Below are positions 1-64,000 of a DNA stretch of 64,000 nucleotides, in pieces. The notes under the pieces are model-generated. The model was given only the letters and a program-made list of their open reading frames with translations. It was not told the origin of the DNA and did no database searches. Origin of the DNA: Axinella damicornis (lineage: Eukaryota; Porifera; Demospongiae; Axinellida; Axinellidae). Each line of letters starts with the position of its first letter. The stretch's first letter is position 1. A program made the translations under genes and the position numbers. The stretch lies in the NCBI GenBank assembly GCA_963931865.1, contig OZ007506.1:2000531-2064530 (forward strand), in the 5' to 3' direction.

Positions 1-144
1 TACATTATTTTCATGTGACACTCTTGTATGTATATGTTCCTCACCTTGCAGCTATATGTACCACTATGTATGTGAAGATGACATCGTTTACATGTGCATC
101 ACAGACGATGTAAGTTGTTATTACGGTTACTATGGTAACCTCTG

Positions 145-634
145 TTAGATGTGTCTCTGTTCTAGCTCTTGCCTTGTTACCATGACTACCCCATTGTTTG
201 TTCTTCGGTTTGCGCTGACAATAGTACACGGAAACGGAAGAGCAGCAAACAGTGGTGAAGGCCTGTGAGCTTTCATCATGTGAATGATGTCAGGTAGACA
301 TGAGATGAACTTGAGGGCGGTGCCGGTGGGGTCCATAGTCAGTTCAGTTGGTTCAGGATCTGTTCATCATCCAGTCGGCTAAGTTTAAGCTCTCCGAGAC
401 TCCACGTGCTCTAGACAATTCCGCTCGGCCTGCTACTTGCAGTTGGGCCCTGCCATCCAGGATCTGCTGAACACCCCCTCACGTCCACCGGATGTCATAC
501 ACGTGATCAATGCTCCCAGGCCGTCCCCATTGTTCACTGCTCTTGCACTTCCGTGTATTATTCAATTGCCAAAGAATGAATGGGGTAGGCCTGGGAACAG
601 GGCTACTCTAGCTCATGGATGTCTCTGTCAATGA
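145..634. repeat. Imperfect inverted repeat, dispersed
   Basis: The stretch 145-336 read on the minus strand and 437-634 read on the plus strand give similar translations, with shared HRPSPLFAAL / PRPSPLFTAL cores. They are therefore two inverted copies of one sequence. The part around 350-410 also resembles 38660-38740 (GATCATCCACTTGGCTAGG-like), so this is a dispersed repeat rather than a gene. I see no coding exon with supported splice sites between 1 and 1410. Confidence 0.5.
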
Positions 635-1283
635 CCAGTTGACAACAGTGGTTTTGAGAGAGCTATTATTGTGATCCATTTGTGAGATTCAAATCATGGG
701 TTGTAGCGAAATGCCAATCGTTTATACCTATGGGCAACTTAATGTCAACAACCTCATGAGAAATGACTGATTTACAGAGCACACTCCTCATGACAAGCTG
801 CTTCCACCCCTCTTCCTAGTATGTATGTTTGAAAAACACACTGAGTAGCTAGTAGCTCCCAGGCTGTATGGTGAGGAGTGGGCTACAAGTGTCTTCTATT
901 CAGTGACGTGTGTCTATTGAGTGATCTTCACCCACAACTACTCATGTCAGCATACAAGTATATGCACACATGTGGTTATGCAGTAATTGACATTTGTCAG
1001 CATGTGACCAGCACATGCTTACCATAGCAATGTGGTATCACTGCTGACACGCCCACAGTTTAGTCGGAGAGGCAGTGCAGAATGGTGGAATCTTGGAGAG
1101 TGGGTGGTACAATGATGTGACCTTTGCTGGTTGCCCGGCACCAGAGCAACTGGACTGACGCTCCACCCACCACCAGCTTATTGCCCAGCACGATAGTTAT
1201 TATTCAACTGTGGCAGGCAACAGAATCAGACGAATGATCCACACAGTTTGAATGGGGACACATGATCACTCCTCTCTGTCCTC

Positions 1284-1339
1284 ACACACACACACACTCA
1301 CACACACACACACACGCACGCACACGCTGACGCGTGCGT

Positions 1340-1393
<54 letters not shown>

Positions 1394-1410
1394 ATACACA
1401 CACATATGAT
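1284..1410. repeat. (CA)n microsatellite
   Basis: Nearly uninterrupted CA dinucleotides with a short CGCA interruption around 1315-1340. Long open frames in both directions here are only the dipeptide reading of the repeat. Confidence 0.95.
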
Positions 1411-1689
1411 ATCCAGGATTTTGAGAGGTCCAAAGCTTTCCTCTTTCTGGAGGAGATGAAAAGAAGGTGCAATATTGACAACTGTATATCAGTGTGTCTA
1501 CTGTGCTGGCACATCAGCAATGAACATCATTGTATCCCCACCCCTCAGATTTCAGAAAGCATATGGAGACAGTGTCCATACAGCTGTACCGTACGCCATG
1601 AACAGCGAGTTTTCAGGACAACTTGCTAGGGAAATGGTTTGTTGACCAGCTTATCTTCACTGTGTTATGACATTGTCTGAAATTTTCAT

Positions 1690-1865
1690 TCTCTCTTTTC
1701 TTCTTCCTCGCTTCCTCCTTCCTTCCCTCCCTCCCTACTTCCTCTCCCTCCCCTACCATCCCTCCCTCCCTTCCTCTCTCCCCTCCTCTCCTGCTCTCCC
1801 TCCCTCCCTCCCTCCCTCCCTCCCCTCCTCTCCTACTCTCCCTCCCTCCCTCCCTCCTCTCCACA
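1690..1865. repeat. Polypyrimidine (CCCT)n-like tract
   Basis: Run of CTCCCTCC and CTTCC units. It lies in what appears to be an intron of the membrane-protein gene that ends at 3238. Confidence 0.9.
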
Positions 1866-2211
1866 CCCTTACACACAACCACAGCAAGTATACACAGATA
1901 CAGCACTAAGCTTGCTCTCAGTTAATAGTCAGATACATTTGGAGAACATTGGCATCAGAGACTTGGGTAAATCTTACCATCATTCCCAGCCTCTCTCCTC
2001 AAAAACCGGGGCTTACTTTGAACAGTTTATGTAGCAAGAGCTCGGGGTTTGAATTCAAGGCTTCCTTTGGCAGCGTTTGAATTTCAGTGGTGTTGCTGAC
2101 AATAATTAGTGCATGCACCTATGTTCCACTCCACATCCCAGTATGGCCTGGGATTAGTTCGCCTCTCCTTGCTAGCATGGATCCATCAAATCTGTTATGC
2201 TCTTTTGTTAG

Positions 2212-3238
2212 AAATATCAGACGGTACTGACCTGGAGCAGTTGGAACTACTTGAGTCAGATAATGAGAGTATGAGAAGTTATGAGGTAAGTAGCTGTGTG
2301 AATGGTTGTACGACAGATTCATACTCAACTCACGACTCCCTTCTTCTTCCTTCTCCTCTCTCCCCCTCCCTCTCCTTCCTCCCCCTCCTTCCTCCATCCC
2401 TCTGCTTTCTCCCTCTCCTTCCTCCCCCCCCCCCCCCCCCCCCCCCCCCGTCAACTCTCCTTTCCTTCCTTCCCCCCCTATCCCCACCACACTCAGACAT
2501 TGCTGTCTTACAAGGATCTGATCTTCAAGCAGAGAAAGTGCTCCCAATGCTGTCAAGATAACTGGAAGCGAATAATTATCTTCCTGGTCATTTTTACCCT
2601 AATCGCAGTAAGTCGACCATGACAGCTAACTGGGTTGTTTCTAGCCTCGTTCCCAGGCTCCTCCCCAGCTATTTGTCGCATAGTGTACAAAAAAGCTGGG
2701 GAGGAGCCTGGGAACGAGGCTAAGGTGTTTCAATATGACTTATATATGTTAAATTTGTCATGGACTATCAGTTAATCATTTGCAGCTGGTGAAAGCTTAC
2801 AAACTGAAATAGACTGACCTTGAACCTGTATTTGAAAAAAAGAACCCAACATGGCAGTATCCCAAAACTGCCTCCATAATGGCAGAATGTAGGGTACCGC
2901 AATGGGGAGCCCTTGATCTTGAGTTGTTCTGCATTAGAAAGTAAGACTGTGACAGACTTTGTGAGCAGTAAAATAATGAGTGCGCCAAGAAATTGTTGCT
3001 AAGTGAGAATGAAATCTGGACCATTTCAGTACCCATGTGAAACGTTTGCCCTATTGCTCACTCTCCCTACAGCTAATAGGTTATTTATTGCACCATCATG
3101 TGACCTCAGTTAGGAAAAGATTGGTTGAAAGTCATGATACTTATCTCTTCGGCATTCCCTCTGCCCCAGGTAATTACCGTTGCAGTCGTGTTTGGGATTT
3201 GCCTGGACGAGAATGTGAACAGATGTGGTATTAGATAG
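2212..3238 (+). CDS. 3' end of an unrecognised single-pass membrane protein
   Basis: Three terminal exons are supported by splice sites and phase: 2212-2285 (donor GTAAGT), 2497-2607 (acceptor CAG, donor GTAAGT) and 3170-3238 (acceptor CCCCAG, stop TAG). They encode an acidic stretch (LEQLELLESDNES), a basic cysteine cluster (KCSQCCQDNWKR) and one hydrophobic span split by the last intron (IIIFLVIFTLIA then VITVAVVFGICL), followed by about ten residues. This fits a C-terminal membrane anchor with a possible palmitoylated juxtamembrane CxxCC. Earlier exons probably lie upstream, for example around 1415-1490 ([17 protein letters not shown]) and 1555-1637, but I could not join them in phase. A poly(C) tract at about 2426-2450 sits in the first of these introns. 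I do not recognise the family. Confidence 0.5.
2642..2722. mobile_element. Fold-back MITE, 9-bp-TSD family
   Basis: Hairpin element with ends TAGCCTCGTTCCCAGGC and its reverse complement, and a core with the AGCT(T/A)TTTGTCGC-type palindrome. It is intronic. The flanks GGTTGTTTC and AGGTGTTTC are a degenerate target duplication. Confidence 0.75.
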
Positions 3239-3401
3239 TGCTCCCAAACCACTACCAAGGGTTTATATTTTGACGACCAAATTTGATGTATTACAGATTG
3301 AAGTTGTTGCTGTATGAATATGTTCCTGTTGCTATGTACTTGTTGCTGTGTACTGTATGTGAGTCTGAAGTTGTGAACAAGAATGTCTGGAATGCCTGGT
3401 G

Positions 3402-3407
3402 AATAAA
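3402..3407 (+). terminator. AATAAA polyadenylation signal
   Basis: Canonical AATAAA 164 bp after the stop codon of the membrane-protein gene ending at 3238. Confidence 0.6.
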
Positions 3408-4199
3408 ACTGTGTCAACCATAATCATTCTGCTGGTGTAGTAGCATGTGTGTACTAGTATTGCAGAGTCTTTGTTTTGCTTGGCAATATCGAGCACAGCA
3501 TTCTTTGGCTGAGCATCAGTTGAGAACACCATTGGTTTGCTGTGCCATAACAATTGCTATAACCCGCCCCCCATTCCATCCACTTCCCCCCCCCCAACAC
3601 CGCACACTATAAATAATAACGTGAACCTATTTTGATTCCCAATGAGTTTCAAGACGTTTGGCATCTGGGGCCAAAGTATCATGGCCACTACACAACTGTA
3701 GTGTACAGTACAGTGCTTCAGCGGGTGTACATCCATCCATTCAAGTAGCCTAGCCCACTCAAGACATACAACTATAGCTCCTCAATGCTATACACTGGAA
3801 TAGCCTAGCCTCGTACCCAGTCCCACGCCCAGCTTTTCGTCGCTTGCAGTACGGTAAAGTGGTACCGTACTGCAAGCGACAAAAAGCTGGGCTAGTCTCG
3901 CAAGCCAGCCTCTTTTTCTACGAGGGGGCGCGCGCAGAGTGGGAAGGGGAAAAAGAGTCTCAGAATTATCTTTTTTACGTGAATACAGCGAAATGAAAGT
4001 GATACAACCAAAACAGCACCTGCATGCAGGCTGAAACTGAATGATACAAAACAACCAACCAAATGGATATATGGTAAAGGTAATGAGATAAATTATTATT
4101 AAAAAAGTATAAAAAATATATTAGAGCATGGTGACATGCCTGTGAAAGTGAAAGTCAGACGAGGCCATCCACCCTGGTGGAGGCTACTGGCTGGCGCCG

Positions 4200-4350
4200 G
4201 TGTCATAAAATTTTGGGGACCCCATGAAAATGGGGACCCTAGTCTCGTTCCCAGACCACCCTCGGAAAAATCGAGAAAGGTTAGTGGGGACCCCGGGTCC
4301 CCATTTTCCCTGGTAAAATGGGGACCCCTTTGGGAAAAAGGGGACCCCCA
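4200..4350. repeat. GGTCCCCATTTT palindromic repeat cluster
   Basis: Repeated GGGGACCC..TGGGGTCCCCATTTT motifs in both orientations. The same motif forms the larger cluster at 5365-5560. Confidence 0.7.
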
Positions 4351-4770
4351 CACCGTTTTCGTTTTACTTTGCATCAAGTACTCACAGCTCAGTGTAGGAT
4401 GGTTTGTTTGTCAAATAACCTCTGTGCATGCATGTCTGCGAAAGCATTAGTCCATGCATAGAGCAAGGATGGAATATCATCATCTTATCAGTCGAAACCT
4501 GTACTTGCGATGGTTGCTACGTACCCTGATAGCTGTAATGCGCAAGTCGGACAATGCAAGCCCTCCAACAAAGGCAATTTTATTCTGTGCAAAGGTTGCT
4601 GATCTCTTCTATGTCGGGAGATCATGAACTTGATTCTTACACGTGCTGCTTATACATGTAGGTAGCAGCTACGTACGTAATAATAGCCACTCACTCACTG
4701 CATGAGCCTCCTCACTCTTGCACTGCAGGCTAGTTAGTGGGCTATATGCTCAAGTCTAACTCATTATAAG

Positions 4771-5117
4771 CAGGGGCGGAGACAGCTACCAAAAAGTGGG
4801 GGGGCTAATAGCACACTTGCACGCTGCCGAAGGCAGTGCATAGAGGCGCGTAGCGCCGATTAATCCGCGCTAAGCGCGGAAAAATTTTTCGCCATCATTT
4901 TTCAGTTATCAGGATGGGCTCTCGTGGCACCTTCGTGCTTTGCACTGCAAGATAGAGACGCCAGCCCCCAAGAAACGAGGTGACATAGCTATAAGTTAGT
5001 GCTAGATTTCGTGGGATAGTACCATCCAGTCTGTTGTTTTGGGGGGGCTCAGCCCCCCTGCTTTTGAAAGTGGGGGGGGCTCAAGCCCCCCTTGCCCCCC
5101 CTATATCTCCGCCCCTG
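4771..5117. mobile_element. hAT-like MITE nested in the 4.4-kb element
   Basis: Ends CAGGGGCGGAGAC and its inverse (..TCTCCGCCCCTG) are terminal inverted repeats of the CAGGGG type seen in many hAT elements. The flanks share only ATAAG, so the target duplication is uncertain. The interior includes paired GGGGGGCTCAGCCCCCC palindromes near the right end. Confidence 0.55.
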
Positions 5118-5364
5118 ATAAGTACTTACATCTCTCTAACTATGACAATTCTAGCTATCTGGAGAGGGATCGATGCTCAGACCAGCTTGTTTTTGAAGAT
5201 CCTCATCAAAGATAATTTCAACTTTTATTACGTATAGCTATAGCTATAATGTGTTACCATTTCTATTGACTGATTTGCTAGCTACTAATACTGCATGGTT
5301 AGTGATAAACTGTTATGGCCTTGCATATATAGGTCTGCTTATTAAGGCCTAATAATTATTGTTG

Positions 5365-5560
5365 GTTCCCCATTTTCTCACTGTTAACCATCTGTCATAG
5401 AGGGGGTCCCCATTTTCACTGAGGGGGTCCCCATACTCCTGGGAAAATGGGGACCCGGGGTCCCCATTTTCCCAGGAAAATGGGGACCCGGGTCCCCATA
5501 CTCCCGGGAATATGGGGACCCCGGGTCCCCATTTTGGGGGGTCCCCATTTTCCCATGACA
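5365..5560. repeat. GGTCCCCATTTTCCC tandem/inverted array
   Basis: About eight copies of a 15-25 bp unit (GGGTCCCCATTTTCCC with alternating CATACTCCCGGG variants), many in inverted orientation. It is predicted to fold strongly. No coding content. Confidence 0.8.
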
Positions 5561-6359
5561 CCGGGATCCCTACCCGCGGATACGCGCACCGTAAGGTAGG
5601 TGCTGGTATTATGAGTCGGTACCAATTATGGGTTTCAAACTTTACAAGAACTTATAGACATCGTCACTTCACCTGAAGATAGTCAACTGTATCCTCTATC
5701 ATTTGATAGAATGAATGGTGCAAAACATTTGGTATTCATGATTTGGCAAGTATTATTAAAATGTGATGAAATTTACGGCTAGTTCCGATTGTCCTAATAA
5801 AAAATGTACTGCCAGAATACTGACAAGCATATTTGCATGGAAATGGTTCTACCAGAATCTTCTATGCTGGTAGGGTGTGGCTACCTAGCCAAACGATGAT
5901 TAGGTACGAAAACATATAGCAAAACTGGGGTGACCCATAATACCCTACCCTGACTCATAATTGCCTCACTAACGAATGTGACAAAAATGCAGCTAAACTG
6001 CACTACCGAGACAATGCTGTAACTTTGCCTACCATGGATTATTAGTACAGTGTATTATCTTGTTAAATTTGTACTCTAGTACAATCACATCCTGTTGATA
6101 GCTTGTTGGTTAATTGAAATGGTTAAGTGACTCATAATACCAGCACCTACCTTATACTTAATTAAGATAGTTTTTTTGTCACCAAAAACAAAGCCGTGTG
6201 ATCCGACTTGGACTTGGAAGACCGTATTGAAATAGGCACGAACAGTATAGAAAGGGCCAGACGAAGCGTTTTTGTAAATGCTGATGACCGCTCCGAAGTT
6301 ATTTGACGCTGTATTCCAAAGACGGGAATCAAGATGGCGGTTATTTGTACTCAAGGGTC

Positions 6360-6745
6360 GTTCTTTGCACTTGCACTTGCACTTGCACTTGACTACCCCT
6401 TGAGGGGTTTACCACAATGGTGGCTAACGAGGGCCTGGAGAAGGCAGAGCCTATGAACCCAGGTCCCCCGGGACCGACGGCTTTACATCCCCTCCGAAGG
6501 ATGCGGTGTGAACTGTTTCAGGTGTAACACCTTCAAGAACACACCTACTCATTTTTTAGGGTGGAGCTGAGTAGACTCTGGGGAGACTCCCTATAGGCAG
6601 CAGCCATAACCCACAACCTGGCCAACATGCCTTTTCGGTTTGTGGGACCTTAAAGGAAAGAAGGTACCCTGCCACTGGTGGGACTCGAACTCATGACTTT
6701 TGGTCAATAGCCCAAGTCTTTAACCACTAGGCCACCCGTCGCCCC
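6360..6745 (-). mobile_element. tRNA-derived SINE
   Basis: Read on the minus strand, the element starts with a tRNA-like head near 6745. It has an A-box-like TGGCCTAGTGGTTA and a B-box-like GAGTTCGAGTCCC. It ends at about 6360 in a (GCAAGT)n tail, four tandem copies at 6366-6392. A diverged second copy lies at about 38040-38330, sharing GAGGGGTTTAC and AGGAGAAGGCAGA segments. The pol III boxes and tail repeat are typical of SINEs. Confidence 0.7.
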
Positions 6746-7466
6746 GAAAAACGCTTCCGTCCCGCCCTAGAGCTTCCTATGGCGTGTCTCCCAACAGTAG
6801 AATCGAGTTGCTGGTGGTCTTCACACTGGAGATTTTTGGTGAATAGTTTGCTGGAATTGATTTAACCAGCGTACGACGGCTACAGTGTGAGCTGCTGTAA
6901 TGATGTTTAGTCTGCATGTTGACTACCCTCCCTGCTTTGTGTCTACTAAGTTTGATTTCGCTAGCTTACTTTCTGTGCGAAAAAAACGGGGTTGAACAAA
7001 TTGTCTGGCCACGCCCACCGCGCGACGATCCCGTAACCAACATTTCGTTTTCTCTGCCGTAATGTGGGTAGAGCCAATGAGATTGCAGCAGTCACATGAT
7101 TTTCATAGCGTAATTCAGAGACGGTGCGTGCGATTGCCATCGCTGCAAAGCGCAACTAGGCTATCCAAGGTTGTGCCCCAAGCAAGAATTAGCAGTGAAG
7201 AACTCCTTCAGCGGACGGGATGTACTCGTGAGTCTTCTAACCGGCACTGGAAAATCGCCTTGTAACTACGTAGCTATATACTGCTGAAGGCTTTTCCCTG
7301 GCTCACCTTTCAACGGTTACTACTCTCCAGAGCTTCGCGAGCCTCCTCCAACTTGCTTCGCAGTCGCACATTTGAAAGTTGTGGGCAATAATTGGATAGC
7401 TATCATGTGACTTTTTCATTTGTTACAGTTGATTGCATTCCACTGGGAAACGAAATGTTGGCTTAA

Positions 7467-8069
7467 CCCTTTAACCACCGAATTCTTCCCACCAAGACGA
7501 CACATTTTTATGCATTCAGCGCACACCACTTTCGTAGGTACTCCTCTCCCACAGCATTCGCTCCTCAGCGGCCAAACTTGGTGGGGCCCACACACATGGA
7601 GAGACCCCTCTGGCAATACCGTTAATGATATTCATCACCCCCCACAAGCCCAGCAATCGGAGGTCAAAAGTGGATGTCAGCCGGATTTTCGCCCAGCACT
7701 TCCCTAAACTTGGGCCAGATCTGACTGATGGCACACCTTACACCACCAATTTGCAGGTTTTCTTGAGGCCCTGGGTGGGGTCTATGAATATCATTAGAAT
7801 CAAAAATTCTCGGGTCAATGAATCTCATTAAAATAAAAAAAACGCCCAAAAACAGGCGAAGGGGGGGCTGTGCCCCCCTTTCGATACCCCCCCGCTTGTA
7901 CGTTTAGTGGGGGAGGCGCGCCGAAATCTGACCAAATTTTATGAGTTTGGCCCTCAAAGTCGTCCCTAGGCCCTCTGAAACCTTTTTGGTCTCTTTTTGG
8001 ACTGACGAGAAGCCCTACAAGTGCATAGGGTCTAAATGACGCCTATAGACGTCAATGGGGCTTAAAGGG
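7467..8069. mobile_element. piggyBac-like MITE with TTAA target
   Basis: The left boundary reads TTAA then CCCTTTAACC (from 7463). The right boundary reads ..CTTAAAGGG then TTAA (to 8073). TTAA duplication with CCCTTT..AAAGGG ends is the piggyBac signature. The right part (7920-8069, with AAGCCCTACAAGTGCATAGG) has a relative at 32030-32205. No transposase is seen. Confidence 0.65.
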
Positions 8070-8583
8070 TTAAGTCACCAGACTCTTTTTCCCTCCCCCC
8101 TCCGCGCGCGCCCCCTCGTAGAAAAAGAGGCTGGCTTGCGAGACTAAAGCTGGGCGTGGGACTGGGAACGAGGCTAGGAATAGCCCACTATATATAGTTG
8201 AAAATGCACTGCAGAAACTGAGTCTGAGAGCTGGTACAAATATAGTTCCAGCAACAGCTGAGGATGGTATCCTGGTCATCTTCACATACTGACAGTCCCT
8301 ATACTACTCTTCCAATAATTATGGGGTTTTCGCCAATTACAATCACACACTTGCATAGCATGCAAGAGCCTCTTTGGCACCACTAATTGCTATCGCTTTG
8401 CATCCCCACCAACCGTGACATTCACACTGTTGACAAAAAAAAAACATGCATATAATTATAGAAGGAACTCAAGAGGTTAGCTCTAGCCTCATTCCCAGGC
8501 TCCTCCCGAGCTTTTTGTTGCATATATACTGTACTGGGAACGAGGCTAGTCTAGAGCAGCACAAGTACACGTATGAACAAGCA

Positions 8584-12858
<4,275 letters not shown>

Positions 12859-13108
12859 CGCTCACACACCTCAAAAGGCCACTTTTATCTGCATCAAGTT
12901 CATCCTCCACTCTTGAAAACGTGTTCCTTGCCCTGATGGAGCCATAGGCATAGATCATAAAATCAATGAGTACAAAGTCCTCTCTGACCCACCACGTGTT
13001 GCGGGGCCCGTTAATTTTATTGAAAATTGTCATCCAGGAGACCCCGCGGAGTGTTTATTTCTCACAGGGGTGACTGCTCGTCACGAAAGCTACTGTACTG
13101 AGTCGGCC
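12859..13108. promoter_or_regulatory. Divergent promoter ADCK2 / ILK
   Basis: Only 250 bp separate the ADCK2 start codon (minus) from the ILK start codon (plus). The segment must hold both 5' UTRs and both core promoters, and I see no TATA box. The location is directly supported by the two gene models; shared regulation is inference. Confidence 0.6.
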
Positions 13109-16100
13109 ATGGCACTGGGTAAGTCTACAGAAGAGAGGGATAGAGGATTTGAACTAGCTGGAACAGCAAAGAAATATCAGCTGTCAACTGTTGGCCTCCC
13201 CATTTTTATAATGGAGACCATGGAACTGCAGGATGTCATGTAACTAATGGAGGTTAATGAGTTGGAATGCATATTTGAAGGCCTTCTAGCCACAACATAA
13301 ATTTACTTGGGATCCACAAGTAACCTGGTAAGGAATTATGGAGGAAGATTTCAAGTTTATGCGAGGTATGAATAGATAGATAGATGGATAGATAGATATA
13401 TGAATTGTGCCATCAGCCTAGAACAGCTGGTCTCACCTGGGAGTCCTGCATAACATACAAGTACAACACAAAGAATAATTTGGCGGGCCATCTTTTGGCA
13501 TACAAACCCTCTCGACTATTCTTTACCGCTATAGGTAGAGTAGTGACTAGGTAGAGTAGTGACTAGCCTAATGTCAGATTCAGTTGCAACTTCTGTGTGT
13601 TATTGATCAACTTAATTAAGTATGCACGTACTGTGATGAACGTGTTCCAAGCCATCAGTTGGGTGGATCAGAAATTAGCAAGCTGTGATGAACGTGTTCC
13701 AAGCCATCAGTTGGGTGGATCAGAAATTAGCAAGCTGTGATGAGCATGTCCTAAGCCATCCCACTAGCCAATACTCCTAGCCAATCAGAAACTTTGGTGG
13801 GATTGCAAATTGTGATGGGCTGGGATACTGTTTCAACATAGGTCTTCGTCCTGAGACGACCAGCGAGGACATCTACTCAGCCTGTAAGGATGGGGATGAG
13901 TACTACTGCAAGGAGTGGGCCATGAACTCCGATCATGATCTCAACCAGAGGTGTGTGGGTGTGGGTGGGGGGGGGGGGGGGGGGGGGGGGAGAGTGAGGC
14001 TTGTGGGGTGTGAGTGGGGAGTTAAGGTCCTGGGTATGCACAAGCATGATCTTAACCAGAGGTGTGTGGGTGGGGAGTGAGGCTTATGGGTGTGGGGAGG
14101 GACCCTCTGTCAGCAGCAAACCACTGCATGTACTGCTGACTTCTGTCGGTACAAAACGAGAAAGCCTTTCTTTATCCACGTGGCTCGATCCTACTGTGCT
14201 GTATGCACCTCACTCTCAGCTCCAGGCTTGTGTCATGCTTTGATTTGCACACTTTCTGTGGAACAAAGTGATAGTCCCTTTTCTGATTATTCTTTACGTA
14301 ACAAATTTCCCTTCCTTCACGCATTATGATATGCACACACAACCCGCACAAACCCCGCAGTGATCAGCATGGCTTTACTCCTCTCCACTATGCCTCCATG
14401 TACGGTCACGGGAACATTGTGGAGATGTTCCTCATGCGAGGCGCCCGGACGGACATCACCAATATGGGTGGAGACTCCCTTCTGCATTTGGCCGCGGCAC
14501 ATGGGAAGTATGACGTCATCATGAAGGTGTGTGATCAGTCATTGGTGATGACATATCCATGGGAGTTGCATGCAAATACAGAGGGGGAAGGCCTGGGAGA
14601 TTTTGTCATGGTCATGATGTCAGATTGACCGAGAGTAGATGCCCCTGTGTGTCTGCTACCTGTACATGTCATCCCAGGTCTTCCCCCTCCATATTTGCGT
14701 ACTGCAAACAATCAAGGACTGAAAGTGGGGATGGCATCGGAGCAAGGGTAGCACTGACGCATGCACTTGTCTGCATAGCGTTGTCACTTTGCCTGATGCA
14801 CAGGAGGTGGTGAGGGGGAAGACACCAATGTCAGTGGTATGGTCTGACCTGACATGCTTTCATTTCAGCTTGGTACTTGTCCAACACTTTCCGAACACTG
14901 ATATAGGGTCTCAGCCAAGTGTTGCAGGATTTGATCATGGATGACTTGCTGCCAAATACTGCAGCTCTTGAACATGCACTTCTGTAGTCCTTTGTTTGCA
15001 TACTTTTGAAATGCCCAAGGCATGCCCAAACACTACCATATTTGGCCGCAGTTGTGTATCTTGACTGCTGCAACCTGTTATGGGTGTAGGTGTGTGTTGT
15101 CTGATGCCTCTGTGATTGACTCTGTGCATCTACTGGATAGCGTAGTGAAGCAGCCACAGCAGTGTAGCCTAGCTTCTTCAGTACTGCCTCCTAACCCCTC
15201 CTTGTTGCTCTTCCCCTCTCTCCCTCCTTTATCTCTACTCCCTTCTCCTCTTCCCTCCTAATGACCCCCTCTCTCCTCCCTCTCCCCTCCCCTCCCCTCC
15301 CCTCCCGTCCCCTCCCCTCCCCTCCCCATCAATCCCTCTCCCATCCCCTCCCATTCTCCTCTCCCTCCTCCTGCAGATAATGCGAACGCAACCAGATGTC
15401 AACCTAGCCAATGAGCATGGAAACACCCCACTCCATTACGCCTCGTTCTGGAATTTCATTGGAATATGTGAGGTGAGAAACCTCTGTTGACGGTTCATGT
15501 GTGTCCAGACCCTACTCGGAAAAGTCGATTTTTCTGCACCTTGGTAAAAATCTTTGACTATACTCCTACCCACTCTGCCATCGACAGTTGTGGAAACATA
15601 GCATTTGACAGAGAATTATGTTTTGGGACCAGATAGTTGATTTTCGCTGAGTGGGTGGGTCACATGTATATGGATGTACATGTAGTTATATGATAGTTGC
15701 TAGTTGCAGAGAATATTCTATTACTTAGGTGCTGGTGAAGCATGGGGCTCTAGTCACCATATCCAACAAGTACGGTGACATGCCTCTCACCAAAGCTAGG
15801 CCCAGACTGAGAAAGAAACTTGAAGGTAAGTACAGAAGAGGGGGAGGAGGAGGAGGGTAGGTGGCACCTCTTACTCTCCTGTTCTTCTGCTTGTGTACAG
15901 CTATGGCTGCCGAGTTTGGACAGAGTTTGGTGATCATACCTCACAAAAGTAAGTTGCTGGAGAACCTCAGTGGTGTTGTCACTCAGACTGAAGTGTTAGT
16001 CAGGCCACTGCACTCGTCTGTGTTTCATTCTGGAACTGTCTTCTTGTGATTCCAGAGACCAGAGTACAGAGAAAGAATGACTGTAAGTAGCATGGATCCT

Positions 16101-16777
16101 GCAATTGGTGGGGTACATTGCACTGGCTGAAGGATGGAGCTAGACTGTTCATGGGTGTCCCTGGCAGCTGCTGGAAACTAGCTCATCTGCAAGCACAGCT
16201 CTCTTTGCTTTGTCTTTGTTTCCTCCCTTCCACCAGACCTGGAGTTTAAACAGCGTCAGCCAGAGATTGAGAGGAGCCAGGTGACCACCTCACTCAAGAT
16301 AGGACAGGGGGCCTACGGGGAGGTGAGTATCAACCAAGGCTGGGGGGGGGGGGGGGGGCAATATATTCATGGCAGAAGTTAGCATCAGCTTTGCCTTCGG
16401 GGAGTATCAACCAAGGCTAGGGGGCCAATATATTAATGGCGGAAGTTAGCATCAGCTTTGCCCAGGGGGCCTTCGGGGAGTATCAACCAAGGCTAAGGGG
16501 CCAATATATTCATGGCAGAAGTTAGCATCAGCTTTGCCCAGGGGGCCTTCGGGGAGTATCAACCAAGGCTAAGGGGCCAATATATTCATGGCAGAAGTTA
16601 GCATCAGCTTTGCCCAGGGGGCCTTCGGGGAGTATCAACCAAGGCTAAGGGGCCAATATATTCATGGCAGAAGTTAGCATCAGCTTGGCCAGGGGGCCTT
16701 CGGGGAGTATCAACCAAGGCTAGGGGGCCAATATATTAATGGCGGAAGTTAGCATCAGCTTTGCCCAGGGGGCCTGT

Positions 16778-16810
<33 letters not shown>

Positions 16811-18443
16811 GGACATCAATTAGGGCTAAGGGGGCTCTGGGGAGGTGAGACTCACTAGCTGTGACCTGTTGTTGTATCCTCTGACGTCTTGCTTTAGTCA
16901 TGGAAGGGATCCTGGAGCGGGCACACGGTGGTTGTAAAGAAGTTAAAGACAAAGGGAGACGTGTTCAAGTCGGGCCACATGGACAGCTTCCCACATGAGT
17001 ATATGCGACTGCGGTAAGTCTTGCCTTGGGCTAGATGTACACTATATAGCTGCTACTTGTTGTGGAGGGCATCCTGCATGCATAGCCTCGTTCCCAGGCC
17101 TTCTGCACCTCCAGCTTTTGATCGTTTACAATACTGTAAGCAACCAAAAACTGATGGTGTAGAAGACCTGGGAATGAGGCTATGCATGCAGTTAATAGCA
17201 GACTAATATGCTAGGTGTCTTGGGCTAGGAAGGATATACGAACCCATTGATGTCCATTTTGCTGTCAGTTGAATTTTTGACCCAAAATCGTGAAAAACCA
17301 TGGATTATAGCCTTTGGCCTACTGCAATTTTTGACAAAAATGTGACTGAGATTAAAAATCATTTATGGACATCATTTGAAAGCTCTGACCACAATGTCAC
17401 AATTCCCAGCTTCATATCTCATTCACATACCAATACCCAACTCAACTCTATTCCCAATTTTGGTCATTGGTCCATTTTTGGCAGAAATGGCACGTCATCC
17501 TATTAGCCTCGTTCCCAGGAATGAGGCTATCACCCTATAGAACGGGAGTTGCTGTTTCTGCCAATTCAGTTTAATTCCAAAATTGGCGTGTCATAAAAAA
17601 TAGTTTCCAAAATGTGCCAATTTTGGCACCAAAACATACCTCTGTAGCCTTGAGTTTTGACCACGGTAAGCCTAGCTTTGAGTTGTGAGTAAATGAGCCT
17701 AGCCTTGAGTTGTGAGTACAGGTCATCCTACCCTTGAGTTGTGAGTAAATGTGACCACGGTAAGCCTAGCTTTGAGTTGTGAGTAAATGCGACTAGCTTT
17801 GAGTTGTGAGTACAGGTCATCCTACCCTTGAGTTGTGAAACGAGAGGCAGCAACGCTATGGCAATGACTCTCTTATCCCTGTACAGGATTTTCAACAATG
17901 ATAGCATCCTCCCTCTGCTGGCAGTGGTGGTGGAGCCACAGGTACACACAATCAGCATGTTCATGAGGCTCGGCTCCCTCTACCACGTCCTGCATGACCT
18001 GGACAGCGGTCAGTCGTGTCTCCATCATGTAATAGTGGTGATGTAATGGTGATGTAATGTTCTACTGTCAAGTTGTGTAGTCTCGTTCCCAGGCCCCACC
18101 CCAGTTTTTGTCACTTGCAGTACTAGGCTAATACATAGTTGTGCAGGAGTAGAGAATAAGATCAAGGCATTTATACATTCCTTATGCATTCCTTTAACCA
18201 CATCAAAGGAAAACGTCAACAGTAGCATGTTGCTGCACCACTTCCTCTAGGGAAACCCTGTGAGATGTAATGGTGGGCAATATGTTTTGAGGCTGAGCTT
18301 GCTCTTCTGTGTTCAGATATCAAGATCAACATAGAGGAGGGAGTGAAGTTTGCTCAGGACATCTGTCACGGGATGGCCTACCTGCACTCCTTGGAGCCCC
18401 TGATCTCTAGATTCGACCTCAACCCGCACCATGTGTTTGTGAG

Positions 18444-18486
<43 letters not shown>

Positions 18487-18839
18487 TTGGTGTGTGTGTG
18501 TGTGTGTAGGGTGTGACAAGAGGGAAAGAAGAAGGCAGTGCCATCTTACGTCAACGATCATGACATGTTATCCTAGAGGATGTAGCTCAATGAGTAGTTG
18601 GCTGCCTAGTCATAGTGACAGAAAAACAGAGAGCCTTGAGAGATCTACGGAGAAGTAGAGCACACCTAATAATGGTAACTACATTGTACATATCCACATT
18701 TTGTTTCCTCACCGACCTGTATGTGTAGATCGATGAGGACATGACAGCGAAGCTGGACATGGCCCACACTCGTTTTTCCTTCATGGATAATGACAAGGTC
18801 TACAAACCAAACTGGGTGGCTCCAGAAGGTTGGGCGTGT

Positions 18840-18893
<54 letters not shown>

Positions 18894-19618
18894 ATACACG
18901 CCCGCAGATATGCATACATATGCACGCACACACACATGCATGCACCATTACTCTGTGTCTCACCCTCATGCTGTTAAACACCTATCCTCTTATCCTCTCC
19001 CCTCCTCTTCCTCTCCCCTCCTCCTCCTCTCCCTTTCCCTCCCCCACTCCATCAAACAATGCACCTTCGCGTATGTAGCTCTCCAGCACAGACCCGAGGA
19101 CTATGACAAGCGTGCTGCTGACATGTACAGCTTTGCGATTATTCTCTGGGAACTTGCCACTGGCAAGATACCATTTGCTGGACTCTCACCGATGCATGCT
19201 GGCATAAAGGTACGTGTATGCTCACGGTGTCTTCCCATTTGATTCCCACTTCATCAATTTCACTTCGTCAATTGTCATTGCCCACTTGGTCATTGTTGAC
19301 GAAGTGGGAGTTGACAAAGTGAAGTTGACGAAGTAGGAATTGACAAAATGGGAATTGACCAAAATGGGAAGCTCACTAGTGCGTGTGCTGTGTGGATTGT
19401 ATTCTGCATCTTCCCTTGGCCCAGGCGGGTCTTGTTCCACACTAAGTTGCCTACGTTTTTCCTTTTCCCAGATTGCTAAGGAGAACGCACGCCCTCTCAT
19501 TCCCAAGTTTGTCAACCACCATCTACAACGAATCATCGACATCTGCTGGAACGCGGACCCCAACAAGAGGCCAAGATTTGAAAAAATCCAACCCATCCTT
19601 GACAAGCTAGAAGTGTAG
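13109..19618 (+). CDS. ILK: Integrin-linked kinase (pseudokinase)
   Basis: Fourteen exons: 13109-13118, 13842-13950, 14361-14526, 15377-15472, 15729-15825, 15901-15948, 16056-16082, 16237-16322, 16898-17013, 17887-18008, 18317-18438, 18729-18828, 19079-19209, 19472-19618. Phases agree throughout, giving 458 residues (human ILK 452). Ankyrin repeats come first ([40 protein letters not shown]), then a short linker, then a kinase fold: GQGAYGE loop, VVVKKLK lysine, WVAPEA. As in known ILK the catalytic motifs are lost: the HRD position reads SRFDLN and the DFG position reads DMAHTRF. ILK binds PINCH through the ankyrin repeats and parvin through the pseudokinase, linking integrins to actin. The first coding exon is only 10 nt. 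Confidence 0.95.
13625..13765. repeat. Two-and-a-half-copy tandem repeat
   Basis: A unit of about 54 bp (CTGTGATGAACGTGTTCCAA...) is duplicated exactly, followed by a diverged partial third copy. It lies in ILK intron 1, just upstream of exon 2. Confidence 0.85.
13966..13990. repeat. Poly(G) tract
   Basis: About 25 guanines, 15 bp downstream of the ILK exon 2 splice donor. Confidence 0.85.
15215..15372. repeat. Polypyrimidine CCCCT array
   Basis: (CCCCT)n-like tract ending at the acceptor of ILK exon 4. It doubles as an extended polypyrimidine tract for that splice site. Confidence 0.85.
16323..16840. repeat. About 76-bp minisatellite derived from an exon-intron junction
   Basis: Six to seven copies of a unit containing CCAGGGGGCCTTCGGGGAG then TATCAACCAAGGCTA and AATATATTCATGGCAGAAG. 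The first half copies the end of ILK exon 8 (CAGGGGGCCTACGGGGAG) and the intron start (GTGAGTATCAACC), but each copy lacks the GTGAG of the splice donor. Poly(G) tracts interrupt the array at about 16344-16358 and 16779-16809. Confidence 0.85.
17083..17182. mobile_element. Fold-back MITE in ILK intron
   Basis: Ends TAGCCTCGTTCCCAGGCC and GGCCTGGGAATGAGGCTA-like inverse, core with GATCGTTTACAATACTGTAA. TGCATGCA flanks are present on both sides. Confidence 0.7.
17645..17845. repeat. Minisatellite CTTTGAGTTGTGAGTA
   Basis: Five to six degenerate copies of CCTAGCTTTGAGTTGTGAGTAAATG and CATCCTACCCTTGAGTTGTGA in the intron before ILK exon 10. Confidence 0.85.
18439..18508. repeat. (TG)n microsatellite abutting a splice donor
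   Basis: TG run starting at the donor of ILK exon 11 (GTGAGTTGTGTG...). The donor grades into the repeat. Confidence 0.9.
18840..18890. repeat. (CA)n microsatellite
   Basis: CA run starting 12 bp after the donor of ILK exon 12. Confidence 0.95.
19230..19372. repeat. Fold-back repeat of TTGACGAAGTGGGA units
   Basis: The left arm carries TTCCCACTTC.TCAATTTCACTTCGTCAA. The right arm carries TTGACGAAGTGGGAGTTGAC and TTGACAAAATGGGAA. The arms are mutually inverted around 19300. It lies in the last ILK intron. Confidence 0.7.
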
Positions 19619-19846
19619 ATAGACATCAATCTTCAAATCCATTTATTTTAGAGACTTTTATGAACATGTTGTAGCGATTTTATTTTCTCTCTTGTGAAAT
19701 TCAAATTTACTGTCATTGTACATTAACCCTTGCTCGGAGTATAAATAGTTAACCCCTTGGTAGCTGAGCTTTGCTAAAGTATTATGCAAGGACTAAGGCT
19801 GTCGGAGCTGCAATCGGAAGTTCACTTCAGCATACAGGCGGACATC

Positions 19847-21440
19847 ATGCTAACGCCGTCTTTTGACACCCAACAGAACGATGAGTTTGTGGTCCTCAAC
19901 ATTCGTGTTCCATACGTCAAGGTTTAATAATGCTCAGTAGTGTTGAAGATATCCAGTCAATTTTACCTGGCTAGGTCGAAATGCATGGCATGGGCCTGCA
20001 TTAATGTTGTATTTTGTTTCCACTGAAGATCTCAGAGGCAGAGATCCATATTAATGGACGAAATTTCAAGTTCTACTGCAAACCATACTTCCTTAGGTAA
20101 TGGAAGATTGACAATCTTGTTGTCGGTCTTAGCCTCGTTCCCAGGCGCTCACCTGGGAACGAGACTAGAGCGGGCAAATGTACTGGCTCAGTAACTGTAT
20201 GCATAGTCTCGGCCCTGGCCCCAGACCCATGCAAACCAACCCCGGCGCAGATCGCTTCCAGTGATACTGAAAGCGATCTGCACTGGGATTGGTTTGGGTC
20301 TGGGACTGAGATTAAGTAACCAGAGTGATATGCAATGTGTAGGATGTCCTCGTTCGTGAGAATGTATACGAGAGTTCCTCCTGCAGCAGGTTCTTGCATT
20401 ATCGGACACCATTACTTGCTGTAATGTATATTGGAGACAAACTCTGCACAGCAGAGGTGTAATAGTAATTGCTTCCAAGTTTCCCAGTTTAGAGTAACTC
20501 ACAAATTTCCAGACCGCATGATAGGAGAGAAAGTGTTTTCTCTCCTCCCACACAGCCTTGGAACAAGGCTAGAGTAGGTAAGTGTTCGCTGGGGCTTAAT
20601 CTGTAGACAAGTAGGACAGCGGACCACCACTGCTACCACCAACATGTTGAACTGGAGTATAAGAGTCAAAGTACGTCATTAGGCCTGCTGAACTATAGCC
20701 TCGTACCCTGGCTACGAGGCAACAAGCCTGGGTACAAGGCTAGCCAGACTTGCACAATTTTCAGTGGTTGCAGAAGTACGTAACAGCAGCTGGCCAATGT
20801 GGAGCAAGCTGGAAGTACAATACCCTTCTGTTCTACCCTCAACTGCACCTCGGGTAAACCGTAAGCCAAGGATAGCTCTTTGTTACTACTTTTTGCCGCG
20901 CAGGCTCCACCTTCCTCGGGAAGTGGTGGAAGATGGAAGGGAGAAGGCATCCTACAACGTAGATTCAGGTAAGGACACTGATGCTCCATCAAGGTGCAAA
21001 TTCTTTGTTTATCTGTGCTGACTGGGTGGTTAGCCTCGTTCTCAGGCCCACGCCATTTTCAGTTGCGACGAAATGCTGGGCAAGGGCCTGGGAACATATT
21101 GTGCAGGTGCCCAGCTGCAGCCATGAGCTACTGAGATAGCGCAATTAGAAATCCAACCACTCAGTAGCCTCATATTCTGACAGTTATTAAACTAGCCATG
21201 CTCTTATTTCACAGGTACCATTGTTGTCCACCTACCAAAGCGTAACCGTGGCGAGCACTTTGAGAACCTGGACATGCTCACCACTCTGCTCTCTGGCAAG
21301 AATCCTTCCACAGAGCTGTCTAAGATGGGTAGCAACCCTCTCATTGAGGTTATGGGAGGTAAGGATCTCAAGTGTGCATTGTCTTTGCCATTATGCTGGC
21401 CCCACACATGGATTTTTGGAAAGGGGAATTACTAAACATA

Positions 21441-21480
<40 letters not shown>

Positions 21481-24400
21481 ACCTCCCTAAACCTTTTTGA
21501 TGGCATGCCGTCTAACCTTAAATTGAGGTTAAAAACTTTTTGATGGCATGCCAGCTCTCCGCACATCCACCATTATTGTGTCAGAAGAAAGTTGTACAAG
21601 TTCTCTTCATCCAGTGTATATTTTTAGCACAGTTCCATCTTGCAGCCTTTGTACTAGCCTAATGAATACATGTACAGTATACAGTTAGCTATTTTGTTTT
21701 AGAAGCTGCAACTTTTGTATTGCTCTACACAGTGCTGTCTGCCCCCTCAGTAAACTTGTTTAAATCCATCTTCACATGCATTTCACAGCTGACACAAGCA
21801 GAGCAGAAGCTGCAGCTTCCAGCTTCCCACAAGAGGAAGACGAGGAAGAGTTTGAGTGGCAGGTGGAGCAACAACTGCCGAACAAGGAAGAGGAGGTGAG
21901 CATATGCCTGCAAGAGTGCATAATGACATCATCGTCATGGTGCAATGATGATGATGTCATCACGCACTCTTGCTGAGGAAGACGTCTGGATGAGGAACAT
22001 ACATCCAGCCATTGGTGTTGCATATGTTCATGCACATAGGTTCACTTGTACATTTTAGGAGATTCAACTGATCGGTGCCCCCTGCTATGGATTTGCCAGC
22101 CAGCACAAGGGAGTGTTCTCCAAACTTCAGGTATAGTCAATGGATTTGCCAACCAGCACAAGGGAGTGTACTCCAAGCTTCAGGTATAGTCACCACCGAG
22201 ACTAGTATAGTCACTGTTAACCTTGAACCCAGGCTAAGTTACAACAGGGCTTGGAATTGAGCTAACTCTTTCACAGCTCAAAGTAATAATGTATTTTGAA
22301 ATTCATGATGCATGAATTAGTAGTGATATTTTGATATGCTAGGGGAATGGAATACTGATCGTTCTACCATCTCAGTCTTGTTCCTGTGGAATATTACCGT
22401 GCAAACTCCTATGCCTATGGATGAGCATCAGTTCGTCTCTGTAGCTACAGCTGTTACACTGTTCTGCAGGAGGAAGTTCCTAGTATTGTGGACTGTCCTG
22501 ACCCGGATCACATGACCCCACATGAGCGGAGGGTTGCTAGGATTGCTCATGAGGAAGCTAGCTTTGACGCAGAGTACTACTTGTATGTCACCTCAACCAC
22601 CTTGATTCTCTGCCAAATGGTATCAGTGAGGCAAGGAAGTTAACCTGTAATAAATTCCTTTGTTGCAACTGGCAGGGCAGACCTAATGGACAATGACAGC
22701 ATTGATGGCTTACTGAGGTTTGAACCACCGTGGAGGGAGGAGTTGATGAGCTGGAGGAGACAAAAAGCTGCATCTGCAACTGCAATGCCTTCAAAGTATG
22801 ACATTTTGCTGGGTGTTAGCTAGGGTCCTATTCCCATAGCTAGTACATCGGAATGGGACCCTGGTACTATTATGGGAATGGGACCCTAGCTAGTGTGTCG
22901 GAATGGGACTCTAGCTAGTACAAGGGTCTCATTTTCCACATACCAGCTAGGGTCCCATTCCCACTTACTGGTGTCAGTGTCCCACTCCACGCTTCCTTCT
23001 CAGAGTCTGTTGCTTTCAAAAGTCAAGGAATAGACACTGCTGGGAGAGGGAATGGGACTACCCTTTTGTGACCAACTCTAACCTCATCCTCTGGTATGAA
23101 ACTTAGAAGGTGCATAATAAGTTGTCCCTCTTTCTCTAGATTGCACACCGCTGAACCAGGTCAAGATATCTGTAAGTCCAACTGCCCATATGAACTAGCG
23201 CACAGACTACATTCTCTCACATTCCTTATAGTGCCATTTTCAACAGAGGAAAGGGACCAACTGAAAGAGTTACCGAGCAAAGAATGTATCCTCAGCTGTT
23301 CTGTGCTTTGTAAAGAAGTATGTGGTTGATTGTGTAGTGTAGTTATATACCTACTCAACTATGTTCATCTAGTGTAGTTACCTACTCAACTATGTTCATC
23401 TAGTGTAGTTACCTACCCAACTGTGTTCCTTCACCTGGCTGATAGATTTGCTGGACAAGGCAAGCAGAAGAATCCTCTACTTGGGCTTAGTAGACATCAT
23501 CTTTGCATTTGCCTACAACTATCGCATCACACTAGGAGAAGGAAATGTGAGCTGGCCCTCCTCATGTAGCCTCGTTCCCAGCCCAGCTTTTTGTCGCATA
23601 CTGTACAGTATGCGACAAAAAGCTGGGGAGGAGTCTGGGAACGAGGCTATATGACATGTACAACTACCTGGGTTCGAAACAGCAATTCTTTCTCTCCCCC
23701 CCAATTTCATGCACGCTGAGGCTTGTGCATGACATTATGGAGTGAAGAGCAGCTGGCACATCTGTATTCTGGATGTGCAGTATACAGGATATGCTGTAGT
23801 AGCACTTTTTTTTGACTGCTCACAAACTCCTTCCCATGTATACTACCACCTACTTTTTTTTCCTGGGGAGGCCCTGACTATTGTTCAAGTTCGAAGTCAT
23901 AGAAGTATACGACAGACCCATGCTTGGCCACCACAGGTTGAATCAGCTTGGACAATTTGCAAATTGAGCTCAACTCTTTCATGGCTTGAAGTAAGTGGTC
24001 AGTAGTGTATTCTAGAATTAGAGGTGATATTTTTCATTCCATTGTCCATTCATGAAATGCAAAGCACCTGTAGATTGTCTCTGTAGCTAGTGGCTTATGG
24101 GGTAATATGGTATGACCTCCCCTCGTACAGGTGTTCAGAGGCAGCTGTGTGCATGAGGTTGTCTACTGCAGTCTGAGGCGCTCCCTCTGCTACCCTCTCT
24201 GCAGACACTGGCAGCTGGCACAGGCTGTACTGCAAGACACCAGAGACCTCTTCCACCTGGGTATATAGGACAAGTGCCCCTACTGACTCCTCCCCTCTAA
24301 AAGAAGTGTCTTGTCACTATGAGGTTTAGGGTGTCCAGATTTGGGTCTTTTCTTCGACAAAATACTAGCCAGTAGCCATTCTTGCTTCCGACTGCATGCA

Positions 24401-26530
24401 CTTGAACACATCATTCCGATTAAAGAATTAAATTTCTGTTTAAGTGGGTGGGGCTCTACCCCCACAATCATTGTGCTGCCTATGCCAAATACCAAGAGTG
24501 CATGATGACATCATCATTGTAGCAATGATGATGTCATCATGTACTCTTGTAAATACTAATGAATTACAGCTTGTTCTTTCGATATGACTGTACAGGTCGT
24601 AGGAGAGTTCTTCAGTGTTTGCTCTCTATTCGCCGGACCCTCAACTCGTCTGAACCGTACTACGTCCTCAACAACCTCTACATCACAGACTACTGTGTCT
24701 GGATCCAGAAGGCAAGGTACTCATTACACAGTGGAACTACACACAGTACTAGATCACACTGCAATCCTATTGCAGTGTTTATTCCGATTCCACAAGGCCA
24801 AACCAGCACAGTAGTGTGCAGTATATGCTGCGTGTCTAGACACTACTCCTATGATGTTCAGCAAACATGGTTTTTACTAGAGATTACAAAAAGAGATTTT
24901 ACTAGAGATTACAAAAAGAGATTACTAGATTACTGAATACTTCAAGAGATTACTAGATTACTGAATACTTCAGATTACTAAGAGATTACTAGATTACTGA
25001 ATACTACAGATTACTAAGAGATTACTAGATTACTGAATACTACAGATTACTAAGAGATTACTAGAGCCTTGTTTTGGGCTGCTCCATGCATCACTTATTA
25101 TTTTGTTTGCTGATACTGCACGACGTCAATACTAGAGGTGCGTGGGTGTTATTGTATGGTGTGTTACTGGTGAGGTGAAGCTTCCTCCAACTTCTGCAGT
25201 GCAAGACAGATTCAGAATCTAGCGGGGGAACTTGATGAGGTTTGTTGACTACTTCTGAGAGTAACACGCTTGCTAGGTGCTTCCTCAATGTGGTAGAGCT
25301 CTACAATCCCCTCATTCATGAAGCACATCCCTGACTCCCTCACTTTATGTGTTCCTGTCTTTCAACGCCAGGATGCCTTCTCAGTATTGAATATTAGTGT
25401 CTACTTCATTGACTTTGGGTGTGAATCATTGGTCCCTTTTGCCTTTGGTCTGGGCCCCAGAATTGACACGGAATTGCCTCTCCAATTTCATGTGCTATTG
25501 TCAAGTCAAACTAAAAATAATGGGCTAAGGCGATAAATGTTTTTGCTAAACCACCCCTAGTCTCAGTCCCAGACCCAACCAACCCCAGCACGGATCGCTT
25601 TTAGTATCGCGCGCGGGGAAGGATTGTGGGCTATACCTACCAGACCGTATTTCCGCGCGTTATACTGGAAGCGATACACGCGCTGGATAAACGGTCTGGG
25701 AACGAGACTAAACCACCCCCTAAACCCTAAAGCATTACATATTGCTGCCTGACCTTGAGAATCAGGAATGGTGTGGTGGCGTTGATAGCATGCCAACTCA
25801 CCCATCCATCCAGCACTAATCTATTTTAGCAAACCTCTTTCCATCATCCACATAATACGTATAATGTAGAGTTTTTATTTTTTATTAATACCATCAATAG
25901 GTCAAAGTTGATATATCTTCTCTTGGCTGGGACTTGGTGGAATTGGAGCAAGCAGCCCTTCTGGTTGTAGCGGAAGAGAAAGAGAACAGCATGAGGGAGG
26001 AGGAAACACATGAACGCGGGCATGAGAGGGAGGAAAGCAAAGCAAGTGGTATTACGTCTGCCTTAAGAACCAGCCAAGAAGAACATTGTGAGAAATGTAC
26101 TGCTTCAAGAGAAAGTAATGTTGATGCAGCTCAATTGACTCCCGAGAAGTCAGCTGTAACGTTAGATTTCAGTGAGCTACATAATCAACCTGTGGCTCGT
26201 GAACAGCCAGGTGCACAGACATTGACAGCCAGCAAGCAAATTCAGAATTTGAGTGCTAAATTAGAGAAGATGCTGACACTGGACCCACCTGTTGGACTTC
26301 CGACCCTCTGTAAGCCTCTCATAGAGGAGGTCCCAACACCACCACCGCCACCAGAGGAGGTACCAACACCACTACCGCCACCAGAGGAGGTCCCAACACC
26401 ACTACCGCCACCAGAGCAGCAGGATGAAGGTTGTCCTGCAAGCAGCAGCTGCAGCACTTGCAGCTCAAGTAGTTCAGACTCAGACACAAGCAGTTGTGAG
26501 AATTGCACCTGTGAAGGTCCTGCCGATTAG
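19847..26530 (+). CDS. SHQ1: SHQ1, H/ACA snoRNP assembly chaperone
   Basis: Sixteen exons: 19847-19921, 20029-20096, 20904-20968, 21215-21358, 21789-21895, 22059-22130, 22470-22582, 22676-22795, 23140-23171, 23232-23285, 23446-23546, 23937-23990, 24131-24260, 24596-24716, 25200-25239, 25901-26530. All phases agree, giving 641 residues (human 577). The N-terminal CS-like domain starts MLTPSFD and contains FKFYCKPYFLR and VVHLPK. The SHQ1-specific helical domain follows (YLLDKASRR, VESAWTICKLS, LYITDYCVWIQKA). The C-terminus is low complexity: three tandem EEVPTPLPPP repeats, then a serine/cysteine/acidic tail. SHQ1 holds dyskerin before H/ACA RNP assembly. An in-frame upstream ATG at 19784 exists; 19847 matches the conserved start. 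ILK ends only 228 bp upstream on the same strand. Confidence 0.95.
21444..21480. repeat. Poly(C) tract
   Basis: About 37 cytosines in a SHQ1 intron. Confidence 0.9.
21911..21972. mobile_element. CRE-like palindromic MITE, copy 1
   Basis: Fold-back sequence CAAGAGTGCATAATGACATC...GATGTCATCACGCACTCTTG. The same family occurs at 24493-24549 and 45711-45780. It starts 15 bp after the splice donor of SHQ1 exon 5. Confidence 0.7.
22139..22183 (+). pseudogene. Tandem duplicate of SHQ1 exon 6 3' half
   Basis: The 3' part of exon 6 with its donor (TGGATTTGCCAGCCAGCACA ... CTTCAGGTATAG) is repeated 54 bp downstream with four or five substitutions, including a second intact CAG|GTATAG donor. There is no acceptor before it, so it is probably not used as a separate exon. 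Use of the second donor would extend exon 6 by 53 nt and shift the frame. Confidence 0.75.
22810..22975. repeat. GGGTCCCATTCCC fold-back/tandem repeat
   Basis: Multiple copies of TAGGGTCCCATTCCCA and its inverse AATGGGACCCTAGCTAG in the intron after SHQ1 exon 8. Confidence 0.75.
23567..23649. mobile_element. Fold-back MITE in SHQ1 intron
   Basis: Ends TAGCCTCGTTCCCAG and CTGGGAACGAGGCTA. The core is a palindrome around CTTTTTGTCGCATACTGTAC. Confidence 0.75.
24493..24549. mobile_element. CRE-like palindromic MITE, copy 2
   Basis: CAAGAGTGCATGATGACATC and its inverse GATGTCATCATGTACTCTTG, flanked by AAATAC on both sides. Confidence 0.7.
24868..25065. repeat. AGATTACTAGATTACTGAATAC minisatellite
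   Basis: About seven copies of a 26-35 bp unit built from GAGATTACTAGATTACTGAA, in the SHQ1 intron before the 40-nt exon. A short related run (ACTAGAGATT)n is at 10180-10215. Confidence 0.9.
25558..25710. mobile_element. Fold-back MITE, TAGTCTC variant
   Basis: Ends TAGTCTCAGTCCCAGACC and its inverse ..GGTCTGGGAACGAGACTA. Its left terminal segment closely matches the element at 59157-59259. Confidence 0.65.
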
Positions 26531-27244
26531 TGTGATCCAACTGTATTTGTGTTTTGTCAGTGCGATACTGTCTTAATGTTCAAAGGCCATCTGCATGGGT
26601 ACACATAACACGGCTGATAAGCAACAGTTACTGCTCTAGTCTTGGAACCAGACCCTCCGAGACTATCTTTCCTGTTGTACTTGGGGTGTGGCTCAAGTGG
26701 CAAGTGCTTCAGGAGTAGCCTCATTCCCAGACCTCCTCTCACCCCAGTGTTAACTGCAAGTGACAAACACTGGGGTGAGAAGGCCTGGGAACGAGGCTAC
26801 TTCAGGATGTAAGTATGCTGTAGTACCAGGTCCTAGCTTGTGCACACGTCATGGTTTGGGCAAGCTGGTTGGCGAGATGTCAACGTGTTTTTACTCTGCC
26901 CATGACATATATATCGACATGGGTTTTACAGTTCAGAATGGAATGGGAATTTGCCCATAAGCAATTTGCCCACGAACTTTTTACTTGCCCATAATTCATG
27001 CCCATAAGTCTGGATTCATAATTTTGTCCGCTTTGGAGCTCCATAGCGTAGCGTAGCCTCGTTCCAGTCCGCGATCCGACGTCCCGTCCCAGATCTTCGA
27101 TCCCGTACCCAATTTGTGCAAGCAACAAAAAGCTGGGCGTGGAGGCCTGGCTACGCTAGCGCTTAGCGTACTCGATCGTAAACATCCGATCCTCCAACCA
27201 AGTCTTCGCATCGCTATAGTAGAGCTAGCACTAGTATAGTCAGC
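26531..27244. other. Intergenic SHQ1 to kinase-GTPase gene
   Basis: Contains a MITE at 26716-26799 and a second degenerate fold-back element at about 27053-27160 (GTAGCCTCGTTCCAGTCC ... GGCGTGGAGGCCTGGCTACG). The second lies about 85 bp upstream of the next start codon, so it is within the likely promoter. No gene or clear TATA box is seen. Confidence 0.5.
26716..26799. mobile_element. Fold-back MITE
   Basis: Ends TAGCCTCATTCCCAG and its inverse, flanked by CTTCAGGAG and CTTCAGGAT (8 of 9 match), a 9-bp target duplication. Confidence 0.8.
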
Positions 27245-30200
27245 ATGGAAGAATCTACAAACATCCGAAGTGTCCCAGAACTGGAAAGGTTTATTCTCAA
27301 GAACGTAAAGCGACCTGGTGAGAAGCCCAAGAAGCTGGGCACTGGATCATACGGGAGCGTTGAGGAGCTGGAGGATGGTGGCGTTACTTGTGCTGGGAAA
27401 ACACTGCACGATTCTCTGATTGACGTTCGGAATGAGGGAGTTGAAAATATCACGAAGAAGTTTATCAAAGAATGTCAGTTGATGGGTGACCTCCGACACC
27501 CTCACATTGTCCAGTTTCTGGGCATCTGCTTTCTTCCAGACTCTCAGCTACCAGTGCTGGTAATGGAGTACCTGACAAGCAATCTCGATCACCTGCTGCA
27601 GAAGAGTGTCTCTCTCTCCATTAAAACATCGATACTGTACGATGTTGCTCGAGGGCTTGCGTACCTCCACGGTCATAGCCCACCGGTCATTCACCGAGAC
27701 CTCACAGCCACCAATGTTTTGCTCAATTCTGCAATGGTAGCCAAGATAGCCGATTTTGGCAATGCCCGAATTGTTGACATCTCGCCAAACCAGCTTGCCC
27801 AAACCATGACGCGTGCACCAGGTACTACAGCATACCTACCTCCTGAAGCACTTGAGCCACACCCCCAGTACAACAGCAAGATCGACATATTTTCATTCGG
27901 TCACCTAGCCCTCTACACAGTCATCCAAGAGTTTCCCATGCCTACTGCTTCAACCTACACGGATCCAAAGGATAAAATGATAGTGGCACGCTCTGAAATT
28001 GAAAGGCGCCAACGATTCATTGACAAGATGGAGCAAATGCTCATCCTCAGCCCTCTGAAACAGCTGATTGTTGAGTGCCTCTGTAATGACCCTGATCAGC
28101 GACCATCCACAGAGAGAGTTGTGCCGCAGCTGGTGGAGTTGCAATCCCAGGTGACAGATCCGTACTGGCACATGGGAAAGCTTGAGATGATTGGGGCAAT
28201 GGAAGAGAAGCAGCAAAAGTACGACAGCGAAGCAAAGCATCTGCAGTCACAGATAATGGAATTGGAGGTATTGTTAAAGCTAGCCTCATTCCAAGGCACT
28301 ATCCTCACCTGGGAACGAGGCTGTGTTAAGTCTGTGGGAGGGAAGCACCTGCATTCATGCAGTTTCCAAGGCCATTCCTACTGCCAGTATTTGATGGCTT
28401 CCAGCATGCAAAACTACCGTATTTGCATACTGCAAGCGATCAAATACTGGTGGTGGGCCGGGAACGGCCTGGGAATGAGGCTACAGACATGTAGTAACTG
28501 ATAACTCACTTGTAAGAAATAATTTTCTGGGTTATTTTGCTACAAGAGTAAATCCCCTATAGAGTGAGTTGTTGGCAGCTTATCAGTTGTTCCCATACAC
28601 TGTATAGAGGGAAGTGAAACAGAAGAAGGAGGAAAAGTGGGCATTGCAGATGCAACTTGCTGAAGCGGAGGTGAAGGTATACACCCTTTAAACAGATGTG
28701 AAGTGTGTACCAATCAATACATGATATGCGACCATAAATAAGAGGATCCAGTAGTGCACAATGTCATGTGAGGAAGGTGTACTTCCAATTTACATGCACA
28801 CATTAGAGCTAGGGTTAGGGTTAGATGATGGGCAGGAGTTTATTATGAGCGCCACAAAGCAGTGTGAAGGAGCATACTTGTTAGGGTTCCATCTGTTGGC
28901 AAGTTAGCAGTAGCACAACCCACCTTATAGGGAGGGCTACAACTCACACTTACTTTGTTAAGAATCCTGTGAGGGCACGCATGCCGTAGCAAGCTCTTTT
29001 CCCCCCTCCTCCGCGCCTGGGTTCGAGGCTACCATGATAGCATACACAACACCTGCCCACCTACTTACGTGACGTCACACACAGTCGTACACGTACACAC
29101 ACCACAAAACGTGAGCAATTTTTTTATCTTTCTTTTTTTTTCTAATCAAATCCGTATAAGGGGTGGGGTGGGGTGTTGTGTGCTACTACCCTGCACCTGA
29201 TGCTTATGCTAGTTGGACGCTCCTTCCTGTTATGCGCTCCTGAATCTATTACAGACCAAGTCGGAACCTGATCCAATAGACAAGAAACAGCAGGGAACAA
29301 CCGATCTGGAGAAGACCGAAGTGCAACTAGCCCAACTAAAGGTACCTTCCTTGCCTTGGTTAAATTATGGATAAGCTGCTGTTAGCAAATGTGTGCTATC
29401 CCCAGTCAGAGAAGTTGGAGCTGGAAGCTCTCTGCCAGGGCAAGGACAAGATACTGGAGGCAAGAGCAATGGAGAGCCAGCAGCAAGCAGAGATTATACA
29501 ACTCCAGAAGGCTCAACTCGAGAAAATGGAGGTATTTTTCATCTGGTAGCCAATACTGTAATCTCACATTTTCAAGTGCTGATTGCTGACATAGGACTTG
29601 CAAACTACTGTACCACCTAAGTGTATGTTGGTATTGCGCTTAGATGCTTGGTAGCATTTCTATAGCCTCATTCTGAAATGATAAATGTCAATAGGGTGTT
29701 TGCCAAACCAAAGATGAAATCATTGCAGCAAGAGAAGCTGAAAGTCAGCAGCAAACCAAGATGCTCAAACAGAATCAGGTCAAGTGTGAGAAGCTCAAGG
29801 CAAAGATTGAGGTGAGACCTACTGACATCATTTTTCACTCTGTATCCCATTACCTAGGCAACGCATTGGAATGTTGCTCATATCTCTCCATCTTGTATGT
29901 TACTACCAGGTTGTTAGCCTCGTTCCCAGGCTCTCCCACACATGAACAAAAATTCAGAGAAAGGGAGAGCTTGGGATATTTTGTTACATGAGAAACATCA
30001 CACTTAATTGCGTGTGGGTGATCAAAGGATTCTGTGAATTGTTCTTGACACATATTGTTGCAGAGACTGCCAAAGCATGGCTACCGTCGATCTCCATGCA
30101 GTCCAGCGCTGAATGAGCAGGCTTCGCGCTGCATACTTGCAGTTAGTGTACCCACGACCTCTATACCCTTATCCCAGGCCTTCCCCGCTTTTTCCGTACT

Positions 30201-33200
30201 GTAAACAACGAAAAGCTGGGCGATGGCCTGGGAACGAGGCTACCGGGTTGTAACTTTTACAATTATTTTATGGATGTTGAATCCATTGTTTTGAGATTCT
30301 TAATAGGCTCTAGTTGTTAATTGGCTACCGCGATATGGAATTTGATTGCAGACTGATGGTGAACTTGTGCAAAATGTCAGGAAAGAGCAGGAGCAACAAG
30401 GCTGTTTGAAGTCCAGAGTGAAAGTGCTTGAGGTCAGTTTCAGAGAACCAACTGTATACCTATGGACTTGGATCCGGAGTAACTAAATTAGTCCCTGCAA
30501 CTAATAGCAGTGTGGTTGACTTGTTTACTGGCTGTGTGTATACCTGATAAATTGTGCAATAGCTGTGTGAAACGGTTTATTAGCAAAGGCCTCAAAGTCA
30601 CGGGACAGGTGATCATGCCCCACTATTCTCATGAGGTCATTCAAATGTTTCCAACGAACAAACTCATCTGTACAGCAGGCAGGGCACCTCGGACATCAGT
30701 GTCTAACGCTAGATTGCTATCAGTGTCTAACGCTAGATTGCTAGCGCTTTGCAATCGCTTGCTGTATACAGTCCAACACACACTAAATATCAGATGATTT
30801 GTCTGGAGTAACGAAACATCTTGTCAAATGTGATGACATAGATGTTGCTGACAGCATGAAGAAGTGTACGAAAAGTCGGTGGAGTAACCGAGTAGTGCCA
30901 GGGCAGAAGCTTAAGGTAAAACTTCGCAATGAGATTTGTCCGGTTATTGCTGAGGAGCTAGTGCCATTACATGTCAAGGTTGTCATTTGACTGTCTCTAC
31001 TACTATGCAGCAGCTAAGGCTACTGTCAGAGTGCATATAAACACTATCAATCACCAAAGCCTACTTAATCTAATGTTATGTTGTACCCTTTGCACCTATT
31101 TGTGGTGTGTGTTTCATAATCGGTGCTGTGTGCAATCGTTTCCATAGATACGCATGGCACGCAAAATTCTTGCTGTGGTCAAACCGACCCAGCCCTGAGA
31201 GTGTCTATAAACAATCTTTACAGATGACACCTTATCACCTCTCAGAAAGCAGTGGAATGTGGAATGCTCATAGTTCGTAACATGTCACTAGCCTTGTTCC
31301 CAGGCCTGCACCGTTTTCAGTTGCACGTGTGTGCAACCAAAAACAGCGTGGGCCTGGGAACAAGGCTAACATGTCACTGTACAGCCTTGAGAGTATGAAT
31401 GTTCCGAATGCATGCGTATTCAAGATGAGGATGGACAAATGCAGTATACAGAGTTTCCATGTTGGAATACCTATAAAACCAGTGATAGATCACCCCAAAC
31501 TGTCTATTGGGCTTTGGAACAGATTGTGGATTTAATTTGGGAGTCCGGCATGTCATGGAATACCTCTACATACAGCACGCACAGAAACGTGACCATTCTT
31601 GTACTCTTTCCTGGACTGCGAGAAGTCTGGTGGTTCTCAGCCTAATTTCAATTATTGATTTCTAGTTGGAAAGCTCTGCTCTTAAGAGGCTGTGTGAGGC
31701 CAAGGACGCACTCTTGGAAGCCAGGGAGACTGAGAAGCAGCAGTTGGAAGCTGTCCTTGAGCAAAGACTAAGGGAAATGGGGATATCACACGAAGATCTG
31801 GAGGGTGGAAAGCCTGAAAGTGAGGTGAGGTCTACAGGTTAGGTTGTTTGCTGCAACTTCTTGCAATGTATGAAATATGTTGCACACTACTGTCTATTGC
31901 AGCACGAGAATCCACAGGCTAAAACAGAACCAGCTAGCAAAACAGACGGGAAAAAGGTATATTAAGCTAAGCACACTGTATAGTTCTTCAAGTAAGAGCA
32001 CTATATAACCTATGAAGTAACCAGGTGCATAGACTCCCCCTGCTTTACATTTAATGGGGGGTGCATACTGAAAACTGAGCAAAGTTTGTTTTTCACAAAG
32101 TTGTCCCTAAACCATCTGAATCCTTTTCATTCTGAAGAGAAGCCCTACAAGTGCATAGGGTCTATAGACAGCCATGATTGGGACTTAATGGGTTTTTAAC
32201 TCTTGATATAACATAAGCCAGAACAGTTTGAGAAATGTGAATGAAGCATGCTCACTTTCCCTTGCAGCAAAAGAAACCGAAAGCCAAAATGGAACCAGCT
32301 AGCAAAGCAGATGAGCAAAAGGTACACAGTACACATGCATTCACTGTTTTCCTGAGCAAGAGGTGTCAACACTATAGCTTGAATTAGCTATTCACCTCCA
32401 GTTTATTGCCACATGCATGTTACAAGCTAACATCTAGAAGCTGGAACTGCATGTGAACGTTAGCAGACCATAGCCTCGTTCCCAGGCCCCATCCGATTTT
32501 CGTATGGGGCCTGGGAACGAGGCTAAGCAGACCAATGTTGACTTGTTGCTAGTAGGGTTTATATGGTGTTGATAGTGAAACCTGTTGAGCTTTCTTTTAC
32601 AGCTTCAATTATCCAATTTGTAGTTGTGAGCTTTAATTAAACTGGGGTTGTAAACTGAGCCTGGAAAAGAAATTGCTATCTCAAGCAACTTAAGGTTACA
32701 GGATACTCATGCGTGCGCCGCGCCAAAGTATACTGGAAGTGCATGCTGAACCAAAAATAAAATCATGGGACTCGAACTGGACCATGTAAATGGTGTTAAA
32801 TAGTCATCAAGGGCACATAAATGGCACGATGGAAGCTACTTTGCAAATTTATCAGCTGTCGTGATTGAGAAAAGTGGCTAATGCTGCTTTTTGGTGTGCG
32901 GCTAGCCTCATTCCCAGGCCATCTGCCGCTTCGTTTTTAGTCGTATAGGCCTACATGACCTTTGAACCCCCATCAGATAAGCTGACGGGGGTTCAAAGGT
33001 CACATATGCGACTAAAAACGAAGTGGCAGACGGCCTGGGAACAAGGCTAGCCTGCGGCGACTATCCCATAACCTTAAGATGAGTATCGAGGTCGCAGCTC
33101 TCCTTTTGAGAATTGTACAATGCGTCAGGTCAAGAACTTATACATGATTGTGAAATTATGAATTCAAGATCAGACTAGCTAATGGAGCTGCCCTGTAGTG

Positions 33201-33878
33201 CCTCATACCTCTGTGTCACACCCATAGATGGGTGAACAAAGTGCAGAAAACGAAGAACCAGCTGCAGGTGTAGGACTTACAGCAATCAAAGTTGTGATCC
33301 TTGGTGATGGAAGTGTTGGAAAGACATGCATGCTCATCAGCTACACGTCAAATCAATTTCCTGGGGAATATATTCCAACCATTTTTGACAACTACTCTGC
33401 TAATGTTATGGTTGATGGGGTGCCTTGCAACATTGGACTGTGGGATACCGCTGGACAAGATGATTACGACCGATTACGGCCACTTTCGTATCCACAAACT
33501 GACGTTTTCCTCATTTGCTTCAGTGTTATGAGCAGGAATTCGTTTTATAATGTCTCTGATAAGTGGGTGCACGAGGCAGCAGACCACTGTCCCAAAACAC
33601 CCTTTGTGATTGTCGGGCTCAAAACAGACCTACGGGAAGACAAGAGAGAAGTTGAAAAAATGGCTGAATACAGGCAGAAGCCAGTAACCACCAAAGAAGG
33701 AGAAGAACTGGCTAAAAAAGTCGGAGCAGTGAAGTATGTCGAATGTTCTGCAATAACCCAACGTGGACTGAAAAATGTTTTTGACACTGCTATCAGGGCT
33801 GTCTTTACCGATGATGTGCCGGGTACCAAAGAACATACACCCAGGCAAAAGAAGCGGAAAGGATGTATTCTTCAGTGA
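27245..33878 (+). CDS. Protein kinase - coiled coil - Rac-like GTPase fusion
   Basis: Model of ten exons, all GT-AG and all phase 0: 27245-28267, 28608-28676, 29255-29341, 29406-29531, 29695-29811, 30352-30432, 31666-31824, 31903-31956, 32268-32321, 33228-33878; 806 residues. Residues 25-300 are an apparently active kinase: LGTGSYGSV loop, K52 in CAGK, E76, HRDLTATN (150-157), ADFG (169-172), PPEAL. Residues 305-560 are glutamine/glutamate-rich coiled coil. The last exon is a complete Rho-family GTPase: [17 protein letters not shown] switch [14 protein letters not shown] switch II with the Q61 equivalent, a Rho insert, ECSA, and a polybasic CAAX end (KKRKGCILQ; final Q favours farnesylation). 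The G4 motif is LKTD instead of TKxD. The last exon begins with ATG directly after a CCCATAG acceptor, so it could instead be a separate gene. The matching phase, the lack of another terminal exon and the 16-residue acidic extension favour fusion. Confidence 0.7.
31289..31368. mobile_element. Fold-back MITE with 9-bp TSD
   Basis: Ends TAGCCTTGTTCCCAGGCC and its inverse, flanked by identical ACATGTCAC at 31280-31288 and 31369-31377. Confidence 0.85.
32030..32205. mobile_element. Partial relative of the piggyBac-like MITE
   Basis: Shares AAGCCCTACAAGTGCATAGG and a TTAATGGGTTTTT end with 7920-8073. The left end is not recognisable. It lies in an intron of the kinase-GTPase gene. Confidence 0.5.
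32471..32525. mobile_element. 55-bp fold-back MITE with 9-bp TSD
   Basis: Ends TAGCCTCGTTCCCAGGCCCC and its inverse, with a seven-base spacer region. Flanked by identical AGCAGACCA at 32462-32470 and 32526-32534. Confidence 0.9.
32903..33049. mobile_element. Long-hairpin MITE
   Basis: Near-perfect inverted repeat with about 70-bp arms (TAGCCTCATTCCCAGGCC ... CTTCGTTTTTAGTCGTATA, and the inverse). The inner arms read TGACCTTTGAACCCCC. It lies about 180 bp before the GTPase exon. Confidence 0.8.
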
Positions 33879-34350
33879 TCTTACTACATACTCTTAAATG
33901 ATTGTGTTTCTAACTTAAACAATTAGATTATGGAACTCATTGCCTTCATTCAATTGTTGTTGACTATAGTAGCATTGGAAGTCTAATGCAAAAGTCGGCT
34001 GTATTTGGACTTCCGTTTTTCACTTCACTGTGTGTATACAGTGTCTTATGTCCTGTTTCTCTTTGGGTTGTTTCATTTGTGCTTGTTTCATTTGTGCTTG
34101 TTTGCTTGCCCTTTCGTTCCATTTTGTAATAGCCTTGGCTTTGTAATATGCTTGTTAGCCTCGTTCCCAAGCCCTTCCCATGGCCAGCTTGTCATTGTTT
34201 ACAGTACATTCCTTGTACAACCGAATTACCAAAAATGGCACAGGCCTGGGAATGAGGTTACATGTTGGTCACTGCGACTCCATGGCTAAAACCTCTGTTG
34301 AAGAATAAATTTAAGAGGCTGAGCATACACAACTGTAACAATGTGGTAGC
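33879..34350. other. Convergent 3' region, kinase-GTPase and GCP4 genes
   Basis: Holds a fold-back MITE at about 34156-34261 and the AATAAA signal for the plus-strand gene at 34304-34309, only 42 bp from the GCP4 stop codon at 34351-34353. The two transcripts therefore nearly or actually overlap at their 3' ends. Confidence 0.6.
34304..34309 (+). terminator. AATAAA polyadenylation signal
   Basis: Canonical signal 426 bp after the GTPase stop codon, in the 3' region shared with the convergent GCP4 gene. Confidence 0.6.
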
Positions 34351-37300
34351 TTAAGTCTTGAAACTACCCAGGGTTACAGAGGCAAGAGGGTTTTGGGTGC
34401 TGAAGAACTTGTTGTAGTCCACTCTCAGCAGTAGTTGTGCCAGGTGGGGGGCAGAATGGTGGCTCTTGACACTGGAAACAATCTTGAAGAACAGCGAAGA
34501 CTGCCTCTTGAAGTCCTACAAGGATATGGTTATGGGAGATGATTGACTCTCAACATGTATCAATGCAAACTTGTCATAACCTTGTAGCTGTTGAGTAGTC
34601 TCGCACCCAGACCACACCCCCCACGAGGGGGGGTGGTCACATGAGTCTAGCTGTTGAGTATAGATGCTCAGCTTGATACAATAATAATGGATGTGAGTAG
34701 GTCCATGCAAACAACTGGCACGTGTCCACTGCACCCATCCCTATCCAACATCTCAGGACATCTCAGACTATCAGTACATATTGGGATGTGTGCACCTTTG
34801 CAATTCTCTCCACTCTGGCCCTGTCGTCTGCTGACAAGGACAGGTCATCTCGCTCATGTAGCAGGCTACTGAAGGAGTTGCACAGCTCTAATATCTCATG
34901 GAGACAGTGAAACACCTGAGGTCAGAATGGAAGCATTTCCATGTCACTGCCAAAAAGCCCAGCTCATGCATATCCAAGGCTGCAGGTGAAATATTTCTGG
35001 CCTATATCAGCAGAAAATTAGTAAGATAATAATGGGAGGGAATTGAATGCAGCATATATAGCATGATTTAGCACTGTTGTGGCAAGCTATAGAAATGTGC
35101 TCAGTGACACCACATCCCCAAACTCACTGCTGGTAGGAGAAGGAACAGCTGAGACTGCAGTGATGTGACAAAGTTCTCATGGGCATGTTGGATGGTCTCA
35201 AAGTCGTGAGTGGTGCTGACCTTATCCAGAAGATGAGTAAACTGGGTCTCCAGCACATCAACCTACAAGATGACCAGAGAAGAACTCATTACCAACAACA
35301 TTTTGACTACCACACAACCAAGAATGACCACACCCAACAGTAGCCTCATTCCCAGGCCCCGTCCGAGGCCTGGGAACGAGGCTAGTCCAACAGTACCTGC
35401 ACATAGTACTGGAGGTTATCAACCAGGAACCCCATGTGTGTCCTGAGCTCCCAGATGGCTCTCAGCTCCACTGCCCTGCTCCTGAACTGCATCAAATGGG
35501 CCCAGCTCTGCTGGAGCCCCGTCTGTGCCCGCCGGAGTGCCAGAAGGAACCTGAACAGCAGGTTGTACCTGAGATGAAGAGCAGACAGGATGGAGGAAGA
35601 CCAGTCTTGAAACAACAGTTACTATTTTTGTACCTAAATAGCAAGTTTGAATTCCATTGTGTTTGCTGTGTATTCAGCTTCATAATATAGGTTGGACCAA
35701 GCTTCAAGGAACTGTTATCCAGTGGAACAGATAGTATAGAGATAATTATACCTTAATGTAAATGTAATCGTACTTTTCTAGTATGGCTGGTGTGAACAGA
35801 ATGTGAAGGGGCCAGCTGACAGAGTGGGCAAGATTGAGGTGCTTCCATGCACTCTCCCCCTTCTTTGCAGAGAGTCCAGACCCCGGTGGCCTCCTCTCCT
35901 CCTGCTGGGGCAGAGTCACAGCCAGTGTGAACTGCTTCATCAGGTCTTCGTTCTCCATGCCCACCTTCACCATGGCCTGCTGGAAGGCAACATTCACATC
36001 TATAGAACAGGGGGAGAGAAAGAGAGAATTGATGGGACAGAGAACATGAGCATGAGAGTAGAGACATGGAGACAGTGGAGGGAGGAGAGAGGAAGAAGTG
36101 AGGGAAATGGCTGGCAGTTTCTTGAATCCAAGTGGAGGAGGGGCTCCAGTATCCTTACTTTGTTGCTCCGCTTGTAGACCAGAAATGTAATCCCTACTTC
36201 AGACATAGGTACGTACCATGCTGAGTAGTTGCAGCAGGTGGGAGACTCATGAATGGCTGGGCGAGGTCAACAAATGCAAGGTACAGCTCTCCTCTTCCCA
36301 GCAAGAAAAAGTCTTTGACAGTCTGCAAGGATAAATATATGCCATGTAGAAGCCTGTAATGCATGCATAGTTAATTGTTGAAACGAAATATCAATTCCTG
36401 GCTAGATGGGAAGAGTTTAACTGAGGAGGGGAAATCTCTAACCTGTAGGTGCCCTACAAGATCTGACTCTTCCACTAGCAGCTTCCAAAGATGCTAAGAT
36501 ACAGAGGATGAAATTTCACATGATATCACATGTTCTCACACAATGGTCACATGACCTAATCAAATGATCACATGCTGGTTATAAGGTTGAACAGAGGTAT
36601 ACCTCTGCCACACAGTCCCTAATGGAGTCAACAGTGGTTTCAAACTCTCTTAGCTGAAAGACCGGCTGTCTCTGAAGCTCCGTCAGCATCTGGCCGAAAC
36701 GGAACTGGTCTGACCTCAACTTGGAGCCTGCATGTATTGGCATAAGTGAGGAATGAGGTGGCATGAATGGATTGCATGGTGTAAGACTGGTTTTGGAATG
36801 TAGTTGAGCACATGGGCAATGACAGGCACGAACAGATTCTAATTCAGTGACAGTCTAGAGCGAGTGTGTATGACCCACCTGCTCCCGTCAGAGCGGTAGG
36901 AAGTCTCTGGTGTTCGTGGACCTGGCTTTGGAAGATCTGAACTGCCTCACCCACAAACAAAACCTGCAGTAGTGTTCAAGAAAGTTACATTCCTCCTAAC
37001 CATGTGTGGTTCTCAAAAAGACCACATTTCGACCAGCCATACGCAATTCATATACAGACCACAATCAGTCCAATCATAGGACTGCATTGGGCATATATAC
37101 AGGAAGTAGAAGTAACAGGAGTATATTTTCACCTTTTCAATCACTCTTAAGGGGATGTATGATGGAGTGAAGGTGTGGTTAATCCTGAACATCCTGCTGT
37201 GCCCAGCAGCTGCCAAATCCACTACCTGTGATTGGCCAGTCTCCCCAGCACTCTCTTGTCCACCTGTTCCTGATGGGTCACCCTGGGTAGATAAGCCAGT

Positions 37301-38612
37301 CATCACTATTCGCCTTTGGTAATACCCTTCATCTCTAGCTGATAAGACTAATTTATAGCCTTGTCTCCGCCTCTGTCCAGTTTGCATGCAGGAAGAAACG
37401 TGTGTATGGGAGAGCCTGGGAACGAGGCTACCACAGGTACTACTGTGTGGGCTGCCCTTTCTCATTTACGAGCTGACAAACTTGTTTGACAGTTTATTCT
37501 TTACATGAGCAAGGTACATGCTTTGCCCAGCTTAAATTGATCAGCTGAATCTTGTTCTAGGCTAGCAGCTGTAGAGATATTCCTCCAAAAACAGAACATA
37601 ATTGCCCAGTACATTCGTGTCACATGAACCACAGCTCCTCTATCCACTTGGGCTTTGGAGCTTCTATCATCAGCAGCACTTTCATAGTCAATCTTGATTT
37701 TCACAGACCAATGTGGTACAAGATCTACAAACCTCGGTTTGTACAGTTCTTTCTTTCACTGCTTCTATGAAGAACTCTCCCTGCTCGTCAAGCAACAATC
37801 CATGGAGCATCCATGCTGACAGCTGCTTGTAAAGCACACTGTGGCACATTGCAAGAATCCTAATATGGTGGTGGTGGTGGTGGTGTTACATGGGGAGGGG
37901 AGAGCTGGGCATTTGGTCTCACAGATGTGATATGGAGTGAATGGGACAATTATATTTTGGAGATAGAGGTGGTCGGGTAAAAAAAAATATGCATGCACAC
38001 TTCACAAATGCAAACAATCTCTGAAGCTCGATCTGAATGGCTTATTATACCTCTGAGGGGTTTACTGATAACTGTGGCGAATAAGGGCCAGGAGAAGGCA
38101 GAATATTCTAACCAGGAGCCCCGGGACACACTCAACGCCAGGTACACCACCTCTCCTAGCGTCGTTCCCAGGCGCTTGGTAATTGGGGAGAAGAGCGCCT
38201 GGGAATGAGGCCACACCTCTCCATTTGGCAGACATACTGAGCAAACTCACAGCAGGACAAATACATTATTGGTTCAATTGGACTTGAAACTGCAACTTTT
38301 AGCTGACAGATGAGTTTAACCACTAGGCAACCAGCACAGTATCCATCATAAAGCAGGTGTCACACAGATACTCTTCCAAAAGATGCACAACTAGATATAT
38401 CCACCAACAGCAGCTAACCTCTCAAAAGCCCTCTGAATGATGGGGATCCCCGTTGAACACTGCTCGTGAAGGTGACTGAGAATCTGACAGCCACACAGCT
38501 GGACACGATGGAAGCAACAGGCAGTATGACACACCCTGGTCTACACATGCAGCAGGAGACCTCGGGCAAATATTCTGGTATCTACTTGTATCTAATGACG
38601 TCAGGGGGACAT

Positions 38613-38643
<31 letters not shown>

Positions 38644-40005
38644 GGCATATATTCCTTTAGCAGGTCCTGAATCAGTTGATCATCCACTTGGCTAGGTTCA
38701 AGCACTCCACGGCATGGCTCATCCAGGCTGCATGCATCCAGAGATCTACTCTCTAACTCTGCCTAGCAAGGACAACACTTAGATCATGGGTACTAAATTG
38801 GTACCTCACGTGAGAACATTTGGTGTAACTGCCTCACTCTCTCAAGCCTGGGGATAACACTGTTATACACTGCTATACACTGTTATATTACACTGCTATA
38901 TTACACTGCTTTCACCTTGTTTCTGTGCACGTGTTTGACACTTGCGTCCAGAGAGGGCAACAGGAGTTGGTACTCCTCAAACTCGTGTTGCAGGTGGGAG
39001 AGAGGCAGCTGGAGGTCACTGACACACTGTAGCAAGAGGTGGGGAGGCAATCATCTTGAACACATATTTGGACTCCACTCTGAGTAGTCATTCTGGCTAG
39101 AGATGGGAGTGCTAGCCTCGTTCCCAGGCCGCGTCTTTCCTCCTCCCATGCGGCCTGGGAACGAGGCTAGGATAGTGCTGGGTATAATACTGGCTGCGTA
39201 TATTGTGATACTGTAACACACGGTATTAAGTGCAGCTCATTCGCAGTTAGGTGCCCATTCGCTCCGGTACCCACCTTCTGTTCCACGGTGACCAGCTTCT
39301 GGCGGTAGGTCTCCAGAACAATGTCAATCCCACATGCGAGGGCCTTCAGGTACAGCCCACTGGCTGCAGTTATGGATGTCAAAGAAACACTATTATTGTA
39401 GGACATAGTAATCGTCTCATTCCTATTCCCAGGTCTTCCTCCTCTCCCCCCTCTCATTCCGGGCATTCCACTGTGCCTCATTCCCAGGCCTTCTCCTCAG
39501 TCTCATTCCCATGCTTTCCCCTTCTCTCCTTCCGGACATTCCACTGTGCCTCATCTCCATAGTAAGCTTACCTGCAGTCCCACCCTCGGAGTGTGGGGTG
39601 AGAGTGATGGAGGCCGCATTCTGCTCTGAGATGAAGTCTTTGAGTTGCAGGTAGTAGGTCCCTAGTCGGCATATCCTATTCAGCAAACTGACCTCACTTG
39701 GGTGGATGAAAGGAAGGTCAGGCGTCACCTGTGTGTGTGTGTGTGTGTGTGTATGTGTGTGTGTGTGTATGTGTGTGTGTGTGTGTGTGTGTTGTGTGTG
39801 TGTGTGTGTGTTGTGTGTGTGTGTGTGTGTGTGTAGTAAGGGAGAGTGTGTGGACGTGGGAGGTGGCCAGGGGGGGGGGGGTCAAAGATCTAAGCTGCAT
39901 GACAGCTACAAGCTGCAAACTCACTTCAAATAGCCCAGTCTCCCTGCAAACGGTGAAGACATTTCCTGGGTATCCAGAGAGAGCCAACAGGATTTCGTGC
40001 TGCAT
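34351..40005 (-). CDS. TUBGCP4: Gamma-tubulin complex component 4
   Basis: Sixteen exons in transcript order: 40005-39925, 39728-39572, 39363-39275, 39026-38916, 38498-38419, 37859-37733, 37282-37133, 36963-36879, 36727-36603, 36493-36443, 36322-36217, 35999-35774, 35568-35397, 35262-35128, 34915-34796, 34515-34351. Phases agree across every junction; 659 residues (human 667). The start MQHEILLALSGYPG matches the family N-terminus (GRIP1). HLWKLLVEESDL and FFLLGRGELYLAF mark the middle. The GRIP2 region includes WPLHILFTPAILEKY and HMGFLVDNLQYYVQ. It ends LLLRVDYNKFFST...LGSFKT. GCP4 is part of the gamma-tubulin ring complex that nucleates microtubules. An in-frame ATG upstream (about 40053) would add 16 residues overlapping the shared promoter; 40005 matches the family. 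Confidence 0.95.
35341..35384. mobile_element. 44-bp fold-back MITE
   Basis: Ends TAGCCTCATTCCCAGGCC and GGCCTGGGAACGAGGCTA with eight bases between. The flanks ACCCAACAG and GTCCAACAG match at 7 of 9. It ends 12 bp before a GCP4 exon. Confidence 0.8.
38040..38335. mobile_element. Diverged second copy of the tRNA-derived SINE
   Basis: Resembles 6360-6745 (GAGGGGTTTAC, GGCCAGGAGAAGGCAGA, CCCCGGGAC, TTTAACCACTAGGCAACC). A fold-back MITE is inserted at about 38157-38211, splitting the copy. It lies in a GCP4 intron. Confidence 0.55.
38613..38642. repeat. Poly(G) tract
   Basis: About 30 guanines in a GCP4 intron; poly(C) on the transcribed strand. Confidence 0.9.
39113..39169. mobile_element. 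57-bp fold-back MITE
   Basis: Ends TAGCCTCGTTCCCAGGCCGC and its inverse, in a GCP4 intron. The flanks TGGGAGTGC and GGATAGTGC are partly matched. Confidence 0.75.
39730..39835. repeat. (TG)n microsatellite
   Basis: TG run with a few TAT and TTG interruptions, adjoining the acceptor of GCP4 exon 2. On the transcribed strand it is (CA)n leading into CAG. Confidence 0.95.
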
Positions 40006-40131
40006 AGCTGCAAAATGCGCAAGCTCAGACGTTTGCCGCCAAGATGCATACAAGGGTTAAATAAGAATCATTCGATAACCCTTTTGAAGCGAAATCCATC
40101 GGCGCCACGTGGTCACCAGATCAGAGTGCTG
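40006..40131. promoter_or_regulatory. Divergent promoter TUBGCP4 / ALG8
   Basis: Only 126 bp lie between the GCP4 start codon (minus) and the ALG8 start codon (plus), so both 5' UTRs and core promoters are here. No TATA box is visible. A GGCGCCACGTGG segment with a CACGTG E-box lies at about 40101-40112. Confidence 0.65.
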
Positions 40132-43100
40132 ATGGATTCTTCCAGCAGGTGGAGAGTTCCTGTTGCAGTTTTCACTCTGGCCACTTTCTGCAAGATCCTC
40201 CTCATCCCTGCATAGTAAGCAAGAAGGGATGACCGGTACCTAGTCTCGTTCCCAGACCCTCAGAGGGTCTGGGCACGAGACTAGGGATGACCCAGCTGTG
40301 GTTGTGGCCAGCTGCAACATTATTCGTTAGAGACAGAATTTAATGATCTGGGTGTAGGTGGCTAGGGTGGGTGTAGCCTCGAACCCAGGTGTGGAGGAGG
40401 GGGAGAGAGCCCCTCCTCCGTGCCTGGGTTTTGAGGCTAGTGTGGGCAGTGTACTAAGCACAGTTCTACTTGGCTGTTTGAGTATCGCATCAATATACAT
40501 ACTTAGTATGAATTTTATTAGCCGTGTTCCCATTCGTATGCTCATCCATATGCTATACACTGTATATATGATTTGTGTGTGTGATGGCATACTATACTCC
40601 TCATCTCAGTAGGTCTACCGACTTTGAAGTGCACAGGAACTGGCTGGCCATTACACACTCTCTGCCTGTTTCAAGATGGTACTATGAGGTGCGCTCAATG
40701 AGTTAGCCCCACATACTGAAGGAATAATAGCGTTTATGTGCATGACAGTGGTTTGAATTATTCTTGGTTTGTAGTCTCATTCTTAGTGTACCTCTCTCCT
40801 CCTTATCTCATTCCCGTTCTCCTCATCTCATTTCCAGTCTCCTTCTCATTTCATTCCTGTTCTTATCTCATTCCCATTCTCCTCCTCATCTCATTCCCAT
40901 TCTCCTCCTCATCTCATTCCCATTCTCCTCCTCATCTCATTCCTCATTCCCACTCTCCTCCCACCTCCACTCATTCCCTTCTTCTCCAATCTGATCTCAT
41001 TCCCGTTCTCCTCCAATTGTTACCTTTCTCCTCTCCCAGGACACCTCAGAATGGACCCTGGACTACCCTCCTTTCTTTGCTTGGTTCGAGTGGCTACTCT
41101 CCCAGGCAGCTGTCCTTGTAGACCCCCTCATCGTGAGTGTGGACAACTTGAGCTATGGTGCTCCCTCCTGTGTGCTGTTCCAGAGGCTCACTGTGATGAC
41201 CAGTGACCTCACCCTGCTCTATGCCATTGTCCAGTGAGTGAAACCCTAGCCTCAGACTTGATAGTCGTAAGCAGAGATGGCAAGTAACTCAATGTGAGCC
41301 TTAACCACTGTCGCTCTCCTAGTTAATATTCCATGCACAATTATCTATGTGTGTAACAACATACTAATTATCAGATTCTTTTGCGGTAAATACAACGGTA
41401 GATGCCAGGTGATGTTTCCCTCCTCTGCATGGCCTGGCAACAAGGCTAGTGAAACGCATAATTATTAACCTGTAAATGGGTCTTATACACAAAGCCATGA
41501 GGAGTGCTGGGATGGAGGCTAGCATTCTCTGTCCCCAGGTCTGTATTTGCTGCAGGATCGTGACACAGTCGTGGTTCACTCACAGGTACTGCCAATTCCA
41601 GGAACACTGCTGCCCGAACAGAGTCCTTGCATCTCGGAGGTCTCTCACCCTCTCCCTCCTCCTCCTCTTCAACTATGGATTATTTGTCGTGGACCGTATC
41701 CTTACATTGCACTGTGTTTCACTGATTGAATTTCTTATTTAATTTGGAGAATGTTAGGTCTGGGTTCCCAATGTACATCATTGTACATCATTCTCTGTCT
41801 CCCGATCTACTGACCAACCCAGCCTGTTCTTTACTGACCCAACCTTGATCTACTGACCAACCCAGCCTGTTTTTTACTGACCCAACCCTGTTCCCATGCC
41901 TAACCGGCTTACATCCTCACCAGTTTGCGACCTCACCATGGCAACCTCCTAATCCAATATAGTTGTTGTTTCTGATAGGCAACCTTACATGTACCTTGGT
42001 CACCATTGTTGACCTTTTGTTCTAAGGTATCCCTTCATGAGAGGATGCTTATTTACTTTGTGAACACATTTGTGAACACAGCATCAATTGTTGACCCTAA
42101 TTTTTATTTCATGACAGCTTTTAATTAATACATTGTTGATTGTTCATTACCCCTTTGTGATCACAGCAGCAATTATGGAGACCCTTTTGTTCTAAAATTC
42201 CTTTCATGGCAGCTGTTAATTACAGATTGTTGCTTGTTGCTGGGATCGCAACAGCCATACAGCTGCAATTCTATACTCTGGTATGATATCATAATTTAAT
42301 AATTCATACTCCCATGCACTTAATTGTTTAACCTGATTATATCTGGAAGGTAACAGAGGTACTCCAGCACCACAGAAACGCGTCTCGTCAACAATTTGTC
42401 AACAATTTGTCAATTTAATTGAACACAGACTCTTGATGAGTAAGGCGGGGGCTCTGATTCCAGCGGCACATCTGGCACAGCTGGCCCGGCAGGCCATGGC
42501 AGTGTATGTGTGATGATGTAGAACCAGGTGATAATTCTAGTTGCTATGGCGATGCAACATGTTATACCCAGTGGTCATCATGGAGATAAGCTAGTCTCGT
42601 TCCCAGTCCCCACGCAGCTTTTGTCCCACTTAGCCGTATAGCAAACCATGGAAAGCTGGGAGGGAACTGGGAACGAGGCTACAGGTAAGCTACATCTCAG
42701 ATTTGAAGCAAATTGGGTGTGAGTATCAGAGATAATTATACTATGCTACAATAGCCTCTCCGTGAATACCGGCACTCAAGGATTACTTTAGCCTCGTTCC
42801 GCGTCACCTGGGAATGAGACTAGGATCACTTTGAACTTGAGCTGGAGGCTATCTGCATAGTGACCAATGGATTGAGGTGTCATTACCGTAAGAACATTTA
42901 CTGAGTAAGCGGTTTAGCTGAGATCACTCCAGAGCATCCTTGACACTTGTTTTCACCAGACATTCACTTTCAGTACAATGGTTTTCTCTTTGGGCTCCTC
43001 CTACTCTCCATTACAAGGATCCTTCAGGTGAGGAGAGTGAGCTGTTCCTAAGTAGGTCATTTTAGAGTGGTAAATTACACTTAGCACGCACTTATTTGCT

Positions 43101-44086
43101 TCTCAAGTCAGAGCTGCCAGAATGTTTTGGCATAGCATATTTTTGACAACCAGGGAGAGATAAGATTCCTTCTCTCGGGTAGATGGAATGCACTCCTAGA
43201 GAAGTGGGGTGCGGCAAACATGGAAGTCAACTGGCTCCTTTAGCCCGTTTCCCTTGACGGCTGGGACCAAGGCTGGAGAGTTATTGATTTGTGCTCATAA
43301 GAAACTAGCATTGCATGGTCTTTGTGAGGTCTGTATAGCCCAATAGTACTACTGAATTATACAAATCTCAAAGTGGATTGAGGGAGATTGACCTCATTTC
43401 TCCAAGGCTCTGATTCATGGATAGTTAATTGTCTCTCTAATTGCAGGGGCGCTGCCTGGAGGGAGCCCTCCTCTTTGCAATTCTGCTCAACTTCAAACAC
43501 CTCTTTCTCTATATTGCACCTGCCTACTTTGTCTACTTGCTGAAGCATTACTGTTTCCATGGCAATGAAGGCAACACCAACACCAGGAGACAAGCCCCGC
43601 CCACAAGACTGGGAGGAGTGTCGCTAGCCTCCTTCTCTATCACAAACTTTGTCAAGCTTGCAGTTCTGGTGCTAATCCCCTTTGCTGTTTCTTTTGGCCC
43701 CTTTCTCTATTGGGTGAGTATCAATTTGGAATCCTCCTCTCCCTCCAGAGACAACTAGCCTCCTTCACAGGACAGTGCTGCAGTGCTGTTTACAATTTTT
43801 GATCCTCTGTTTTGTGAACAATGAGATGAGACTGAGTAGTGAGACTGTCGTAGCCTCGTTCCCAGGCCCCGCCCAGCTTTTCGTCGCTTGTTTCGTGCAA
43901 CCGAAAGCGGCGCGTGGGCCTGGGAACGAGGCTAAGACTGCCGTACAGTGCCCCCCCCCCCCCCCCCCCCCCTCCATATTTTGTCCCTATTGTTTGCTTA
44001 GACACTTCTCTATCATGATGTTGTGGTCTGACTGACATGTACTTTTGAAACACTTGTGAACATTTGTTGGTGAATGCCCGTGTCTT

Positions 44087-44136
<50 letters not shown>

Positions 44137-47100
44137 CTTCTTAGGGCCAGCTAGGCCAAGTGCTCTCTCGGCTGTTTCCCTTCAAGCGGGGACTTTGCCA
44201 CGCCTACTGGGCACCCAACGTGTGGGCACTGTACAACATAGTGGACAAAGCCGCAGCAGTGATTGGTGAGCTGGCACTGGAACTTCTGCACAACAGGATT
44301 AATCTTTGCTTGCTGACTAGACTTGCTCAAAATGGGGTTCTCCAATTATCAAGAAAGACACAGTAGTAATCAAAAATGACAGATACAACTCCATATTTGG
44401 ATGATTTTTCATACATTTAAGGCTCTTGCAAGTCATCCATTTCACATACCTACCAAGGATCCATCCCCTCATGACGTGGCTGCTCTCATTCTCACTGGTA
44501 GGCTCTCGTCTCCATCTCCTTCCCCCCGCTCCTACCAGCAGCAGCATGACCTCTGGACTGGTAGGAGAGATGCAGCACCAAGTGCTCCCCTCTGTTGCCC
44601 CCTTGGTTACCGTGGTAACCACACTGGCAGCAATGATAGTGAGTACTTTTGAACATTATCACTGGTGGAATAGACATTAACGCACAGTTTCTCTGCCCTC
44701 CCTTTCCTCTCCTCCTCCCTCCCTTCCCTCTCCTGCCCCCTACCTCCCCTCTCTCTGTTCTCCGCTTCTCCNNNNNNNNNNNNNNNNNNNNNNNNNNNNN
44801 NNNNNNNNNNNNNNNNNNNNNNNNNNNNNNNNNNNNNNNNNNNNNNNNNNNNNNNNNNNNNNNNNNNNNNNNNNNNNNNNNNNNNNNNNNNNNNNNNNNN
44901 NNNNNNNNNNNNNNNNNNNNNNNNNNNNNNNNNNNNNNNNNNNNNNNNNNNNNNNNNNNNNNNNNNNNNNNCCTGATGTGTTCCGGTTTGTCATCTCTTC
45001 ATTGCAAGCATTGCTTATCAACTGCAGCTTGCTTGCAGTGGAGAGCGGCCGCTATGCACGGGTGTTCCTCCTCCTCTCCACCACTGGCCATGTTGCTCTC
45101 TTTCCGCTGCTCTTCAAGCCGGCAGGTACATGTAAACATTACGTCATCAGTCAGGAATTCCATTGGTCAAGAATTTCTACATAACCTACCATAGATACAT
45201 AACTGCTCAGTACAGGCACGTAGTAGTGTATGGTCAGCTATACATAGTTCGCTCAGTCTTTACATGCAAGATACTCTTCAGGATGAATTTAAAGTGCAAA
45301 TCAGCCTTCTCGACTATAGAACGACTTTCCATTATGTCATACAAAATGACAGCGCTGTCCTACCCCCTGACAATTTTTCTTACCACTACCAAAAAATGAA
45401 TTTTAAGTGTGTCCTGTATGAATAAGGTTATATAATTACCAGCTGCAGTTGATTGCTCTCAAGGTACTTAGGTTTATTTATTTAGATACAGTTATTGTGT
45501 AGTGTGGAGTAGTATTAATTGGTAGATTAACAGGTGTGAACTGCTATTGGGTTTCCATGTGGTGACTTCACTGAACTTGCCCACTGTTACAATGACGCCC
45601 ATGTTCTCCTTCAGAGACACCTGTTAAGGTTTCCCTCTTCTGTCTCTACACTGTAATGGCATTCACAGCTCTCCATGTCACCTGCAGGTGAGCAGACTGA
45701 TCAGTGTTACCAATAGTGCACGATGACATCATCGTCATTGCGGGTTGGGTCAATGACGATGATGTCATCATGCGCTCTTGGTGTTACCTAATTCAGTGTT
45801 CTCTTGCAGCTGACCGGCTCTTGAATGAATCCAAGATCTGCAAGAAGTTTGATTCTTGCTTGGAATGTTCTAATCCAACACAAAGCAACATTGTACGTAG
45901 TTTATAGCTTGCGTAGTATTAGAACAAAGGCGGTCTAGCATGTGCTCACTGAGGCATGTGCGGAAGGCAGAGAGGGTCTAGTAAATTCTCACTAGCCAAT
46001 CTGATCGCAATGAGCCCTATTCGTTGCAGTTTTATTCATCCTCATGGTTGTATACCACCGAGCTGCTCGCATGTGACCGGTCTGACCGGCCTGACCGGCC
46101 TGACCGGTCTGACTGGCCTGGTGGAGAGAGTCTAGAAGTCTAGACAGGAGCTATACTTGCCTGCCTGAATCCAGGATACAGAGCTCGTCCTCAAGTCTAA
46201 CTGGCACCCCACCTGTACATAGGTACACACAAGAGTTTACAACAGTCACTTTCATCTCAGGGTGGTATGATGTAAGCTGATGAGTATGATGTAAGCAATT
46301 AGAGGTGAACAAGTAAGTGAATATGTTTAACACCAAGCCCTTCTTGGACACCTGTGTAGTATAGATCAGTTTCATAGCGCTATGGAACTGGAGGGCATTA
46401 CATCACCGTGCTGCCTGTGTGAGAAATAAAAGTGAGTGAGAAACTAGGAGAATGCAGGGCATTGTGGGGCTCGCCTGATAAACGTGACGTACTGCATGTC
46501 AATAATCATTCTCTGAGTGATCATAGGCTGGGAGGCCCGGGCGGCGCGGCGCAGCTTATAAGGGAAGCTGGGGGTGGGGTCTGCGATGTAGCCAATTGTC
46601 ATTCATCACATTGACGGTCTACAGTTTCAAGTTCTTGGTAGCCTCATTCCTAGTCCCACGCCTAGCTTTTCGTCGCTTGCCGTACTGCAAGCGACGTACG
46701 GCAAGCAGTGAAAAGCTGGGCGTGGGACTGGGAACAAGGCTGCTACACTGTACCTGAGAGGAGTAAGCTTACCTTGCCCCAAGTTGCCGAGAGAATCTCT
46801 CCCTCCAGCTGACCTCTGCAGCTCTCAACAAGTCTGTAATACGTAGTTTGTAGCACCAGTGTAAAACATAGCAGGCTTGATCCGGTACTGTCGTGCATTA
46901 TGCAAGGTGACTTGTACGCGTGTTGTCCGGATTCAGCACGCAGGCGGGCGGCGCAACACTACGATTTTCCACTTGGATATACGGTCATACGCTAAACACA
47001 CCGGACGTCGGACGGACACTATCTGGACATCTGGACGGACGGACATCCTGAAGAGCACGACTATGTGGGGCTCGCTCAGGCTCGCCCCAAGAAATTCAGT

Positions 47101-50100
47101 GAAGCAGCAATGACAATTCAACGATGGCTAAGCTTCAGTAATAAATCCAGTGAGAGCTGAAGTTAGTGTTACAGTATAGTGATACAATTCGATCATAGCT
47201 AAGTTAGTTCAGTGGTAAAGACATTGAATCCCAGAACTTTAATGATACTCGTAGCCTCAGTTCCAGACCCAAACAACCCCTGCATGTGTGTCACACGTGG
47301 GGAAAGGTCTGGTGAAGTTGGTAGAAAATTAGTATACTGGTAGCCGATCCAACAAGTTTCTGTGATAGAGAATTTTCACATTAAATTTTGGTAACCTTTA
47401 TTCAGATTGGCTATCGGACATTGGCTATATCGGCCTAAAAGATTGGTATCGGACATCAGCGATGTAAAAAAAGGTGCGGCATCCATGAGGTATAGCCTGG
47501 GTATGAGGCTATCACCGTATGTAATAATTACTCGCTCAGCTACTTCCTTTCATTCAACTGCGTTAGCAGTCCAGCACCCAGTGCAGCTGCTCCCCTATTG
47601 TGTGGCCACTGATAGACTGCTGCTCCCCGATTGCGTCCGCCTCAGCTGCTGCTCCCTGATACGCAATCGCATCCACTACAGCTGCTGTGGCTCAGTGCCT
47701 TCAATGTCGCTCCCTGATTGCGTACACTTCAGCTGCTGCCCTAAGGTCGCATCCACTTCACCTCCTGCTCCCAGATCGTGTCCGCTCGCAGCCTCAGGCA
47801 TTATGGAAGGTTCCAGCCCTTGCCATTGCCCAGCGTTCTCGCACAATCTTCGCAAGAGTTCGAGATTTGGAGGTAGTAATAAAGTACAAAGGTTGTGCGT
47901 CACTATAGTCAGTCCCGCCCCTGAATGTCCCACTTCCGTTAGTCACACACGGACAGACACACAACATGCTTAAAATCTTGATATCAGAGACTCAACTGTG
48001 GTTCAAACCCCAGACGTTCTCCTTAAACTATTCAGACACTGGGACAAAGAAGCAGAGAGTTTGGCTATAGGTAACATAATCAATTGGGATGGTTTGGTGG
48101 GGTGTTGCCATGATGATTACTATAGGGTACTTGAACTAGCTCCTAGGTGCTGTATACTAGGGTGTTGCCATGACAGCTGCTATTGAGTAGTTGGTAGGTG
48201 ACTATTAGGCTTCAGGTGGTAATTGGGTGTAGGTTCAGGTGGATGCGGTACATATATCTTCTTTCCTCTGTTCTTTCGTGAGAACGACGAATGTGAAGAC
48301 CCCGCTGGTGGAGAGGAACTATTTGGAGGTTGCAGTTTTCTATAGCTCTTTGTTATTCACCCTTTCCCATCAATGGACACATATTGTGGTCAACAAAGCA
48401 GCAATGTTACTGGTAAATATTCACAAGAATAGCAGAATGAGAAGTAGCTGGTTGCCTACACAGCTGTTCCGCTGCCTGCCTTATCCGGCGACAATAGCTC
48501 ACCCACATCCAATGATATGCAGAGGTTGTGCTTTTGTGGGGAAGGCCATGCTGGCTGATATGACACTTGTATCTTGAAAGATTAATGAAATTAACGGAGT
48601 AATAAGTTACTCCACTTTCCCAGGAGAATGGGAAGCCTTCCAGGTGCACACGTCCTGTGTTGTTGACCAGGTAACCAGGTTAGTGTTGTGCATGCACAAA
48701 GCGGATGTTATCGTTGTAACAACAGCAAGGCTTCATGTACACAGGTACACAGAATGATGGCTCCTGAATAGTCTACGGAGTTCGCCAGGGTCCAAACTGC
48801 ATGGTCCAAATGCACCGCAGAAGAGCATTTTCCCTTTAGGGTCATGGTGCTTCGCCTGCTAGAGTGAGCAAACTGCATGCAGTTCAGAGTGCATAATGAC
48901 ATAAAGAGTGGAAGGAAATCTCCCATGGTAGTCCTGTTACTATTTTTAGCTTGCACACACATGGATACATCAGGAAGGATAACTACAGAAAAACTAGTAT
49001 CAAGACTATATGATGATGTAGTCAATCGAGCTGATTCACAGCCAAGCAGGTGTCTCGACTAGTGAGAATATACCCCCCCCCCCCCCCCCCCCTTATGCGC
49101 TCCTGATGTTGCTGAGTGCAAGCAATGAGACTAATTGCTAGCTTGTGGTATGCTGTAACACCTCCAGCCACTGTATGCTGCATCATCAGTGCAGATCTAC
49201 CAAGGGTTCAAGTGATGTCATCAGTGGTGGCCCCTTATCACATGCAAATCCTGCCCGTCTTTTGTTCCAATTTTCTCAGTCCAAATCTTGTGAGGGAATG
49301 CTGTACGAGGCCACCCTCCTGTTTAAGAGTCAAACTGCATATTTGTCCCCAGATTCTATCATTACCTTACCCCGTGCACACATGCACAGCAAGGGATAGA
49401 GTGATTGCTGTGTGTATCAGTATGTCAGTGGACACAAAAATAAGGGAGAAATAGAAACGATTTCAGCCTTTTTACCAATGACATTGTACATACCTCACAT
49501 AAAGGCTCACAAACAAGTCATCCGAAGAGCTATGAAAAGCAAGGTTTTCCCTCTTGTCCAGATTATCAACCATTTAATATTGTTTACTGTAGGCCAAATA
49601 CTAAAGCACAGTGTGCACCATTGAACGTTGTTGCGAAACAGTAAGTGGTTAGCCTCGTTCCCAGTCCTACGCCCAGCTTTTCGTCGCTGCTTAGTACGGT
49701 AAAGCGGGGACCCGTACTAAGCAGCGATGAAAAGCTGGGCGTGGGACTGGGTACGAGGCTAGTAAGTGGTCTAATGGGCACTTAGCTGGGAGTTGTATGA
49801 GCACAGCTGTCCTTTTGGACAAGTGGTGTTACTCCTCCACTGGAGAGTGAGTTCAGAGTGTGAGCTGATTGATTATGCCAACTATAAGTGTTAGTTGTGA
49901 CAACTAAGTGGTAATTCTACTTAGCCAGCAGAAGTGTCCGCATGGACACACCCATGCAACTTAATCCAGTAGGTATTTACACTGAACATGCATAGTAACA
50001 TGCGAATCTACCTTTATAGTTGCTGTGAGATAATGTGAACTTCTAAGTTGGGTGAAATAGGACGTACTCCCTTCATGAATAGCCTCGTTCCCGGTCCCAC

Positions 50101-50255
50101 GCCCAGCTTTTCGTCGCTTGCAGTACGGTAAAGCAGGGAGGGCCTGGTACATTTCCTCACGTGAGCATGACAAATGGCAAAATTTTCAGAACGAGGACAC
50201 TACATTTTGTTATTCAACTACCTACACTTTCAAAGCTCGGTAAGTACGACAGTCG

Positions 50256-50292
<37 letters not shown>

Positions 50293-50864
50293 ACTAGCTA
50301 TATAGATACGTGTGGTGTGTTACCTGGTACCTTCGTTCTTCTTGCTGTTCTGAGACACACTACGCCCACGTTGAACTTCCGGTCTTTCTACCCTTGATGT
50401 CACTCATGTGAGGAAATCTACAAGGCCCTCCCCGCTTTACCGCACTACAAGCGACGAAAAGCTGGGCGTGGGACTGGGAACGAGGCTACTTCATGAATAC
50501 ATGAACTGTAGTGATATAAGCTCTAACTTCAGCAAGTGACCATTGGAATTTAGATTACTCTTCACACACATGCATATGCAGGGAACCCACAGCATTAGAG
50601 GATGATTCAGCTGAAAGCTCAGAAATTCTGAAACACTCCAACTTCAGTGATGCAATATTCCCTGGCTTGAACCGGTTTGAAAGTATCTATGTTGTTCTTC
50701 TCATTCTCGTGCAAGTGTACTGTCTCTTTGTGCATGCCAGTTTTGGCTTCCTGGCTAATTTGGAGTTCTTTCCTCTCCTACTAACATCTGTCAGTTGTGC
50801 TGCAGGCATCATTTGGTCATGGGCATTGTGCTATCAGGAGTTCTTTACTCGATGTATGTACTGA
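40132..50864 (+). CDS. ALG8: ALG8, ER dolichol-linked glucosyltransferase (gap inside)
   Basis: Exons seen: 40132-40214, 40610-40688, 41040-41233, 41586-41695, 42960-43027, 43447-43713, 44145-44265, 44502-44638, [missing exon in the N gap 44772-44971], 45028-45125, 45615-45687, 50582-50864. ALG8 adds the second glucose to the lipid-linked oligosaccharide in the ER lumen. Family blocks are clear: [80 protein letters not shown]. The protein is multi-pass. The gap removes roughly 45 residues; phase requires the lost exon to be 3n+2 nt. The last intron (4.9 kb) is far longer than the others and holds several transposons and a possible small gene at 48925-49399. Confidence 0.93.
40785..41030. repeat. 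CTCATTCCCATTCTCCTC minisatellite
   Basis: Pyrimidine-rich tandem array of about 18-21 bp units (CATCTCATTCCCATTCTCCT). It leads into the acceptor of ALG8 exon 3. Confidence 0.9.
42592..42682. mobile_element. Fold-back MITE in ALG8 intron
   Basis: Ends TAGTCTCGTTCCCAGTCCC and GGGAACTGGGAACGAGGCTA, core CTTTTGTCCCACTTAGCC. A 34-bp relative is at about 42790-42823. Confidence 0.7.
43851..43934. mobile_element. Fold-back MITE with 9-bp TSD
   Basis: Ends TAGCCTCGTTCCCAGGCCCC and its inverse. The flanks AGACTGTCG and AGACTGCCG match at 8 of 9. Confidence 0.85.
43951..43972. repeat. Poly(C) tract
   Basis: About 22 cytosines in the intron before ALG8 exon 7. Confidence 0.9.
44089..44133. repeat. 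45-nt poly(C) tract next to a 3' splice site
   Basis: Uninterrupted cytosines ending 11 bases before the acceptor AATCTTCTTAG of ALG8 exon 7, taking the place of a normal polypyrimidine tract. Confidence 0.92.
44772..44971. other. Assembly gap, 200 N
   Basis: Exactly 200 unknown bases, a conventional placeholder. It hides one ALG8 exon. Any open frame drawn through it is meaningless. Confidence 1.
45711..45780. mobile_element. CRE-like palindromic MITE, copy 3
   Basis: Inverted arms AGTGCACGATGACATCATCG and CGATGATGTCATCATGCGCT. Flanked by GTGTTAC on both sides, a 7-8 bp target duplication. Confidence 0.75.
46074..46122. repeat. CTGACCGGTCTGACCGGC short tandem repeat
   Basis: About five copies of a 10-bp unit CTGACCGG(T/C)(C/T) in the last ALG8 intron. 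Confidence 0.9.
46639..46742. mobile_element. Fold-back MITE in ALG8 intron
   Basis: Ends TAGCCTCATTCCTAGTCCCA and the inverse TGGGACTGGGAACAAGGCT. The core is CAGCGAAAAGC-type plus GCTTGCCGTACTGCAAGC. Confidence 0.7.
48925..49399 (+). CDS. Possible small two-exon secreted protein
   Basis: Exon 48925-49049 (donor AG|GTGTCT, phase 2) joins exon 49195-49399 (acceptor GTGCAG) in frame to give 109 residues. The N-terminus [17 protein letters not shown] looks like a signal peptide. The rest ([20 protein letters not shown] ... [17 protein letters not shown]) has one cysteine and no family I recognise. It sits in the last ALG8 intron on the same strand. Support is only the matching phase and the signal-like start; a poly(C) run (about 49073-49092) lies in its intron. 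It may be spurious. Confidence 0.3.
49650..49761. mobile_element. 112-bp fold-back MITE with 9-bp TSD
   Basis: Ends TAGCCTCGTTCCCAGTCC and GGACTGGGTACGAGGCTA. Core arms CCCAGCTTTTCGTCGC and inverse. Flanked by identical GTAAGTGGT at 49641-49649 and 49762-49770. Confidence 0.92.
50080..50488. mobile_element. 409-bp member of the fold-back family with 9-bp TSD
   Basis: Terminal inverted repeats of about 75-80 bp (TAGCCTCGTTCCCGGTCCCA... with TTTTCGTCGCTTG). Flanked by identical CTTCATGAA at 50071-50079 and 50489-50497. The unique interior contains a poly(C) tract (50257-50292). It ends 93 bp before the last ALG8 exon. Confidence 0.9.
50257..50292. repeat. Poly(C) tract
   Basis: About 36 cytosines inside the 409-bp transposon. 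Confidence 0.9.
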
Positions 50865-51719
50865 GCAGTGAAACAATATTTGAAATCCAAATTGTGCACA
50901 TTTGTACAACAATCTGAGAATATGTACAATGTGTAAATTTAATCCCCATGTAATCTTCATGGATTATATTATATCAGGAGTATACAATACAATAGAGTTT
51001 AGAAAACTAGAGCAACAGTAGAACTAGGGGCATTAGAACGCTAGTTGGAAAGGCATTAGAACAAGCATTTGAGGTGTACATGTAGCATTATATTATGTGG
51101 GAATTCCAGGGACCGTTATACTGCTCCTGCACACCTTCAGGCAGTATCAGGTTTTCAGGGTAGCTGCACGGAGTTCTGACATACATAAATGTTCGCCCTC
51201 ACAAAGAACGGTATATATGGAATCCAAAATGAAGTAGCCTTAATTCTTTGCTTTATAAGGTTTGTTGAGAGAAACTTGAAGTGACAGGTCTACTGAAGAC
51301 ACATTTTCTTAATTGCTATTAAGTACTGCATGCATGGTAGATTACTGGTGTTTTCAGATAAACAGACATTTTCTTGCTGGCAAATACGAAACAGGACACA
51401 ACCAAAGATGTATAAAGGAGTTGCTGCTGCTATTGACAGCACAATACGAATAAAAACTTGATGGAAATGACAACTTGACTGAAATGACAACTTGACTGAA
51501 GTGACAACTGGATTGAAGTGACAACTGCTGACTATAATTCGTGTGAACTAGGACACAACAGATAGTGAAGTGTGACGGAAAGTGATACATTCAACACGCT
51601 ATAGATTGGATTTTCGGCCAAACTTGTCCATGAAAATCAAGAATTTTTGCATGAATTCACTTCTAGAGATGCGAGTCCGTGTTACCCTTCGGGAGATGCG
51701 AGTCAGTGTATATATACTC
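50865..51719. other. Convergent intergenic region
   Basis: Lies between the ALG8 stop (plus) and the stop of the small secreted gene (minus). Contains an AATAAA on the plus strand at 51449-51454 and a short tandem array GAAATGACAACTTGACT (about 17-18 bp, four copies, 51460-51525). No gene is seen. Confidence 0.6.
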
Positions 51720-52464
51720 CTAGACACACTCGAATATCCTGTACCTCCTTTGCTCGATGGCAGTTTTATTGTCTGCGATGGTTCTCTTTTCTCTGCGCAC
51801 TTCTTTCGTTGCTACACACTGACACTTGTAGTACTGGCAGACATTGGGTTTCCAGAAGATCACTCCATTTCCCTTCGCAGGATCTAGCTCTCGCATTCCA
51901 CACTGCTTAGAGCGTGCACGCTGGTGCAGAGTGCAAAGGCGATTCTGCAGAAAGAGAATTGAAATGGCATTTAGGTTGATAGTATAATAATATATTATGG
52001 CAGGAAGATCACACTATATGTATGACTGACGATTATTTTTTAATAAATCTATGCTTGACACAAGAATGAAGGAGAACCAGTGTAGCATATGGATATACAT
52101 ACAGCAGCATAACTGGAATTCGAACTGCATGCATGACATTCAGTAGGGCAAGCCTGAGCGAGTGCATGCAGAACAAGGAGCATTTGCATGCACAATGAGA
52201 CTGCATGCTGAGAATAGAGCACAACGTCAGGACACAAAATACTGCATGTGAGTCACACAAAACACATATTTGCACAACATAGAATTACTACAGTGCAACA
52301 ATTCGTACCATGACGAAAGGGATGGTAACAGGTTCTTGCGTCACCACCGTCGTCGGTATTGCGCCGCCAGGTCTAGTGCTTGCAGGTGCACCTTCGGTGA
52401 GCACTGTTGCGAGCAGATTCGCCGCCAGCAGCAAGAAGATGAAGATGAACCACGTGCACTCCAT
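51720..52464 (-). CDS. Small secreted cysteine-rich protein, unknown family
   Basis: Two exons in transcript order: 52464-52309 (donor ATG|GTACGA, phase 0) and 51944-51720 (acceptor CTGCAG, stop TAG); 126 residues. The N-terminus MECTWFIFIFLLLAANLLAT is a strong signal peptide, followed by a Thr/Pro-rich segment (TEGAPASTRPGGAIPTT). The mature region has six cysteines at about 56, 67, 88, 93, 95 and 125, with the core VCQYYKCQCV. There is a furin-like RREKR (102-106) and one N-glycosylation sequon (NKT, 111-113). Six cysteines with CxxxxCxC suggest a three-disulfide fold such as a growth-factor-like or matrix peptide, but I do not recognise the family. A TATATAA box lies about 175 bp upstream. 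Confidence 0.65.
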
Positions 52465-52635
52465 CCTGAGGAGCCGATGGCTGAAGGAAAGAGCGCAGAA
52501 AATCTGATAAAATATTTCTTCATGCATGCATACACTGATCATCGCGCTGCAGTGCAGCGCTAATAACTCACCAGTTTGCAGCTGGGCTATTCTTGTGAGG
52601 CATTTCGAGACGCATTTACTCTCAAAGTTTCCGTC

Positions 52636-52645
52636 TTATATATAG
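52636..52645 (-). promoter_or_regulatory. TATA-like box of the small secreted gene
   Basis: On the minus strand GCTATATATAAGACGG lies about 175 bp upstream of the start codon at 52464. It is the only clear TATA element next to a gene start in this window. Confidence 0.45.
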
Positions 52646-52890
52646 CGAGCGTGGTGCTATTGTATTGTTGTTGCTTCGTTCTTGACCAGCTGTTGCGAAG
52701 CCAAACAGCGCACGTGAAATACGGCCCTTGCAAAGGTCTTAAAAGTTTGCAAGGTGACTAAATTCATTATTCATAGCAACAACAAAAATTAATACAAAGC
52801 AGATAGGTACTAACTGAATGCTGTACATAAGTTAATTGTGTCATCCGGAGGGATCCATGGCTCTCAGCTCTAAAGAGAGTAAGTGGCACG

Positions 52891-55800
52891 TCACCTGAAT
52901 AGGAAACTGCAGGTAGAACAGAGTGAGAACAAGTCAACCCTCATGAGCATGCATCTCTTCTTTCAGACAAACATAAGAATCATGCATTAGTAGGGTAACA
53001 TGATTCCAGAGCTACCTTATTAGGCTTATAAGGTAAGCTAAGGGAGGGGCACTCATTCCGGACAGTATTGTAATTCCGGACACGGCACTTCATGGCCCTC
53101 GCATTCACACTGCATACCCTACCTACCAACTTTCCGACGCTGCACATGCAGTCCAGCAGTCCACGACACGACCCCAGCTTTCCCTTTCTAAGAGCCAGTT
53201 TTTGCTAACAACGTTGTTAGCAAAAACTGGCTCTTAGAAAATGAAAGCTGGGGCCGTGTGTGCAGAAATTCCCTACTCTCCGTAAATCCCCTACCTTACC
53301 TTACAACAAATTTCATTGGCCACTCAACTTTTAGCACAGCTAAGATTAATGCAGAAACACATGCTATTTTCACAAGCAGCAGTTACATAACCAACCTGTA
53401 GGGATAACCTTGGTACTTCATTCGGAAGATGGAGAGCATGTAGCCAAACACGAGCACGACCAATGCTAGACCAACAATGGGTATGACTGCAGAGAGGGGG
53501 AAATGGCCATTTGCATACAGAATACATGTACACAAACACGATGGTCGTTATTGCAAATTTCCTACTATGTTTGTTGTCCCTTACATCTCGCTACATTTTA
53601 TAGACCCATTGCTTACTTCACTTTTTCCATGAAATTTCTGTACATTAACTTGTGTACTGTAATATTATGTTGGCTTCATATATATAATTATGATCAAAAT
53701 GTGCCCTGCATCACTGGTAAACATTTATATAGCTTTATTAGCCTACATATCATATATACTAGAAGCATTGTTGGTGCTTCATTGCATTCGCAGAGATTGC
53801 CTGCTATCTCCAAAGATGCAAAACAGCCACCATGTTGGTGTACCCGTCCGTATTCTCATATAGATTATGTCAGCTGCAATGGGTCTGTTATAAGTTATAA
53901 GGCAATACAGCAACTGTAGACTGTAACATCATCTGACGTACTGCAGGGCATAAGTTGAAAGTGAAAAGAACAGCTAGCTAGGAACACAATCATGAATACC
54001 TTTCTGAGCACCCATGTCCTCAAACACAGCAAACCTCTCATTCAGCAGTATCATGCCCAGCGAGATCAGCCCATCTGAGAGAGCAGCTCAGGAAGCAACA
54101 TGCACTTGCAAACCATCACTGGTCCAACACTTAACTATCCCACAATAATAACGTATGTTATCGCTAGCCTCGTTCCCAGGCCACGTAGGAACGAGGCTAA
54201 TGTTATCGCCCAACCCTGGAGAGGATACACAGCAAAATGACGATGTACGTCTCAGCAATAAACTGGTACTGGCTGGTCCCACTGAAATAACCCTGCACAG
54301 CAGAGAATAGAGAAAGTATTAGCCTCGTTCCTAGGCCACATGGGAGGAGAGAAAGCGGCCTGGGAACGAGGCTAAGAAAGTATGTCCCCTACCAGGCTCA
54401 TTTACTGAGAAAATTAACCGCATGTGCAAGTGTGTGTGCGTGCGTGTGCATGTGTGTCTGTGTGTGTGTGTGCATGTGTGTGTGTGTGTGTGTGTGTACC
54501 ATTTCTCCGGTCTGTGGGTTACGGTGAGCAAAGGGTGGTCCTCGGATGTGATTCCACATCTGTCCCGAGATCATCACAAACACCCACGCCTTGGGAGACA
54601 ATAATCACATAATTACCTCCTCCCGATAACCAAAAGTTTGTGCTATAACTCGGGAATCTCAGCTGTGCAGTTGGTCACGGAGTCTTCAGAATGTGGTGGC
54701 AAGGTAGACTCCAGGGTTAATGTAACAGGTACATACATCAGGCTACCTTCTCAGCACGCTTACGTTACCATAGGCATTCTAATTATGCGTCGCTACAATA
54801 GAAATTCAGTCAGCCAAATGGCGACAAACTTCGACGCATGATTAGAAAACACCTTGCTAGGTACTCAAGTCAGACGAGTGTAGACAAGGCTATTGCACAG
54901 CGGTTGTGTTTGCTCCCGGTAGTCGGACTGTCGCTGCCTTTTCTCCTACATGGGGCGTCCGTATCCTGGGGCACAGAATACATAAGTGAGTTGCTTTCTT
55001 GTACCTTCACTGATGTCCCAGCCATATCGCAACTGTCAGTGCCTTTATACATCAACGTTCACAGGCAGTGATGTGAGGCACCCTCTCTGCCGTTCAACTG
55101 TACTGTGTACGCTTCAGAGCTAGCTGCCATGCTGCCGTTATAATTGCATTATGCAATAATAAAATTCGTCCACGGAGTGTGATGCATTATTGGAAATTAT
55201 CGGTTTGAGACTTTGAATTTTGACGCAGAATGAGAAAGGACCCATAATTAGAGCACCTATGGTACTCTCACTCTCACCATGGCTGCTATGGCCCAGTATC
55301 TTGGGTTGTAGAGCATGTGAAGGTTCTCACGCTTCAGGTAGCCGATGATGGATGCCAACACAATGACAGGAACCCAGATCATCAGCAGGGTGTAGTTGGG
55401 GGGACGCATCACACTGACCTAGGAGGAGAGAACATCGCACTTCAACCCACTTCACTCTTCAGGACTATAGACCTATTGCAGCTGACATCAGAATATGGAA
55501 AGTAAGCAACATGGCAGTTCTTTTTGGAGATAGCAGTTACTATGGCAATCTTGGCGAATGCAATCATGCACCAACAATACTTCTAGTATGTGTTGAATCA
55601 AACACTTTACCTGTACACCAGTCCTGTCTGAAATCCATTTTGTCATGGGCTCAGCCTGGTAGCCATATCTGGGGAGGGGGAGGGGGAGGAGGGTATAATG
55701 TCTGAAAACATAGATCTAGTTGCCATAATTATGCATTCTGAAAACTGAGTTTGACCGACTAGATATGCACCTGCTGCTTGCTACAAAGTGTCCAGACTTT

Positions 55801-58800
55801 CATGACCTGCTGCATTGTGCTTACCTGGCAATGTCATATTTGTCTTCCGGCTTGCGTTTTCCAGAAGGAGGGAAGTGGAAGTAGGTAGGAGCAGTGGTGA
55901 GGTGCAACTGGAGGAGGAAGGAAGGTGGAGAGGAGTGGAGAGGAGGAGAGTGGAGAGGAAGGAGAGGAGAGAGGAGGGTGGGGAGAAAGGAAGGTGGGGA
56001 GAGAGGAGGGTGGGGAGAGAGGTGGGTGGGGAGAAAGGTGAGAGAGACGTGGGAGGGGAGAGTACGGTGGGGAGAGAGGTGGGTGGGGAGAAAGGTGGGT
56101 GGGGAGAGAGGAGAGTGGGGAGAGAGGTAGGTAGGGAGAGGAGAGAGGTGGGTGGGGAGAGATGTGGGAGGGGAGAGAGGAGGGTGGGGAGAGAGGTGGG
56201 TGGGGAGAAAAGTGGGGAGAGACGTGGGAGGGGAGAGGAGGGTGAGGAGAGAGGTGGGTGGGGAGAAAGGTGGGTGGGGAGAGAGGAGAGTGGGGAGAGA
56301 GGTAGGTAGGGAGAGACGTGGGTGGGGAGAGAAGTGGGAGGGGAGAGTGGTGGGTGAGGAGAGAGGTGGAAGCAAGGGTAAGGTGCAACTGGAGACGGGG
56401 AACCACAGCAGCCCTCGTCTCCAGTATACATACACACACTGCATACTCTTCGCCCCCTACATGTACATCTACCCACATCCTTTCTTCTCTACCCCCATAC
56501 CGTAGGCGTTCTAATTATGCGTCGCTCAAAACATAATTATTTTTGAAATGCAATGCAACAATAGAAATTCGGTCAGCCAAAACTTCGATGCATGATTAGA
56601 AAACACCTCGCTAGATACGAGTGTAGACAAGGCTATTGCATAGCGGTTGCGTTTGTTCCCGGTTGTCGGACTGTCGCTGCCTTTTCTCCTACATGGAGCG
56701 TCCGTATCCTGGGGCACAGAATACATAAGTGAGTTGCTTTCTCGTACCTTCACTGATGTCCCAGCCATATCGCAACTGTGTCTTTATACATGTACATCAA
56801 CGTTTTTGTGATGAGCCCTCTTCGCTGTTCAACTGTACTGTGTGCGCTTCGAGCTAGCTGCCATGCTGCCATTATAATCGCGTTACACAAATTAGTCCCC
56901 GGAGTGTGACACATTATCGGTTTGAGACATTGAATTTTGACGCAGAATTAGAAAGGACGCATAATTAGAGCCCCTACGGTAACTTTTCTGATTTATCTCT
57001 CACTCCTTCCTTCCCTCCTTCCCGCCCTCACTCGAGTACCAAAACCTTAAATCTCCCTCTCCTCCCCTCATTGTAATAGCCATCCATCTTTCCTGTAACC
57101 CCTTCCCTCGTGTCTTCACCTGCTGAAAGGCATCCATGCCATCTTCATCAATGTCCACCATGATAAAGAACAGCTGCGAGGAATACTGTTGAGAGTATCG
57201 CCAAGAGTTGGCTACAATCAGGTACTCATCATACGCTTCCCTAGAAGGGGGGAGAGAGGGAGAGAGGGAGGGATGGTGGGAGGGGAGGAGGGAGGGTGGG
57301 AGGAGGGAGAGTGGGAGGGAAGAAGGGAGGGTGTGAGAAGGGGGAGGAAGAGAGACAAACAAGAGGAGTCAAGGAGATGAAGATTCAAGGTGATGGGAGT
57401 CAACAGAATAGTCACTCTCACTCACTTGCAGATGCTACACTGGCGTTGAGGCTTGAGAGCTGTGAACATGGCTATCACGGAGTAGTTGCGCGGCTTGCTG
57501 CGGACATAGGTACTAAACTTGTCTGAAGAGAGAGTGATGATGGAACGTCTTGTACTCCATTCTAGCAGCTGGCTCACCCGATTCTCCAACTTATTTGCAT
57601 TCTGGGGGTTGAACAAGAGACACATCAAGTCAGGATAGCATCTCGTCAGATCAAGATTTTGTCTCCAACATACAGCTGAAAAGACTGGACAGAGACTAGC
57701 TGAGAGGATTTACACCATGTAAGTGCCATCAAGAGATGTCAATGTTTGACACTGTATTTGTAGGGCTTCTTGTGAAAAACTCCTATGCACCCTTTATGGG
57801 TTTAGGGCCAAGTTTTGGAGTCAAAGTATAGAGGTGGCGCACGGCTGGACATGTTTCATCTATGACAAAAGAATGGTAGGCTCTAGGAAATGCAAACGGT
57901 TTCAGTACGTTGAACGTCACTGTCAAGACTGGAGAGGTTTAGTGAATTCTTAGTACTTTCCACGTCATTGAGACAGGTTCGAGAGAGCATCCTTGACCTT
58001 GTGTATAATTTAATTTTTACGAAAAATGCATTTTTGCCAGTCAAAATGGTGCCCTAGCAACTGTAGCCTCGTTCTCAGGCGCTCAGAGAAGAGCGCCTGG
58101 TATTCACTGTTCACGCATGCGTGAGCAGTTCCATTACATTCTCCATATAATTCATCAAGATACGTAAGCTGAAATAACACGGACAAATATTCGGTAAAAT
58201 ATACGGCTCCAGCATCACGCGAGGCCATGGTTGTGGACGGCGATGTGCTGCTTCCGCCTTTCTGAAGTGGACGCGAAGCACGATACAAACAGTAAGACCC
58301 CATAAATAAATTCGACCTGGCCGTATCAGCGTATGTAACCATACAAACACATTCTTGCCATTATGTATGTGCTGTATTGCTGTCAGTTGTTCGCCCTCAG
58401 CACCATTCCTGACTTTCCGACCTTACCAAGGGCGTATAGAGCTGCGTCTTGTAGATGTAAACGACTCCCGTGTTTCAGCAATGTACGGTCGTGCAACACG
58501 GACTACTATAACAGTAGTTTCCAAGTTCCCCACAAAAACCTGGGGAGCTGCACATGCGTGAACAGTGGATACCAGGCGCTCTTCTCCCCAATTACCGAGC
58601 GCCTGGGACTGAGGCTATAGCAACCGTTGCTAGATGCAAGTGACATGAATGCACAACCTCTACATGTACATACAGCTGTGACCTTGAGTAGTGTGATCCC
58701 ATATATATATACACGTACAGCTGGCCCATACACTGTACATCTTGTTCATCACGCACATACCCCAAATTATGCTGCTGCCATGGATTCATTATCATGCTCC

Positions 58801-58895
58801 ACTACCTTGGTTGATTTCTGCCCGACCACGAACCATGCTGATACCGCCAGCACCACCACACACAAAAGCAGTAGCCGCCACGTGTACCTCGCCAT
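52891..58895 (-). CDS. MAGT1: MAGT1/TUSC3 (OST3/6) oligosaccharyltransferase subunit
   Basis: Eleven exons in transcript order: 58895-58806, 57601-57426, 57240-57120, 55907-55825, 55668-55611, 55418-55278, 54589-54500, 54292-54229, 54074-54000, 53486-53396, 52906-52891. Phases agree; 334 residues (human MAGT1 335). It has a signal peptide ([13 protein letters not shown]), a lumenal thioredoxin-like domain with the CxxC motif CSIC (PQRQCSICK), the SAPTFINFP-equivalent APTYFHFP, then four membrane spans, with [18 protein letters not shown] and the end YQGYPYSFLFR. It is the oxidoreductase subunit of STT3B-type OST and may also carry Mg2+. The last exon is 16 nt. MAGT1 and TUSC3 are vertebrate paralogues; this is the ancestral type. 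An ATG six bases upstream (58901) is also in frame. UCHL3 ends only 68 bp upstream of that ATG on the same strand. Confidence 0.95.
53172..53255. repeat. Near-perfect 41-bp-arm hairpin
   Basis: CCCCAGCTTTCCCTTTCTAA ... TTGCTAACAACGTTGTTAGCAA ... GAAAGCTGGGG: an almost perfect palindrome with one mismatch region, no loop, and outer partial pairing (ACACGA/CCGTGT). It lies in the last MAGT1 intron. Confidence 0.9.
54165..54199. mobile_element. 35-bp fold-back MITE with 9-10-bp TSD
   Basis: TAGCCTCGTTCCCAGGCCAC followed at once by GTAGGAACGAGGCTA. Flanked by ATGTTATCGC on both sides (54155-54164 and 54200-54209). Almost nothing but its termini. Confidence 0.9.
54320..54374. mobile_element. 55-bp fold-back MITE with 9-bp TSD
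   Basis: Ends TAGCCTCGTTCCTAGGCC and GGCCTGGGAACGAGGCTA. Flanked by identical AGAAAGTAT at 54311-54319 and 54375-54383. Confidence 0.92.
54424..54497. repeat. (TG)n microsatellite at a splice donor
   Basis: TG-rich run ending at the donor of the MAGT1 exon 54500-54589. On the transcribed strand the intron begins GTACACACACAC. Confidence 0.92.
54768..55262. mobile_element. mariner-like MITE, copy 1 (TA target)
   Basis: Inverted ends CCATAGGCATTCTAATTATG and CATAATTAGAGCACCTATGG, flanked by TA on both sides. The interior is about 85-90% like 56500-56979. It lies in a MAGT1 intron. No transposase frame. Confidence 0.8.
55910..56375. repeat. Purine-rich GGTGGGGAGAGA satellite
   Basis: About 460 bp of GTGGGGAGAGAGG(T/A)GGGT units. 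It is flanked on both sides by GGTGCAACTGGAG (55901-55913 and 56382-56394), which is the reverse complement of the acceptor and first bases of the MAGT1 exon ending at 55907. Long open frames here (up to 231 codons) are repeat artefacts. Confidence 0.92.
56500..56979. mobile_element. mariner-like MITE, copy 2 (TA target)
   Basis: Inverted ends CCGTAGGCGTTCTAATTATG and CATAATTAGAGCCCCTACGG, flanked by TA. Second copy of the element at 54768-55262, in a different MAGT1 intron. Confidence 0.8.
58064..58617. mobile_element. 554-bp member of the fold-back family
   Basis: Ends TAGCCTCGTTCTCAGGCGCT and AGCGCCTGGGACTGAGGCTA with about 60-bp inverted arms (GCGCCTGGTATTCACTGTTC). The flanks TAGCAACTG and TAGCAACCG match at 8 of 9. 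It lies in the first MAGT1 intron. No recognisable protein inside. Confidence 0.8.
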
Positions 58896-58901
58896 TTTCA
58901 T

Positions 58902-58969
58902 ACTGAAAATTATTATTTCAATCTTCAACACTTTCGTCTATTTAGAACCAAGGATAATTAAATTTTATG
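58902..58969 (-). promoter_or_regulatory. 68-bp space between UCHL3 stop and MAGT1 start
   Basis: The two genes follow each other on the minus strand with only 68 bp between the UCHL3 stop codon and the upstream MAGT1 ATG. No AATAAA is seen on this strand, so the UCHL3 3' UTR and MAGT1 5' UTR must overlap or be produced from one precursor. Confidence 0.6.
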
Positions 58970-61900
58970 TCACTGTGCAGCTGCAAGAGCCACAACAGTA
59001 AAATGTAGTTCACTCGGATCTCTGGCCATAAATCCTTGACAGACTCTTGCAGCATCCTAGAAACAACAAGAAGAGACGACTGGTTAAGTGTGGATATTGT
59101 ACCTGGCATTTCTTGTAGGCGGGGGAAAGGAACATAAATGACGTCAGGTCACTATATAGTCTCGTTCCCAGACCCAAACAACCCCAGCGAAGATCGCTAT
59201 CTCGCGGGATACTGCAAAGCGATCTTCGCTGGGGTTGTTTGGGTCTGGGAACGTGACTAGTCACTATAGACATGTTTCTGTGGCATGGAGTAATTCAAAT
59301 GAGACATCATAGAAAATGTCACAAGAAAGGACCATACTGCCATACTACGACGGGAGTGATCAGCAATAAAGTGGTTGTGTGTCTGCGCTGTTCGCTTGCG
59401 ACTGCAAAATAATTATCGCTTGCAAATCTGTTCTTGTGAATATATACTACAATGTAGCTCTGCCAACATTCCGGTGATATCCACAAGAACACAGCAATGG
59501 ATATCAAAAGTGTACCTGCAAGAAGTTATCGGGCGTTGTTGGACCATGATTAATAGGAAATGGTTTTCTTCCATCTGCGAACAAAGAAACAGCATCAGAT
59601 TCTATTAGTGCACGACTGTGTCGTACACCCAAAGGAGCATGATGTCACATTGTAGAGAAATCACACAGTTAATTATCATTCCTAGAATTCTTCACAGCTA
59701 TAGCAGCAACTATGCTAAGCTGCTTAATCCATAGTACGACCACAGTTGAGGGTGCCTCAACTAATTGCAGTTCAAGTGCACAGCCTACACTTAAAGAGTT
59801 CACAGATACTAGCGCACCACGTGCTCTCTTCCCTTCTCTAGTGTACACCAGTACCGTTGTAGGACAAAACACCATGTGCTCCCGTGTAAACAGATCTAAA
59901 CTCACCTAGTTCATATAGGTGTCCGTCCCTATGCACCAGGCTGATAAAATGTAACTTCACTTCCTCGTCTGGAGCTGGGGGCTACAAGTACAGAACAAGC
60001 TATTACATGGTGCATGGTTATGCAAAGCATGTGGTTAACTCACTGCAGTGTCCCCTTCCTGAGCACTGGCCTCGTGGGCCTCTGAGATGCTCTGTGGTAG
60101 GCAAAAATCACAAACTCCAAATCAATGCCCAGAGAATGCAATAAAGAAAGTGTTACTAAGAAAAAAGTGGCTAGGAAAGAAAAAAGAATTCAAGTGAGAA
60201 GGGAAAAAAAAGGAAAAAGAAAGAAAAAAAAGTTCGTCCTTCGAGCCGGATTCGAACCAGCGACCTATGGATAACTTTATTCCACTACAGTCCACCGCTC
60301 TACCAACTGAGCTATCGAAGGAACTGACAAGAATTTTTGTAATTGCACTATACATTCTTTAGCCTATACCCTGGGGCTGTGCAGAGCTGTAGGAATCAAC
60401 AACAGCTTGATAGAGCACAAAAGGGATCAGCAGGGGAGAAGGATAGCCTCGTCCCAGCGGCCTGGGAACGGGGCTAGGGAGAAGGACAGCAGCCGACATG
60501 TACAGCAGAGGCTGTGCTGTGATCACTCAGACACAGTAATGAATGAACTTGCTCATGCTCCAGTTATTAACCTCGTCCTCCTCCAAATATCTTCCCCGTT
60601 CTTCGGGGGACATGTCCTTGGTCTTCTCAAAGAAACCCTTCAAGTAGCCCTCCCCTGGAATAAAAAAGCCATAAGTTCAGCACACATGCATTCCACCAGC
60701 CCTGATCTAAGCACAGGTCATACAGAGTTTATGTGGCTATGTCACGTCAAGGGCATTTTGAGACACTGACGAAGGCTCAATTTTCTGTTGGTCATGTTAC
60801 GCTTAGAAAATGGAGGACTCTGGGTCCAAAATCATTTACATTACACAGGGGTTATGCTTGTCACCCAACTAAAACACACTGAGATGTGCAACATGGATGG
60901 AACAACAAATCATTGAGTCACACTGCATTGTGTGCCTTTGCTATTTACCACACGCTGCCATCCAAAGCCTCCCTCTGAAAAGTTCATGGTTTGTAGCCAT
61001 AGCTGCCAAATGTCATAGCAGCCGAACAACAAGCTGCCAGAGATCTGAACATGCATGGTTATGGTAGTTGCCTAGCCTCGTTCCCAAGCCCCTCCGAGCT
61101 TTCCGTCGCTTGAAGTATGGTTAAGCTGCAAGCGACGGAGAGCTGGGCGGGGGCCTGGGAGCGAGGCTAGTAGTTGCCTTCATGCTGCCCTAAAGTAGGA
61201 CAATTGGCCATTGAGGCCACGTACTGAATGTGATGTTGTCGGTGCTGTTCCCTAGCGAGTGGAGAAGTCCCACGGTGCCACAAGCATTACCCACGAACTG
61301 CTTCATGAAGAATACGCGAGGAGAAACAACCTGACCATCCCTCGTGATCCTGGCCTTCTCCTCCTCTTCATACTTCCTGAACTAGGGAAGAGACAAGCGT
61401 ACAGTATCTATTCATCAAGGTAATGGCTGTCAATACTATGGCCATTCACAAATGCTGGTCCCTGGATTTGAGACAATGAAGGGCGCAATGAAAGCGAGGA
61501 ATACACATGAACAACGTTAAGAGCTGGATCAGTTGGAATATACGGCACCAGAAGTCAGTTCAATACTTAGGGTATATTAGGGCCAGGGCAGTTACTACTT
61601 TACGTTATTGCCACTGACCTCCAATGCCATATCTTCCAACTGATCCCTTGCGGCCTACACCTCCTACAAACTCACCTGTTCAACGCCAAACTCCAAACAC
61701 TCATCGTGTGTGCATATTAAGAACACTTTGAGGTGAGGGTGGTGGAAACATACTCACCTTCTCGTTGATGGGGAAGAGCAGCAGTAGAGAAATGCACGGG
61801 CTCGGGATCATTCCAAGCAGATCTGCGTCCAGCCCAAACACGTCATGGAACTGAAAGTTGGTCTCCATCCCGAGATTGGTTACATACTGGGAATGTGGAA

Positions 61901-62524
61901 ACACATTCAATACAAGAGGCCCGCGAGTTGGGACCTCCAAACACAGTTGTACAGTGCCGACTTTGAGCAGGTAAACCATGGCAACTAGGCTTGTATATAC
62001 TTTGACAGTATGTGTGTTTACATACTGGTAAAGTGTCGTTCTCCACCGATGGGCGTGGATGTCTGCGCACAAGCTAAGATTACTATACAACTTTTGTGCT
62101 CAGCAAGAAATGGTCGTCTGTTGTTTGCGCTGTTCACTTGTGACTGTTAAAGACAATTAGCTTGCAAATCTGTTTTTTTCTCATTTGAATAAATACCAAT
62201 CAAGCGACCATTCAGGAAGATAATTTTATTGGCTCTACCAACATTCCCGCAGCGTCCATGAAAACCTAACAGGTGTTCCTTTCCCCCATGAATGTCTACT
62301 CTGCCCCCCTCCCAACCATAAATCCCATCATTACCATACAATACAAGTCAAGTGCAAGTGTTCACCCTGCAAGGCTCACCTTGTTCATAACCTGTTTGCA
62401 CATGGGAAAGGAGAGAAATAGAGATAAACACACGTCTGAGGTTTAATCTGTAATACACGCAAACCCTCACATCTGGGTTCGCTTCCAGTGGAAGCCACTT
62501 GTCTTTGCTCGCTTTCTCAGCCAT
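58970..62524 (-). CDS. UCHL3: UCHL3-type ubiquitin C-terminal hydrolase
   Basis: Nine exons in transcript order: 62524-62471, 62391-62380, 61886-61758, 61381-61225, 60654-60572, 60091-60044, 59981-59906, 59574-59516, 59056-58970. Phases agree; 234 residues (human UCHL3 230). Catalytic residues are in place: Q in FFMKQF, Cys in [10 protein letters not shown], His in KLHFISLVH, Asp in [13 protein letters not shown]. The crossover-loop region is [11 protein letters not shown]. This cytosolic cysteine protease trims small adducts from ubiquitin and NEDD8. The second exon is a 12-nt microexon encoding VMNK. Head to head with the PAM17-like gene. A tRNA-Tyr on the same strand lies in the intron between 60572 and 60091. 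Confidence 0.95.
59157..59259. mobile_element. 103-bp fold-back MITE with 9-bp TSD, TAGTCTC variant
   Basis: Ends TAGTCTCGTTCCCAGACCCA and inverse. Arms contain AACAACCCCAGCGAAGATCG. Flanked by identical GTCACTATA at 59148-59156 and 59260-59268. Confidence 0.92.
60223..60230 (-). terminator. Poly(T) pol III terminator of tRNA-Tyr
   Basis: Eight A on the plus strand, that is eight T on the minus strand, six bases past the mature tRNA 3' end. Confidence 0.8.
60237..60321 (-). tRNA. tRNA-Tyr (GTA) with 12-nt intron
   Basis: On the minus strand: acceptor CCTTCGA, D arm with A box TAGCTCAGTTGGTAGAG, anticodon stem GTGGA, loop CTGTAGA once a 12-nt intron (TGGAATAAAGTT) is removed, T arm GCTGGTTCGAATCCGGC, acceptor TCGAAGG, discriminator A. 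All stems pair. An intron just 3' of the anticodon is typical of eukaryotic tRNA-Tyr. A run of T on the minus strand (60223-60230) serves as the pol III terminator. Confidence 0.96.
61073..61169. mobile_element. 97-bp fold-back MITE with 9-bp TSD
   Basis: Ends TAGCCTCGTTCCCAAGCCCC and its inverse. Core CCGTCGCTTGAAGTA. Flanked by identical GTAGTTGCC at 61064-61072 and 61170-61178. It lies in a UCHL3 intron. Confidence 0.92.
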
Positions 62525-62619
62525 CCTCAGCCAGTGCAGTGTCAGCCGGCCTCAGCCCAATTCAAGTAACTTTTCTAAGTTCAAAGGTCAAAGGTCGAAT
62601 GACGCACGTGGAAACCAAG
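62525..62619. promoter_or_regulatory. Divergent promoter UCHL3 / PAM17-like
   Basis: Ninety-five bp separate the two start codons. The segment carries tandem AAGGTCAAAGGTCG, a TGACGCACGTG element and AAGATGGC at the plus-strand start, the last resembling the YY1 site found at animal transcription starts. Confidence 0.6.
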
Positions 62620-64000
62620 ATGGCCTCCTTGCAGAAAGTTTTGTTCTTATCGTTACCCAAAAGGGGGCTGCTAGGACTTCCTATACTGTTGGACAGCCGT
62701 GTTTTGTTATGCAGACATGCTACAAGCTGCATCTTTGGAAGAAAACGTCTTATTTTCCACCCTGAATCGTGGCCAAGGCCTTATGTGAATGCTACAGAAC
62801 CAGTTACCGAGAGAATGATGCCTTTTGAAAAATACAGAAAACTGAGAAAGGCTCTGAAATGGAGGGCAAGGATAGCAGGGATCCCCATGGGATTTTTAGG
62901 AATTGCTACATCATCATATGTCAATGTTCACTTCAACCCAGATATGTTTGCAATGTCGCCGGAGGAAATCAAACCCATACTGTACGTTGTATCTCCCCTC
63001 CTTCCAGTCTTCCTCCCTCCCACTTTCCTCTCCTCACTCTCTCTTAACCTCCTCCTTTCCCAATCTCTTTGCCCTTTCACCTCTTACTCCTTCCCTCCTC
63101 TCGCTCCCCTCCTTCCCCTCCCTCCCATCCTCCTTTTCTCCCTCTCTCATCCCTCCTACCTATCCTCTCTGCCTCCCTTCTTCCCCCCCCCCCCCCTCCC
63201 TCTCCCCCACCCCACCTCCTTAACCTATGACAAAAAAACCTTGTCTCCAGTATCCAATCCATACAGACTACATTTCAAATTTGGTAGGCAGTGACTTTTA
63301 TACTTACACTTGGCGTGCACAAACAGTCAGATTTTATTCCACTTGAGTAGTCATGATGTCATGATACAAAAGGTGATATTGCCATAGCAACAATAGTGAC
63401 AAATTTAATTCTGCAGTTAACAACATTACACATAGCACATGATACGTGTATTGATTGAACTTTGTTTTCAATTTCCTTGCTGTAGGGGCATGGATCCAAT
63501 AGTGTTTGCCGCCCTATGTGGGGTGGGGACTGGGGTAGTGGGATTCGTGATGGGAGGGGCCCTCTTTAGTGCCACATGGAAGCTATTGGCCAGAAAGACA
63601 GCCAGAGAGATGCAGGTGGTAAGGAAGGAGACCTTTTGTGAGGTCATGCCTCAATGTACTGTTCAGTTATCTAATGAGTGCAGCCAATACTGGTACACAA
63701 ATTTGGTCAAATATTCAGAGTGTGCCAGGAAAAATATTTCTCAAAAAGGATGTTGCTCTGTCTCCATTGCAAACTGTAATGTTCATATCGTTGTGATGTG
63801 GAGTGCTTATACCAACAGGTTCTGTTTATGTTCTGATGCAGTCTACATATCCCCCCTCCTCTCTTCTCTCCCTCCTCTTATCCCTCACCCTCCGTTCCTC
63901 CCCCTTACCTGCCAGAGAGAGGACGACTTCCTACAGCGCCTCCAAAAACATCGTTTCTCAGCCTTCAACAGGTATGAAGATGATTACTATGGTGACAAAA
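62620..64000 (+). CDS. PAM17-like mitochondrial import motor subunit (5' part)
   Basis: Exons 62620-62981, 63486-63615 and 63916-64000 (continues past the window) join in phase. The N-terminus MASLQKVLFLSLPKRG is a mitochondrial presequence. Then come KYRKLRKALKWRARIAG and a first membrane span (GFLGIATSSY), a second span (ALCGVGTGVVGFVMGGAL), and KTAREMQ / YEDDYYGDK. This order and the final DYYGDK-type motif match Pam17, an inner-membrane protein of the TIM23 presequence motor known best from fungi. The assignment rests on remembered motif similarity. An in-frame ATG at 62599 is also possible. A polypyrimidine tract (63000-63215) occupies intron 1. Confidence 0.65.
62995..63215. repeat. Polypyrimidine tract
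   Basis: CTCCCTCC-rich stretch with a short poly(C), in intron 1 of the PAM17-like gene. The long open frame across it is an artefact. Confidence 0.9.

Follow-up and report, generated by a model that had tools for sequence, protein, structure and literature searches.

Does a sponge kinase gene run on through a coiled coil into a complete Rac-type GTPase, or do two genes stand here one behind the other? The locus lies in a 64,000-nucleotide stretch of the Axinella damicornis genome (the window), in which an initial annotation had read ten exons as a single protein. We rebuilt the ten exon blocks from the DNA (Table 1) and obtained an open frame of 806 residues without an internal stop. All nine introns between the blocks are GT-AG and phase 0, and every block has a length divisible by three. 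Domain identities, as judged by Pfam, the order of the parts in the DNA and the exon phases were all as annotated. We nevertheless favour, at somewhat better than an even chance, two adjacent genes on the same strand, a kinase-coiled-coil gene followed by a Rac-type GTPase gene. The likelihoods attached here to two genes and to a fusion are judgements and not computed values.

Table 1 Features of the locus, in positions of the window
Feature	Position	Strand	Description
Exon 1	27245..28267	+	Kinase domain, 341 codons, TKL-like; K52, E76, HRD, DFG and PPE present
Exon 2	28608..28676	+	Coiled coil; exon scan chose a donor 6 bases earlier
Exon 3	29255..29341	+	Coiled coil; picked by exon scan
Exon 4	29406..29531	+	Coiled coil; picked by exon scan
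Exon 5	29695..29811	+	Coiled coil; missed by exon scan; weak acceptor
Exon 6	30352..30432	+	Coiled coil; missed by exon scan
Exon 7	31666..31824	+	Coiled coil; picked by exon scan; best-scoring donor of the model
Exon 8	31903..31956	+	Lys/Glu/Pro-rich linker; duplicated in tandem as exon 9; missed by exon scan
Exon 9	32268..32321	+	Linker; exon 8 duplicate whose splice sites match; picked by exon scan
Intron 9 or intergenic gap	32322..33227	+	906 bp; about half mobile-element-like palindromic repeat
Possible alternative end of kinase gene	32603..32623	+	Highest-scoring gap acceptor, followed by six codons (LQLSNL) and a stop
Possible intron in the 5' UTR of a stand-alone GTPase gene	33129..33227	+	99 bp; CAG/GTCAAG ... 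CCATAG/ATG, weak donor
Exon 10 or stand-alone gene	33228..33878	+	Rac-type GTPase, 216 codons, own ATG, CILQ box
AATAAA	34304..34309	+	3' of the GTPase stop

Exon 1 encodes an entire kinase domain (Pfam Pkinase, 8.2e-42) that has the fold, the VAIK lysine and the HRD and DFG motifs of a TKL-like protein kinase. Its catalytic motifs are intact (K52, E76, HRD at 150-152, DFG at 170-172), and the annotated view of an apparently active kinase agrees with these motifs, K52, HRD and DFG all being found. The best PDB relatives include CTR1, TNNI3K, IRAK4 and RIPK2, which we take to belong together as TKL kinases; the 60 PDB relatives shown extend to EGFR and plant receptor kinases as well.

Behind the kinase, a 3.5-residue hydrophobic periodicity over residues 395-560 was reached by none of 2000 shuffles, and this periodic stretch runs across the exon joins from exon 4 through exon 8. 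Coiled-coil periodicity over residues 319-570 had a shuffle p of 0.0025; residues 305-395 were weaker (p 0.04), the best window of 42 residues had p 0.048, and the kinase and GTPase, serving as controls, gave p 0.29 and p 0.73. Exons 2 to 7 are read as heptad-rich coiled coil from this pattern, and the coil of a database kinase (P0156) resembles the exon 4 region (27% over 150 residues, E 3.6e-4). As a separate gene, the first part would encode a TKL-like kinase with a coiled-coil tail, probably a dimer or oligomer. An exon scan recovered five of the nine downstream exons of the model and missed four, exon 10 among them, using generic splice-site matrices and a codon model that was trained on kinase ORFs and cannot judge a GTPase exon.

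Exons 8 and 9 are identical at 41 of 54 bases, with matching acceptor and donor. Should exon 9 be spliced in as exon 8 is, its donor must join some later acceptor; as the duplicate of a spliced exon it needs a partner, which argues for a fusion with exon 10. Of the 11 codons that differ between the two, eight change the amino acid and three are silent, so the pair appears to lack strong constraint, which argues against a fusion. The duplication also bears on an improbable arrangement in which the GTPase gene starts in exon 9, giving a longer Rac from exons 9 and 10, and exon 7 or something behind it closes the kinase gene. An in-frame ATG in exon 9 leaves 11 codons, itself included, before the donor, and the frame read on past exon 7 meets a stop after five codons. 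Yet the exon 7 donor outscores all others in the model, and exons 8 and 9 are duplicates whose splice sites match too.

Exon 10 is a complete Rac-type GTPase (Pfam Ras, 7.3e-52), placed with the Rac/Rho GTPases by its G1-G5 motifs, Rho-type switch regions and CAAX box, and its best solved relative is Rac1 (284 bits). In the 806-residue frame GDGSVGKT lies at 616-623, DTAGQ at 663-667 and CILQ at 803-806. The N-terminal extension is short and acidic (17 residues). At G4 the motif reads LKTD where Rac1 has TKLD, which suggests that nucleotide exchange may be altered. The DNA at the start of exon 10 has a weak likeness to exon 8 (codon-shuffle p about 0.03), a point on the side of a fusion. As a third copy of the linker exon, the GTPase linker was rejected, the likeness at that p value not being distinctive: it was equalled by 16 of 591 coding and 23 of 7467 genomic 60-mers.

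Exon 10 opens with an ATG immediately preceded by TAG, a stop in the same frame, neither of which the initial annotation mentioned; the GTPase thus has a full ORF even if no exon lies upstream of it. An exon that depends on a fusion would be expected to be unable to start alone, and this one can start, although a real fusion could still keep the ATG. Phase 0 lends the last join weak support, because any acceptor placed immediately before an ATG is bound to be in phase. The annotated ten-exon chain thus stands as to its blocks, GT-AG borders and phase, but the placing of exon 10 in the same mRNA is called into question by the ATG and the stop before it. In the two-gene reading, the second gene, 0.9 kb on, would be a Rac-type GTPase with an intronless coding sequence and its own start codon, probably working as an ordinary prenylated Rac-like switch. 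The sequence shows the ORFs, the domains, the start codon and the relatives; we infer the use of the GTPase ATG, the end of the kinase gene and all function.

On a generic matrix, the exon 10 acceptor falls at the 92nd percentile of window AGs (exon 2, 88th; exon 7, 94th; exon 5, 44th). It is plausible as an acceptor and silent on which exon precedes it; its strength, like that of exons 2 and 7, and nine of nine junctions being GT-AG and phase 0 count for a fusion. On the plus strand of the window, 75 of 1318 ATGs directly follow AG. Among 30 kinase loci of this genome, an acceptor scoring above 0.5 lies within 30 bases of the ATG in 13 and exactly abuts it in none, and AG directly precedes the first ATG in nine, with acceptor scores of 0.5 or less. 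These nine loci show AG before a start to be common as start context and weaken one argument against two genes. Two loci labelled RhoA-like here (L003 and L004) have, by eye, possible acceptors 3 and 7 bases before their ATG. The lack of an exactly abutting acceptor of that strength at any of the 30 loci favours a fusion, as does the count of 75 in 1318, and the frequency of possible acceptors near an ATG, in L003, L004 and 13 of the 30, speaks against it. On a codon model trained on kinases, exons 1 to 7 scored between 0.11 and 0.31 per codon and exon 10 scored 0.01; with the lack of strong constraint on exons 8 and 9, this too weighs against a fusion. If the GTPase is a gene of its own, the AG before its ATG may close an intron in its 5' UTR, may accept a trans-spliced leader or may be there by chance; such leaders have been reported in a glass sponge (PMC10282587). 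Since the final donor known for the kinase gene matches that AG in phase, read-through splicing could occasionally yield the 806-residue chain even if this were not the main product.

The gap between exons 9 and 10 carries a short palindromic repeat (32471-32525) and a larger one (about 32686-33081), inside which another is nested (32902-33050). The nested repeat has many more copies in the genome, the larger one occurs at three other places or more, and the window has 54 occurrences of the repeat end motif. By our estimate this leaves only about 455 bp of non-repeat sequence between exon 9 and the ATG, which counts for a fusion. So does the lack of a convincing terminal exon for the kinase gene: none of the 57 gap AGs opens a phase-0 terminal exon of at least eight codons with positive coding and acceptor scores, a weak test in that a related scan missed four of nine exons. 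That no gap donor scores above 1.5 points the same way, though real donors of the model go down to 0.3. ATTAAA stands at 32636, 3' of the candidate kinase-gene end, and the one AATAAA of the gap (32756) sits inside the larger repeat.

The kinase exon matches at least 118 places in the 226-Mb genome, the window's own included (118 of 679 candidates scored). The best-scoring paralogues are 50-53% identical over nearly the whole kinase exon, shorter matches reach 63%, and some copies carry in-frame stops; three of the 120 listed database matches are named, all from the sponge Geodia barretti. So large a family, with such copies, would allow that one or both genes here are decaying or unexpressed, an open phase-0 chain without a product. 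We hold this to be highly improbable, the catalytic motifs being intact and the open frames long in both parts.

Like the window locus, members of this TKL-like expansion have a single-exon kinase of ~340 codons and a coiled-coil tail. Four inspected copies (L035, L036, L056 and L057) encode kinase, coiled coil and Kelch in one uninterrupted ORF, the Kelch part being identified by Pfam in L035 and judged from sequence in the other three. A paralogue (L016/L047) has, in a gene model made here, a kinase exon, phase-0 coiled-coil exons as at the window locus, and a Kelch exon. In the database, the kinase of P0147 is followed in the same ORF by another kinase, and that of P0227 by an AIG1-type GTPase (1.3e-8). 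For this family it is thus usual that the kinase is followed by a C-terminal domain, which may even be a GTPase. The window locus belongs to the family by its kinase exon followed by coil, and the Kelch, second kinase and AIG1-type examples are arguments for a fusion. Against it, L010 and L012/L049 (the latter by our own model) appear to stop after the coil with no further domain. Unlike the proposed window chain, none of the 120 listed members has a Rac domain.

For the GTPase, 7987 database candidates were scored and 120 listed. The closest among the matches listed are two 213-residue ORFs (P0248 and P0249), about 80% identical to the window GTPase. Their reported start is MDEQREAPAAGVGL, that is MDEQ, where the window GTPase has MGEQ, and the three-residue difference in length falls behind the start. 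In a tree, these two, P0266 and the window GTPase form one clade (100/100), which joins an eight-member sister clade (95/98) among Rac-type sequences; some forks are partly open, and two sequences from the sponge's own genome have long branches. Five of the eight sister sequences have MQ(P/S/L)KK in their first 17 residues, two start MYGI(I) and one (P0273) has no extension; an N-terminal extension is present in most, and a CxxQ box in all eight. As an extension and the loss of the canonical Rac methionine both occur in the related clade, neither is peculiar to the locus or points to a fusion.

The window GTPase resembles the Rac subclade of database ORFs with a C(V/I)(V/I/L)Q box in its extension, basic tail and CxxQ ending, and shares with them a leucine at the canonical start position; it differs from them in sitting 0.9 kb behind a kinase-coiled-coil gene. 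An intron near residue 53, present in a Rac-like locus of the same genome (L005), is absent from it. The relatives' ORFs, presumably from sponges, seem to be mostly unspliced DNA, their first methionine set by the ORF caller. The extended N-termini of P0265, P0288, P0299 and P0274 were considered as read-through introns, which would make the GTPase an exon without a start; on the protein sequences this idea was dropped. Speaking against it, P0347 and P0274 have a common methionine start, P0347 has glutamate at the presumed CAG, and MQ(P/S/L)KK recurs in five ORFs. A search of viral and GTDB contigs for the relatives' DNA gave one weak match (24% identity), with six on contigs labelled bacterial and none on contigs labelled sponge. 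At another Rac-like locus (L039, C12), no kinase or coil match lay in its 8.9 kb at E up to 1.

When the listed matches were checked for both parts by BLAST in both directions, no kinase-Rac protein turned up, neither in the 120 listed of 469 GTPase-side matches in the length range of the fusion nor in the 120 listed of 644 kinase-side matches; most ORFs in both sets seem to be unspliced. Several Rho matches of fusion length look like gene-model chimeras, those named LRRC45 for example. Within about 100 kb there were no other kinase-Rho neighbours when 37 Rho and 120 kinase rows were compared by eye (118 of 679 kinase candidates scored). Among the papers listed by a literature search, no title or abstract shown reports a kinase-Rac fusion, and to our knowledge Rac fusions are rare.

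What favours two genes is therefore the GTPase's own start codon, a start apparently common to its relatives, the rarity of Rac fusions and the lack of a fused relative among the matches listed. The sequence allows the single kinase-Rac chain of the initial annotation, but that claim is somewhat less likely than two genes. What keeps a fusion in play is the usable in-phase acceptor, an exon 9 that needs a partner, the lack of a clear end to the kinase gene and the C-terminal domains of the family. A true fusion gene, encoding kinase, coiled coil, duplicated linker and Rac in one 806-residue chain, is a serious prospect that nonetheless falls short of even. In that case a Rac gene that once stood alone would have been drawn in by the acceptor at its 5' end and become the final exon of the kinase gene. 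Beyond the ATG at the head of exon 10, the apparently common start of the relatives and the absence of fused proteins among the matches listed, the evidence against it is that given above for the coil-terminated paralogues, the linker exons and the codon score of exon 10.

The order of kinase and GTPase that a fusion would have is already known in an animal protein, DAPK1. DAPK1 is not known to be prenylated. In this metazoan protein the kinase is described as lying ahead of a Roc-COR GTPase in the chain, and Roc-bound GTP reportedly inhibits DAPK1 (PMC6337361). The annotated statement that ROCO proteins place the GTPase before the kinase, the opposite order, overlooks this case. DAPK1, of ROCO group 3, resembles the locus, in being metazoan and placing kinase before GTPase, only if the fusion is real. 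It differs from the locus in having Roc-COR rather than Rac, ankyrin repeats, a death domain and a calmodulin-dependent kinase, as described for it (PMC6337361, PMC4917528). LRRK and Roco4 combine a kinase and a Ras-like GTPase in one chain, as the proposed fusion would, and the PDB relatives of the window kinase include the kinase of Roco4; unlike the locus, LRRK and Roco4 are described with the GTPase first and a COR domain (PMC6337361).

Roc followed by COR, the mark of ROCO membership, was lacking here: no COR was among the Pfam matches of exons 1 and 10. A Roc model scored 74.4 bits on exon 10, against 175.6 for Ras, and the GTPase ends at the CAAX box. The annotation was right that the partner differs from that of ROCO proteins, since a complete Rac-type GTPase does set the locus apart, and a complete prenylatable Rac behind a kinase would be new, as far as the literature search shows. 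Rac1 does stand behind an N-terminal partner, as in the proposed fusion, in the NPH1-Rac1 chains of PDB entries 2wkp, 2wkq and 2wkr, a further point in the fusion's favour; we take these to be engineered photoactivatable LOV-Rac1 proteins.

If the parts are fused, the coiled coil would pair two chains, and GTP on the Rac domain, together with C-terminal prenylation and a basic tail, may bring the kinase dimer to the membrane. The nucleotide state might then gate or localise the kinase, by analogy with what is described for DAPK1 (PMC6337361). An animal kinase with a complete prenylatable Rac as its C-terminal module, dimerised by a coiled coil, anchored in the membrane and made by capture of a Rac gene into a family whose C-terminal domain already varies (Kelch, kinase, AIG1 GTPase), is a tentative proposal, one we would sooner doubt than accept. 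Were it true, a natural kinase-Rac single chain would be a built-in Rac-to-kinase relay, and a large kinase family would be shown to evolve by swapping its C-terminal domain. Even without a fusion, this kinase family, with at least 118 places in the genome, and the Rac subclade with a shifted start merit a proper survey.

Short palindromic repeats are scattered through the window, with ends reading TAGCCTCGTTCCCAGGCC and GGCCTGGGAACGAGGCTA. Allowing up to two mismatches, the end motif matched 54 times across the whole 64 kb, whereas 100 shuffled controls gave a mean of 0 matches. Copies also lie within introns, and the repeat looks like a very abundant MITE. Neighbouring the kinase–GTPase locus are three conserved gene pieces and a partial kinase-like exon that resembles integrin-linked kinase, its Pfam matches falling under their cut-offs.

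Neighbouring genes, example repeat copies and an assembly feature in the window
Feature	Position	Strand	Remark
ABC1-type kinase	11551–12861	-	conserved gene piece
Partial kinase-like exon	18745–19242	+	
Palindromic repeat	32471–32525		example copy
Palindromic repeat	32902–33050		example copy
Gamma-tubulin complex component, C-terminal domain	35104–35618	-	conserved gene piece
Palindromic repeat	35341–35384		example copy
Assembly N run	~44700–44970		appears as X in translations
OST3/OST6	57003–57368	-	conserved gene piece

Rac-like GTPases with 49–62% identity were also matched at four loci (L041–L044) on contigs labelled bacterial, from Zetaproteobacteria, Robiginitomaculum and Maricaulis MAGs; these may be contamination or bacterial genes.

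The TKL-like family of the window kinase occupies at least 118 places in the genome, many of them in clusters on contigs C5, C8 and C14. Five paralogues (L035, L036, L056, L057 and L047) have a kinase – coiled coil – Kelch architecture, and all except L047 are uninterrupted ORFs of ~690–810 codons each. In the protein database, a single 642-aa ORF (P0227) carries a kinase and an AIG1-type GTPase, a kinase–GTPase pairing inside the same kinase family as the window kinase.
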